64,000 bases of DNA from NCBI GenBank assembly GCA_963989385.1, contig OZ022508.1, positions 28,604,166 through 28,668,165 on the forward strand. The letters are read 5' to 3'. Made by a program: the position numbers and the translations under genes. The notes under the pieces are model-generated. The model ran no database searches, was not told where the DNA came from, and saw nothing but the letters and a program-made list of their open reading frames with translations. The first letter of the stretch is position 1, and each line of letters begins with the position of its first letter. The stretch comes from Ctena decussata. Lineage: Eukaryota > Mollusca > Bivalvia > Lucinida > Lucinidae. Positions 1 through 64,000 of the stretch are shown here, piece after piece.

Positions 1-1060
1 TAAGTTCTCAAAAGAAAAGCCTTAAAAAGTAATCAAAGGGATGTAACAAAAAAAAAATAAGGAAGGGGAAGCAATTATTCTTTTATTACACATACTGTCT
101 CAACCAAATACACATTGCTATAAAGTTTCGTCAAGATATTCCATACGGTTACCGAGTAATGACTTGCCCAAGAATAGCCACTGAAATTAATCAAAGGGAT
201 GTAACTCCATAAATAAGGAAGGAGGAGCAATTATTCTTATATAAGACACACAGCCTCAACCTTATACACATTGCTATAAATTTTCATCAAGATATTCCAT
301 ACGGTTGCCTACTTATCGCTTGCATAAGAATAGCCTAAGAAAATATTCAAAAGGGAGGTTACTCCAAAAATAAGTAAGGGGAGGCAATCGTTCTTATATG
401 TGACATATTGTGTCAACCTAATATACATCACTATCAAGTTTCATCACAATAGCCCAAAGGGTTAGTTAGATATGAGGTGTACAAATATAGTCTGTCAAAA
501 TAATCAAAGGCAGGTAACTCAAAATCTAAGTCAAGGGGAGTAACCATTCTTGTATGAGACACGTTGTCTTGACCTCATAAACATTGGTATAAAGTTTCAT
601 CATGATATTCCAAAGAGTAACCAGGTTATGGAATGCTAAAGAATTGCCATACAAACTGCCATAGTCAAGTTTTTTCAAAGGGCTGTAACTCTGCTAAAAA
701 TCATCGGAGCAAAATTTCCGTATAATATGCGCTACTCCACATTGTAGTTTTACTATTCACAAAGTTTCAGCTTAATTGGATGAAAACTGTAGGAGGAGTT
801 ATCCGGAAACGAACACCCCAAAAATTCTAAGTAAAGGGCTGTAACTCCGCTAAAAATCATTGGAGCGTAACCTCGAAACGATATGCCCTGGTCCACCTCA
901 TAGTCTTACTATATACTAAGTTTCAGCTTGATTGGATGTAAACTGTAGGAGGAGTTATCCGGAAACGAAAAGTTTACGCCCGACGAACGGACGGATGGAC
1001 GGACAGACGGAAGCCAGCGCCATAACAATATATATCCCGTTTTTCAAACGGGCGTATAAA
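1..1060. repeat. Modular tandem-repeat element, about 157-bp monomers, right end
   Basis: Diverged monomers recur about every 157 bases (the AATCAAAGGG motif near 31, 189, 345 and 502, then the AAAGGGCTGTAACTC motif near 676 and 833). The last two are a second monomer type ending GAGTTATCCGGAAACGA. The right end has a GGACGGACAGACGG microsatellite (about 985-1010) followed by a CCCGTTT/AAACGGG hairpin (about 1035-1055). This is the layout of bivalve pearl-like or HINE elements; that family assignment is inferred. The left end lies outside the window. Confidence 0.7.
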
Positions 1061-1391
1061 AAGTAGAAATTCACTGAAATTCAATAATTCTATTTGGCTT
1101 TTGCTCTCTTTTTTTCAATATGGGTGTATATTCTCACTTTTCAGTATCCAAAGCGGTACATGTGTACACTTATTAAAGAAATGCACTTGAACAAACTTAA
1201 GACAAACTTGTTATGTCAATGATGTTCTCAGGGGTCCTTCATGCCATTCCATGACAAAGTTTCCAAACATGAATAAAATATTCTGTAAACAGAAAATATC
1301 CCAAATAATTTGCATCTTTAATCTTGATTTACAACAGTCACCAAAGGCAAAAATTATGACCTGTAAGCTTAATTACAGCACAAAATGCATT
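1061..1391. other. Non-coding spacer, nothing recognised
   Basis: AT-rich sequence with no long open frame and no repeat I can place. Confidence 0.5.
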
Positions 1392-1632
1392 TGAGACGTG
1401 ACAGGACAAAACCAACAAAGTGGCACGAGCACCAAGTGAAGACTCAGATCAGCACGGGCATCCCCCCAGTCTGATCAAAGTCTTCATTGTCGGCATGGAG
1501 CTAGCTGAGACCCATAGCTACCTATAAGTCCACAGCAAAGAGTCTAATTAGCCTGGGTGGATGACCAAGCTGACAAAAATGTCTTTGGTTGGCGCATATG
1601 CTCCTTAGTTGATTATGTCATGTTATGGCTCA
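1392..1632. mobile_element. Palindromic MITE, family B (diverged copy)
   Basis: A roughly 230-bp inverted-repeat element seen several times in this window. The consensus begins like TGAGCCGTGACACGACAAAA and ends with the reverse complement; both halves carry AGACTCAGATCAGCCTGGGC and its complement. No coding capacity. This copy has several mismatches in both ends. Confidence 0.7.
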
Positions 1633-1943
1633 GTTCTAATTTGTAAACTCATGTTTGAAGACATCATTGAAAGAAAAACATGTATGTCTCAAATATTTTC
1701 TGTTTAACAGCATCAATATGAAAGACAATCATAACCAACCAAATTCATCAAGCAGCACCCGCAAAACAATGGGACTATGCTAAATGTGTTTACACAAAAT
1801 AGCTTATATACACATATGTAAAAGCATGAATCTACCCGTTATTTCAGTGATAATGAGTTATAACCTCATGTAAATACTCTTTTGTGTAGCACTAATCTGC
1901 ATATCATATGTTATGTGTATTCAATATAGGAATAAACTTTATT

Positions 1944-2176
1944 TGAGCCTTGACACAAAACCAGCAAAACGGCATGTTAGCCTAGCGAAGACTCAGATCA
2001 GCCTGGGCATCAGCCCTGTCTGATCAGTCTTTGCTGTTGGCATTGAGATACCTTAGACCCTTAGCTACCCCAAGTACACATTGAAGACTCTGAAAAGACT
2101 GGGTGGATGCCCATGCTGATCTGAGTCTTAGCTGGGTACACATTCCACTTTGTTGGTTTCGTCGTGTTGCGGCTCA
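1944..2176. mobile_element. Palindromic MITE, family B
   Basis: Second copy of the family seen at 1392, with TGAGCC at the left end and GGCTCA at the right end and the same internal GACTCAGATCAGCCTGGGC arms in opposite orientation. About 300 bases of unremarkable sequence separate it from the previous copy. Confidence 0.75.
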
Positions 2177-2987
2177 TTTTTTGTGTAATTCATCAATGTG
2201 TAAATACTTGCAAATCACTCACTGAGTCAAGTCCAAAGGGCTTCATGTTAAATTTTTGAGTGATTCACTGGCTGTTGCACATGGGTGAAATTCACAAAAA
2301 TTGTATAATCATTTCTCATAATTCCAACTCCATTATCTTATAGCTTTCAGCTGTTGGCTATACTCAGTACCTTGGAAACTGCAGCATAGAAAATAGTTCC
2401 AAGCAGTCCTAAGTTTCTGATTCTAGGGATTTATCAATGTATAAAAGCAATTTTCATTAAGCTCTCTGCCAATCAAACTTCACTAAATAAGCATTACAAT
2501 GTGGGGTTGGAATTATAGCATCAATTAAAAAAGCTCACCCCAAGTTTACATTCTACAATGACCATGCCCCAGTTTCTCATTTCCTTTTGCTGAACACAAT
2601 ATCCTTTCAAGATATAAATCAAACCTTGCAACCTGCCAAATGGATGCTGAGTGCACTGCAAACAGACTACCTTGCTATTTGCAGATGTGCTATGCTCCAG
2701 TTTTTGGCATTTCCTGCTTCTGTTTACAAATTAATGAAATTTCTTCTTTCCTTCTAAATTTATTTTTTTCAATCTCAATGATCTTTATTTCACTACTAGT
2801 CCAATATTATGGTTGCAATCATCCATCTTTTATAATTTGTTGAAGGGAGACAACAAGCCATTCATCTGTTTCATTAACACTGGCCTAGAATTCCAGATAA
2901 AGTTTTCGATGATGACTGATAACTGATAGTGTTCATTCTGGAGCTCTAAGATACAGTTATGACAAACAAAAGAAACAATTATCCATA
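2177..2987. other. Non-coding stretch, nothing recognised
   Basis: AT-rich sequence. A 67-codon open frame at 2640-2843 has no recognisable domain and composition like its surroundings; I do not call it a gene. Confidence 0.5.
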
Positions 2988-3214
2988 CAGGGGCGTAACT
3001 AGAGGAAATTTCATGATACGCACAACCATGTTTTGTTCTCTACTTCTTGAAGGGAAAGCTAGTATTTCAGCCATTTTGGTAATTGGTATTGAAATCTTGT
3101 CTAATTTATAAAGTTTCAGCATGCAAATATGCAGGTGCGTTTTGAAATTTTGTCAATTTTGACAAAATTTCAATACGCACCTGCGTATTTGCCGTATAGG
3201 TAGCTACGCCCTTG
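2988..3214. mobile_element. hAT-like MITE with internal palindrome
   Basis: The ends are CAGGGGCGTAACTA (left) and the near-complement TAGCTACGCCCTTG (right), typical hAT termini. TCCATA occurs immediately outside both ends as an imperfect target duplication. The interior holds a near-perfect hairpin at 3132-3183 with CAGGTGCGT at one end and ACGCACCTG at the other. No coding capacity. Confidence 0.6.
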
Positions 3215-3229
3215 TCCATATATAAATAC

Positions 3230-3430
3230 CTGAGCTCCAGATAAGATGGAGTTTGCGGGGAAATTTGGAGATAATTTTTCTTATTTCTTTATCAAAACAT
3301 ATGTTGCACCCTAACTAGAGCCGTCTCAGTGAGACGATTCTAATAATGGATCACAACAGATTCTTTTACGAGAATTATGGAAGATCACTATGAAATTCTC
3401 CATATTAACCCCTTCTTATCTGAAGCACTG
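3230..3430. mobile_element. Foldback MITE, family A
   Basis: The ends CTGAGCTCCAGATAAG and CTTATCTGAAGCACTG are inverted, and the centre (about 3319-3346) is a small palindrome around GTCTCAGTGAGAC. The family recurs at 5898, 9287, 52658 and 53393, with core-only or partial copies at 12866, 14507 and 47606. This copy lies 14 bp beyond the NUP50 stop codon, so it probably forms part of the 3' UTR or the polyadenylation region. Confidence 0.7.
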
Positions 3431-3443
3431 AATATAAAAGCTC

Positions 3444-3646
3444 CTATTTTTTCAATTCATTCATTTTAGCTAAAAGTTCATCTGCATCTTCACTCGCTTT
3501 CACTCGTATCAACATCGGTACTGGCTTCTGGCTATCAGCTTTTGGATCTACTGGAGGATTAGGTACACACACCATACTAATGTTGTTCTTCCCTTGCTTC
3601 ACCAACGGCACGGAGCTCGTTAACATTATATTCAACAATATATTAC
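3444..3646 (-). CDS. NUP50: NUP50 coding exon 7 (C-terminus)
   Basis: 203 bases ending in TAG at 3446-3444. It encodes [30 protein letters not shown] and the terminal [15 protein letters not shown] helix of the RanBP1-like domain. Confidence 0.94.
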
Positions 3647-6600
3647 CTGAAATGGATTTACAAACGAACATAATATTAGTTAATTGAGTTTCACTATAAG
3701 CGCTAGAATTTACTTGTAATTTGAAATAATATATTTAAATTCTTTTCTTTCATTTTCTCTTCCAATATAAGTGCTAGAATTTACTTTTATTTTGATGGAC
3801 TTGGCTTATTTATTTAATCAGAAAACAGTACAATAAGCAAACAGTGCTTAGCATGGCATAATTATATGTGTGAATGTTGAATTTATTTCTCATTACAGAT
3901 ATCTAGTTTCCAACCCCTTGTTTCATGCTTACTAGAGACATTCTGCCAGTGTGAGTGGTGATCTAATGTTACATTCAAGACTATTTCACTTTCTAGATGT
4001 TGCCTCTGAACTTATAGGACTTTTCGCCTTTCCAGAGAAGACTCTTAATTCTGCCCACACTAGTGGCACTCTGCCACAGAAGCACCAGACTGCTCATCTA
4101 TTTTGCAGGCCCCAGTGTATGTGGGTGTAGGCGTTGCATATATTTGCTTGACTGGCCAGCCTCCTTTATAGGATGGTGACATTGTTTTGGAAAAGTTCAG
4201 ATCCTGACAAAGACAGCTTGCTGTATTAGAAGGCCAGCAAAATGTTTGGTACCGAGTTTTTGCTATTTCTGAAGTGAGTATGAAAGGGTATGAGTACACC
4301 TCCATGTTTTCTGCCTTTTTTACTTCGGGAAATAACTTTTTTTGACTTTATATTTGCTTCTCTGGACAATGTAACCTTTTAAAATGAGGTCAATTCTTAA
4401 AGAAAAGAATTTGCTCTCAGGAGAGCAAATTCTTTTCCTTAAGTATTGACCCACATTGAGAAGGGAGACAAAAATGAAAATGGAAGAGTTGCTTCCCCTG
4501 AAACTGTATCTCTTCAGCTTACACAAAGAGATTATAGCAAACTCTACTGACCTAGATTTGTGTCTGCTCTTACTAACAGCTGCGTCTTATCATCTATGTT
4601 TTTCAAATGTAAATGGCCAACACCTCTCTCAGTCCAGGCACCATCTTTCTGGTAAAACAGCTTGCACCTATGACAATTGAAATTAAAAATTATCTAGTTA
4701 TTACAAATATTCTATTGCCATTCACAACAGGATTAAAGATCGGGAGAAGATGACTATAAGTTGCAAAGCTTGTTATCTAATCCCGCTGTATGTTAATTGT
4801 GTTACTATATTTGTATTGATTCACTGAATAAAATATTGTTTAAACTAACAGGATTAAAATCGGTAGACACATGCAGCGTGAGTTGAGATGTTGCCAAAAA
4901 ATTTGTAGGGCTAACCCCCGAGATATATATGACAATAAAATCCTGCAGAGGCACCAGGCAGCCCATCTACTTTGTGGACCCCGATGAGCGGGGGCCAAAG
5001 TGAGGTACTAAAAGTTTGAAGGGAATCACAAAGTTGAACTTTTTTTACCTCACTTATTGAGACATTGCATGTATGCTGTATTGTACTAATTATATACAGG
5101 AAACTCCTGAGAATTGACTAGCTTCACTGTCATTGATAATTCTTACGATGTGCCTAATAAAATTCGATGTGCCTAATAAAATTAAAGCTAAGAATTGTTT
5201 GTCAGATATGGATCTACACTGTGGCACTTACTTTTTGGAATATAAAGATCCTTCTTCCTCTACAATCTTGACCTCAGGTTTAGGTGGTACATACTCTTCC
5301 TCGTCACCTGCTACAAATAGAGAATATGAGTCGTGACACGACAAAACTATCAAAGTGACATATGCGCCCAGCTAAGACTCACAGCTGCCCAGTCTGATCA
5401 GTCTTCACTGTCCGCTTAAAGCTAGCTTAGATCCTTAGCTACCCTTTAAATGCACAGCGAAGACTCTGATCAGACTCGGTGCCCAGGATGATTTGAGTCA
5501 TCGCTGGGTGCACATGCCACTTTGTTGGTTTTTTCATGTGGCGGCTCATATAAATGGAATTGGACAATACTTTCAAAAATCAAAAAATTTAACTAGTGTT
5601 GATTTCATATGAGCCACGACGCGAGAAAACCAACAATTTGGTTGTGCGCCCAGCACAGACTCAGATCAGCCTGGGCATCCGCCCAGTCTGATCAGAGTCT
5701 TCGCTGTCCGCATAGAGGTAGCGTAGACCCTTAGCTATACTTTGAGCACTTAATGAAGGGTCTAATCAATTTTAGCTGATGCCCAGGCTGATCTGAGTCT
5801 GCGCAGTGCCAACAACCACATTGTTGGTTTTGTCGCGGCTCATATGAAATTTATGAAACATAGGCTTGTTTTAATAACCTCACATGCAATGACCACACAG
5901 AGCTCTAGATAAGCTGGGTATTTGATGATAATTGAAGGATGATTTTTCTTATTTCTCATTGAAACCATATGTTGTGACCCCTCATCTGAACCGTCTCGTC
6001 GAGACGGTTCAGATGAGGGGTCACAACATATGTTTTTATGCAGAATTAACAAAAATTATCCCTAATTATCACCAAATACGCCCTTATATCTAGAGCTCTG
6101 AATTTATGAAACATAGGCTTGTTTTAATAACCTCACATGCAATGACCACAAGTGTAAGGTTCTGTTTATCATGTATGACATCACTTTAGAGGTTGACGTT
6201 GTTTTAATACATGTAGAAATGTAATGTCATGGATGGCAGTGTGACATTACCCGCCAGTAATCAATTGTTGTACAACTTTTATAACATGATGTTAGCCACC
6301 AAGTAACAGCAAAGTCATATGAGAAATGGAAATAAAAAATGGTTAGTCTGCTAAGTTAGCTAATGATGTTTGAACAACAGGGCCAAGAATGATAAACCAA
6401 AGGCAATTCTACTGAAGGGCTTCAGATAGGAGTCAGCTTATTCTGATAATCTTGCTGTTTTTATTATTTCCTATACATATGCTTACAGTGGTTTATACAA
6501 ATTTATGCAGTGCCTTCATAAACATTGATGATTTACATGTCTAATCCAACTACTTTCCAGGCAAAACTTCCCTGACCACTTTCCACACTTTTTCCCTGAC

Positions 6601-9600
6601 CCTTGAAGAAAAATTGAATCTCTTGAACAGGGCCCCAAATACGCACACTGTATGAAAGCCTTTCAATATACCTGCTCCTTCCATTACTGTTCCTAGCTGT
6701 TTTGGCGGTTCTGACTTCCCAACAGCGAAACTGAATCCAGACCCGGTCGCTGCATTTCCTTGCATTGGTTTTAAACCAAATCCTGTAAAGGGGGCTGGGC
6801 TAGGTCCTCCTACTGACTTTGCAGCTGACAGCTGGCCCATACCAAAGGTAAGGCCTGATTTAGGTGGTGATGGTTTTAACTCAGATTCTTTTGGTTTTGC
6901 TGAAAATAAAACAAAACGGTAATAACATATGGCCAATCATTGGTGAATATTTATATCAGGACCATAGCCACTACAATATACACTAAGCAAAACTTCTAAT
7001 TGATCACTTACTTTAACAATGGCTTATTAACACAATTTATTGTGTTCTCATTTTAACCTTTCTATAATAACAAGAGGGCCATGATGGCCCTGGATCGCTC
7101 ATCTGAGTATCCTGTGAACATAACCTCAGAGACATCCATACGACCGACATACAGTTTCACAAAGATTTAATGGAAAATGAACCCTTTATTGTAACCTAAT
7201 GACCTAGTTTTTGATCCCACGTGACCCAGTTTCAAACCTGGTCTAGATTTCTTGGATAGGAACATTCTGACAAAGTTTCATGACTATCGAATCAAAACTG
7301 TGCCCTCTAGTGTGTACACAATATTTTTTCTAAGGTTTGACCTTGTGACCTAGTTTTTGACCCAACATGATCAAAATGCACCCTTGGTTCAGATTTGTTG
7401 GAGATAAACATTTTGACAAAGTCTCATGAAGATTGGAACAAAACTGCGTCATCTAAAGCATTCACACTGCTTATCTAAGACCTGACCTAGTGACCTAGTT
7501 TTTGACCTGACATGGCCAGTTTCAAATCTGGTCTAGATTTCATAAAAATAAACATTCTGACAAAGTTTCATGCAGATTGGATCATAATTGTGCCCTCTAG
7601 AGTGTACACAAGGTTTTTCTAAGATTCGACCTAGTGACCTAGTTTTTGACCCCACAGGACTCAGATTCAAACTTGGCCTAGGTTTTACATAGATAAAAAT
7701 TCTGACAAAGTTTCATGAAGATAGGATCATAACTGTGCCCTCTGAGTGTGCACAAGGCTTTTCTTAGATTTGACCTAGTGACCTAGTTTTTGACCCCACA
7801 TGACCCAGTTTCAAAGCTGATCTGTGCCCTCTGTGTCATTCTAAGCTTTATTTCTATTTTTAGCTCTGGTGGCCATTTTGTTCAGCAGAGTGGAACTGTT
7901 TTAGCAAATTTTGTTCAGGGCCATGAGTCAAACATTTCTGTGAATTTTTTTTTAAATTGAGCCATTGGCTTCAGAGACAATGTCGTTTAAAGTTTTTTTT
8001 CTATTTTTAGCTCTGGTGGCCATATTGTTCAGCAGAGCGGAACCGTTTTAGCAACTTTGATAGAGGGTTTCCTAAGGAACATTGCTGTGAAATTATTTCA
8101 AAATCTGCCAAAATTTGGAGGAGAAGTCGTTTAAAGGTTTTTCTATTTTTAGCTCTGGTGGCCATATTGTTCAATGGAGCAGAACCGTTTGAGCAATTTT
8201 GGTAGAGGGTCTCCTTAGGAACATTTCTGTGAAATTCTTTCAAAATCTGCCCTGCAGTTTTAGAGGAGAAGTCATTTAAAGGTTTTTCCATTTTTAGCTC
8301 TGGCGGCCATACTGTTCAGCGGAGCGGAACTGTTTGAGCACTTTTGGTAAAGAGTCTCTTATGCAACGTTTCTGTGAAATTATTTCAAAATCTGCCCAGC
8401 AGTTTTGGAGGAGAAGTCGTTCAAAGGTTTTTCTATTTTTAGCTCTGTCAGCAATATTGTTCAGCAGAGCGGAACCGTTTGAGCAATTCTGGTAGAAGGT
8501 CTCTTCAGGAACATTTCTGTGAAATTATATCAAAATCTGCCCAGGAGTTTTGGAGGAGGAGTCGTTAAAAGTTTTTTTCTATTTTTAGCTCTGGCGGCCA
8601 TAGTGTTCAGTGGAGCGGAACCCTTTGAACAATTTTGGTGGAGAGTCCCCCAAGGAAGATTTCTGTGAAATTATTTCAAAATCTGTCTAGCAGTTTTGGA
8701 GGAGAAGTCGTTTAAAGCAAACGTTGAGGTCGGACGCACGACCGGACGACGGACAAAGGCCGATCACAATTCCTCACCTTGTGCTCAGGTGTGCTAAAAA
8801 TAGAAAATAGGTAAAAACAGTTGTTAAATGTTTTTCGTATAATTTGCTTAGTCTGTTGTAACCCTTATGTTGGTCTAAATTATTTAGTTCAGTAAAGAAA
8901 GCTGAGTTGCCATCTATTTGGGAAAGAGCTGCTGACTCGGCTTATCACTTGTAATTTATCGTTTGTTGGGATGTCTTTGTCAATCTGGGGATAGGGTTTG
9001 GGATCTGATTCAGTCAGTTCCTGAAGTGTAGTTACTCTTTAAATTAGTAGATGGCATCCTAGTATTACAGAATTTACTTAAATTCAGTACAGCTAGTTAT
9101 TCATGCAAGCATTTTGAAAGATTTGAGATTTATTGTCAAAGCAAATGCTTGTATTTGCTACACGTAAAATTCAAGCTTCACTAAATGGCTCTATGGACTG
9201 ATAAAGGTCATACAGCATATCACAATTCAAATATAATTTTGTGAACCTTTGCACTCACAAAGTTTCACAGAAAACAAAGACTTAAACAGAGCCCTAGATA
9301 AGAGGGGTATTTGATGTCAATTGAGGAATAATTTTCTTTATTTCTCATTGAAACCATATGTTGTGTCCCCTCATCTGAACCCTCTTGTCGAGACAGTTCA
9401 GATGAGGGGTTTTTATCCAGAATTAACAAAAATTATCCTTAATTATCACCAAATACTCTCTCTTATCTAGGGCTCTGATTAAATTATCTGAGAATGAATT
9501 AATTGTTTAAGATAATCACACCTTTCCATTGTATTAATTTCTGGTAGCATCTCACTTATGATTCAAGAGGAGCATGGCATACAATGTATGCCATGCTCCT

Positions 9601-12600
9601 CTCAAATCATAAGTGAGATGACGCAAGAGATCTATTACTGTAGCAACTATGAACTATTAAATGTTGTGCTTAGTACATCTTGATGGCATCACTTTGGACT
9701 TTGGACTTATATGGACTACTAGTTGCTATGGTAACAGATCTATGAGGTCATTGTTTCTGGAGCATGGCAAACAATGTATGCAATGCTCTGCCAATTTTTC
9801 AATGACATTACAAACTGAATTCTTTCAATAGAAACTTCAGATTTTCTAAAACAAATAATTATTCTCAAGTGATTTAATTCTGTTATAAGTGAATGTGCCA
9901 CCTCTGTTTCACAGTTTACAGTACTAAATTTCTTTTACAGACTCTTCCACATTTAGAACTCGTTCTACACAGTTTGTCAAGATCACTCTCTACAGGAAGC
10001 TAGTAGGAGTGCAACGATACATCAATGCATTGTGATAGTGGTTGCCTTGATAGTGCTATCGTGATAGTGTTTTCAACTATTGATAACTATCGCCGATATT
10101 GCTTTCAACTATCGATAGTTTTGAAGTGTTTGTTCATGTAGATTTTCACATTGTGGACTGGATTTTGACACTTTTCTTCCAAACAAATGTCATTTAAGGA
10201 CCTGAAAGGTGTCTGCTTTGCATCAACAAACGTTTGTTAAGACGGTGGTAAAGCTTACTCTCATAGTGGACAGCACTGGTATGTAATTTAGAGATGAGGG
10301 ACTTACTTAATCATCTGAAATCTTAAGAAATTGCAGAGACAGTGATAGTACGAAGACCCTCGATAGTAATGGTATCGTGATAGGGGTTTCTCAAATAGTG
10401 ACAGTATCGTGATAGTCAGAATTTGGGACGATAGTCAGCTCTAGAAGCTAGGTGTTAACCCTTAAATGGCCAAGAAGCAAAAAAATTTCGCCTTCAAAAT
10501 ATGTTTTGTCCAAGCTATATCATATGGAGAATTCAAAGACTGGAAAACAAACAGTAGAGATAATGTGCCATCTCGGCAAAAGAGTAAAATAAGGGACTGA
10601 TGTGGATCCGTCGCCTGTAAGGGTAAATATAGCGGGAAAAGCCGTCTAAAGAAAGAAAAACAGTCTAACTTTCCAAAAATAGTAAAATATCTATCATGAA
10701 CTCCCATATAATGTCATAAGAAATCGAGCAGTGTAGTATGTTTCCGTGGCTTCTTTCACATGTTGAACGTCCGCCATTTTGACCTATTCCGAACTACCTT
10801 ATTGAAAGATAAAACAATGGCAAACCAGTCCGAAAAAAAGACCGGTTTAACGAAATATGCCGCGTGCATTAAAATTTGAGGCAGTAATTAGACGATGTAC
10901 CAGTCCATAAACGGCGGGAATATGCACGAGGTCACAAGATATATTTATTTATAGACCGGGATTCCCTGCACTTGCTTGGTTATAAAAGTCAATGACCTGT
11001 GATTGGATGTTGGCCTCGGACATTCTAAAATACTTTCCTTCCAATGTTTTTTTGCATTCTTAATTACTTCTCTTCCAATTTCATCTTATATTTTTGGCCA
11101 AGGCTTAAGAATGTTGGTAATGTTTGGTGTATTGACTGTAAATCAACTTGGGATCCACATTGATGGTATGTGCTTAATTTCTGATTTTTATCAAATGTGG
11201 ATCCCTCCCATATAAGATGAATCTTGATTACTTCCCTTCCATTTTCTTAACTTTTTGGGCCAAGGCTTAAGAATGTTCAAAGTGGGATCCACATTGATGA
11301 TATTTGCTTCATTTCTGATTTTTATCAAATGTGGATTCCTCCCTTATAAGGTGAGGTATCCACATGTGAATATTTGACTCAAAACGTGGAAAATAAGGTT
11401 GATGGAAGGGAAGTAATCTAGAATGAATCGATATCCACCCCCCCCTTTATTTTCTTTTGCTACTTAGTGGCAAACCGGTAGTAAACATTTGTTTATTATT
11501 GTAAAATTGACCTCGATTTTGATAGGCTCAGGACTGTTCATTTGGGTAGATTCGGTCTTTTTCGTTCACTAAAATGAAGCCGAGACATCCCGAAATGATA
11601 AAGCGTGGGAAAACAATATGCAAATGACGTGGACTGGTTTTTAAAAGACAATTACACTCGAGCATGCGTTATGTCAAAATGGCGACGTTAGTATGTTCTA
11701 AAACTGTCGCTTCGAAAACAAACAGTTTTACCTGAAATATGGTGAAAATAGTAGAAGGCATCCACACCATTTAAAAAGCATGATACTACATGCATGTGAA
11801 AGAAGTCTTGCAATGCTTAAATTGACGAGTATTAAGGCCATTTGTGTCAAGTTTTCAGAAGGTAGACGGAAGGAAATTGGAACAAAATGGCGTAAAACTA
11901 TGGAAAACACTGCTTGACCTATCGTATTTGGAGGGTCATTACAAGTAATTGTTACTTTATATCACTATTTTATAACACTTGATTTATACAATAATATCTG
12001 TTGTACATAGAAATGAGCATCGTTTGTGGATTCCGCGCCGTATAAGCGACGGATCCACATGAGTCCCTTATTTTACTCTTTTGATAATGAGCCATCTGGA
12101 TCAACACTGTTTCTAAATTATTTTTTTTTGGGGGGGGGGGGGGGGGGGGCTTAAGAGTTTAAGAGTAACTCCTTAGAGATTACCTGTTTCCATTTGCTGT
12201 TCACGTGGCTGACTTGTGCTTCCATTTGATTCAGATGCTTCCTTTCCCTTCTCCAGTTCACCTAGATGCTTTTCATAGTCTTTAAATATTGGCGTAAGAA
12301 TACAATATGGATTCTTCCTAACATGCTGTGTTATCCATTCTAAGACACTGTTGTTTAATGCTTTAAGATTAGATAAATAGTCCGCTCTATTTGACGAAGC
12401 ACTAGCGGCTTGAGATTGTCCTACAGCATTTATCTCCCCATTTTGTTTTTTGTTCTGTGAAGTAGAATCTGGCTGATCATTCCAAGGAGTTGCACCAAAA
12501 GAAATTTTTGTTTCAGTTTTTTGTCCGAACAGGGGAGTACTTGTCTGTGTGGGCTTAAACGAAAAGCCTCCAAAGCCAGAAAATGCTGGTGCTGTACCCT

Positions 12601-15600
12601 ACAAGTAACAATTTTCAAACAATTTTAAACACAGCTCCATAATGTGAGAAGAATTTTTATTGATTATATAATAAGTCAGGGCTGTGGAAATACCAAAATT
12701 TTCTACTTGTCGATGGACAAGTAAATAGACAAAATTAACTTGTCCAAACAAATATTTACTTGCCCAGAAAAAAGGTGTACATGTTATAAGGAAAGAATAA
12801 TAGATAATGAATAGAGGAAGAGTTGAACTTGATGACAGTTTTTGGCTAACAGTTTCGAATTAAAACATATGTTGTGGGCACCTGTTAGAATTGCCCCAAT
12901 GAGGCAATTCTAACAGGACCCCACAACATATGTGTTCATGAAAAATATCTCATAATTATCCTGAAATATTTCCACTGATGACACTTTGAATACTTGTCCC
13001 AGGGCAAGTAAACTGAAATTTCTCACTTGTCCAGAGTGAAACAGGACAAGTAGGACAAGTCAGGAATATGTATTTCCACAGCCCTGAATAAGTGTTCTTT
13101 TTCAGCACTTTTCAGGGGCCAAATCACAGCCTCATTCTCCATGGCAAGCAGAATTGAAGTCTCTAGTAATATATACATGCAGGATGTTCAAATGTGCAAA
13201 AGCAGTTGTTTCTTATTTTATACCAAACTCTGTACGACAGAAAAAATCCACTAGACTGCTTACCATTAGGGACCCATACCTGTTCGCAGTTTAAATCAGA
13301 TACATGTATCTAACAAAATATCGAACCTCAATCCTAGATGGTTGATGTTTTTTCTTGCTCAAAAAAACATTGTTTTTAATGAATTAAAATCATTAAAGTG
13401 TGAACTAAAAAGCAGCTGCCTTTCTTTCATCATATCATAAACATTGCAATGGTCACATGACTATCCATCATTCTGGCAACATCTTTTTTTAACATTTTGA
13501 TTTGTCTTGCCGGACTCCTCTTTATCAAACCAATCCAATGCCCCCACCTATCGGGGCCCAGGAAAGATAGGCTGTCTGGTGCCTCTGCAGCAGTGCTGCT
13601 AGTAACTATAACAGGACCTAGCTGACCTCCAAATTTGTAGGACTTTTACCCGACCTGAGATAAACGACACTAAGTGTAGTTTATCTCAGGTCGGGTAAAA
13701 GTCCTAAAAATCTGGAGACAATGTCTCGACATGACTGGAATATTGTTTACTAAGATGTAACCCACAATTCAACAACAACCAATCTGGCAACAACTCACCG
13801 TATCAGATGAAGGATTTTTCCGCTTGGCTTTGATGATATGTCGCTGTTTCATTGCATCATCCGTAGCCTTTGAAAACTCCCCAGCCTGACAAAAATACAC
13901 ACAACAATTAAGGTTTTGTGCTACTGTAAAGCACTTATTCTTATGCACTTACAAATATAATGCGACATCTGATTGGTTAAACGTAAAAAATCTGCGACAG
14001 TATATTCTGCGATACACTGTCACAAACCCAACGTAATTAAGTAATGTTGCTTCTTGGTTTTACGTTGCTGACAGCGCTTGAAATGGGTGCAAAATAGTAC
14101 ATTATGACAGGTGAAATTGTGGAAAAGTGCATTAGAATGGGGATAACTATATTGAAAATTGTCATTTGGGGAGGTAAATCATCGGTTTTATGGTCGCAAA
14201 CTGCGTTTTACAGCTCTGCTGGCACGTTGCCATAAAACGAAATTTCCGACCATAAAACCGATGATTTACCTCCCCAAATGACAATTTTCAAGACATGCCA
14301 TAAAATGAAATTCCCAACCATAAAACCAATGATTTACCTTCTCAAATGACAATTTTCAAGACAGTTATCCCCTAAATATCTGCAGTATCAAAATCTCGCG
14401 GTTTAATGAAAATGACAAATTGGTGCATTTCAATTTTGACAATGGCTCCCGACAGTAAAGAAACATCAATGTAAATTTTTAACAATTTGCCTTACATTTC
14501 TATTAAACTGTACATTGTGGCATCTATTAGAATCACCTCGATGAGGCGATTCTAATGGGATGCCACAATGTATAGTTCCATGGAATGCTATAGAAAATAT
14601 CTCAAATACTATTCAGGTTCTCCTTTTTATCTGAGCCTCTATTAAGTTGTGCATATGTAATTGTATTGAAAATCAAATATTGGGGACTTCTATTTTAGCG
14701 CTCTTTGCCTTAGCCGCAAATATCGCCAAATTTCAGTTAACAACAAATTTAATTGTTTTACAGTATTAACTTCATCAGGACTGGAAAGTTCTTAAAAGTT
14801 CACTTGTTGAACAAGACCACAGAAATGTTGCTTTCAAAACTTGCACTAGGAACAGTCAAAAATTTCTCTTGTCCTTTAGCATGAGCCACTCGTCATGGCG
14901 AGCGAACAAGTGTTATTTTCCAGTTCTGATCCATGATGAAGCAGACAGCGTGACATACGAGAATTCTGTGGAATATTATGCCTGACCTATCTGGGTAAAG
15001 TGTCCATATGGATACAGGACCTTGGTTTAAAGCCTAATCTGAAGGACTTGAGGAGCAGGTGATTGAACCTGTGACTCCTGGACTGGTAGTCTAGCGTGTA
15101 AAATCACTACACTACTACTGCCCCTCCTGCCATGTAGGTAATTTAAAGTCAGCAAGACATAGACAAAACATATCAACATCAGCTCTGATAAGCCATTTAA
15201 TCAACTGTTATATTTTCTGACCCAACTGCAAGAACTACTAGTCAATTAACCAAAAAAGGAAAACACCTGAATTTTCAAACACTGTCAATCAAAATGACAT
15301 AATGACCCGCTTCATCTTCATATACACTTGTTTGCCCTCAAGTCTGAATTCTAAATATGATACAGCTTGGTTGAAACAATTTCTGTAATTTTGCGTACAT
15401 GTACAAAAATTTGGTTACCGCATTTCTGACACTTTAAGGATTTGAGACAGAAAAATCGTAGTGACTGATGGATTCGAATTCGATCAACATCCGCATCAAA
15501 TGGAAGTTACTCAAAAGCTTTCTGTATGTCTTCTCAAAATCCAGATTAGTGTTGAAGTTATTTACAGTCACACAACTATATTAGTAACCATAGCAACAAA

Positions 15601-15698
15601 ATACATTACCTCTTCCGGCTCCTCCTCCTGGTCCCAGTTCCTATCAGTCAGTTCTGTGGTAGCTGTTCGCTTCGCCATTCTTTTGATATTCAGCTACT
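3444..15698 (-). CDS. NUP50: Nucleoporin NUP50 gene (7 coding exons, complete)
   Basis: NUP50 is a mobile FG nucleoporin of the nuclear basket that binds importin-alpha and Ran and helps release import cargo. Coding exons, in order on the minus strand, are 15678-15610, 13885-13799, 12598-12184, 6899-6672, 5310-5232, 4667-4552 and 3646-3444. All have GT/AG borders and join in phase to 1197 bases, 398 residues plus TAG. Residues 1-23 match the vertebrate N-terminus ([10 protein letters not shown]) that binds importin-alpha. About 128-162 is the conserved block with [14 protein letters not shown] or GFG motifs are scattered over about 59-250. About 275-398 is the RanBP1-like domain ([28 protein letters not shown]). 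The human protein is 468 residues, so this one is shorter in the FG-rich middle. The ATG context is strong (A at -3, G at +4). A splice acceptor at 15699-15700 suggests a non-coding first exon further upstream. Confidence 0.93.
4389..4450. repeat. Near-perfect palindrome in NUP50 last introns
   Basis: The arm CTTAAAGAAAAGAATTTGCT and its complement meet at a small loop (CTCAGGAG). Flanking sequence (GAAGGGAGACAAAAATGAAA) reappears near 44035, so this is part of a dispersed element. It lies about 100 bp beyond the exon 6 donor. Confidence 0.6.
4552..4667 (-). CDS. NUP50: NUP50 coding exon 6 (RanBP1-like domain)
   Basis: 116 bases encoding [19 protein letters not shown] and [12 protein letters not shown], closely matching the vertebrate RanBP1-like domain. 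Acceptor CATAG, donor GTCAGT, ends in phase 1. Confidence 0.93.
4726..4863 (+). mobile_element. Short LINE/SINE 3'-tail insertion with target duplication
   Basis: AACAGGATTAAA followed by (G)ATCGG occurs at 4726-4743 and again at 4847-4863, flanking about 103 bp that ends GAATAAAATATTGTTTAAAC. A closely similar 113-bp insertion sits at 37921. Both look like severely 5'-truncated retroelement tails. Confidence 0.65.
5232..5310 (-). CDS. NUP50: NUP50 coding exon 5
   Basis: 79 bases encoding the acidic linker [13 protein letters not shown] and the first strand of the RanBP1-like domain (SLYSKK). The acceptor is a TAGCAG tandem; either AG keeps the frame and differs by one alanine. A family-B MITE starts only 17 bp upstream of this exon. 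Confidence 0.9.
5327..5548. mobile_element. Palindromic MITE, family B
   Basis: Starts TGAGTCGTGACACGACAAAA and ends GGCTCA, with inverted AGACTCA/TGAGTC-type arms inside. It lies in the intron directly upstream (minus-strand sense) of NUP50 exon 5, 17 bp from the exon. Confidence 0.75.
5610..5842. mobile_element. Palindromic MITE, family B
   Basis: Starts TGAGCCACGACGCGAGAAAA and ends TTTTGTCGCGGCTCA. ATTTCATA and TATGAAAT extend the inverted symmetry to 5603-5850. It is only 61 bp from the previous copy and 55 bp from the family-A foldback at 5898. Confidence 0.75.
5848..6150. mobile_element. Foldback MITE family A flanked by exact 50-bp direct repeats
   Basis: The element 5898-6100 has ends CAGAGCTCTAGATAAG and CTTATATCTAGAGCTCTG and a perfect central palindrome (about 5977-6030: CCCCTCATCTGAACCGTCTC and complement). 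Bases 5848-5897 and 6101-6150 are identical over 50 positions (from AATTTATGAAACATAGG to AATGACCACA). This direct repeat is much longer than normal target duplications. Confidence 0.75.
6151..7068. other. NUP50 intron sequence around exon 4
   Basis: Apart from exon 4 (6672-6899) I see no gene and no clear repeat here. Confidence 0.5.
6672..6899 (-). CDS. NUP50: NUP50 coding exon 4 (FG-rich)
   Basis: 228 bases, phase 1 to phase 1, with acceptor TTTTCAG and donor GTATAT. The product is Pro/Ser/Gly-rich with [17 protein letters not shown] and GFSFAVGK, consistent with the FG-bearing linker before the Ran-binding domain. Confidence 0.9.
7069..8803. repeat. Pearl-like modular tandem element in NUP50 intron
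   Basis: Begins AACAAGAGGGCCATGATGGC. A first block (about 7150-7820) has about 145-bp monomers with GACCTAGTGACCTAGTTTTT and TCTGACAAAGTTTCATG. A second block (about 7855-8720) has about 142-bp monomers with TTTTTAGCTCTGGTGGCCAT and TCTGTGAAATTATTTCAAAA. The right end has a CGACCGGACGACGGAC microsatellite and a CTCACCTTGTGCTCAGGTG stem. Non-coding; open frames inside follow the repeat period. Confidence 0.75.
9287..9477. mobile_element. Foldback MITE, family A
   Basis: Ends CAGAGCCCTAGATAAG and CTTATCTAGGGCTCTG, with the shared core ACCATATGTTGTG and a central palindrome that has lost part of its right arm. The stretch 8804-9286 before it shows nothing recognisable. Confidence 0.75.
9548..9620. 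repeat. Long perfect-type hairpin
   Basis: The left arm CATCTCACTTATGATT and inner GAGGAGCATGGCATAC pair with GTATGCCATGCTCCTC and AATCATAAGTGAGATG. A related single arm lies at about 9760-9790. The source element was not identified. Confidence 0.65.
10010..10440. repeat. GATAGT/ATCGTGATAG-rich low-complexity region
   Basis: Short irregular repeats of GTGATAGT and CTATCG at both edges (about 10030-10125 and 10345-10440) frame about 220 bp of ordinary sequence. Possibly the ends of a degenerate element; not classified. Confidence 0.4.
10548..12114. mobile_element. About 1.5-kb inverted-repeat element in NUP50 intron 3
   Basis: The left arm (10548-10621) and right arm (12041-12114) are inverted copies sharing AAAAGAGTAAAATAAGGGAC and TGTGGATCCGTCG. 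Inside, a segment around GGCCAAGGCTTAAGAATGTT occurs twice (about 11094 and 11258) as a direct repeat. No transposase frame is visible; probably a non-autonomous DNA transposon. Confidence 0.55.
12117..12150. repeat. Poly-T / poly-G homopolymer tract
   Basis: Nine or so T are followed by about 21 G, ending 34 bp from the NUP50 exon 3 donor on the intron side. Length is likely to vary and is hard to sequence. Confidence 0.8.
12184..12598 (-). CDS. NUP50: NUP50 coding exon 3 (largest)
   Basis: 415 bases, entering in phase 0 after a TGTAG acceptor and ending in phase 1 before GTAATC. It encodes GFGG, LFGQ and SFGA motifs and the conserved block [19 protein letters not shown] through FKDYEKHL. 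A long poly-G run and an inverted-repeat element begin within 70 bases of its donor. Confidence 0.92.
12677..13086. mobile_element. hAT MITE with 7-8 bp target duplication
   Basis: Terminal inverted repeats are CAGGGCTGTGGAAATAC and its complement. AATAAGT lies directly outside both ends (12670-12676 and 13087-13093), matching hAT-type target duplication. The interior has repeated ACTTGTCC motifs and, at about 12866-12935, a family-A style hairpin (ACATATGTTGTGGG and complement), so it is either nested or a composite. Confidence 0.75.
13627..13717. repeat. Inverted-repeat hairpin
   Basis: AGGACTTTTACCCGACCTGA and its complement form arms of about 38 bp around GACACTAAGTGT. The sequence before it (about 13550-13620: GGCCCAGGAAAGATAGGCTG) resembles reversed and diverged text near 4950-4990. 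Dispersed element, family unknown. Confidence 0.55.
13799..13885 (-). CDS. NUP50: NUP50 coding exon 2
   Basis: Holds 29 codons, phase 0 to phase 0, with acceptor TCAG and donor GTGAGT. The product includes the basic HIIKAKRKN stretch, equivalent to the KKAKRRN segment of vertebrate NUP50 that forms part of the importin-alpha binding and NLS-like region. Confidence 0.92.
14154..14289. repeat. Strong inverted repeat with extra right-arm copy
   Basis: GAAAATTGTCATTTGGGGAG through TTTTATGGTCG is mirrored by CGACCATAAAACCGATGATT through ATGACAATTTTC. A diverged duplicate of the right arm follows at about 14296-14365. No coding content. Confidence 0.65.
14507..14575. repeat. Foldback family A-like hairpin
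   Basis: Arms TACATTGTGGCATC and GATGCCACAATGTA with inner ATTAGAATC/GATTCTAAT surround CGATGAGGCG. The layout matches the core of family A elements although sequence has drifted. Confidence 0.5.
14993..15127 (-). mobile_element. Degenerate tRNA-derived SINE
   Basis: Same family as the element at 43357: it shares the ATATGGATACAGGACCT and TTTAAAGCCT text and the reverse-strand B-box-like AGGTTCAATCACC. Diverged and without a clear target duplication. Confidence 0.5.
15610..15678 (-). CDS. NUP50: NUP50 coding exon 1
   Basis: Holds 23 codons from the ATG at 15678-15676. It encodes MAKRT...[15 protein letters not shown], the importin-alpha-binding N-terminus. Donor GTAATG follows. Ends in phase 0. 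Confidence 0.93.
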
Positions 15699-15929
15699 CT
15701 GTAAATTAATACACAATTATTAAAGATGGCAGACAGCATGAGGATTTGCTATGTATATCCCTAAACACAGAAAACGTGCCTGACAAATGGGGAAATCTTA
15801 TTCTTTCCTGGGAAATTAAAAATACAGGCTTCTGCATATAAATGGCTAAAATATAACTATTCTCTATTCGAGTGACTCGAGTCATATATATGAAAAGCTA
15901 AAAATACTAAATTTCAGCTTTGTAAACGA
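15699..15929. other. NUP50 upstream flank
   Basis: An acceptor-like AATTTACAG (minus strand) ends at 15699, so the true promoter and first non-coding exon should lie somewhere upstream. I could not place either with confidence in this AT-rich stretch. Confidence 0.35.
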
Positions 15930-17591
15930 TAACTTAGTGGAGTTATCACAAAACTCATGAAAGTGGCCAAACCAATGTAGTTATCACAAAACTCATGAAA
16001 GTGGTTGATTTGATGCTTAACGTCCACGGTAAACAACTAAGGTCATGTCGGGACGGTCAGTTAACCTAACCACACTATTCCTGGGCAGGCTTAGACCTCC
16101 TAAGCGGTTAACCAGTACTAAGTGCACATACTTTCGCCAGTAACTGACAACTGCCCTTCTTGAATCAGCGGAAGGAGAAACGAAAGTATGTGGCCAGACC
16201 GGGATTCGAACCCAGGACCTCTGACTTACGAGTCAGGTGCCCTACCGATTGCGCTACCCGACCCGGCCTCATGAAAGTGGCCAAACCAATATAGTTATCA
16301 CAAAACTCATGAAAGTGGCAAAACCAATATAGTTATCACAAAACTCATGAAAGTGGCCAAACCAATATAGTTATCACAAAACTCATGAAAGTGGCCAAAC
16401 CAATATAGTTATCACAAAACTCATGAAAGTGGCCAAACCAAAATAGTTATCACAAAACTCATGAAAGTGGCCAAACCAAAATAGTTATCACAAAACTCAT
16501 GAAAGTGGCCAAACCAATATAGTTATCACAAAACTCATGAAAGTGGCCAAACCAAAATAGTTATCACAAAACTCATGAAAGTGGCCAAACCAAAATAGTT
16601 ATCACAAAACTCATGAAAGTGGCCAAACCAAAATAGTTATCACAAAACTCATGAAAATGGCCAAACCAAAATAGTTATCACAAAACTCATGAAAGTGGCC
16701 AAACCAATATAGTTATCACAAAACTCATGAAAGTGGCCAAACCAATATAGTTATCACAAAACTCATGAAAGTGGCCAAACCAAAATAGTTATCACAAAAC
16801 TCATGAAAGTGGCCAAACCAATATAGTTATCACAAAACTCATGAAAGTGGCCAAACCAAAATAGTTATCACAAAACTCATGAAAGTGGCCAAACCAAAAT
16901 AGTTATCACAAAACTCATGAAAGTGGCCAAACCAATATAGTTATCACAAAACTCATGAAAGTGGCCAAACCAAAATAGTTATCACAAAACTCATGAAAGT
17001 GGCCAAACCAAAATAGTTATCACAAAACTCATGAAAGTGGCCAAACCAAAATAGTTATCACAAAACTCATGAAAGTGGCCAATCCAAAATAGTTATCACA
17101 AAACTCATGAAAGTGGCCAAACCAATATAGTTATCACAAAACTCATGAAAGTAGCCAAACCAATATAGTTATCACAAAACTCATGAAAGTGGCCAAACCA
17201 AAATAGTTATCACAAAACTCATGAAAGTGGCCAAACCAAAATAGTTATCACAAAACTCATGAAAGTGGCCAAACCAATATAGTTATCACAAAACTCATGA
17301 AAGTGGCCAAACCAATATAGTTATCACAAAACTCATGAAAGTGGCCAAACCAATGTAGTTATCACAAAACTCATGAAAGTGGCAAAACCAATATAGTTAT
17401 CACAAAACTCATGAAAGTGGCCAAACCAATATAGTTATCACAAAACTCATGAAAGTGGCCAAACCAAAATAGTTATCACAAAACTCATGAAAGTGGCCAA
17501 ACCAAAATAGTTATCACAAAACTCATGAAAGTGGCCAAACCAATATTTTGGTTTGGCCACTTTCATGAGTTTTGTGATAGCTCCATAAGTT
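15930..17591. repeat. 38-bp minisatellite inside a foldback element
   Basis: About 35 head-to-tail copies of a 38-bp unit (AGTTATCACAAAACTCATGA then AAGTGGCCAAACCAATAT) fill 15941-17547, with few variants, mostly AAAT versus ATAT at the unit end. At 17548-17591 one unit is present in inverted orientation, followed by CTCCATAAGTT, the near-complement of the left flank AACTTAGTGGAG. The array is therefore bounded by inverted arms. A SINE at 16005-16268 splits the second unit. Confidence 0.9.
16005..16268 (-). mobile_element. tRNA-derived SINE with 12-bp target duplication
   Basis: TCATGAAAGTGG lies directly on both sides (15993-16004 and 16269-16280), a clean target duplication made from minisatellite sequence. 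On the minus strand the first 78 bases form a tRNA-like head with A-box-like TAGCGCAATCGG and a perfect B box GGTTCGAATCC; the anticodon region reads CTCGTAA (Thr-like CGT) but the arm gives an 8-base loop, so it is not a working tRNA. The remaining body of about 186 bases ends ATCAAATCAA. Confidence 0.85.
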
Positions 17592-18275
17592 GTTTTACTT
17601 CAAAGGAAATATCTAGCAAAAATATGCTTTACATATATGAGTTGAATAGCATTGTCACAGTATCCGAACTACATGTACAATCTCTTCCGGTTTTCATAGC
17701 GTTGAATCGAGAGCACAAACATTCGCTTATAACCAGTAGTCGGAAATCATTATGTTTTGAGATTTTATCCGGAATCTGCTGCGTCATTTATAGCTATTCA
17801 GCTTCGAAAATGTAAAGAGGTAAGTTTAATATAATTTGCTCTTCGGTCTAAAGTACATTGTCCGAAAGATCTACGGGTTTTGTGAAGACTGAATATCCTT
17901 AATCTTTGGGTCTAAAATAGCATGACAGGTTGCAGATTACTGGGATACAGACTAGCGGTCGCCCACTCGCCCAGTGAGAGTAAAAAATTGGCTAGGAGCC
18001 TAAAATTAAAATGACAGTCGCCCAGCTTGCGATCGTCAGCTGTCAGCTTGGAGTAAAATCCGCCACCTCAAAGCGCACTGCTAATTTTGGCGCTGATATC
18101 TGCTTTGAATATTCCGTGTTCCGTCATACTTGTGTGTTGGATTTTACTCACTATCAAGAAACAACATGGCCACCTCCACGGTTTGTAAATTTTTCGGCAA
18201 AATATCGCTGGTGTTTCATGACCAATTGATAAAAGGAAGCAAAACCCGGAAGAAGGGCATTACTAGGGTTTACAA
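17592..18275. other. Non-coding stretch, nothing firm
   Basis: Short open frames exist (17525-17815 begins inside the minisatellite; 18011-18229) but show no domain. No gene called. Confidence 0.45.
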
Positions 18276-19180
18276 CATAGCCTACAGTCTTCGCGAAACC
18301 CTCTGAAGAGTTGCAGGACAGCTGTCAGACAGTCTCAAAATTTTTGCAGGACAGAACAGAAATTTGCAGGACAGAAAAAAAAATATTCGAGCCAACAAAA
18401 AATTTAGTCATAAAAATGGGAACCACTTGTAATTACTTAAAATACTGCTTCATTTTAACTTAAAATTCTCATTTAATCATTCATTCTTTACCTTATTTGA
18501 TTTAAATCCCATTTAATTATATTAATGCTCTGCTATACCTTATGTCCATCTATGCATAGGTAGGGATAAACTCCAAAGCTTTTTCAAAAGCTTCACTTGG
18601 TACAGAAAATTGTTGTGATTATTATCCTTGGTTCGGCCTTGTACGATTCACGAAGTTCGGCCATATTAAATTCGCTACCAGTCTATCTATCAAGCAGCAA
18701 AATACAGTAACAGTATGCAGATAAATAACCTGGCACAGCAGTTATTAAACAGATGATATGGATAAATGTTAAAGTTCATAACACTTTAGCCCAGTCATCG
18801 GAATTAAAATTAAAAAAAATGGAGATGAGATTGATATACATTCCGAGACCGAAACCAATCGTTGCGAACACATTTTGGGCCGAAAACTGTAACGCTCGAA
18901 ACAATTGGTTGTATATAAATAGTAAAGCATATATACTGACCAATCAGATGTCGCTTTGTGTAAGCGCTGCTGTAAATAAGAAATGGCGAAACTTTCGTTT
19001 TTGATTTGGCCAAAAGAGGCCTTTTCTGACAATAAATTTGATTTTACCGAGTTGGAGCATGCCAACTATTGTTAGTGTCGGACAGTGGGTCCAGCGTCGT
19101 GGCGAAAAATCGCCTGACATTTTCCAAATTTGCCGGTTTTGTCCGACAGACCGACGGTTTTCGTGAAGACTGAGCCTATG
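18276..19180. mobile_element. Possible DNA transposon remnant with inverted ends
   Basis: CATAGCCTACAGTCTTCGCG at the left and TTCGTGAAGACTGAGCCTATG at the right are imperfect inverted copies. GCAGGACAG motifs follow the left end and CCGACAGACC precedes the right end. No transposase frame and no clear target duplication. Confidence 0.35.
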
Positions 19181-19267
19181 GAAACGGCGCAATTCTCACG
19201 CAGATTCTGAATAAAAGAATTCTCGTGTTTTAAATGTGGGACCCTAATTTCTGGCCGGGCGATTTAG

Positions 19268-19516
19268 TGTAGTGACGCATCGTCTTGGCCCGATTCCCGG
19301 GTCCGGATGTAAGTACCGGGGATTAGTAGCACTAGAAGCAAATCAAGGGGCGATATTTATCTACTTCCGCCAGACATGCGCAGTTAGGTGAATTACAGCT
19401 GAGCGCTTTGCACGAATCCAGAGCGGTGACAGCCAGCGGTCTCAATTTCCATCCCTCTTGCCTTGCTTCTAATCTACAAGGGAATTGTATAGTTATAAAG
19501 GGGTAAAAACACAATA
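19268..19516 (+). repeat. 5' LTR
   Basis: Starts TGTAGTGACGCATCG and ends AAAAACACAATA. Nearly identical to the copy at 24154. Confidence 0.9.
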
Positions 19517-19517
19517 A

Positions 19518-19535
19518 TGGCGACGAGGTAAACTT
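19518..19535 (+). promoter_or_regulatory. Candidate primer-binding site
   Basis: TGGCGACGAGG follows the 5' LTR by one or two bases, as expected for tRNA-primed minus-strand synthesis. The matching tRNA is not identified. Confidence 0.5.
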
Positions 19536-19810
19536 GGCAGAAGCATTTGTATTTTGTTATTTTCGCCTTTTCCCCCATTGACATTCGTCCTGTGTTTTTT
19601 CGAACACTAACTTTGACAAAGGAGGGAATAGGTCGCCAGTTCTAGAATAACAAATTAACAACATTGCAAGCTTCTACGCTATACACACAGGGCCCTTGAA
19701 AGTCTCGACCTATAAATTCTAAATTTATCCAGTTTTGGTCGAAATTAGAAAGCAGGCGTAAGGTTAATAGAGGGTCAGTTATACAGGGAATAATATAGGG
19801 AATTTTACTT

Positions 19811-20028
19811 CTTGTGGAGTCTTGTAGACACACTAGATGGTGCAAATAAGATTTCTTATGAGGTCTTGTAGACACATGAGTAATTTATTTGTTATTCCCA
19901 AAGTCTCTTGTGGAGTCTTGTAGACACACAACATTATTCAAATAAGATTTCTTGTGGAGTCTTGTAGACACACAGGTGATTTATTTGATTAAAAGTTTAT
20001 TGCTTGTGGAGTCTTATAGACACACGTG
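19811..20028 (+). repeat. Five 26-nt triloop hairpins in the retrotransposon leader
   Basis: Hairpins at 19811-19836, 19855-19880, 19907-19932, 19951-19976 and 20003-20028. Each has a six-base outer stem (CUUGUG or CUUAUG on the left), an internal loop of two bases against one A, an inner GUCU/AGAC stem, and a UGU loop (UAU in the last). Start-to-start spacing alternates 44, 52, 44, 52. The outer stem keeps pairing where it changes: CUUGUG/CACAGG in the fourth becomes CUUAUG/CAUGAG in the second. Confidence 0.8.
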
Positions 20029-20112
20029 ATTGTTCAAATAAGACACATGGTCATTACCCCACCACAATTGTAATAGCAATAAAGTCAGTATTATCCCTGT
20101 ACGTCTGTCACC

Positions 20113-22656
20113 ATGCCAATAAACGTCAACACAGCGACTACAGAGGAACTGAAACAGATTCCAGGAGTTGGTGAAAAAGTTGCACAGCTCCTTATTCAGT
20201 TCAGAGATGTTTATGGAGTCATCAAGAGAGAGGCTCTGAATTTGGCTCTTCGGCGACACCTGTCAGATGAAGTCCTGGAGATGATAGACTTCTCAGTGCC
20301 AAAGCTAGATGATCCATTCGATATTGATCTAAGCTGTCTCCCATCAGTACCGAAGAATGATTCATGGGAACCCTTGGTGAGCTTTGCCCACCAGACAACA
20401 GCAAGAAGGTCAAGGTCACCACATGAACCAGAGTCAGAAGTTTGGCATCCACTGACGTTGCCATCAGCATTTGAGCCAAGAAAAGAGTCAATGTCACCAG
20501 TTCGAGAGAGTTTCTCCATGTTGGCATCAAAGTTGACAGATCAGGAAGCATCTGGTATGTTAGCAGCAGCTGCGAGTATCCATGAGCCAGAAGAATCACG
20601 TCCTTGTAGAACTGATTCCAGGTCAGTATCTCATGGTGAGAAAGAGGATAAGAAACCTGCTGAAAGGAAGACATCCACATCAAGAGGGTCAGGGGGAGGT
20701 ATTGGGTCTTGTAGATCCAGATCTCCTAGGGCACACAGATCTTCCTCAGGGTCAAGGTCACCGTCTAGTAAGAGACGTTCAAGAAAACACTCCCCTAAAC
20801 ATAAAAAGACGCATAGGCGTCACAGTAAAAGGTCAAGGTCACACTCTGGGTCACTGTCAGTGTCAAGGTCACACTCAGGGTCGGTGTCGAGGTTAAGGTC
20901 ACAGTCAAAACGGTCTGAGTCAAAGTCCAGAAGATCAAAGAAAAGACCATCAAGGTCAAGATCAAGGTCAGCTTCTGGATCACGATCCACTTCAAGGTCA
21001 AGGTCAAATCAGAGTCATTCTAAGGAATCAGATTCCAGTATTGTCAAGAAAAAGGATAAGAGCTCCTCAAAGAAAACAGACTCTGAAGTTATGAAGAAAA
21101 AGGACAGAAGTAGATCAAGGTCATCTTCAAGGTCAAAGTCAGTTGAGCGTCGTTCAAGAAATTCTGACAATAAAAATATGAAAAAGAAACACATTTCATC
21201 CAGGTCGACTTCAGGGTCAAGGTCAGTTGAACGCCACTCGAGAAAATCTGGCACAAAAGTTGTGAAGAAAAAGAAGCATGATTCTTCAAGGTCAACTTCA
21301 CGGTCAAGGTCAGTGAGACGTAATTCAAGTAAACATGACTCGAAGAAAAATAAGTCACAGAAAAAGATATACAAACACTCCAGATCAAGTTCGAGATCAA
21401 TTTCCAGATCATAGTCAAGGTCAGCCTCAAGGTCATCAAGTCCACATTTCAAATCTCATAAGAGAAGAATTAAATTAGAAACAAAGCATGACAGATCAAG
21501 GGTGGTGCACAAACATAAACGTCGATCGTCATCTAGTTCAAGGTCAACGTCAAGATCATCATCAAGGTCACATTCTAGATCTTCCCATAAAAGGAGAGTT
21601 CAGACAAGGCGTGCTAAATCAAAGATACATAAACATAAACGTCATACATCGTCTAGTTCAGAATCACAATCAAGATCTCCTTCACGGTCAAGGTCACGTA
21701 AATCAAAAGGAAGATCAAGGTCACAGAAAACAAAAAGATCAGGAAAACATCCTCACTCATAATATTCAGACTCAGACAGAGATTCTTCAGTGGACAGATA
21801 TTCTTCAAAGCATGGAGATCCCCGAAAACACCCTAAGGCTTTGCGTTTTGATGGGAAGTCAAACTGGCTATCCTTTAAAAAGAAGTTTGATAGCTACAGA
21901 AAAGTGATGAAATGGTCAGAGGCAGAAAGCAAAGATTATTTGATGTGGAGTCTGGAAGGAAAATCCCTAGATTTTTTCACCATAACAACATCTGATAAGG
22001 AAAAATACTCTTTTCGAAAAATAATGAAGAAATTAGACGCTAGGTTTGGTGTAAAGGAGTTGACAGAAACCTCGAAGGCAAGATTTCGTCAAGCTTTTCA
22101 GAAGCAGGATGAATCATTGGAAGATTGGGCGGACCGTGTAATGACTCTTGCTACTCCAGCATTCGTAGATTTACCAGAAAAGCATCTGAAACAAGAAGCC
22201 ATTGCTAGATTTTGCCAGGGTTGTATTGACAGGGATGCAGCTAAACACGCTTGTTTTGAACATCCTAAAACCATGGAAGAGGCATTAAATTTGGTAAAAC
22301 ACCATCAATATATTTCTCAAGCCGTTGATGGAAAGAAGGCGAAGAAAGAAAATGAAGCTTCAGTCAATGCTGTGCAGTCCCCATCAGAAGCTAGGATTGA
22401 ACAACTTATTGCATCAGCAATAAAAGACTTCGCAGTAAAACTACAGACAAGCTCTCAATCCAGTTATCAATCTTCTTCAGACACAGAACGGAATTCAGAC
22501 AGTAAGAAGAAAAGTTCCATTCAGTGTTTCTTCTGTAAGAAATTTGGACATATGAAGAAAGATTGCAGAGTCTATCAAGCATGGCTTAGTAAAAAGCAAG
22601 GGAGCAAGTCAGAAGATTCGGAGGACCAAGGTCGGGATAGGAATCCCACACAGTAG
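20113..22656 (+). pseudogene. Gag polyprotein: HhH motif, RS-rich domain, capsid, CCHC knuckle (two in-frame stops)
   Basis: One frame of 848 codons runs from the ATG at 20113 to TAG at 22654-22656, interrupted by TAG at 21412-21414 and TAA at 21760-21762. Residues about 2-35 are a ComEA-type helix-hairpin-helix motif (NVNTATTEELKQIPGVGEKV). Roughly 95-185 is a low-complexity linker. About 190-565 is a long RS/SR-rich, lysine-rich domain like those of splicing factors. From about 575 a retrotransposon capsid begins (LRFDGKSNWLSFKKKFDSY), and residues 805-818 form a zinc knuckle (C805, C808, H813, C818). The capsid and knuckle are the normal particle-forming and RNA-binding parts; an HhH plus RS extension is unusual. 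The two stops may be decay in this copy or recoded. Because the stops fall in or just after the RS region, the first open part alone would make HhH-RS without capsid. Confidence 0.8.
20702..20720 (+). repeat. Triloop hairpin inside gag
   Basis: UUGGGUCU / UGU / AGAUCCAG: an eight-pair stem with two G.U-type pairs and the same CU-UGU-AG apex as the non-coding hairpins, here within coding sequence for the RS domain. Confidence 0.55.
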
Positions 22657-24153
22657 AGGGAAGGCCTTTAAAGTAAACAGGGGAGGAAGGAGTACAGGTA
22701 CATCAGGTGAAAACTGTTAGGTTGAATCTTCACAGTCCAGTCAGATCACTCACGTTTAAATGAGTTGTTGAAGTACAGGAAACAGGAAAGGTTACCGGTG
22801 TCAGGAAATACCTTCAGTGGCTACCGGTGTTAGGCATTACCTTTGGAACCTGTCCAAGAATCGTCCAATGACTTCAACCAGGGTGATAAGACTGTGATGT
22901 CAGATATACAGGAAAGAAGGTTACCGGTGTCAGGAAATACCTTAAAGGTTACCGGTGTCAGGAAATACTTTCAGAGGTCACCAGTGTCAGGAATCACCTG
23001 TGGAACCTGTGCAGGATGCTACATCCAGATTTCAAGACTACTCTGCCATGATGGATGGACAGATGGATGCTTGCTCCCAGACTTGTAGTCAGGGAAAGAG
23101 ATCCCCAAGAAAACAACTTCAAAAGTCAAGACAGCTGGATGCTCGCTCCCGGACTTGTAGTCAGGGAAAGAGATCCCCACAGAGAGAGGTTACTCTGCTA
23201 TCCACCAGATCTGTCTGAGCCGAGACTTGTAGTCAGGCGAGGAAGATTTAAAAGAAAGCTTCGTGGACGGCAGTAATCCATTCCAGTTGAGTTGGGCTTG
23301 TAGCTCGCTCAAGAGAGTAGTCATGTCAACATCCAGGTGAGCTGGGGGTGTAGCTCGCTCATGTCAAGTTCCAGTTGAGGTGGGCTTGTAGCTCGCTCAT
23401 GTCAAATTCCAGTTGAGTTGGGCTTGTAGCTCACTCATGTCAAGATCCAGTCGAGTGGGGCTTGTAGCTCTAAGCTCACTCATGCGTTTCATGTGGCGGT
23501 TATGTCACCATCCAGTCAACAAAGCAATCCGGATGTCAACAGTTTGAGCGGACATGTTGTCTGCTCAGAAGTCAGTGACAGACTTGTAGTTTGTCATTTG
23601 GCCAGTTTCAGCAGAGAATCCAGATGGCATGTCTTGTAGTCGGTCATCTGTCAGCTTCAACAGAGAATCCAGATGATATGTCTTGTAGTCTGTCATCTGT
23701 CAGTTTCAACAGAGAATCCAGATGATATGTCTTGTAGTCTGTCATCTGTCAGCTTCAACAGAGAATCCAGATGATATGTCTTGTAGTCTGTCATCTGTCA
23801 GCTTCAACCCAGAATCCAGATGATATGTCTTGTAGTCTGTCATCTTCAACAGATATCCAGAATTCCAGATGATATGTCTTGTAGTCTGTCATCTGTCCAG
23901 TATAAACAGATATCCAGTGACAGACTTGTAGTTTGTCAACAGAAGTCAACGACAGACTTGTAGTTTGTCAAAAGAAGTCATCGACGAGCCTATGGTTTGT
24001 CAAGAAGATTCCTGTGGACTTGTAGTTCACAACAGTCCTGGTTGATGTAAGCTACACCAAAGAGGTAAGGTATTGTGTGTGGACCTATGGCTAGCACATC
24101 TCTTTTCGGCTTCCCAGCCTGGGTGGAACCTTTCATCATAAAGTTGGGAGGAG
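22657..24153 (+). repeat. Hairpin-array region in place of pol
   Basis: Successive families of short repeated units, each able to fold around a UGU (or UAU) triloop. (a) 22788-22814, 22917-22943 and 22945-22971, with ACCGG/UGU/CAGGA apex. (b) 23075-23095, 23147-23167 and 23219-23238, GACU/UGU/AGUC. (c) 23289-23310, 23377-23398, 23415-23436 and 23453-23481, GGGCU/UGU/AGCUC. (d) 23543-23569, a 12-pair stem. (e) 23574-23598, 23918-23938, 23951-23969 and 23983-24001. (f) 23621-23650, 23670-23699, 23719-23748, 23768-23797, 23818-23845 and 23866-23895, with a 48-50 bp period. (g) 24013-24031 and 24078-24098. No long open frame; the small frames at 22843-23276 follow the repeats. Confidence 0.8.
24141..24153 (+). 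promoter_or_regulatory. Candidate polypurine tract
   Basis: AAGTTGGGAGGAG directly precedes the 3' LTR, the expected site for plus-strand priming. Confidence 0.55.
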
Positions 24154-24403
24154 TGTAGTGACGCATCGTCTTGGCCCGATTCCCGGGTCCGGATGTAAGC
24201 ACCGGGGATTAGTAGCACTAGAAGCAAATCAAGGGGCGATATTTATCTACTTCCGCCAGACATGCGCAGTTAGGTGAATTACAGCTGAGCGCTTTGCACG
24301 AATCCAGAGCGGTGACAGCCAGCGGTCTCAATTTCCATCCCTCTTGCCTTGCTTCTAAGCTACAAGGGAATTGTATAGTTTATAAAGGGGTAAAAACACA
24401 ATA
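24154..24403 (+). repeat. 3' LTR
   Basis: Copy of the 5' LTR with a T/C and a T/G substitution and one extra T near its end. Confidence 0.9.
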
Positions 24404-25086
24404 TTATCACTAATTTTCAGTTTATAGGGGCCCAGCTTGCTCCTAAGAAAAATGAGTTAGTCTATATCCCTGAGATTCGTTTATTGCTTTATTGCACCAC
24501 TTTGGATCGGCAACTGTGTTAAAAAGTGGGTGGGGTACACGAACCGGGTGGAGTTCGGAGTGACTTTCCATCAATATCAACAATGGTTGTGTAAGAAAAA
24601 TATTCAAACGTAATTCTTTTCATGCTATATGACGGAAAAATTATATCGATGACCACTGTTTTGATAAACAACTTTGTGAAAACAATAAAAAAGAAAGTAA
24701 ACGTGCTTGAAAAAAAATCTAGATTTACCGGAAGTTCGAACGGCGATTAACTCACCGATACAACCCGAATCGTATCAATCCGGGTCCACTCGATCCGAAT
24801 CGTTCCGTTAGATTAACTTTACGTTCACCGACCCACCCTGTCCAATAGAAACGCCCGAAAAGTGGTACGAACACCGGATACGTTTTTCACGCCGAATTGT
24901 GGTATTTTTGTCTGAATCGCCGCCATTAAATTTGACAGTGGGTTACAAAAGTCGGATGAATTAATAGTTAAAAACGGTAAGTGAATATGATGAATTAAGC
25001 TATTACTAAAACCTTGTTTTGCACCGCACCGCACTGGGGTAAATGAGAGTGGTCAACGTACCCAAATCATAAGTCCGAACTCGTAA
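24404..25086. repeat. Flank containing a dispersed repeat (inverted copy at 32412-32600)
   Basis: About 24835-25025 is the reverse complement of 32412-32600 with moderate divergence (shared AACCCACTGTCAA, CAGACAAAAATAC and TTCGTACCACTTTTC). The rest of this stretch shows no gene. Confidence 0.6.
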
Positions 25087-25131
25087 GTACTTTTAACATT
25101 GACAATTTTGGAATATTTAGGATACACAGAT

Positions 25132-25617
25132 ATGGACTCCAAGGCACAGAGAAAGTTTTTATTAGATAATGCTAGGTTTATTGTAAGAAAGACTAGTGAG
25201 AGATTTCAGCGAGTAATAATAAGTAAGGACTTAACAGCTGAACAACGTAAGGAACGCAGAGAGAGAGTCCAACGCGGTCAACGCCCAAGAGATACTCATA
25301 GGCGTATGGAAACAAACTCAGAGTCAGACGGTGAAAACGAAGTAGGGACTTCTAACAGAGAGGGGCAGAACGTTGTGTCGATGGTGATCGAAGGAACACA
25401 ACCTAGTCCGATTATGGGGGAGCGAGTATTGCCCCATTTAAATATTGAATCAAACTTGGAGAGTAATGAGTCATCGTTTAGTGCATATAATGATACGACT
25501 CTTGTCGGTGACGCTACGGTGGTAGGAGGTATCTATACTGGAGAGGGGCACTCCAACTTTGATTCTGAAGGAGGGCGTCTGAGATGGCCGCCTCCGGCAC
25601 CACCAAATCTTGCATAG
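25132..25617 (+). CDS. LINE ORF1 C-terminal fragment
   Basis: The frame is open from 25087; the first ATG is at 25132 and the stop is TAG at 25615. It holds NARFIVRKTSERFQRVIISK followed by DLTAEQRKERRERVQRGQR, resembling the end of the RNA-binding ORF1 proteins of LINEs (a phrase like DLTPEQR is common there), then an acidic, Ser-rich tail. N-terminal part missing. ORF2 follows in the same frame, separated only by the TAG. Confidence 0.5.
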   Translation: MDSKAQRKFLLDNARFIVRKTSERFQRVIISKDLTAEQRKERRERVQRGQRPRDTHRRMETNSESDGENEVGTSNREGQNVVSMVIEGTQPSPIMGERVLPHLNIESNLESNESSFSAYNDTTLVGDATVVGGIYTGEGHSNFDSEGGRLRWPPPAPPNLA

Positions 25618-28600
25618 GACAATTGTTTTACCAATGTAAATAGTGAAACCCCAAACATTAGTCAGATAACTGGGGAGTCTTTTAATGATAATAGTACGTT
25701 TGTTTTAAATGCAGGAAATACCAGCCACTTAAAAGTGTTTTATTCAAATGTTGATTGTTTTACTATAGAAAAGAAACTTGAGCTGGAGACCCTTTTAATG
25801 AATAAGGGAATTGATATTATTGGTCTGACAGAAATATTGCCAAAGCATTCGGCATTTGAAAATCATGAAATTTACTACAAGCTTAACAATTATAATATTT
25901 TTACCAGTAATCTGAATGAGGGTCGAGGGACTGCAATTTATGTGCATGAAGGACTTTGTGCTGAACAGATTGATATAGAAAGTGACTTCAAAGAAGCAGT
26001 TTGGTGCAAAATTAAATTGAGGCATAATGATACACTCCTGGTTGGCTGTTTGTACAGGAGTCCAAACAGCAACGATCAAAATTCTCTTGAATTGTTAAAC
26101 CTATTTAAAAAAGTAAAAGATACTAGAGACTCTCATAAATTAATTATGGGGGAGATTTCAATTTAAGGGAAGTAAACTGGGAAACTATGACAACATCAGT
26201 TGGCGAGAACAATATTGCTAGTTTGTTTGTGGAATGTGTGCGTGACTCATATTTTACTCAACATGTGACTCAGCCAACCAGGGTGCGTTCCGGAAATGAA
26301 CCTTCTGTGCTTGACCTGATTTTTACGAATGAAGAGGATATGATGTCAGACATGAGATATTTATCAAGCTTAGGCAAAAGTGATCATCTTTTAATTTCAT
26401 TTAGTTTCAACTGTTATACAACTTCAGAGTTTGAGGGTGGTAATCAAGTGAAATATAATTTCCATAAAGGTAACTATCAAACAGTAAAAGCTGACTTGTC
26501 AACGATTGATTGGGATGAGGAACTGCGAGGGCTAGACCTGTCGCGGTCTTGGTCGAGACTCACTGAAATTTATATCAAATTAATTGAGGAACACATACCA
26601 GAGAGTGGGTCAAGGCGGAATCGCGAGGGGTATATTCCTTATCTAACCCAGTCATGCTTTGATGCTATAAGAACCAAACACCAAAAATGGTTGAAATTTA
26701 AGTACTGCAAAACAATAGAAAATTTTAATAGATACAAAGTCGCAAGAAACCTTGTAACAGCCGAAATGCGAAAGGCCAAATATAATTATGAGAAAGATCT
26801 ATCCGCTAAAATCAAAACAGACAATAAAATCTTCTGGAGCTATGTGAGAAAACAGTCAAAAACAAAATCCGTGGTGTCTAAGTTACAAATGTCAAATGGA
26901 GAAGTTTCATCAAACTACCAAGAGACAGCCAATACTCTAAATGATTATTTTGCAAGCGTTTTCAAAGTTGAAAATACTGACGATATTCCTGTCTTTGAAG
27001 AAAGAGGATTTACTCAAGTTGTGGAGACTGTCACTATCTCTGAAGAACTGGTCGCAAAAGCCATAGAAAGACTGAACCCTACCAAGTCCCAAGGGCCGGA
27101 CAATATCCATCCTCGTTTTTTACAGCAGACGAAAGATTTGATCAAAATACCTTTAGCAAAAATTTTCCAAAAATCATTAGATGAAAGTAAAATCCCTGAA
27201 ATATGGAAATGTGCCAACGTAACGGCTATTTTCAAAAAAGGTGAAAGAAAAGACCCAGCCAATTATAGACCAATCAGTTTAACTTCTGTACCGGGAAAAC
27301 TGATGGAAAGACTCATTCGAAATGCATTGGTCGAGCACTTGACAAGCAACAATTTGTTTGCCACAGAACAGCATGGATTTATTACCGGTAAATCATGTAT
27401 TACACAACTATTGGAATATATGGAAGACATAACTCAAGCTATCGATAACGGTGACGACGTTGATGTAATATATTTAGATTTTCGAAAGGCTTTTGACCGT
27501 GTACCACACACTCGTTTACTGCATAAACTACATAGATACGGAGTCAGGGGCAGTCTTTACAACTGGATTAAGGAGTTCCTTAATAAAAGAGTGCAGAGGG
27601 TTGTTGTCAGCGGAGTGGAATCTGGGTGGCAAAAAGTTACTAGCGGAATACCCCAAGGAAGTGTTTTGGGGCCGGTGTTATTCTTAATATTCATTAACGA
27701 CCTGCCTGATGTTCTGAAGGTTTGTGTTAAGCTGTTTGCAGACGACACAAAACTATATAAACAGATAACCTGCCAACAAGATATCCAACAAGTACAGCAT
27801 AGTGTAACATCAGCAGTGACATGGGCTAAAGATTGGGATATGGAATTTAACAATGCTAAGTGTCATCACCTACATATCGGGAAACATGAATTTGGACATA
27901 GATATACTATTGAAACCCCAGAAGGAGAATGTGAAATTACAAAAGTAGACAGTGAAAAAGATTTAGGTGTCACTATAGATAAAAATCTGACATTTAGAGA
28001 GCACATCTCAATTAAAATAAATACTGCTAATAGAAACCTTGGGATTATATTTAGAACCTTTACCTATTTGGACCCTGATATGTTTTTGAATCTGTATAAA
28101 AGCTTAGTAAGGCCACACCTGGAATATGCATCTGTAATTTGGTCACCCCTGTACAAAAAGGACAGAATTATTATAGAAAATGTTCAACGAAGGGCAACTA
28201 AACTTGTTAGATCCTGTAAAAACCTGTCGTACCCTGAAAGATTAAAGAAACTTGGTTTACCATCTTTGGAATATAGAAGGGAAAGATCAGATTTGATACA
28301 AGTCTACAAGATTCTGCGTGGAATAGATAAAGTAGAACAGGACAAACTATTCACAATGGCAACATATACTATGACTAGAGGACATTCACAGAAATTATAC
28401 AAAGAAAGACCTCGTTTAAATATACGGGCAAATAGCTTTACTAACAGAGTTGTAAATGCATGGAACCAACTTCCTGAACAAGTAGTAACGGCACCCTCCC
28501 TGAACGCTTTTAAGAGTCGGTTGAATTCTCACTGGAAGGGACACCCACGGAAATTCTACCCAGCATGTTACGAGACTGGTGCAACTACCGGACTGAGAAA

Positions 28601-28634
28601 TACCAATTCAAATGCGTCTATACAAGTCAGATGA
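25618..28634 (+). pseudogene. LINE ORF2: AP-type endonuclease and reverse transcriptase, one frameshift
   Basis: The first part (to the stop at 26164-26166) is an exonuclease/endonuclease/phosphatase fold domain (DIIGLTE, YRSPNS). The frame breaks in a run of five G at 26148-26152: one more G would restore the catalytic GDFN-type motif and the frame that continues to 28634. The second part has the reverse transcriptase: YLDFRKAFDRVPH (about 27470-27505), GIPQGSVLGP (27644-27673) and the catalytic FADD (about 27735-27746), then thumb and C-terminal regions (NIRANSFTNRVVNAWNQLP). Length is near normal for ORF2. The single lesion means this copy is recent. Confidence 0.85.
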
Positions 28635-28770
28635 CTTTCTACGACGTCGACTACGTGAGTAAACGTGAGTAATGGACACCGAAATTGAAGTGTGATCAGG
28701 TGCTCGCGAGTAGTAAACATCACCTGCTTATTATAAAACACCCGCCATATCTATGTATCAGTAGGAAAAG

Positions 28771-29500
28771 TCAGTGAAAAAGAAAGTCCGGTATTTGAAG
28801 GCTTAACAAAGCTTCGGCTGAGGCCATCAAATCGGAAATTAGTTTAGAAACAGCCACATTGTAGGGATCAACGAGGTCATGGTGTCTCCCATAAAACTTT
28901 TTCACTGTCGACACAAGCTTTACTTTCTGATAATCCTGTGTCAACAGTTTACGGGTGAGCAGCCTCCCTCTTTCAACTAAGTCATGATATTTGAAACAGG
29001 TTCTAGCATAGCGGACTAGCTGAGAAACATAAACTCCGTATGCAGGTGCCGAAGGGATATTACTGCTCAAAAATGGAAAGTTAACTATGGGAAAATTGAA
29101 GTCGTCCCTCTTGTCATAAAGCCTAGTAACAAGCTTTCCATTGTCAATATAGAGATAACAATCTAAGTATGAGGCAGATGAACTGGACTTCGTGGTGAAT
29201 TTAATTTCAAGTTCACATGGATAGATGAGGTCAATAAACTCCGAAATCTTTGGGTTATTCAGAGACAAAATATCATCTATGTACCTCAGGTGAAGTTGAA
29301 TTTCTATGCAAGGTGTTTATATAAAATACCCTCTTTTAAGAGCCCTTGTATAAACTCCGCCTCATATCCATAAAGAAACAAGTCGGCAAGTAAGGGTGCG
29401 CAGTTTGTGCTCATTGAAATGCCAACTGTCTCTTGAAAAATCTGTCCGCTAAACTCTACGTAAAATAGAGCACCGCCGAAGATTTCCGAACCCTACCGAA
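28771..29500 (-). pseudogene. Penelope-like reverse transcriptase fragment
   Basis: The minus-strand frame 29268-28771 encodes YLDCYLYIDNGKLVTRLYDK, RDDFNFPIVNFPFLSSNIP and KFYGRHHDLVDPYN. Upstream, in a shifted frame, are GISMSTNCAPLLADLFLYGY and a YIDD catalytic motif (29283-29272). This block order matches the second half of a reverse transcriptase of the Penelope-like type. At least one frameshift and several stops between 29268 and 29340 show it is dead. A similar group of unclassified RTs is the alternative. Confidence 0.6.
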
Positions 29501-30356
29501 TTTTACGGCCTCTACTGTGGGCAAATAATATGTTAGTTATATGCTGATTTTGTAAATATATTTTTTAATTAGACGTGTTAATGTACTGGAAACATATACA
29601 TATTTATATCATGCTGAAACCTTAATTGCCCAACCTCAAAACGGATTACAATATCGGGTTTATCCATTTCAATAATGCCATAAATTCTCAGGATAACTAT
29701 CACATGGTAATCCCTAGCGTTTAGATTCGGTAAGTTTTGTTTATAAAAATAAAACTGAGATACACTTTCAATATACATTTTTGTTTTAATGTAACTTTAT
29801 ACGTACACTTTCCTAGGTTTAAACGAATCGCATATACATAGATAACTATCTGAAAAAGATTTTGTACGGGGGGGGGGGGGGGTCTCTTTAAACGTATGTC
29901 TGTGTTGCAATCATCAGAGAGATACATGTTTAAATTCTTTGGAGAATAAGCCTCGACAGTATAATGTAAATTTGCCATATTATTATGCATGCAGAGAACA
30001 TATTCAAAGTATTTGAATTGAGAGTTTGCTTGCAGGAAATAGGGTAGAATGATCCAAAGTATATATATTGAGATGGAGGAGTATTTTCGTCGTATTAATT
30101 CGACATACAGTAAATATTTGTTAATTAATTCATTATTTACTGTCACAAAGAAAGACATGAACAAATCTGTATATAGAGATAGTATATAACATGAGTGCGG
30201 TAAAGTTTGGAATTTACTCGGCACTGTACGGAAATTTCCGTATGTGCGGTACAAGGTTTTAGCCGGTGCGGTGGGGTACAAAGTTTTAGTAATGGCCGAC
30301 GAATTAGCCTATCCGGATCTATATAGATTTTACTTAGTGTCCAGACTACATTTAGT
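29501..30356. other. AT-rich non-coding stretch with G15 tract
   Basis: A run of about 15 G at 29868-29882 interrupts AT-rich sequence. An open frame at 29721-30281 (minus) shows no domain and is rejected. Confidence 0.5.
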
Positions 30357-32435
30357 TTAGAAACTACGTTTGTTTGTCGTTACATTTAAAGTGATTTTTC
30401 TTTCGCTTAAACCTTATTCACGCCGTCACGTTTCGTACTTTTTTAATTTTTATTGAAAAGAGTCACAATGAGTTTGCTGAAGTACAATTTTAAGCATCCT
30501 CATGCCATAGCAGGGAACTGATTGATGCATGTTCCATCGAGGAAACCGAATTGGAGGCACAGTCTCAAAAATTAAAAGTAACGCTGGATAAACTGTTATC
30601 AGTTTCTTTTGAAAATGCTTATTTTTTCCACTAGACAAATCAATATGTATACAATCAGCACATCTTTATAGTCTGGTCACTCATCCCTGCTCGCATGAAC
30701 AATCTACGAATCCTAGTGAGAGGCATTGATCTGTGCTGACTGGTGGATGGATTGATGGATTAATTATTTGGGGATTTACGGTCCTTCATCATATCGGGTC
30801 GATAGGGTTACTGAGTAAAGAAGTGGCGCAAAGGCTAGAGAAGAACAGACTCGAATCCGAGATCGGAGGGAATCAAAGGTGTAAACCCCTTGTCCAAAAC
30901 GACCGGACTCTGAAAATGCAGATGTGCATATATTATAAGATGTATTGTCTCGTGACAAGGCATCTAACGGAAAAGCCACATGGGCCACGGATGCTATCCA
31001 CAGCACCTCCAATTGATACTATTCGAAAATAGTCCCATTGGACAAAAACCATCAACTCAAATTTAATCAATTTGGTGACGTTGAATCCGTGCTGATCATG
31101 TTCAACGATGTGTGCCTGCTAAGGTGAAATATATCCATTAACAAATGCATATACATTGTGTGTTGAAGGACAAATCTCAAGTAAACAAACTTTATTCATA
31201 ATGTCTTTAATCCTAAATATTGGAATATTATCTGGTACCAATTATTTTATTTATTATGTATTTACCTAAATATTGGGACACTAACGGGGCACAAAACGTT
31301 AAATCAACATTGAACTGACGTCATGACGTTGACTCAGCATTGATTTAATGTGTTTCAATGTCCTGTGCCTGCTGGGACACATAAATTCTGTATCTTAAAA
31401 TTCGAACAAGTTAGATTTTACCATCAACAAAACCGTGTAGACTGACACAGCAGTCTAATCGAAAATGAAACAAACACTACTTACTTGTATAAACGTAACT
31501 ACACATCAGTATCCCTGCGATTTGAAAAAAGGCATACAGTTAGGTTATATACATGTATATATGAATATTGAATATATTTACAAATGACATGTGAATCCAT
31601 GCATAAGTCTATAAAAATGAGAAAGCAACTATGTATAAGTGGCTGGGTTCCAATAAAAATGAAAGTATAACAGCACATAAGCAGTGGGCTCCAGTTAGGA
31701 AGCCTACTAATTTTGGGTTTAAGAAACATAGTGACTTAAAGGCCAATTCATTAAGCTCAAATAGCATAACAGCAAAATATAGCAGCCTAATCATATACTT
31801 ACAAGGGAAATTATTCTTACATTGTGTCCCATCTCATAGATGGCAACAAATTTGTACCGAGAAATTTGCATTTGCTGTCTGTTAGAAAAGTAGTTATTCT
31901 CTTACCAAGTTTAGTTTTATATACCACCGTTAAGACGGGTTGCTTGCATTACTGATAAAAGCATTTAGAAACGAACATAGCATCAAATATAATAATGACA
32001 ACTTTTGATTTGGCATTTATTTTTCACAATTTTATAGGCAGACAGACTTAGAGCAGCAGCAACTAAAATTGTCTGAGGAAACATCAATACTATTGCATCT
32101 TACATCTGGAAATATGCTGATTGTGTACTTATTTATTTGTCTGATGGAAAAAGATAAATACTTTCCAAAGAAACTCATACCAGTTTATCCGGCGTTACCT
32201 TTAATTTTAAAGACTGTGCTTCCAATTCGGTTTCCTCGGTGGAAAATGCGTCACTCGGTTCCCGATAATGGTATGAGGATGTTTAAAATTGTTCTTTAGC
32301 CAACTCATTGTGACACTTTTCAATGAAAATTAAAAAAAGTACGAAATTGAGGACGTGAATAAGTTCTTAGCGAAAGGCCGAATATATAAAGCAAAATCAC
32401 TTTGAATGTTACGACAAACAAACGTAGGTTCTCAA
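30357..32435. mobile_element. Inverted-repeat (foldback-type) element, arms about 300 bp
   Basis: The left arm (30357-30665) and right arm (about 32094-32435) are diverged inverted copies, e.g. CCGAATTGGAGGCACAGTCT versus AGACTGTGCTTCCAATTCGG and CTACGTTTGTTTGTCG versus CGACAAACAAACGTAG. The 1.4 kb between has no transposase frame. It includes (31271-31380) a small CCTGCTGGGAC-ended element like the one at 52448. Confidence 0.6.
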
Positions 32436-32600
32436 CAAACTCACCATAACTCACCATTTATAACAATTAATTTATCCTACTTTTATAACCCACTGTCAAG
32501 ATCACTGGCGGCGAATCAGACAAAAATACTACAAATCGGCGTGAAAAAATACCGCATATCTGGCGTTCGTACCACTTTTCCGGCGTTTTGATTGGACGGG
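32436..32600. repeat. Dispersed repeat, inverted relative to 24835-25025
   Basis: Shares AACCCACTGTCAA, CAGACAAAAATAC and TTCGTACCACTTTTC with the reverse strand of the other copy. It abuts the right arm of the inverted-repeat element. Confidence 0.55.
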
Positions 32601-32629
32601 ATGAGACCATCTTCTGAAGATTGCAATCA

Positions 32630-33404
32630 AATCATAAACACCTGGTGCCCTAAGTGGAATATGCGAATCGCACTAGAGAAGACACAGGCTGTGATAATTC
32701 CACCTCAACCTGTTTTAAGGGTTTAAAAGGTATCGACCTTTCATCAACAGTAACAGTAGATGCTCTCAATGCACATTTTTAAGGCTTTACAGATCACTAG
32801 TTTTCCCAGCGATGGATTACGGGGAGGCTGCATTATCAACTGTTACAGACAAAGCTTGCAAAGAATTTGGTCCAGTAGATCTACAGAGAGCAGCTCTGCT
32901 CAAAGTTACCAGATATCGCTCAAACTCCTGGTGACTCAACGATTAACGAGCTTACTTTCCTGTATAATACATTCTGTCAAGCACTTGATGCCGGAAAAGA
33001 AGTGAGGACTGTCTTCTGTGACATCAGCAAAGCAGTTGGCCGTGTCTGGTCTTTTGCATAAATTGCAAGCTGCTGGTGTTAAAGGGGAGGTCCTTGATGG
33101 GCTAAAAAATTATCTCTGCAATAGAAAACAAAGAGTTATATTACCTGGTGCCGTCTCCGACTGGAAAATCAACCGAGCTGTTGTTCCCCAGGGTTCTATA
33201 TTAGGTCCTCTTCTCTTTCTATTGTATATCAATGATACAGCAAATGACATAGGTTCGAATATTCGCTTATTTGCAGATGACACAAGTCTCTTTATCATTA
33301 TGGAGGATCCCTTGACAGCAGCTGGCTCTCTTAATACATGCCTTGACAGAATCTCAAAAAGTTTCTTACAAAAACATACACAGTCAGAAGTTCACGGTGT
33401 GTAG
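32630..33404 (+). pseudogene. LINE reverse transcriptase fragment (second lineage)
   Basis: Pieces of one reverse transcriptase in alternating frames: DSTINELTFLYNTFCQALDA then VFCDISKAVGRVW (about 32930-33052, with a V where F is expected in KAFDRVW), then in a shifted frame GLLHKLQAAGVKGEVLDGL, VPQGSILGPLLFLLYIND and the catalytic FADDTSLF (about 33268-33291). An upstream piece (NTWCPKWNMRIALEKTQAV) is in the wrong order for an intact gene. Truncated after DRIS. Distinct from the LINE at 25087. Confidence 0.75.
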
Positions 33405-33518
33405 GCATAACGGAATCTGATTGTCCCGAAACGACGTTTCTTGATTCTGGTTGTCCTCGTACGGGATTCTGGTCGTCCGATAGAGAAACCTAGAAAATTG
33501 TGTCTGTAAGGCACTAAT

Positions 33519-34394
33519 GATGCCCCCGTGCAGCGCCTGTCACAGGACATGTACATCCCTAAAGCATCTTTTAACCATAAACACCCTACAATGCAGGCAT
33601 ATACAATGCAGGCATACGCCTAAAATGACTTAGTTCAAAAGGCCGTAATTCTGTCAAAATTAATTCTAGCTCCAACATAAATCCACATGCACATTTTCAA
33701 TATGTCAACAGCATGTAGGCAAGGTTTGAAAAAGATCCATTGAAAACTGTAGGAGGGGTTGATTACACAAACTCCATACCCTACAATGCAAAAATTTGCC
33801 TAAAGTGACTAAATTCAAAAGGCCATAATTCTGTCAAAATTAATTTTAGCTCCAACATAAACCCATATGCATATCTTCAATACCTTCACAGCAAGTGTGT
33901 GAAGTTTGAAAAAGATCCATCGGAAACTGTGGGAGAAGTTGATTACACAAATTCAGTACCCTACAATGCAAAAATTTGCTTAAAATAACTAAGTTCAAAA
34001 GGCCGTAATTCTGTCAAAATTAATTCTAGCTCCAACATTAACCCATATGCACATTTTCAATATGTCTACAGCATGTATGCAAGGTTTGAAAAAGATCCAC
34101 TGAAAACTGTAGGAGGAGTTGATTACACAAACTTCATACCCTACAATGCAAAAAATTGCCTAAAATGACTAAGGTCAAAAAGCCGTAATTCTGTCAAAAT
34201 TAATTATGCACATCATCAATATGTCCACAACATGTATGCAAAGTTTGAAAAAGATTTATTGAAAAGTGTGGGGGGAAATGATTACACAAACTCTATACCA
34301 TAAAGCGTGACGAACGGACGGACAGATGGACAGATGGACGGACAGACAGGAGCAACTCTTAATGCCCCCTGACTATCGTTACGGGGGCATAAAA
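33519..34394. repeat. Modular tandem element, 180-bp monomers
   Basis: CCCTACAATGCAAAAATTTG recurs near 33600, 33779, 33959 and 34139, a 180-bp period. Monomers end GAAAACTGTAGGAGGAGTTG, a phrase shared with the element at 1-1060. The right end has GACGGACAGATGGAC repeats and a TGCCCCC/GGGGGCA hairpin; TGCCCCC also begins the left end. Confidence 0.75.
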
Positions 34395-35066
34395 ATGGTA
34401 AGGTCTCTCCCTCTCCAAAGATTAATTTATTCTGTTCGGAAAAAGAACGATCTTTGATTGCTCCTGTGTTCACGGAATGCCTCAATAATCAACGTTACTG
34501 AATTAGTTGATATCGCAACAGATTCCTATCACTAGCGTTTAATCCGTTGAACCTCTAATAAACGATCGTTGTAGTCGGCACTTTGTCCTTAAATATTTAG
34601 CACTTTATGCTTTTTTTCTACACTTCCTTTCAAAAGCAATCAGTTGTATGCTTAGGACACAAATACGGAGCTCACTGATGGACCCATTCGCATTTTAATA
34701 CCGAAAATAGGGAATATACTAAAAAATAATCGGCACCGGCTATTGGTCGTGCCTACATCGATCATGGCACCGGATTCAGTCAGTGACAGATAGCATCTCG
34801 AGATTCTCAGCGTTGAAGAGGTACAATTGATAACTGTATTTGACTGGACCGAACGGGACAAAAAGGGACCCAATGCATTTGCGCAATTTTTGTTAATTCC
34901 CTGTTACAGCACACACGTTTTTTCCCTGATAATATCTGGAGGCAAGTCTATCAATGACGAGGCAAATGCGTTAGTCGAATAAAATTTAGCATTTCGCTCA
35001 ATTGTCGTCAGGTGATTTTAAATTTCAAAAAGATTCACAACTGAAACAAACTGTTTGGCGAACATT
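34395..35066. other. Non-coding stretch, nothing recognised
   Basis: No domain-bearing open frame and no clear repeat. Confidence 0.45.
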
Positions 35067-36319
35067 TCATGCAAATTGAACAAAGAACAATAAAGTTATT
35101 GACGATTGAGATTGAGTTTTGGAGTAAGTACATGTATACTGAACGCCAAAAGAAACGCATACAAATTTACGTTCTTTTTTCCCGGCACTGTCACTAGGCA
35201 AGTCCAAATCGATCATTGCATAGACTATGATTTTCATCCGACCACAGTACACGATGAAACTATCATGATTTAAATCTTTCGTAAAAGAGTTATCACACTT
35301 TCTCGAAAACATTAAATTCCATTGCAAGAATATTCTTTCCTTCTCCAATAAAGCTTATTGTGTTCAGAAAGATATGCAACTGTTAGAAAACCGCCAAATT
35401 CATATGAATGTCATTGTTATTTATTAAACGACAGCGCTATGAAATCATTCCATTTTCAAATTACCTCCCTTTCTATTAAACAAAGAGTAATTTTTGAAGA
35501 CCGCTTACGGCACTTTTTATGGCTTTACGCTGCGGTTTCTTTTACGAATGATTTTATGTTGCATTTCACTACAGTATAACTACTGTTACAAGGATTTTCC
35601 TTTTCTCTTTGAACGTATCAGAGTTAGAATGTTCAGTGGAAAAGTCTAAGTTAAAGTGAAATGTCTGTTTAGGCTTTCTTAATACCTAACCGTTCCTTGT
35701 CTCGTTTTTCAATAATTAAAGGCAGCACAAGAACAAAATGAGTTATAGAAAATTTTCTTCTGATTCTGAGATTCACAATCGCAGGAAAATCGTGATTCAC
35801 AAAGATTCTGCAGTTGAGAATATAACCCCTTAAAGATTGCTTGTTTTTTGGTTTGTTTTTTTTTGCAACTTTTACTTTTACCCCATCCTGAAAGTGTCGG
35901 TTTTCTCAGTTACAGTGTAAGAGATATTGAGAATTTCAGACATTCTTTTTCATAAAAACTCATGGACACGTCAAACTAACAAGACAAAAACTAGAAGCAG
36001 ATGCCTACTTTTGAAAATTTGATATATATACTTTGTATGCGTTTCTTTTGGCGTTCAGTATACTTCTGCATTTTCCGACAGAGGAGGCACGGACATTGGG
36101 GACTCCAGACTCCGGCGGTTTTGCCATTGTGGAGCCAAAGACCTGACTTTCTTCTTTTTCTGTTACGTCTGAATTAAGGTAGCTCGATACAGTAGCGAAA
36201 CTTTGATACGGTGATATGGAATCTGCGCTGGACGTAGCACACCATAAGTTAAACACAGAAGGAACACTATTAAGCTGAGCCTCAAACTTGTTTATGAAAA
36301 ATCTCTTTATTGTCTCAGT
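35067..36319 (-). pseudogene. Hypothetical exon-like frame split by a MITE
   Basis: A minus-strand frame runs from an acceptor-like TTTTAG (36321-36320) and encodes RFFINKFEAQLNSVPSVFNL, then a Ser-rich stretch with MAKPPESGVPNV, to 36063. It is then cut by the 924-bp MITE. On the far side (35134-35067) the same frame continues for about 20 codons to TGA. Without the MITE it would be one open frame of about 108 codons. I do not recognise it; it could be a chance frame or the exon of an unknown gene. Confidence 0.3.
35135..36062. mobile_element. MITE with 31-bp inverted ends and TA target site
   Basis: TATACTGAACGCCAAAAGAA begins the left end, and its exact complement ends the right (36032-36062). 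TA on both sides fits Tc1/mariner-type integration. No transposase frame in the interior; the minus-strand frame at 35067-35348 crosses the left boundary. Confidence 0.8.
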
Positions 36320-37908
36320 CTAAAATGAAACAAAAATATGACGGGAATGGATTCCTGACCACTTTATTGTTTTGCATGATATCAGCGCTGTAACAACTGA
36401 CGTATCAACTACTCCCAGTGTGACATCTTTCGGAAACTTGTTTTATGCATAGCAGCATATAATGAATCCCTCTGGCAAAGTTTTCCTTTATCAATATTTT
36501 GTAGTCCTGTTTTCCTAAATATGCCGCAAAAATGAAAAAGGGTCAACAAATAAAATTTTCATATACAAAAGTAATTTCTTACAGGTTTTTCAATGGACGA
36601 GGGAGATAATCCAAAATATCTTAGTTTGAATTCTGGCAAGGAATTTCATCTTTATTTAGACATTTGTGCCTCTTACAAGCTTTTAGTACTATTTAATGTT
36701 GGTTTTATACATTTCAGGTAAAATATGTAAAGTGCTTTTCGGGAAAACAGTGACTTCCTTTGGTTTCAATTTCCCCATGCAATATTCCCTATTCCGAAAA
36801 TTATTATGTTTAGACGTAAAATTCTTATTTGTCAACCGATTGTCAAACTTTTGCGCAACTTAATGGGAGAAAACGGCTACTAAATCGAGATTGAAATGTT
36901 TGCATGCGGGGATTCTTAGCATGGTTATGAGCACAACCTTTTTCTGAAAGATGCCATAATGTGAGTAGCAATATCGTCATTTAAGTAATGTCCAGTGTAA
37001 AATATTTTGAAACTGTAGGATCAATTTCAGGGATACAGCAGTTTCCATACAGAGGTAAAATTACCATACTGGTGTAACGGCGATTTTAAACTCATTTACA
37101 ATACTATTTCTGCGACTATGTCAATCGTTCCTACACAAAACATGCAGTTAGAATGGTTATATGACTTTTTCAGCGGCAGCTGCTACTGGCTTTTAACCAT
37201 AAGACTTTCTTTCGAAAAAGTGCATAAAATTGAAAAAAAAAAAACAACTGAAATTTCGACAGAGGGTATGTAGCTGTGATCCTTGTTTTATAAATCTTGA
37301 TGGTAACTACTAACAACCTTTAGTTTTATAAGGAGTAGTAAAAGTGTTTTTACGGACATAAGATTCGACATGGTTGTGTAAATCTAGACCGAAACATTTC
37401 ATTCAGATTGTCAGCAGATTAGAATTTTGCTGTTCTACATTCCTTCAATTTTCTTTGTATGTTACTTTTGCCAGTCCCAATCCCAAAAATTGGAGTTAGC
37501 AACTCTAAACCATGCACAGTATGTAAGTCACCATTTGTATTGTTGATGATGATATACAATGGGGAAAATAAACTATTTCCGAAGAGATCACCCATTTCTA
37601 GCAAAGGTATTATAGCTAAACAGTGTTAAAATCAAGGGACATAATTTTACAGGGGTCTACCCTAGCCAAGTTTCACCGAAAATAGATGCACATGAAAATA
37701 TATCATACTATCATGTTTGTATATCAAACTTGAAAATGAGGTTCTTTCCTTGTATTTTAGTGATTTTAACTGCTGCTGAAAAATACGGCTAGCAACTGAA
37801 AGCCAAAATGCAATTCTCAATAATTTTGAGGAATGCTATATAAGTCAGCTATAGCAAACATATCTGTTCAACCCCAGTCAGTATTCTTGGCAGATTAACA
37901 GCCTTGAC
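36320..37908. other. Non-coding stretch, nothing firm
   Basis: AT-rich. A minus-strand stretch near 37535-37600 (MGDLFGNSLFSPLYIIINN) has acceptor- and donor-like borders but no recognised homology and no linked exons. Confidence 0.4.
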
Positions 37909-38045
37909 AAAGAGTCACACACGTCTAGGAGACGATGTCTATAAGCTAGTTAGCTTGTTATCGAATCCTTTATATTATCCATGTATGAATTGATTGTGTA
38001 TGTTTATATGTTGAATAAAATACTGTTTAAACTAAAGAGTCACAC
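37909..38045 (+). mobile_element. Short retroelement tail with 12-bp target duplication
   Basis: AAAGAGTCACAC occurs at 37909-37920 and 38034-38045, flanking 113 bp ending TTGAATAAAATACTGTTTAA. Same family as the insertion at 4744; both carry CTATAAG and a GCTTGTTATC-type phrase. Confidence 0.75.
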
Positions 38046-38665
38046 GGTGGTTCTAGTCTTGTATGTGTGAACAAATACATGTAAAATTAACTCAGCTAAG
38101 AAAGAAAAAAAGGAAGAAAAGTCCCTTGCTGCTTAAGTCAATATTTTCAGAAACCCAAAATGATCTCAATAATATATTATGATCAGATATAAGGTTTTCA
38201 CAAGTGACCGTTGTTTTCCGCTGTTTACTATGATCCCTATTGACTTCACCAGACAGGGTATCATTCTGAAGGAAGTGGTGTTGATCCAGAAATGAGCTCA
38301 CCTTATACACGGTTAATAATCCATAGCCCTGATCATTTCGGGTTTCTAAAAATACCGTATTAGCATGGGGACGTTTCTTAATCTGCTGAGTATATACAGA
38401 CAACTTCCAGACAAATGTGCAGTAAGACTGAAAATGATGGCGAGATGGACAAGAGCAAGACTTTTTCGCCACCAGGTCTTCTTGATGTGAAATAACTAGA
38501 AATGTTTTCAAAATACACAGATGATAACACATGCTCCGACCACTGCCTTATCAGAAGATCTGGAACCTAAATATGTTTCTTAGTCCTAAATAGCATATAT
38601 ACACATATGTACGTAACATATAGAGATAAGTGCTTAGAATACAAAACTGATGAAAAACAGTGCCA
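38046..38665. other. Uncharacterised stretch with a 146-codon minus frame
   Basis: The minus-strand frame 38532-38092 has no motif I can place and no partner exons. It may be chance or a decayed mobile-element part. Confidence 0.35.
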
Positions 38666-39262
38666 TGGATATCAAGGTAAAAGGGCAGAAGTTGGGAACG
38701 AACTGTAACAAGCTTGAAATACCTTGGAGCAATTTTCTCAGATGATGGCTCATAGCCGGAGGTTCTCTCAATGATTGCACAAGCCACTGCAATCTGACAA
38801 AGTTGAAGACAATTTGGAAAGATAACAACATATCTCTTGAAATAAATGTGAAGCTGATGCGCTCCCTTGTCATATGCATATTTCTGTATGCCTGTGAATC
38901 ATGGACTTTAACAGCAGAGTTAGAGAAAAGAATGCAGGCCTTTGAGATGAGTTGCTACCGAAGGTTACTGAGCATCTCGTAAAGGACCATGAAACTAATG
39001 AGGATGTTCGCAGACATATCTAAGCAGACATTAGAGAATGAAGATGAACTCCTATCCATCGTCATTAAATGGAAACTATAAGGTGGTTTGGCCACTCCCC
39101 AATGTCGTCTTTGCTTAGCAAAGACCGTGAATTCCTCAGGGCACGGTGAAAGGAAAAGGAAGAAGAGGTGGCGGTAGACAAAAAATAGGAGGGAAGACAA
39201 AATTAAAGACTGAACAGGACAGAATTTGTAAGCACAACTAGGCCAGCTGAAAACAGGACTTT
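38666..39262 (+). pseudogene. RTE-like LINE reverse transcriptase C-terminal remnant
   Basis: In fragments of different frames the text reads KVKGQKLG, KYLGAIFSDDGS, NNISLEINVKLMRSLVICIF, LYACESWTLTAELEKRMQAF and QGTVKGKGRRGGGRQ, the usual end of RTE-type LINE polymerases. Many stops and frameshifts; non-functional. Confidence 0.7.
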
Positions 39263-39414
39263 GTGGAAATTGATTGTTGTAAAGTCATCTTTAATATTGG
39301 TGCCCCAACGACCTTGAAAGGTTAGGGAAATGGGATAGACTGAATCTGAATTGTTTACTGATGATACGCCAAAATTGACAATCTTTCACCAGGGGGTGTG
39401 TGACTGGAGGAAAA

Positions 39415-40020
39415 TTAGTCCCTAGCTCTCACGAGAGATGAGAACTTTGACACACAATCATCTGACATTTCAGCAGAGGAAATCAGGGAATCAGGGAGGT
39501 CATTCCAGTCCCTGATGGTCTGGGGAAAGAAGCTACATTTATATGCATCTAAACTAGCAGTGGGTATCTGAAATGCCATGGAATGTTGATTTCTGCAACG
39601 CCTAGTTTTGGGGACAAGGTCACCTGTATGTATTCTGGCTTTACCTTTCAGACCTTTGTATAGCAATATGAGTCGGTTATCCTTCCTCCTCTTTTTGAGG
39701 CTTTCCCACTTAAGTTGCTCAAGGATGCCAGTCATGCTACCCGCCTCTCGGGTGTAATTCCTAGTTACAAACCTAGCTGCACGGTTTTGCACCTTTTCTA
39801 ACTCTTCCTGAAGGCCTTGTGTATAGGGATCCCAGACCGAGCTTCCATATTCGAGGATGGGACGCACCAATGTCTTATAGCCTACTTCTTTCACTTCTTG
39901 GGGACAAGAAAACAAATTTCTCCTTAAGAATCCTAGGGTTCTGTTGGCCTTAGTGCAAATATTAATGATATGGGTATTCCATTTCAAATCACTTGTAATT
40001 GTAGACTGGACTAACAAATA
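39415..40020 (-). pseudogene. CR1/Jockey-like LINE ORF2 C-terminus, 5' truncated
   Basis: The minus-strand frame to the stop at about 39415 encodes STITSDLKWNTHIINICTKA, LRRNLFSCPQEVKEVGYKTL, VRPILEYGSSVWDPYTQ and SFFPQTIRDWNDLP, the thumb and C-terminal region of a non-LTR polymerase. The polymerase core is missing. The reading frame is intact over about 200 codons, so the fragment is fairly young. Confidence 0.8.
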
Positions 40021-40655
40021 ACAAGCTAGAAAGAAGAGGAAGGAAGAATAAATATGTGTAAATGTATACATAAAGGCCACAGTACACAATCCACCCTAGA
40101 ACTCAAAAAGAAGAAGGGAGAAACACAAAATTCAAAACAGAACAATACATATGGGCTATATGCGGCATTTGCTTCGGGTCGAATTGATCCGTTTCCGTTT
40201 CTCCAGTGTTTGGGTTTTTTACGGTAATTCAATAGACCTAGAAACCAAATTACATAGATTTCCCGTATACATGCGCTTAAAATGTTCTTTCGATTAAACA
40301 AACAATAAAGCGCAATAAAGGATAAGAAATGATGTTCTTATATCTAAGTAAAAGAGATTCTATATTTTTACAACTAAAAAGACGCGTTTCTACGAATTAT
40401 TGAGTTTGTGCATGCCATAAATTATTGCGCGCGGGATTGGGCATGTTCGTTAAGAGCACTCGTGTATCTTTCGTTAACCGTAGCTTCTGTGTGATGCCTG
40501 AGTTTCCTGGAGTAGGATGACTTGGGGTTTGTATGCCGATTACGCTCGATGTTTTCATGTGGTGCTGAAAGTTATTTGCTAGGTTGAAAGGAAGTTTTAT
40601 TATTCGACAAATCCGTGATTTTAAGTAAATATCACGATAGCATTCACAAGCAGAC

Positions 40656-40718
40656 ATGTCAAGAGTCGACTTGGACCAGATTCAGTTACAGCTCAAGTCT
40701 GCAATACAGAATCATCAG
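40656..40718 (+). CDS. PHF21A: PHF21A coding exon 1
   Basis: 21 codons, MSRVDLDQIQLQLKSAIQNH plus Q, the start of the N-terminal coiled coil (vertebrate MELQTLQEALKVEIQVHQ). Donor GTACAA. The ATG is the first in frame and sits in ACATGT. Confidence 0.8.
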
Positions 40719-43700
40719 GTACAAAAGTTTATAATATTTTGCACTCAATCAACAACTTTCTTGAATCAAAGATGTAACCTTTTATTGATTTTCGATAAAA
40801 CATATTAAAAAGTGCTAATTATCCGTTAAAAGTAACATTAACCACCAATTAAAACCTTAAATTGTTAAATGGGATGAATTGATGAAGCCAGAAACACTTT
40901 ATTTTAGTTCAGTTTTGTTTAGTTCTTCACTCCTAATCTTCATTTATTGATTGCTGTAAACATTCTAAAAATATCCCAAAGTTTTGCATCTGAACAAATA
41001 ACAGTAAAACGTTTCATACAGGAGCCTATGGATATCTTATCTGTAAATTATTGTTTATTTGCAGATTCTGGTGTCAAAGTTGAAGCTTAGCCCACAGGTA
41101 AATTCTTCTGAAATTAAGCATCTGTCATTTGTCACTGAAGGCATTCACGGCAGCATCACCAATACAAAGCACAACTGAACACAAACTATTGATTTTTGTT
41201 AGTGAAGTTTTGTTTAGCCTAAAGCTGCAGATAAAGACACGTTATTATGAGGATTCTCAGATATTCATTCTCATTTTGTGTTTTTAACATGTTTTGGCCC
41301 CTTAGTAGACCTTCTTCAGCTAGCCAATAATTTACAACTCTAAATAAATTGTCATAGAATTATCATCAAATTTATGTTCCCAACCTTAACTCAAGCTTTG
41401 TTCAGCCATTCCCATGAAATATGAAGAAATCACTGTGTACTTCAAATGCTTTACTATTTATTTGCATCTTTCAGGACATGGGTTTGAAGAAGCAGCTCCA
41501 CAATATACAAAGGGAGATTATTGAGATGAGTGAAAAACAGGTGCTCATTTGATGGTTTTATATAAATCAGGGAAAAAGCTAGACTCAAAGTTTAGGGAGA
41601 AGTGACTTCTCCCTCCAGCTGAAATAGGGAGAAGTGACAGCCGTGAAGGGAGAAGTGGTATTGCGCGATTATGACATTTTTCATTCAGTTTATAAGAAAA
41701 ATAGCTATTATGAATATGCATACTATTAACATTAAATTGAAAGATTAATAAGCTGCAATGGGTTTATAGGGTAAATTGTCATAACAGCTTGTTTGTGGAA
41801 TGATTTGATGAAAATTCTACCAAAAAAAAAAAAAAAATTTTTTTTTTTTTTAGGGAGACTCCCACTTCTCCCTAAGCCCAATTTAGGGCGAAATTTCGGC
41901 CCCTAGGGCGATTATTTCGCCCAAATCGCCCCCTAGCTTGATCCCTGTAAATGCAGCTGTCGATCATCATATTATTACAAAGCTTTGAAGGATAGTCACA
42001 GCATATTTAGAAAAAAGTTATGTTTACATGGCAGATAGTATTTACCGTAAAAGTTCTTAAACTTGGGACGCCTGTAATAATTATCGTAACTGCTTTAAAT
42101 TTGGAAAGTTTAATTTTTCAGTGCAGTTGTGCATCTGAAGGATGGAGATGAAATGGCAAACAGTGTAGACCTTGATCAGACTGCTCCTGCAGTCTGATCT
42201 GAGTCTGCACTGTATGCTTAGACCTATCTGTCCCAATACTAAGAAATGTCATGGTAAAAGGTTAATGATAAGGCAAAGACAATACTTAAATCAATTTTTC
42301 ATTGCAAATAAACGCAGGGGAAAGTACAATTTTTGCTCAGCTGCACCAAACTAATTCAAGTTGTTGTATAATCTTTATTGGCAATTTTTACTTCCAGTTA
42401 TGGGAGTTATTCCAAACCCCTAAATGGCCTTATTTTCCCCAATTTTGAGAATATTTTCCCCAAAATAAAGAAGATTCCCAATTGTAAAGGGACAGGTAGC
42501 TTCCCAAAACCATCTGTAGATAAAACACTGTTATAAAGTGCCATAGTCATGGTAATTTTATTGGAAGCCTTCAAGGCATTGCAGCTGACTAAAGTCATTT
42601 GGAGATGTTCCAGCACAAAAAATCATTCCTTCTTTATCCCAAGGTTGTTAGATGTTACCAATAGGGAGGATGACATTTGGACTCTTAATCTGAGTTATCT
42701 GCCCTTTGCAAAATTTCATGTTTGTGCAATAGCCCAGTTCTTCATAAAATGTTCATGAAACTTCACGCATGCATTCAAATTAATGATTTGACATGTCATG
42801 AAATGGAAAGACAGCTCATGTTAATTTATGAGTTAACTGCCCTTATCAAAATTTATTTTCAGGGTTATAGCTTAAGAACCCTTTGGAATTTTATCATAAA
42901 ACTTTGCACTTGCACTCATTTAAAAGAGATAAAATGTTGTCAATAAAAAAGACAACTTTTAAGTTTTAATACAGAAGTTATCTCTTCTCTTCCAAAATTT
43001 CTTGCCTGTTAGAACTGTAGTTCCTTATCTTCCTTATCCCATCAAAAATGAAAAAGAGAACTCGTCTTAAAATTAAGAAGTTATCTCCCTGGGACAACTC
43101 GTCATGTCTTGACCATAGCTCCTTTTCTCATTGGAATAGTTTCCTGAAACTTCAGAGATACATAAATCTAACTGACACATGACAACTCAGTCTTATAAAT
43201 AAGTTGTCTGCCCTTGACAAGGTATTTTGTCCTGGCTTAGGATGAAATAATTTAATGAAACTAGACAGACACAGTTATTTCAATGAGCCATAAGTGGAAA
43301 CAACAAGCTCACTCTTGATTTCCTAGTTAATGAGTTATCTCCCCTAGTAGAAACTGTGAGTGAGTGAGTGAACTCGGGTTTAACGTCCCACCACCAACGA
43401 GGTCATATGGAGACGGGACCTCGGTTTAAAGTCTCATCCGAAAGACCGGAGAAGCGGGGGATCGAACCTGCGACCCCTGGATTGGTAGTCTGGAGTGTTA
43501 TCCACTATGCTACAGCCGCTCCTAGTAGAAACTGCATTGCAGTCGAGGACATTCATGATTGGCACCATTACCTACCTTTAATTATAATTGAATAAATTCA
43601 GTGAAAATTTCTTTTTTCAAAAAGTTACAAATATTGTTTCATTTTTGTTTTTCAGAAACTTATTGTCCAGAAATTAAAATCAGAGCTGGTAGAAAGGCAA

Positions 43701-46700
43701 CCATCTGTGTCTACACAACCCACCTCAAAGGTATGTATACAGTTGTAAAATTTAGGATATGTAAAATTTTATCAGTGGTATATATATATAAGTTTTAATC
43801 TTCCTCATTTAGAATTAATTGGCTAATCAGTCTGTTAATTCTACTTTCATTTTCAGTTTTAAAGTGTGCAGACTTAAATAGTTATGATAAATGTATACTA
43901 CTCTATGTCCTCCACCATTTTTTTCAAGGGGAAAAACTTCCATGACCTCCTGTATGTTTTAGGGACATAGCCGTATAGTTTTCCAAAAATTCTCCTGGAG
44001 GAGCAAATTCTTTTCTTTAAAGGTGACCCCTATTGAAAAGGGAGCAAAAATGAAAATAGCAGATTTATTTTCCTTGAAAGTGTACCCATTTGCCCTAAGG
44101 ACCTGGCAGCCATATTGGTAATTTAGCAAACAGTGATGTGCTGCCTAGTGAAGTGGCTTTCTGTAGCATTCAGCTAAAAAAAACAGTTTTTCCCATCTCT
44201 TAAATAACTCCAAATACATGTATCTAAATCAGATGTATGAAATTTAGCTATGGGATGGGATTTCCCTTCTAAAATAATCCCAAAAATCTGTATCAGTCTT
44301 TGGGATTGTATTGGAAGGGAAAACCCTGTCTTATACACTATACACCAGGGCTTCCGTTAACGGGCGTATGGCCGTATATTACGCCCAGGATTTGCTCCCG
44401 TACGTCGAGAAATGGGACCTCTGGCGTCTGGCATACGCCCGATAATTGCCACATACGGCCGTTTGATCTTGTCCCGACGTATAAAATATCGCCACTGTCT
44501 TTAAAATTCTAGCACGTGTCATAATCAATCGGATTAACGCAGGTGTCAGCCAGACGAAAAGACCGCCTACGGGCCAATCGAGATTGTCCGTATGGAGCAC
44601 TGAACCAGGTAACATATATGTCGGACCGCCTACCTGTCAAAAACGATTATCAAAATAACGCCCACTCGTAGATACAACCTCTTACGGCAGTCTGCAAAAC
44701 AACTTATCAAATCACGATGACTGAGCTTTTGGATGAAAAGTGTCCATCTATTTTTACGATCGCGAGAATGTAACTGACCTGTATGTGTAAGGCGTATTCC
44801 GACTTCAAAAGTTTGTGAATGTATCCAAACGAATACTGAAGCATGTATTGACAAACTCTATCCAAAGTTTTTAAGAACATAATATTCATATTAACGCTTG
44901 TCCTTACAACGAAGGTCTTGTCTTGATCCATACTGTCGTCAATGGAGTTTTTAGGAATACGAACCTCTTCCGCGAAAAGTGTTGATTCAAAGCCAAGATA
45001 CACTGTTAATATTATTAGTCGCTATTTCCGACGTGTTATGGATGTACGCTCTGGTACTATACATTGTTTTGATTAATGGTACTACTGAAACGTCCATTTC
45101 GCCGATTTCCTAGTGGTATCATCATATCGTCATGTAACCCAGTGCGAAAATAATGCCGTACAAAGTGCACAGAAATAGCGCATTCTGATCAAGGTCTACG
45201 CGATTATATATACGGTAGCGTTGATATACAATTACCTGCACGTTTATGGGTCAAGCACGTTTTTTCTTTGATGTATAGATCAAAGACGCCGCTGCTAGTA
45301 TATACGCGTGCCGTACGCAGTGCCATACCGTGAGACAGGTACCTCAGTACACATACCGATAACTAACAATCGTATCAGCCAGCGCAACCAAGCAGTCAGA
45401 CCTGTCTTTCTTGTTCGCATCTAACATGAATAATAATGAACATCGACGTAGCGACAACCGAGTTCTTCGGTGGAAGCGTGTCAATGTACGTTCCGTAAGT
45501 CACCGTATTTCCGACGCGGCCCATTTGGCGGCAATGAAAGGGAATATTATGCAATAGCAGACAGTGCAACGGCGAGTCTTCAGAGGACTTGCGTATTGTT
45601 CACAAAGTAACAGGAATGACTCTGATTAGACTGCGTTCCATAAGTCACCGTATTTCCGATGCGGCCCATTGGTGGCAATGAAAGGGAATATTATGCAATA
45701 GCAGACAGTGCAACGGCAAGTCTTCAGAGGACTTGCGTATTGTTCACAAACAAACAGGAATGACTCTGATTAGACTGCACAAATGCTCAGGCTTCCTTTC
45801 GAAGAACAAAAGGTTCACTACAGTATGGAGAGAGAGAGAGGGGCGTGTAAGGGGGTGGGGGGCCACGGGGGTGGAGGTAAAAATAACCATGCATAAGTCA
45901 TTCCTAAAATCTTCGGACTTCCAAAAAATTATCTCAATACGTCCAAATCTGACACCATGGAAGTCTGGACTTCCAAATTTTGAAAGTTAGTGGAAGCCCT
46001 GCTATACACTCAGCAAAATTTCTAATTGGTCAGTTTTCTAATATGCAGAAATATGATTTTTGAAATGTATTTTTAGCTCGCCTGAACGAAAGTTCAGGAA
46101 GAGCTATTGTTGTCACCACGGCGTCAGCGTCCGCGTTCGAATTGGATGTTTTGGTTAAAGTTTTTTAAAGACCTATATCTCCTTAACCCATGGATGGATT
46201 CTTTTGATACTTGCACTGTAGTTAGATATTGGTCCAAAGTTTAACAGGGTACCACCCCCACCCCACTCAGTGACCTTGATGTCAAGGTCATGGACTTAGA
46301 AAATTGGGAGTTTTTTTTGGACTGGATGTTTTGGTTAAAGTTTTGTAAAGCCCAATATCTCCTTAACCCATGGATGGATTCCTTTGATACTTGCACTGAA
46401 GTTAGATATTGGTCTAAAGTTTTCGAAGGTACTACCCCCACCCCCCTCAGTGACCTTGATGTCAAGGTCATGGACTTAGAAAATTGTCTTTTTATTGATT
46501 GGATGTTTTGGTTACAGTTTTTTAAAGACACATATCTCCTGAACCCATTGATGAATTCTTTTTATATGTGCCCTGTAGTTAGAGCTACAGAATACTACCC
46601 CAACCTCGCTCAGTGATTTTGGTTAAAGTTTTATATTTATGAAGACATAATTTCACAGTGCCGCGATGATGGACTCAGTTGATACTAATACTTGGACTGA

Positions 46701-46743
46701 TGTTAGATAATGGTTGATGGTACAGCTTAGCCTCCATCCCCCT

Positions 46744-46804
<61 letters not shown>

Positions 46805-49800
46805 CCCCCCATCCTACCCCACCCCTCAGTTTTTTTACCTCAAGCTCATGGACTTGGAAATTTGGAAATTTTATTTCATTTTTTTATTTTAATTTTATTT
46901 TAAGACTTATTTCTGAGATAGCTTTTGTTTATAAATGTGTTTTTATTTTGGACATGCTTGCCTGAAGTTTCATGCATAACAGTCCACACCACCATAGCGG
47001 CTATGTGATGGGCAAGCACCAATTCAGGCGAGCTATGCTGTCAGGCGACAGCTATTGTTTAATATAATCATAATCAAAATTTTGGTCTATTATCTACTTA
47101 TTGAAAGTCAATGTTGTAATCAAAACTTTATTATAGTATTAGAGTTATTACTCCTTCTATGTAAACCATAGAATGCTTTGAAAACACATACAGGCTCCAT
47201 CAAACTCCCACAAAAGCATGATATTTTAGAAGTAAATAAAGTTGTTCATCATAAAAACATGAGGTATGTTTTTAGTCTTCATGCACTTTTCACCTGTATC
47301 AATTTTAATATTGACGTTTTCAAATTACCTCCCTTTCAATGTTTGTGTAAATCCTAAAAGACGCCTCGAATTGATGTAAATCATTTTGCAAATGCATAAG
47401 CGCTTGTGCTGTTGTAAAATATAAGAATATCTACATTTGTTCGTCCTAGTTGGTAGCCAGGCTAATCTAAATCTGCTTAAGGCTTAATTCTATGGCAAAA
47501 ACTGACCAATTAGAAATTTTGTTCAGTGTAACTGAAGAAATACGGAATGTGGACATTTATTTTTGGCCATTTCATTTGTTGATAATTCTGGGATTCACCA
47601 TTGTTGTAGCTTTGTTAGAGCCTTCTCAGAGAGGCAGTTCTAATGAGGGGCCACAAATGAGCCACAACAGGACAAAACCAACAAAGTGGCATGTGGGCCC
47701 AGCGAAGACTCAGATCAGCCAAGGCATCTGCTTAGTCTGATCAGAGTGTTTCCTGTGAGCTTAAGGGATACCTAAGAGTCTAAGCTACCTCCACATCAAC
47801 AGTAAAGACACGATCAGACTGGGCAGAGGCCCAGGTTGATCTGAGTCTTTCCTGGCCGTACATGCCACTTTGTTGGTATTGTCATGTTGCGGCTCAAATA
47901 TACTTTTATGGAGAATTAAATACTATAAAAATTAAAAAAACTTGGGACAACAAAAGTAATTCTAATACCATAATTGTCATAACTATAGAGCAGTGTGTTT
48001 GAATGCGTTAATATGCCCGAAAGATGCAGATTGAATCTCAATCTGTAGATCAGGAATTGCAAACAATATAGATCCTGATCAGAAATAGAAGTGGATTTGC
48101 TTAATTCACATGTGTAAAATATTTCTGGTTCAGTGAAAATTTTAGTTTTCAAATATCATTTTGAACTTAGGCCCTATAGTTTTATTAACACATATTTCCT
48201 GTTATCTATCTAGTGAATTTCATTGTGGAATAAAAGAGTAAAATTGCAGTGAAAACAGAAAATTTCAATACCTGGTGATTTGAACTGGGCTATAGATATT
48301 GTACTAGCAATGGGAGGTCACGTGATCAGCTGTTGACATAGATGCCGGCAGACAACTGAAATAGCGGAAACTACGAAAGTAGGAGAATTGGGTATAATTG
48401 AGAACATTTGAGCTGCAACATAACAAAACCAACAAAGTGGCATGTGCACCCAGGGCCCCCTGGGGCAGGGGGTCTTGGGTTCGAAACTAAAAAATCCTTA
48501 AAAACCTTCTTCTCCAGAACTGCTTGGCTCAGATGCTTGAAATTTGGTATATAGCATTGCCTAGTGGTCCTCTACCAAGTTTGTTCAAATGGTGGCCCCA
48601 GGGTCCAAAATGGCCCTGGGGCAGGGGGTCTTGGGTTTGAAACTAAAAATACCTAAAAATCTTCTTCTCCAGAACCGCTTGGCTCAGATGCTTGAGATTT
48701 GGTGTGATGCATTGCCTAGTGGTCCTCTACCAAGTTTGTTCAAATGGTGGCCCCAGGATCCAAAATGGCCCTGGGGTAGGAGGTCTTGGGTTCGAAACTA
48801 AAAAATACTTAAAAATCTTCTTCTCCAGAACTGCTTGGCTCAGATGCTTGAAATTTGGTGTGTAGCATTGCCTAGTGGTCTTCTACCAAGTTTGTTCAAA
48901 TGGTGGCCCCAGGGTCCAAACTGGCCCTGGGGCAGGGAGTCCCAGGTTTGAAACATAGAAATACATAGAAAAATATTCAAAAATCTTCATCTTCAGAACC
49001 CCAAGGCTCAGATGCTTGAACTTTGGTATGTAGCATTGCCTAATAGTCCTTTACCAAGTTTGATCAAATAATGGCCCCCGGGTCCAAAATGGCCCTGCAT
49101 CAGGGAGTCCTGAGTTTGAGCCATAGAAATACATAGGAAAATATCAAAAATCTTCTTCTTCAGAACCACTTGGCTCAGATGCTTGAAATTTGGTATGTAG
49201 CATTGCCTAATAGTCCTTTACCAAGTTTGTTCAAATGATGGCCCCAGGGTCCAAAGTGGCCCTGCGACAGGGAGACCTGAGTTTGAGCCATAGAAATACA
49301 TAGGAAACTATTCAAAAATCTTCTTCTTCAGAACCATTCGGAAATGGTTACAAACTATCAGGTTTGTTCAAATGATGACCATAGTTTAACCTTTGACCTT
49401 TTTGTTCAGGTGAGCAATTCAGGGCCTCTTGGCCCTCTTGTTATGCAGACCTATCTGTCCAAACACTTAGAATTTTTTTGTGCTCCCACTCATTTAGCTT
49501 TCTGAGTCTTCTTAAATTGTCTCACTTGGTACTAGCAGAAGCAAAACATAGGTATTACTTTCATGGTGTCAGTATCGGCAGTGTAAACTTTGTATAAAGT
49601 TTTATGATTTAACTCTATTCTGTGACAATGCACAGACAAGTGAAACATGTACCCTTTTGTGCATAAGTATTGGGACACCTAAAACCATTAATTTTCCATT
49701 TGTCCCAAATGGAAAATTAATGTTTTTAAGTGTTCCAATATTTAAGCACATTACCGGTAGGCTAACATTCATGACTTGTATAATAATTTAGCTTTGCTTA

Positions 49801-52800
49801 CAGTCAGTACAGCCACCTGTATCAGTACACACAATCACTCCACAGTCTCAGATGACCTGCCAACCAACGGACCTCTCCAAGAAATCACTTGCTCATACAG
49901 AACCCAAGAGTGCTAGTTCCCCACCTCACTGTAAACCAGATATAGAGAACAAACCACCAAAGACCGCTTCACCTCCTATACGGGTACCAGAGTATCCAAG
50001 AAATAGACCTTCCATGCTTAAGGTATGTTCTTACTGTCAGTTACAATCTTTAACCATTAGAGTTGAGTCAGTTCCATAGATGCATCATTAAATGGTGCTG
50101 TTTTCCCTGGTGATACCATTGCTGGACAAATACTTCACAATATTTAAATATGACACACATACATCAAAAAAAAGAGTGGTGTTCTGATATAAAGTGTCTG
50201 CTGACAACCAGTTAATAGAAGTTATACTACTTTCGAATGATGCAATTAAGATACAATCAACCCTCTTTATTACAGCATTACAAGAGCAAATTCTTTACAA
50301 CATCATTTTGACATGCAAGATATGTATTGTCTGTAACAGCAAATTCAGTGTAATGTCAAAAAAGTTCGGAACACAGGCTGTTGTTTGAAAGAGGCTCACT
50401 TCACAAAATTATTTGTAAACCCTTAATGTATGTGTCTATTTTGATTAAATGTTTGAAACTTAGATCAAGTTTATAAACCTGTATTGATAAACGAAACATT
50501 AACATTAAGTACGATCATGAAAACCATCAATGAAATTATGGATATTTGTTTCATTGATTGTGATATGTTTTCAGGGTAATACCTCATACAAATCTCAAGT
50601 GGCTAGTGCCAGTGCTGGAGTTCCAGAGGGGACCAAGAGAACTAACTCAGAAACAGTGGCGTATTATCCCCATTTGTTTCTAGGAGTACATACCATATTA
50701 TATGATGTTTTTTTTTCCTTCCATAATAGTGTCAAAGATTTAGATCTGTCTGAGACCGATCGAGATCTTTGGGATTGTTTTGGAATAGGAAAACCCAATT
50801 TGTAGCTGAATTACACGAGAATACTTGCAGTAATTTTGGAAGGATAAAATGCTGTCTTATAACTGAATAAATATGGTATTTGGTTATGACATTTTTCAGG
50901 GTAATACCTCATACAAACCTCAAGTAGCTAGTGCTAGTGCTGGTGTTACACAGGGGGCCAAGAGAAGTTACTCAGAGACAGTGGTGTATAGGGATATCAG
51001 AAGATCTGTGGAGAAGAAACATGTCAGTCCTGAGGAGAAAAAGGTAAAACCAGCATTAAATTTTGAGGTGTATAGCTACACATCCAAAGACATGAATCAT
51101 TATGAGGGGACATTTTGAGAGCTGCCAGAATTCCCATAGATCTGTGGCATAGTCAGGGAAGCACAGAAAACCAAAAGAACCACTGAGCCAGGACAACTGT
51201 TCCTTATATAGTATAGTATATGATCACTCACTAGAAAATCCCTGGATAAACTCTATTGTGTCTTGTCTCATGTTGACCAAATAACCGACTATGTAAATGA
51301 GGTTCTATAACTTTCTAAGACATGCTGTTGCATAAAATAGATAAGATCTTAATTGAATTAGAGAAAATTAAATGGAAAATTAATTACTTACACATAAACC
51401 TTTGAAGTTTTCTTAGACTCTGTGAATAAATTACTGAACAGCTCAGTATTTATTCAAAACCGTGCCTTAAGTTGAAACCCTTGAATCTCCCTAAATCTCC
51501 CAGTTCAAAAATTTCTCACATATTTTGTTTGAGCAAGATACAGTAGAACTTCGTTGGCTCTAATAGGCTTGGGACCATGGAAATTAGTTCTAGCCAATGG
51601 TAGTTCTAGCTATCCAGGCTAGTTTCTGTATAAAGTGACCTCTAGGGACCCTGGAAAGAGTTCTAGCCAAGCAAGTTTAACGAGCCATCAGGATTCGAGC
51701 CATTGAAGTTCTACTGTAGGTTCCTCTGCAAAATTTTTGAGCCAGAATTATCTCTGCAAAGGATATTACTCTAATCTTCCTTGCAGAAACCAGATTAGAC
51801 ATTCTGCATACCTCGGATTTCTGGTACCCTGATGCTGCAATATATGCCACTTCAAAATTTAATAGAAAATATTTAAATATGATTTTCTTTATGGGAAAAG
51901 GAAAAAATAAAGGATATAAGGAGGAGCTGTAATCGATCAACAGCATTTTCAGATTTAGTGGAATAGATCTTTGGGAAATGCCTGACACTACAAAACCAAC
52001 AAAGTTGGATGAGCAAAGACAGATCAGCCTGGGCAGCCACCCAGTCTGATAAAAGTCTTGTTTATCCACATGGAGGTAGCTTAGACACTTAGCTACCATT
52101 TAAGCACACAGCCAAGATGCTGATCACACTGGTCGGATGCCCAGGCTGTCTGAGTCTTCACTGGGCACACATGCCACTATGTTGGTTTTGTCCTGTCGCA
52201 GCTCATTTCTGATTTGTTTGTATTTCAGAAACTAGAATTTATGGCAACCATTGATCTTGTAACTCCAGATACACTGAAAGGTATGTTACTTCATGAAAAT
52301 TTCAAGATTGATGGATGAGTTGGGTAGGAATTTTTACAGCCCTTTCAATATTATTGTTTGCAATTATTTTAAGCCAGTGGGGAAATGGATGAGATTATGA
52401 GAGTTAAAGATTCACAGGCCAGAAAAGAAGCGTGACCTGAGTGAACGTCTACCCAGCAGGCACATGATGTCGTAATGATGTAGTGCCAACATTTATGCGA
52501 TGTAACAATGTCACATAAAGATTGGTACGATGTCATTTCAGTGTTATGTGCCTGTTGGGTACCCATGTTTTTGGATTATGAGTTTAGATAGTTAGCCCTT
52601 GGCTATGGAAAATGAATGTATCAAGATGGGCAGCACTATGTGAAACTTGCTTATTGGCAGAGCTCCAGATAAGGTTGAATTTGATGATAATTCTATGATA
52701 ATTTTTCTTATTTCTTAAGGAAACACATGTTTTGACCCTCATTTGGATATTCTTGGTGATATGGTTCTAATGAGAGGTCATAACTGTTCCTATGATGAAA

Positions 52801-55500
52801 TATTGAAAATTGTCCCAAAATTATTCCTGTGTGACATCTTCTTATCTGGAGCAATGTATTGGTGTCCTTGACTGATCAGCCTGCATATCTCATCATCGGT
52901 GTGTGAATTCGGGGGAATCAAAACGGTGAATACTGAACACTGATCATACTGTGTGGATGTTCAGGCTGACCTGGTCCTTCACTATTTGCATGTGTTGCAC
53001 CAGTTATTTTCCACCCCAGGGCCTGGAATAGCCAGGTCTTTGACTTTTCTTTCTGCAGAGCCCCAATACACAACCCGCACTGTCTGGACAAATTTCTAAA
53101 TAGATCCCTGACCCCAGGGAGTATGTTCAACAGTTGGAGTCACTTTTATTTTCCTGGCTACGTGGTTGACAGGAAATCGAAATACTCATGTCTGCACAGC
53201 ATTTCCCTGTCAACGCTAAGTTACATTAGCACTGTACTTAAGCCCACTATCCCCAGCAGTATGTAGGGCTGGGTGTTGGTAGAGTTGCAAATGTCTGATG
53301 TATTACTTTCTCACAGGAACTGGCCGCTACTGAAATGCAGACTAAGTGTACCATCATAAATCCTACGCATCTGTCTATATTATGACCTCTTGCAGAGCGC
53401 CAGATAAGAAGGGTATCGAGGATAATTCAAAGATAATTTTTTATTTCTCAACGAAAACTTACGTTGTTACCCCTCAAAGAGAAATATAGATAATTATCCA
53501 TAAGTTACCCGTTACCCTTCCTTACCTGGAGCACTGCAGTCTTGCCTTAATACTGCAACAGCAGCAAGTTATGAATCAGTTCATGAAAATATGTAATTCT
53601 TTCAAAAATATTTTGTCTTACACTAATGTGTTGTTTCATCAGAAATGCAAGGAAGAAGAACAGAAAGAAAGAGAAGAAGCACATATAATCCAAATTTCTC
53701 CTATGGTATTGAACTAGAGGTATTAAAAAAATACAGTCATCTCTCCATATATCAAACACTGATATCTCAAAGGACCTTCTAATATTAAAGAAAACAGTTT
53801 GGAAGCATTTCCTGTTTTCATTTACATTTTAACTCCTGTTATCTCAAACTACTGGTATCTCAAAGTAAATTTTCTGAGACCAGAAAATTTACTTTGAGGT
53901 ATCAGTAGTTTGGAACAACTTTTGACTTTGAGATATCAAGAATTGACTATAATTTAGCAACAGTATTTACCTGGAATAATAAATGAAAAACAAAAAATGC
54001 CTTAGCAAACAGTGTAGATCCTGATCAGACTGCTCCTAAGGACCATCGGATCAGAGTCTTCCCTATTTGCAGTATAGCTAACAGTTGTCTAAAACTGCCC
54101 TGAGGACAATATACATTTTCAAAATTAAAAAGTTCAAACTTCACTTACAGCAATAATATATTGCAGGGTTAAGCTGGTCAAAGAAAGAGCAAATATTATA
54201 TCAGTTTACAGTTGAATTACATTTATCTCAAATTACTCTTTGATTCTAAAGTATAGAGAAATACTTCTGGTTTCATCGTAGTCATTTGCGGTGTAACTTG
54301 ACTTTCAATTTTCTGGTTTAGCTCTGTTTTGTTACAGTGCACAGACAAGCAAGAAACTACATTCCGCAGAATTCCTGTCAGAATTTTTATGATATACATT
54401 TCAGAGACGACCAAGAATACCAGCCTTTCTAGCAGCAGCCCTAGCAGAACCAAAGAAGTCTAGAGGTATGTTTTAGAGTGCCAGATCAGAATGGCTAACT
54501 GGGATAATTCAGGGATAATTTACCATAAAAAAGACTGTTCTAGTGAGCTGAGGCTGCTATTTGGCCAGTTGGGACTGAATTTCATATATAGCCTCCAGGG
54601 GCTGGATGAAACATTGTCACTAACAGCTGGGAAATTTTATTCAGACAAGTTAGACAGCTGTTGGTTCAGGCTTTGTCCACCACCTTTATTCAAAACTGGA
54701 TTATATCTACATATATAAGTCTATATGCCAAAATACAAGTGGTCATAATGAGCTATTTTTTTTTATCTCTTTAAGGAAAACTTGTTCAAATGATTTTGGT
54801 CTTATTACCAAGATGGCCACCAGGGAAAACAATTTTTTTTCTGTTCACGTCAGAAAAAATCTTCTTCAAAACCACTGAAGCAGTCAAGCTGATATTTTGT
54901 AGAAACACTAGAGATGCCTTCTTACTCAAGTTTTCAAATCATGGCTGTGAGATAACTTACAATCTAGAGTTGAAAATAATGAAACTGGCCCAAAATAGCT
55001 GTTACAATGTACTTATGGAATATTTTGATGAACGTTCACAGAAATGATCATTTGAGCCTCTTGTAAAGTAGTGTTATGGGAATATGCCTCAGGTGACCCT
55101 GTACCAAGGTTGTTTAAACCATGTGATTTCGCCTAGAAAAAATGTCTACCAGGTAGCATTCAATTTGTGAATGACTAGTGATTTTGTGTTGTTATAACAT
55201 ATTTGTCAAGATAACATGGAATGAATTTGAACTGTAACAGTTGAATCAGAAAAATGTGTAGGTGTATAAGTTTGAGTTTTAATCAACCAATGTATGTTAA
55301 TTTTTTTTTAAATATAATATATTTGTGTACTAACTTCAATAGTACAAAGAAATGTTTTGTGTTACTTATTTGTGAGTTAATTGTCTGTCATAGGGAGGCC
55401 CAAGTCAAGTCCATCACCAAATACTAGTAGAGCGAGCACCCCAGAAAGTGTGGAAAACACACCAACTGCTGAAAATGAATCATCAGATAAAGTAGACAAG
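40656..55500 (+). CDS. PHF21A: PHF21A/BHC80 homologue, 5' part (10 coding exons, 3' end outside window)
   Basis: In vertebrates PHF21A is the BHC80 subunit of the LSD1-CoREST-HDAC repressor complex and reads unmethylated H3K4 through a PHD finger. Exons: 40656-40718, 41065-41097, 41475-41540, 43656-43730, 49804-50022, 50900-51043, 52229-52280, 53643-53719, 54405-54465 and 55394-55500. All have AG/GT borders and join in phase to 299 codons with no stop. The N-terminal region (about 1-80) is a coiled coil with LKKQLHNIQ and MSEKQK as in BHC80. Residues about 203-245 match the conserved block KLEFMATIDLVTP and RTERKRRSTYNPNFS. An AT-hook-like RGRPKSSP follows at about 264. The PHD finger has not appeared by 55500, and the remaining 8.5 kb is repeat-filled, so those exons must be downstream. 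The middle region (exon 5) is Pro/Ser-rich and not conserved. Confidence 0.87.
41065..41097 (+). CDS. PHF21A: PHF21A coding exon 2 (33-bp microexon)
   Basis: 11 codons ILVSKLKLSPQ between TTTGCAG and GTAAAT. It matches KLVAQMKQDPQ of vertebrate BHC80 in length and spacing. Confidence 0.8.
41475..41540 (+). CDS. PHF21A: PHF21A coding exon 3
   Basis: 22 codons with LKKQLHNIQREIIEMSEKQ, the best-conserved part of the coiled coil. Acceptor TTTCAG; donor GTGCTC is weak. Confidence 0.88.
41568..41947. mobile_element. hAT-like MITE in PHF21A intron 3
   Basis: Ends CAGGGAAAAAGCTAG and CTAGCTTGATCCCTG; TAAAT lies outside both ends as a short, imperfect target duplication. Contains AGGGAGAAGTG repeats and an A17/T15 palindrome at about 41822-41853. 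Confidence 0.55.
42000..43342. other. PHF21A intron 3, mostly unclassified
   Basis: A short palindrome GATCAGACTGCTCCTGCAGT (about 42175) resembles a family-B MITE core. Otherwise no gene or repeat is recognised. Confidence 0.4.
43357..43520 (-). mobile_element. tRNA-related SINE with 14-bp target duplication
   Basis: CCTAGTAGAAACTG flanks both sides (43343-43356 and 43521-43534). On the minus strand a tRNA-like head (TAGCATAGTGG A box, AGGTTCGATCCCC B box) is followed by a body with TTTAAACCGAGGTCCCGTCT, ending in (TCAC)n. Same family as 14993. Confidence 0.85.
43656..43730 (+). CDS. PHF21A: PHF21A coding exon 4
   Basis: 25 codons KLIVQKLKSELVERQ followed by a Ser/Thr/Pro tail, matching the coiled-coil end RVVEQLRKNLIVKQ. 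Acceptor TTTTTCAG, donor GTATGT. Confidence 0.85.
44338..46009. mobile_element. 1.66-kb hAT-type transposon, non-autonomous
   Basis: The element is 44346-46001 with ends CAGGGCTTCC and GGAAGCCCTG. CTATACAC is duplicated exactly at 44338-44345 and 46002-46009, the 8-bp signature of hAT insertion. Inside, about 45486-45630 is directly repeated at about 45630-45774 (144-bp period, AATATTATGCAATAGCAGAC). No hAT transposase frame; minus frames at 44707-45003 and 44630-44854 have no domain. Confidence 0.85.
46075..47056. repeat. Modular tandem element with long poly-C tract
   Basis: Begins AGCTCGCCTGAACGAAAGTT with a CCTGAAC/GTTCAGG hairpin and a GCGTCAGCGTCCGCG stretch. About 175-bp monomers (GATGTTTTGGTTAAAGTTTT, CCTTAACCCATGGATGGATT) follow from about 46146. 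Roughly 55 C at about 46746-46802 interrupt the fourth monomer. Ends ATTCAGGCGAGCTATG, the complement of the start. Confidence 0.75.
47606..47896. mobile_element. MITE family B with a half family-A copy in front
   Basis: Bases 47658-47896 are a family-B palindromic MITE (ATGAGCCACAACAGGACAAA at left, GTTGCGGCTCA at right). Directly before it, TTAGAGCCTTCTCAGAGAGG with CAGTTCTAATGAGGGGCCAC looks like a truncated family-A core. Confidence 0.65.
48409..49441. repeat. Modular tandem element, about 157-bp monomers
   Basis: Six monomers with CAGGGGGTCTTGGG (48466, 48622, about 48779, then diverged) and CTTCTTCTCCAGAACTGCTT. The left side opens with a 45-bp half of a family-B MITE, the right side ends AGGTGAGCAATTCAGGGCCT and GGCCCTCTTGTTA, the mirror of the start of the element at 7069. 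Confidence 0.7.
49661..49752. repeat. Palindromic MITE
   Basis: GTGCATAAGTATTGGGACAC with CATTAATTTTCCATTTG and the complements form arms of about 43 bp. Located about 50 bp upstream of PHF21A exon 5. Confidence 0.65.
49804..50022 (+). CDS. PHF21A: PHF21A coding exon 5 (Pro/Ser-rich)
   Basis: 73 codons, low complexity (TITPQSQMTCQPTDLSKK, KSASSPPHCKPD, ENKPPKTASPPIRVPEYP). Acceptor TTACAG, donor GTATGT, phase 0. Equivalent to the long variable linker of vertebrates but much shorter. Confidence 0.75.
50575..50685 (+). CDS. PHF21A: Possible duplicated/alternative PHF21A exon 6a
   Basis: GGTAATACCTCATACAAATC through about 50663 closely repeats exon 6 (50900), including the TTTTCAG acceptor. 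The similarity stops after GTGGCGTAT. A weak donor GGA|GTACAT at 50685 would give 111 bases, phase 0, 37 codons. It could be a cassette or mutually exclusive exon, or a dead partial duplicate. Confidence 0.35.
50900..51043 (+). CDS. PHF21A: PHF21A coding exon 6
   Basis: 48 codons, GNTSYKPQVASASAGVTQGA then KRSYSETVVYRDIRRSVEKK. Acceptor TTTTTCAG, donor GTAAAA, phase 0. Confidence 0.75.
51541..51716. mobile_element. Tigger/pogo-like MITE, TA target
   Basis: Ends CAGTAGAACTTCGTTGGCTC and GAGCCATTGAAGTTCTACTG inside TA dinucleotides, as in pogo/Tigger-type elements. AGTTCTAGCCA repeats lie inside. Confidence 0.7.
51979..52204. mobile_element. Palindromic MITE, family B
   Basis: CTACAAAACCAACAAAG at left and TTTTGTCCTGTCGCAGCTCA at right, with inverted CAGATCAGCCTGGGC-type arms. 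It ends 24 bp before PHF21A exon 7, close to its branch-point region. Confidence 0.7.
52229..52280 (+). CDS. PHF21A: PHF21A coding exon 7
   Basis: 52 bases encoding KLEFMATIDLVTPDTLK, matching KLAFMVSLGLVTHDHLE of vertebrate BHC80. Acceptor ATTTCAG, donor GTATGT, ends phase 1. Confidence 0.9.
52448..52561. mobile_element. Small MITE with CCCAGCAGGCAC ends
   Basis: ACCCAGCAGGCACATGA at left, TATGTGCCTGTTGGGT at right; internal diverged inverted arms around ATGATGTCGT. A related piece ends at about 31380. Confidence 0.6.
52658..52855. mobile_element. Foldback MITE, family A (diverged)
   Basis: CAGAGCTCCAGATAAG at left and CTTATCTGGAGCAATG at right; the central palindrome is badly eroded. Confidence 0.65.
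53393..53536. mobile_element. Foldback MITE, family A (diverged, shortened)
   Basis: CAGAGCGCCAGATAAG at left and CTTACCTGGAGCACTG at right; the central hairpin is deleted. Confidence 0.6.
53643..53719 (+). CDS. PHF21A: PHF21A coding exon 8
   Basis: 77 bases giving EMQGRRTERKRRSTYNPNFS YGIELE, corresponding to [20 protein letters not shown]. Acceptor TTTCATCAG, donor GTATTA. Confidence 0.9.
53733..53951. mobile_element. Tigger-like MITE remnant
   Basis: TACAGTCATCTCTCCATATA at left and the diverged complement ending TTGACTATA at right, with ATATCTCAAA motifs and inner inverted AAATTTTCTGAGACCAGAAA. Confidence 0.5.
54405..54465 (+). CDS. PHF21A: PHF21A coding exon 9
   Basis: 61 bases, RRPRIPAFLAAALAEPKKSR, ends in phase 1. 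Acceptor ATTTCAG, donor GTATGT. Confidence 0.8.
55394..55500 (+). CDS. PHF21A: PHF21A coding exon 10 (AT-hook-like)
   Basis: 107 bases. With the previous exon it makes SRGRPKSSPSPNTS, an AT-hook-like motif (vertebrate KRGRPPK), then a Ser/Thr/Glu-rich tail. Acceptor GTCATAG, donor GTATAT, ends phase 0; the next exon is not in the window. Confidence 0.8.
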
Positions 55501-55617
55501 GTATATTTCAGTGACATTTGCATGAAAAAGGATTTTAAGCCATGTGCATACAGTGAATGTTTTTTTTTGTGTGCAAACTGAAGTCTTAACATTTCACATT
55601 TTAGAGTCCCGAAGATC

Positions 55618-56322
55618 ATATACTTAGTAAAACAATTGAAGGATATTAAATTTTAATCATATTTGTGACTTTTAATAGAATATATACCAAATTAAATGTG
55701 CATGCATGTACTTGTACCGGGCATATGCAATTGATGGGCTGGATTAATTAACGTCACGCTACAGTGGTTACTGTAAGGTACCATTCCAAATGTACTGACC
55801 CCCTACTGCAAAAAATCACAAACAATTAAAACTGAGTTTAAACCTGCTGTTTCGCAAGTAATTCACATAGGCAGCTTGCCTGGTCATGGAAGCGCCTGTT
55901 ACAATATTCTGATGCCAACTATTCTGCTGCTGATCAAAACTAAACTAAAGAATATCCAGGGCAGGGAGTAGGAGTAGTCTTGATTCTTCAGATTTGGAAA
56001 TAATTCAAATGCTTTTATTGTGTAACTAACGTTTTGTGGGAATGATGGTCCCCTTATGGTAAACCATTCAACTCCTTAAAATCGGTATTAACAACAATAT
56101 AGCGATAAATATGCATGTTTGTGAATTCGTGATGTAGGGGTTATTCCATTTGGAGCGGTACTGTACTGTAACCACTTAAGCGTGTCTTATATTGGACAGG
56201 CTTTTAATTGTAGACACCCGATACTATTGAATGCATGCATATTGAAATTTGTAAAATTCTTGTTTTAAGTAAAAATAATCATAGAATTTTAATATCCTTC
56301 AATTGTTTTACTAAGTATAGAA
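55618..56322. mobile_element. Inverted-repeat element, about 45-bp ends
   Basis: ATACTTAGTAAAACAATTGA with AGGATATTAAATTTTAAT is inverted at about 56280-56322. A second inner pair (CAGTGGTTACTGTAAGGTAC and GTACTGTACTGTAACCAC) is also inverted. No transposase frame. Confidence 0.7.
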
Positions 56323-56409
56323 TACCACAACAATTTGGCTACAGGATTTTCTCCTGTAGAATGACCCCAGGTCCGGTGGTTATAAAAGTTGAGTACATTC
56401 TCAAACTCA

Positions 56410-56477
56410 AAATAAAGCACACTGATTGGCTCCTTCCGAGCACATGCTCGGAAGCAGCCAATCAGTGTGCTTTATTT
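56410..56477. repeat. Near-perfect hairpin
   Basis: AAATAAAGCACACTGATTGG with CTTCCGAGCA and complements; one mismatch pair. It directly abuts the tandem element that follows. Confidence 0.75.
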
Positions 56478-58781
56478 ATGTCTCCCCCCTTAAGGGTCGG
56501 GAGACATATTGTTTTTCCCCGGGCGTCTGTCCGTCTGTCCGTCTGTCCGTCCGTCCGTCCGTCCGTCCGTCTGTCCGTCTGTCCGTCTGTCACAAATCGT
56601 GTCCGTTCTATAACTTGAAAACCGCTCAAGCTATATTCGCGAAACTTCATATAAATATCAATCAACATGAGACGACGTGCAGAGTGCAAGAATGGTAACT
56701 CTGGCATTTATACTTTTTGAGTTATTTCCCTTGGAACTTAGTCCATCACAAAATCGTGTCCGTTCTATAACTTGAAAACTGCTCAAGCTATATTCGCGAA
56801 ACTTCATATAAATATCAATCAACATGAGACGACGTGCAGAGTGCAAGAATGGTAACTCTGGCATTTATACTTTTTGAGTTATTTCCCTTGGAACTTAGTC
56901 CATCACAAAATCGTGTCCGTTCTATAACTTGAAAACCGCTCAAGCTATATTCGCGAAACTTCACATAAATATCAATCAACATGAAACGACGTGCAGAGTG
57001 CAAGAATGGTAACTCTGGCATTTATATATTTGAGTTATTTCCCTTGGAACTTAGTCCATCACAAAATCGTGTCCGTTCTATAACTTGAAAACCGCTCAAG
57101 CTATATTCACGAAACTTCATATAAATATCAATCAACATGAGACGACGTGCAGAGTGCAAGAATGGTAACTCTGGCATTTATGCTTTTTGAGTTATTTCCC
57201 TTGGAACTTAGTCCATCACAAAATTGTGTTTCAATTGTGTCCGCTCTATAACTTGAAAACTGCTCAAGCTTTATTCACGAAACTTCATACAAATATCAAT
57301 CAACATGAGGCGATGTGCAGAGTGCAAGAATGGTAACTCTGGCATTTATACTTTTTGAGTTATTTTCCTTGGAACTTAGTCCATCACAAAATCGTGTCCG
57401 TTCTATAACTTGAAAACCGCTCAAGCTATATTCGCGAAACTTCATATAAATATCAATCAACATGAGACGACGTGCAGAGTGCAAGAATGGTAACTCTGGC
57501 ATTTATACTTTTTGAGTTATTTCCCTTGGAACTTAGTCCATCACAAAATCGTGTCCGTTCTATAACTTGAAAACTGCTCAAGCTATATTCGCGAAACTTC
57601 ATATAAATATCAATCAACATGAGACGACGTGCAGAGTGCAAGAATGGTAACTCTGGCATTTATACTTTTTGAGTTATTTCCCTTGGAACTTAGTCCATCA
57701 CAAAATTGTGTTTCAATTGTGTCCGCTCTATAACTTGAAAACTGCTCAAGCTTTATTCACGAAACTTCATACAAATATCAATCAACATGAGGCGATGTGC
57801 AGAGTGCACAAATGGTAACTCTGGCATTTATACTTTTTGAGTTATTTCCCTTGGAACTTTGTCCATCACAAAATTGCGTCTCAGTGGAGTCCGTCTATTA
57901 CTTTAAAACCATTCAAGCTATATTCATGAAAGTTCATACAAATATGAATCAACATCAGACGACGTGCAGAATGCAAGAACCATAACTTTAGCATTTATAC
58001 TATTAGAGTTATTTCCCTTAGAACTTTGTCAGTCACAAAATTGTGTCTCAGTCATGTCTGCTCTATAACTTGAAAACCATTCAAGCTATATTCAAGAAAC
58101 TTCATACAAATATCAGTCAACATTAGAAGAATTGCATAGTGCAAGAACCATAACTCTTGCATTTATACTTCTTGAGTTATTTCCCTTGGACCTTTGTCAG
58201 TCACAAAATCGTGTCTCAATCACTTTATTACTTGAAAACCGGACAAGCTATATTCACGAAACTTCATACAAATGTCAGTCAACACTAGACAACCTGCAGA
58301 GCACAGCATCTATACTATTTGAGTTATTTCCCTTGGAACTTTATCATTCACAAAATCGTGTCTCAATCGTCTAAGCTCTATAACTTGAAAACCGTTTAAG
58401 CTATATTCATGAAACTTCATACAAATATCAGTCAACACATAAATAGACGAAGTGCAGAGCACCGTAACTCTTGCATTTATATTTTTTGACAAAAACTAAA
58501 TATGAATATCAGTCAACATTACATGACATGCAGAGCATAACAACTATAACTCTTGCATTTATACTTTTTACTTATTATGAATCCCTGCTTCAGGGTAGGG
58601 AAACATATTGTTTTTCCCTTGGCGTCTGTCTATTAGTCTATCACAAAATATCTTTACTGGATACGAGCTCATTGTTTGCATGAAAAATGACCAGTATTTG
58701 CATTAGAAATTGTATTTAAAGTTTCCGTTTGAAATTGTATTTAATGACTGATCCTTTTGACATCAGAAAGGGGGGAGACAT
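56478..58781. repeat. Modular tandem element, 157-bp monomers
   Basis: Inverted ends ATGTCTCCCCCCTT and AAGGGGGGAGACAT. After a GTCCGTCTGTCC-type microsatellite (56525-56595), 157-bp monomers run from about 56597 (CTATAACTTGAAAACCGCTC, CATCACAAAATCGTGTCCG). The first seven are very similar; later ones (from about 57890) diverge. Two monomers carry an extra GTGTTTCAATT insert and are themselves duplicated, so a larger block was copied. Repeated 68-codon minus frames are a by-product. Confidence 0.85.
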
Positions 58782-58894
58782 CTGTTTATTCGTAGAAAAA
58801 CAATTCTAGTTTGAGTTTGAGATTATACTCAAGTTTTATAACCTCGGACCAAGATATCTAAATCAGTCTTGTGTAATTCTGTTACAAGGTTAAT

Positions 58895-58985
58895 TTTTCC
58901 CCTCCAAAACAATCCCAGAAATCCAGATCTCTCTTACAACATGGATCTGGATTTTTGGGGTTGTTTTAGAGGGGAAAATTCCAGT
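58895..58985. repeat. Hairpin element
   Basis: TTTTCCCCTCCAAAACAATC with AGAAATCCAGATC and complements form long arms. A related piece lies at about 44250-44325 and about 50740-50800. Confidence 0.55.
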
Positions 58986-59768
58986 CTTTTAACCAGATAA
59001 ATATGACCTTTGTGTTTGTGAAAAGTTAACAGACTCTTCTTTTTACATAGTGATCCGAACAGGGTAGGCTCTGGTCAGACTGCTCAGATGTGCAGGCTGA
59101 GCTGAGGCTTCACCATTTGCACATGCCATAAGGTACCTCTAAAGGCTACATCAATCATTTGTGGTTAAATGATATGGTTGATTTTAAAGTAACTATTAAG
59201 TGCAAAACTCACCTACATGTAGCTGCTGTTATATCTTGCCGAAACAAAGCAGCTTAATCATTTGTTCTAGCAAACTAAGATAAGATTATAAGTATCTATC
59301 ATGGTTGTGAGATGTGGATAGAAAAATCCGTTACAAGGGTCTCGGTTTGGCATCACAAGACTTGCTGAGTAATGCCCAACAGTGATCCTGAGTGACAGAT
59401 TTTTCTGTCCACACCTCACACCCATGAAAGATACTTTTCCTTGCACACCACATTTTGTTCTAACTTCAGAACTTGTTAAAATGCATAATTCTAGTGCTTG
59501 AGAGGTTTCAATTTGATTTTGAAAGGAGGCGCTGCTTTCAGTCACCGCCATTTGACTCTTTACGTCAACAACTGGCGTGCATAAACTGACATCATTTTTG
59601 TCATCTTCATGACATCGTCATATAAAATGCCAACTTCACTTGATGACGCAGGTACGTGAGCTCCTATACCACCAATGCATTGACAGCTCGTGATTTTTAT
59701 CCAGTCCTGGGTGAGATAACCTGGGTAAGATAAGATTTTCTATCCAAGGTGAAAACAATGGCATTTTT
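58986..59768. other. Non-coding stretch
   Basis: A diverged CAGACTGCTCAGATGTGCAG palindrome near 59080 recalls MITE family B. No gene seen. Confidence 0.4.
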
Positions 59769-62700
59769 AGCTCACCTGAGCCTTTAGGCTCATAGGTGAG
59801 CTTATAGTATAGCCAGGCATCCGTCGTCCGTCCGTCCGTCGTCCGTCATCCGTCAACATTTTCAAACATCTTCTCCTCTGAAACCACTGGGCCGATTGAA
59901 GCCATATTTCATATGGAGCCTACCTAGGTCGGGGTAACATAAGTTTGTTCCGGGTATCTGGGTCACATGACCAAGATGGCCGCCACGCCCATATATGGTA
60001 AAAACCCTTCAAAAATCTTCTTCTCCAGAACCAAAAGGCCTATGACCTTGAAACTTGGTATGTAGCATCGGGCATGCGGGCCCATCATAGTTTGTACAAA
60101 TCATGACCTTGCGTTGACCTTGACCTAATTTAAGGCATGGTCAACTTTGGTACATTAGGCTTTTATATGGGAAAACGCTTAAACAGTGGATTTCTCAGAA
60201 ACTATTTAAGTCTAAGGTACAATACTTGGTATACATGGTCGACTAAATGACCAGATGAAGATATTATGTCACTAAAGGTCAAGGTCATTCCGTCGGACCA
60301 TCCGTCGTCAAGATTTTTAAACATCTTCTCCTCTGAAACCACTGGGCCGATTGAAGCCAAATTTCATATGGAGTCTCAGTGGGATGGGGGAACGAAAGTT
60401 TTTACCCGGGGTCTGGGTCACATGACCAAGTTGGCCGCCATGCCCATATATGGTAAAAACCCTTCAAAACTCTTCTTCTCCAGAACCAAAAGGCCTATGA
60501 CCTTGAAACTTGGTATGTAGCATGGGGCATGCGGGCCCATCATAGTTTGTACAAATCATGACCTTGCGTTGACCTTGACCTAATTTAAGGCATGGTCAAC
60601 TTTATTACGTTAGGCTTTTATATGGGAAAACGCTTAAACAGTGGATTTCTCAGAAACTATTTAAGTCTAAGGTACAATACTTGGTATACATGGTCGACTA
60701 AATGACCAGATGAAGATATTATGTCACTAAAGGTCAAGGTCATTCCGTCGGACCATCCGTCGTCAAGATTTTTAAACATCTTCTCCTCTGAAACCACTGG
60801 GCCGATTGAAGCCAAATTTCATATGGAGTCTCAGTGGGATGGGGGAACGAAAGTTTTTACCCGGGGTCTGGGTCACATGACCAAGTTGGCCGCCATGCCC
60901 ATATATGGTAAAAACCCTTCAAAACTCTTCTTCTCCAGAACCAAAAGGCCTATGACCTTGAAACTTGGTATGTAGCATGGGGCATGCGGGCCCATCATAG
61001 TTTGTACAAATCATGACCTTGCGTTGACCTTGACCTAATTTAAGGCATGGTCAACTTTGGTACATTAGGCTTTTATATGGGAAAACGCTTAAACAGTGGA
61101 TTTCTCAGAAACTATTTAAGTCTAAGGTACAATACTTGGTATACATGGTCGACTAAATGACCAGATGAAGATATTATGTCACTAAAGGTCAAGGTCATTC
61201 CGTCGGACCATCCGTCGTCAAGATTTTTAAACATCTTCTCCTCTGAAACCACTGGGCCGATTGAAGCCAAATTTCATATGGAGTCTCAGTGGGATGGGGG
61301 AACGAAAGTTTTTACCCGGGGTCTGGGTCACATGACCAAGTTGGCCGCCATGCCCATATATGGTAAAAACCCTTCAAAACTCTTCTTCTCCAGAACCAAA
61401 AGGCCTATGACCTTGAAACTTGGTATGTAGCATGGGGCATGCGGGCCCATCATAGTTTGTACAAATCATGACCTTGCGTTGACCTTGACCTAATTTAAGG
61501 CATGGTCAACTTTATTACGTTAGGCTTTTATATGGGAAAACGCTTAAACAGTGGATTTCTCAGAAACTATTTAAGTCTAAGGTACAATACTTGGTATACA
61601 TGGTCGACTAAATGACCAGATGAAGATATTATGTCACTAAAGGTCAAGGTCATTCCGTCGGACCATCCGTCGTCAAGATTTTTAAACATCTTCTCCTCTG
61701 AAACCACTGGGCCGATTGAAGCCAAATTTCATATGGAGTCTCAGTGGGATGGGGGAACGAAAGTTTTTACCCGGGGTCTGGGTCACATGACCAAGTTGGC
61801 CGCCATGCCCATATATGGTAAAAACCCTTCAAAACTCTTCTTCTCCAGAACCAAAAGGCCTATGACCTTGAAACTTGGTATGTAGCATGGGGCATGCGGG
61901 CCCATCATAGTTTGTACAAATCATGACCTTGCGTTGACCTTGACCTAATTTAAGGCATGGTCAACTTTATTACGTTAGGCTTTTATATGGGAAAACGCTT
62001 AAACAGTGGATTTCTCAGAAACTATTTAAGTCTAAGGTACAATACTTGGTATACATGGTCGACTAAATGACCAGATGAAGATATTATGTCACTAAAGGTC
62101 AAGGTCATTCCGTCGGACCATCCGTCGTCAAGATTTTTAAACATCTTCTCCTCTGAAACCACTGGGCCGATTGAAGCCAAATTTCATATGGAGTCTCAGT
62201 GGGATGGGGGAACGAAAGTTTTTACCCGGGGTCTGGGTCACATGACCAAGATGGCCGCCATGCCCATATATGGTAAAAACCCTTCAAAAATCTTCTTCTC
62301 CAGAACCAAAAGGCCTATGACCTTGAAACTTGGTATGTAGCATGGGGCATGCGGGCCAATCATAATTTATACAAATCATGACCTTGCGTTGACCTTGGCG
62401 TAATTTACGGCATGGTCAACTTTATTACGTTAGGCTTTTATGTGGGAAAACGCTTAAACAGTGGATTTCTCAGAAACTATTTAAGTCTAAGGTACAATAC
62501 TTGGTATACATGGTCGACTTAATGACCAGATGAAGATATTATGTCACTAAAGGTCAAGGTCATTCCGTCGGACCATCCGTCGTCAAGTTTTTCAAACATC
62601 TTCTTCTCTGAAACCACTGGGCCGATTGAAGCCAAATTTCATATGGAGTCTCAGTAGGATGAGGGAACGAAAGTTTGTACCCAGGGTCTGGGTCACATGA

Positions 62701-64000
62701 CCAAGATGGCCGCCATGCCCATATATGGTAAAAACCCTTCAAAACTCTTCTTCTCCAGAACCAAAAGGCCTATGACCTTGAAACTTGGTATGTAGCATCG
62801 GGCAGGCCGGCTTATCCTAGTTTATACAAATCATGACCTTGCTTTGACCTTGACGTAATTTACGGCATGGTCAACTTTATTACGTTAGGCTTTTATATGG
62901 AAAAACAATTAAACAGTGGATTTCTCAGAATCTATTTAAGTCTAAGGTACAATATGTTGTATACATGGTCGACCAAATGCCCAGATGAAGATATCATGTC
63001 TATAAAGGTCAAGGTCATTCCGTCAAACCATCCGTCGTCAAGATTTTCAAACATCTTCTCATCTGAAACCACTGGGGAGATTGAAGCCAAATTTCATATG
63101 GAGTCTCAGTGGGATGGGGGAACTAAAGTTTATACCCAGGATCTGGGTCACATGACCAAGATGGCCGCCATGCCCATATATGGTAAAAAACTTTCAAAAA
63201 TCGTCTTCTCCAGAACCAAAAGGCCTATGACCTTGAAACTTGGTATGTAGCTTTGGGCATGTGGGCCCATCATAGTTTATACAAATGATGACCTTGCGTT
63301 GACCTTGACCTAATTTACGACATGGTCAGCTTTGGTACATTAGGGGTTTATATGGGAAAACGCTTATACAGTGGATTTCTCAGAAACTATTTAAGTCTAA
63401 GGTACAATACGTGGTATATATGGTCAACTAAATGACCAGATGAAGATATTATGTCACTGAAGGTCAAGGTCATTTTGTCGGTCTGTCCATCATCATGATA
63501 TTTAAAACATCTTCTCCTCTGAAACCACTGGTCTGATTGAAGCTAAATTTCATATGGAGTCTTAAGTGTGATCGGGGAATAAAAGTTTGTTCTTGGGGTC
63601 TTGTCCAAGATGGCCGCCTTGCCCGTATATGGTAAAAACCCTTCAAAATCTTCTTCTCCAGAACCAAAAGGCATATGACCTTGAAACTTGGTATGTAGCT
63701 TTGGGCACTCAAGCCCATCATAGTTTATACAAATGATCGTGCGTTGACCTTGACCTAATTTATGACACTGTCAACTTTGGTACATTATGTAGGCTTTTAT
63801 ATGGGAAAATGCTTAAACAGTGGATTTTTCAGAAACTATTTAAGTCTAAGGTGCAATATTTGGTGTATATGGTTGATTAAATGACCAGATGAAGATATGG
63901 TAAAGGTCATTCTTTGACTTTTGTACAAGATCATTGAGATTCTGTCACCCGTCAACATTTTCAAACATCTTCTCAGAGGCCACTAGGGTCAGTTGAAGCC
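59769..64000. repeat. 455-bp tandem array running off the window end
   Basis: Left end AGCTCACCTGAGCC with the complement GGCTCATAGGTGAGCT (hairpin), then CGTCCGTCCGTCC microsatellite. Units of 455 bp start at about 60266, 60721, 61176, 61631, 62086, 62541 and 62996, with one more diverged copy after. The four from 60266 to 62085 are almost identical. Each carries the same 84-codon frame (MSLKVKVIPSDHPSSRFLNI at its start); this reflects unit identity, and later units break it, so I do not call it a gene. It sits where the PHF21A intron continues. Confidence 0.88.

What the first reader, a model, noticed from the sequence alone, without database searches (positions are those of the whole stretch)
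19811..24098. About 29 triloop hairpins with an invariant pyrimidine-purine-pyrimidine loop across a pol-less LTR retrotransposon
Outside gag (plus one inside) the element carries hairpins at the positions listed in the features. Stem sequences belong to at least seven unrelated groups, yet nearly all close on UGU, most as CU-UGU-AG, and the three exceptions in the loop read UAU. Examples: GACAGACU/UGU/AGUUUGUC (23951), GACGAGCC/UAU/GGUUUGUC (23983), UGUGGACU/UGU/AGUUCACA (24013), and a 12-pair stem at 23543-23569 with loop UGU. Different stems with the same loop cannot be explained by tandem duplication alone. Many pairs are G.U on the sense strand; on the antisense strand these would be mismatches, so selection seems to act on the sense RNA. 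Known precedent: Roquin proteins bind constitutive decay elements, stem-loops with a Y-R-Y triloop such as UGU. Inference: the element RNA displays dozens of Roquin-like or Gag-binding sites, for packaging, stability or localisation. I know of no described retroelement with this design.
Basis: partly seen in the sequence, partly recalled or inferred. Interest (0 to 1): 0.92.

Follow-up and report, generated by a model that had tools for sequence, protein, structure and literature searches.

The report
Retrotransposon RNA with lineage-specific loop code
A probably molluscan jumping gene that codes only for a capsid-like protein carries about 27 small RNA hairpins ending in the same three-letter loop, and a sister lineage carries such hairpins with a different middle letter, which suggests that each lineage's own protein recognises its own loop.

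Summary
Element 19266-24403 is a young pol-less LTR retrotransposon (LTRs: 2 substitutions, 1 indel apart). Its sense RNA carries 27 hairpins with UGU (24) or UAU (3) triloops: 5 in the leader, 2 in gag, 20 in the 3' region. Dinucleotide shuffles do not give this, the antisense strand lacks it, and arms pair far better within than between hairpin groups. Other copies in the same 1.66-Gb genome add more. In 274 aligned loops (of 345 possible), bases 1 and 3 never change and the middle changes only G<->A. Sister elements with Gag 58-63% identical carry the same CU-NNN-AG caps with UCU/UUU loops. In both lineages pol-bearing and gag-only members share the loop class. Four more distant relatives (32-44%) show no array in the stretch read. 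Best reading: a multivalent RNA recognition array, most likely read by the lineage's own Gag, for packaging. The Roquin-like reading is disfavoured: UCU is not Y-R-Y, and G.U pairs, bulges and mismatches are common. Gag binding is inferred, not shown. The loop switch may be one evolutionary event, exceptions exist (1-2 UGU hairpins per gag-only sister element), and covariation between close copies is modest and mixed.

The parts
19266..19516 (+). 5' LTR (TG start at 19268)
   Evidence: aligned to 24152-24403 with 2 substitutions and 1 indel
19518..19528 (+). primer binding site TGGCGACGAGG, complementary to the 3' end of tRNA-Ser(GCU) (tRNA identity recalled)
   Evidence: sequence; two other loci carry a longer tRNA-like extension here, L008 and L010
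19806..19842 (+). leader hairpin 1, loop UGU at 19823
19850..19885 (+). leader hairpin 2, loop UGU at 19867 (A-U where the other four leader copies have G-C)
19908..19931 (+). leader hairpin 3, loop UGU
19946..19981 (+). leader hairpin 4, loop UGU
19999..20030 (+). leader hairpin 5, loop UAU
20113..21414 (+). gag, N-terminal piece: helix-hairpin-helix motif then RS-rich stretch; in-frame TAG at 21412
   Evidence: Pfam PF12836 3.1e-08
20593..20618 (+). hairpin inside gag, loop UGU at 20605 (weak in this copy; 5-bp GUUCU/AGAAC upper stem in 11 of 13 other copies)
20694..20727 (+). hairpin inside gag, loop UGU at 20710
21907..22656 (+). gag, C-terminal piece: PNMA-like capsid and one CCHC knuckle; in-frame TAA at 21760 upstream, end TAG at 22654
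   Evidence: PF14893 9.1e-09, zf-CCHC 4.9e-04 (20.5 bits, cut-off 20.8)
22788..23000 (+). five copies of a 27-28-nt repeat, no stable triloop hairpin
23070..23100 (+). hairpin UGU 23084 (72-nt family)
23142..23172 (+). hairpin UGU 23156 (72-nt family)
23214..23243 (+). hairpin UGU 23228 (72-nt family)
23284..23315 (+). hairpin UGU 23299 (38-nt family)
23336..23359 (+). decayed member of the 38-nt family (GG for CU), no triloop
23375..23405 (+). hairpin UGU 23387 (38-nt family; 8 perfect pairs possible, not the fold given)
23414..23437 (+). hairpin UGU 23425 (38-nt family)
23449..23480 (+). hairpin UGU 23463 (38-nt family)
23543..23569 (+). 12-bp hairpin UGU, A-U closing pair
23571..23602 (+). 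hairpin UGU 23585
23621..23895 (+). six hairpins UGU of the 49-nt array (loops at 23635, 23684, 23733, 23782, 23831, 23880)
23913..23943 (+). hairpin UGU 23927 (32-nt array)
23951..23969 (+). hairpin UGU 23959 (32-nt array)
23983..24001 (+). hairpin UAU 23991 (32-nt array; five changed stem bases against 23951, all 8 pairs kept)
24013..24031 (+). hairpin UGU 24021 (30 nt after the last one; four consecutive pairs changed on both sides)
24075..24099 (+). hairpin UAU 24086, C-G closing pair
24140..24153 (+). polypurine-rich tract AAAGTTGGGAGGAG next to the 3' LTR
   Evidence: sequence
24152..24403 (+). 3' LTR (TG start at 24154)

Best explanation
The hairpins are a multivalent, sense-RNA recognition array. 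Each displays the same three-base loop on an interchangeable stem, and a protein with many copies per particle reads the loop. The most likely reader is the element's own Gag through its CCHC nucleocapsid: Gag encodes the shell, the RNA displays dozens of Gag sites, so the gag-only RNA is selected into particles where a related pol-bearing partner supplies reverse transcriptase. Each lineage has its own loop class: U-purine-U here, mostly U-pyrimidine-U in the sister lineage. Shown: hairpins, strand, loop invariance, a lineage-specific loop class shared by gag-only and pol-bearing members.
For: Loop conservation: 25 hairpins followed in 14 other 3' regions and 13 other leaders, 345 possible loops; 274 passed the alignment filter, with base 1 0/274 and base 3 0/274 changed, middle 20/274, only UGU (227) and UAU (47), against 4.7% change in spacers. 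Stem logic: arm re-assignment; 32-nt array, 24 of 24 cells paired with 5 pairs changed on both sides among 3 distinct sequences, 4 of 500 shuffles as high; 28 aligned hairpins (19 distinct), 21 double-change cells against 7.7 in shuffles, 0/500; single stem changes kept 34 of 57 against 31% expected. Sense strand: fold z -4.99 against -0.83 antisense, 20 shuffles each; none of the four UGU/UAU cores antisense in any of the 14 + 13 other copies. Lineage code: nine loci with Gag 58-63% identical that lack a long frame, plus L080 (protease found) and L082 (protease, RT, RNase H), carry 5-14 CTTCTAG each; 9 stem clusters, true arms matched by 2 of 50,000 re-assignments; 134 of 144 possible loops aligned there, bases 1 and 3 0/134 changed, middle 3/134, all within class. 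Pol-bearing U-R-U members L072, L075, L076 (Pfam protease and RT; L074 has a 664-codon frame but was not scanned) and L074 carry 3, 10, 7 and 4 CTTGTAG. L072 2553 (UAU) and L082 2562 (UUU) are the same place in aligned pol sequence. The gag tree sets the six U-R-U rows apart (99/100), and the knuckle reads CFFC[KH][KR]FGH in 6 of 6 of them and CFFCKQQGH in 7 of 7 U-Y-U rows whose piece reaches it (4 do not). Gag-only L083 and L078 look like deletion derivatives that kept and multiplied hairpin-bearing pieces of pol (8 of 8 sites of L082 lie in the kept 36%).
Against: No binding data. The loop switch is shared by descent, possibly one event, so its match to Gag divergence is a correlation; RT divergence was not compared. 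Gag-only U-Y-U elements keep 1-2 CTTGTAG each, and L082 and L084 one CTTATAG each. Within clusters of recent copies broken stem states outnumber kept ones 52 to 33, and WC>GU against WC>AC is 16:9, p = 0.23 (20:10). Of 14 loops dropped by the filter but with letters, 4 are neither UGU nor UAU. One gag hairpin copy has loop GGT (L033). One shuffle measure is weak (pairs with a double change 5 against 3.6, 57/500) and the leader set alone is not decisive (98/500). UAU loops lack the guanine that retroviral zinc knuckles usually prefer (recalled). Only 2.7 kb downstream of the capsid piece was read in the diverged relatives.
Confidence: 0.6

Rival explanations
1. The loops bind another element-encoded or partner-encoded factor (reverse transcriptase or Gag-Pol, as UGU-capped epsilon does for hepatitis B polymerase) or a host export/localisation protein, and act in replication, export or translation rather than in Gag packaging.
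For: Pol-bearing members of both lineages carry the hairpins, some inside the pol frame. HBV epsilon has a UGU loop (PMC7699622, passages). Positions in leader, coding region and 3' region fit many roles.
Against: Dozens of sites per RNA suit a multivalent shell protein better than an enzyme needed in few copies; gag-only elements code only Gag, yet keep the array; loop class goes with Gag lineage, although RT divergence could do so too and was not compared.
Confidence: 0.22
2. Host Y-R-Y triloop readers of the Roquin or Regnase-1 kind bind the hairpins, as decay sites, self-limitation or a decoy array.
For: UGU and UAU are the loops that Regnase-1/MCPIP1 is reported to prefer (PMC7699622, passages), and Y-R-Y triloops mark Roquin CDEs (PMC6294493, PMC5603727, passages).
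Against: The sister lineage uses UCU/UUU with the same cap in the same genome; MCPIP1 is reported to prefer UAU and UGU rather than UCU; G.U pairs (46 of 325), bulges and mismatches are common; decay sites would cost a mobile element (inference).
Confidence: 0.08
3. A by-product of replication: tandem duplication plus template switching by reverse transcriptase spreads hairpins without selection on RNA.
For: Most hairpins sit in tandem arrays of 32, 38, 49, 72 and 48/96 nt; unit number varies between copies; tandem CTTGTAG also occurs in unrelated satellites of this genome.
Against: 8 and 9 clusters of unrelated stems under one cap each, with matching arms; loop bases 1 and 3 unchanged in 274 and 134 aligned loops while spacers change at about 5%; double changes keep pairs; G.U pairs and bulges persist, which template-switch repair would erase (inference).
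Confidence: 0.04

Closest known systems
Dispersed packaging signals of satellite tobacco necrosis virus (also MS2, HBV core)
   Same: An RNA that encodes only its shell protein and shows about 30 stem-loops with one short loop motif (AXXA) (PMC3593212, passages); HBV core sites with RGAG loops (PMC7612645, search listing only).
   Different: Here the carrier is a retrotransposon with LTRs, the loop is a triloop, two sister lineages in one genome use different middle bases, and pol-bearing relatives share the code. Gag binding is not shown.
Gag-only non-autonomous LTR retrotransposons (TR-GAG; the ten papers listed are about plants, mostly crops and Arabidopsis)
   Same: LTRs, PBS, PPT and a gag frame without pol (TR-GAG seen in a search listing only, its definition recalled).
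   Different: Probably molluscan, PNMA-like Gag with helix-hairpin-helix and RS-rich N-terminus, hairpin array; no array is mentioned in the listings seen.
Roquin constitutive decay elements / Regnase-1 stem-loops
   Same: Hairpins with a Y-R-Y triloop, UGU or UAU.
   Different: Sister lineage uses U-Y-U; many G.U pairs and bulges; leader and coding positions; dozens per RNA.
TRIM elements of bivalves
   Same: Non-autonomous LTR elements; PMC6934838 mentions an inverted-repeat hairpin in the internal domain (passages).
   Different: TRIMs are under 1 kb; here gag is coded and hairpins number 27.
PNMA2 / Arc capsids
   Same: Capsid piece matches PNMA2 by profile (8rb3, 4.9e-06) and weakly by fold (E 4.7e-03, prob 1.00, model mean pLDDT 69).
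   Different: Those are single domesticated genes (recalled); this is a multicopy mobile element with LTRs.

Membership tests
Ty3/gypsy-like LTR retrotransposon | two near-identical LTRs | tested here: met
   19266-19516 and 24152-24403, 2 substitutions and 1 indel
Ty3/gypsy-like LTR retrotransposon | PBS and polypurine tract next to the LTRs | tested here: met
   TGGCGACGAGG at 19518, AAAGTTGGGAGGAG at 24140; tRNA-Ser identity is recalled
Ty3/gypsy-like LTR retrotransposon | capsid/zinc-knuckle gag | tested here: met
   PF14893 above its cut-off, zf-CCHC just below (20.5 of 20.8 bits); PNMA2 profile match
Ty3/gypsy-like LTR retrotransposon | pol in the same element | tested here: not met
   longest open stretch in 22657-24151 is 90 codons; RT found only in relatives L072, L075, L076, L082, L088, L090
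Ty3/gypsy-like LTR retrotransposon | target-site duplication | tested here: inconclusive
   only a 4-mer, ATTT, in both flanks, and not adjacent to the aligned LTR end on the 3' side
Gag-only non-autonomous LTR element (TR-GAG-like) | LTRs plus gag frame and no pol | tested here: met
   this copy has two in-frame stops, many other copies have open frames of about 860-920 codons over gag
Dispersed capsid-protein packaging signals | many stem-loops sharing a short loop motif on different stems | tested here: met
Dispersed capsid-protein packaging signals | cognate shell protein binds the motif and assembles on the RNA | not testable with these tools
   only a correlation of loop class with Gag lineage
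Roquin CDE | Y-R-Y triloop | tested here: met
   24 UGU, 3 UAU in this element; mostly not in the sister lineage
Roquin CDE | 6-8 bp stems without G.U wobbles | tested here: not met
   46 of 325 pairs G.U, bulges and mismatches in many stems; criterion from PMC6294493, passages
Roquin CDE | bound by a Roquin protein | not testable with these tools
   no binding data; host Roquin was not searched for
TRIM | less than 1 kb | tested here: not met
   about 5.1 kb with gag

The most novel reading that the evidence does not exclude
Two sister retrotransposon lineages in one genome run orthogonal RNA-recognition codes (U-purine-U and U-pyrimidine-U triloops) read by their own Gag zinc knuckles; gag-only elements display their lineage's loop dozens of times to be packaged, and pol-bearing partners carry the same code, some of it written inside coding sequence.
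Probability: 0.5. Interest if true: 0.92.

Novelty: new variant of a known kind. Interest (0 to 1): 0.86.

Why it matters
How retroelement Gag proteins pick their own RNA, and how non-autonomous elements hitch on autonomous ones, is poorly defined; [quoted passage not shown] Here nature offers two diverged Gag lineages with two loop alphabets, many sites per RNA and natural deletion derivatives, so recognition can be tested directly with short hairpins and natural nucleocapsid domains.

Tried and rejected
Roquin/Regnase reading: lowered after UCU/UUU loops were found in the sister lineage. Kissing-loop dimerisation: UGU is not self-complementary (inspection). Known RNA families: nothing at gathering level in the window but one tRNA; in 19500-24400 two sub-threshold snoRNA matches on the - strand. 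Relatives in viral contigs and genome contigs: none. Conserved Cys codons of the gag hairpins in proteins of the database: Cys kept in most rows but, weighted for redundancy, 57% and 31% against a regional mean of 51%, so not counted as support. I first misread the '-' loci as carrying a different interior; that was an orientation error, corrected. Genome-wide CTTGTAG triplets: 414 + 671 against 139 + 355 for the reversed control; among the places listed (contigs C1 and C2 only) many are satellites of other sequence, so the motif alone is not specific. Target-site duplication not found. The 28-nt repeats are not hairpins. One search counted 359 core sites, 130 distinct, 115 of them below the random 5% energy; it includes CCTGTGG chance sites, so I rest instead.


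Full report
What is there. Window 19266-24403 is an LTR retrotransposon. The LTRs (19266-19516 and 24152-24403) differ by two substitutions and one indel, so the insertion is young. A primer binding site TGGCGACGAGG follows the 5' LTR and a polypurine-rich tract precedes the 3' LTR; I recall TGGCGACGAGG as the complement of the 3' end of tRNA-Ser(GCU). Gag has a helix-hairpin-helix motif, an RS-rich stretch, a PNMA-like capsid and one CCHC knuckle (PNMA2 profile match; weak fold match of a model with mean pLDDT 69). This copy has in-frame stops at 21412 and 21760, and no pol. Many other copies in the same genome have open frames of about 860-920 codons over gag, so intact copies exist. Of 115 protein relatives the named ones are from Dreissena, Nucella or Candidatus Thiodiazotropha bins; I recall the last as lucinid clam symbionts. 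A mollusc, probably bivalve, host is inferred.

The hairpins. There are 27: 5 in the leader, 2 in gag, 20 in the 3' region. 24 loops are UGU, 3 UAU; 24 have the cap CU-loop-AG, two CC-UAU-GG and one CA-UGU-UG. All 23 CTTGTAG of the window's + strand lie in the element. Shuffles of the noncoding parts give a mean of 0.17 (maximum 2 of 300) against 8 observed for perfect stems of 7 or more pairs, and 0.60 (maximum 3 of 60) against 19 for 10 or more pairs with up to two defects; the antisense strand has none in either count. Region 23500-24151 folds 5 standard deviations better than 20 shuffles on the sense strand and 0.8 on the antisense; 22657-23550 is less marked (z -1.59) and the leader 19800-20112 has z -3.14.

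Tandem duplication alone does not explain them. The 23 CTTGTAG sites, chosen without regard to stems, fall in 8 groups of unrelated arms; re-assigning 3' arms between groups matched the true pairing energy in 3 of 100,000 draws, about the number expected for drawing the true order. In the 32-nt array and its continuation, three distinct hairpins differ at many bases, yet 24 of 24 pair cells hold and five pairs changed on both sides; 4 of 500 shuffles do as well. Over 28 hairpins (19 distinct rows, the decayed one included) 21 cells show double changes against 7.7 in shuffles, 0 of 500; the number of pairs with a double change is less telling (5 against 3.6, 57 of 500). The leader set alone is too uniform to be decisive (98 of 500 shuffles reach it).

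Other copies. Fourteen other 3' regions and 13 other leaders were compared. All carry the array in sense: 10-17 CTTGTAG per 3' region, 3-6 CTTGTAG or CTTATAG per leader; none of four cores occurs antisense. Of 345 possible loops (25 hairpins; gag and the decayed one left out), 274 passed the alignment filter: the first and third bases never changed and the middle changed 20 times, always between G and A. Of the other 71, 57 fall in gaps and 14 have letters: 10 UGU or UAU, 4 other. Spacers change at 4.7%, stems at 3.3%. Single stem changes kept pairing in 34 of 57 distinct cases against 31% expected from the spacer spectrum (p = 1e-5). A different count, within clusters of hairpins, gave 52 broken against 33 kept states and no significant G.U over A.C excess (16:9, p = 0.23). 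So the loop and the upper stem are held strictly, outer pairs loosely. The gag hairpin at 20605 is imperfect here but has GUUCU/AGAAC in 11 of 13 other copies (exceptions: L036 like the window, L039 with AGGAC); one of those 11, L033, has loop GGU. The second gag hairpin keeps UGU and its core in 13 of 13.

Sister lineages. Searching the genome with the capsid piece gave 151 matches at 32-100% identity (150 of 1012 candidates scored). I read 2.7 kb downstream of 20 diverged ones. (i) Gag 74-81%: L072, L074, L075, L076 run into long open frames; Pfam finds protease and RT in L072, L075, L076 (L074 was not scanned). They carry 3, 4, 10 and 7 CTTGTAG; L073, with no frame beyond 257 codons, 2. In L075 and L076 the hairpins are 57-nt repeats, a multiple of three, inside the open frame. 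(ii) Gag 58-63%: nine loci with no frame beyond 179 codons carry 9-14 CTTCTAG and 2-4 CTTTTAG, with 1-2 CTTGTAG; L082 (protease, RT, RNase H) and L080 (protease) carry 6 and 5 CTTCTAG and no CTTGTAG; L082 and L084 have one CTTATAG each. Nine stem clusters, two of them weak; true arms were matched in 2 of 50,000 re-assignments. Of 144 possible loops 134 were aligned: bases 1 and 3 never changed, the middle 3 times and within its class. (iii) Gag 32-44%: L088-L091 have at most one CT-UNU-AG site in the stretch read; Pfam finds protease and RT in L088 and L090, the two scanned. L072 2553 (UAU) and L082 2562 (UUU) are the same place in aligned pol sequence; L083 has UUU at two similar places. The gag tree puts all six U-R-U rows together (99/100), away from the U-Y-U rows; 11 of 18 inner branches are weak and the U-Y-U rows are not resolved among themselves.

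Natural deletions. Within the 2.7 kb compared, gag-only L083 matches pol-bearing L082 at about 4-586, 1183-1359 and 2499-2700 and lacks the rest; all eight CT-UNU-AG sites of L082 lie in these pieces, 36% of the stretch, and hairpin-bearing pieces are repeated. L078 shows the same pattern, so this is probably one deletion history. The window's 3' region shows no such remnants beyond matches of 41-59 bases.

Mechanism. A fixed loop on exchangeable stems is how a loop-reading protein is recruited; dozens of sites suit a shell protein (inference). The loop class goes with Gag lineage and is shared by gag-only and pol-bearing members. The knuckle reads CFFC[KH][KR]FGH in 6 of 6 U-R-U rows (the window and one close copy included) and CFFCKQQGH in 7 of 7 U-Y-U rows whose piece reaches it, a possible determinant. 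Binding is not shown. The nearest working analogue is satellite tobacco necrosis virus, whose RNA encodes only its coat protein and shows about 30 stem-loops with one loop motif (PMC3593212, passages). Roquin/Regnase loops fit this lineage but not the sister.

In print. Searches listed no retroelement with such an array; only open-licence papers are held. I saw passages of PMC6934838, PMC6294493, PMC4974528, PMC5603727, PMC3593212 and PMC7699622, no whole text.

Noticed in passing
L008 from about 1757 to 2441: After this LTR the PBS continues into a longer tRNA-like stretch, followed by gag fragments, one inverted, and a second 3' region: looks like an aberrant reverse-transcription product. 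L010 has a similar tRNA-like extension beyond its LTR.
   Followed up: partly
G000, matches at about 38-42%: Dozens of gag copies share the count 1 TGA and 1 TAG inside otherwise long frames; a conserved feature of that family or a shared dead ancestor.
   Followed up: no
22788-23000: Five copies of a 27-28-nt repeat, seen in other copies too, without a stable fold; unknown role.
   Followed up: partly
25087-28634: Frames of 176, 182 and 831 codons just downstream, weak endonuclease/exonuclease match: perhaps a non-LTR retrotransposon.
   Followed up: no
16191-16263 (-): tRNA-like gene (Rfam 41.3 bits) with an odd anticodon in ARAGORN.
   Followed up: no
G000:C1:23665834-23667774 and other places: Satellites of other sequence with CTTGTAG in their units; not checked for hairpins.
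   Followed up: no
P0018, after about residue 250: A relative's gag frame runs on after the zinc knuckle into short tandem amino-acid repeats, recalling the in-frame hairpin repeats of L075/L076.
   Followed up: no
20113-20230: A helix-hairpin-helix motif at the N-terminus of a Gag; 64 of the 69 relatives listed carry PF12836.
   Followed up: partly
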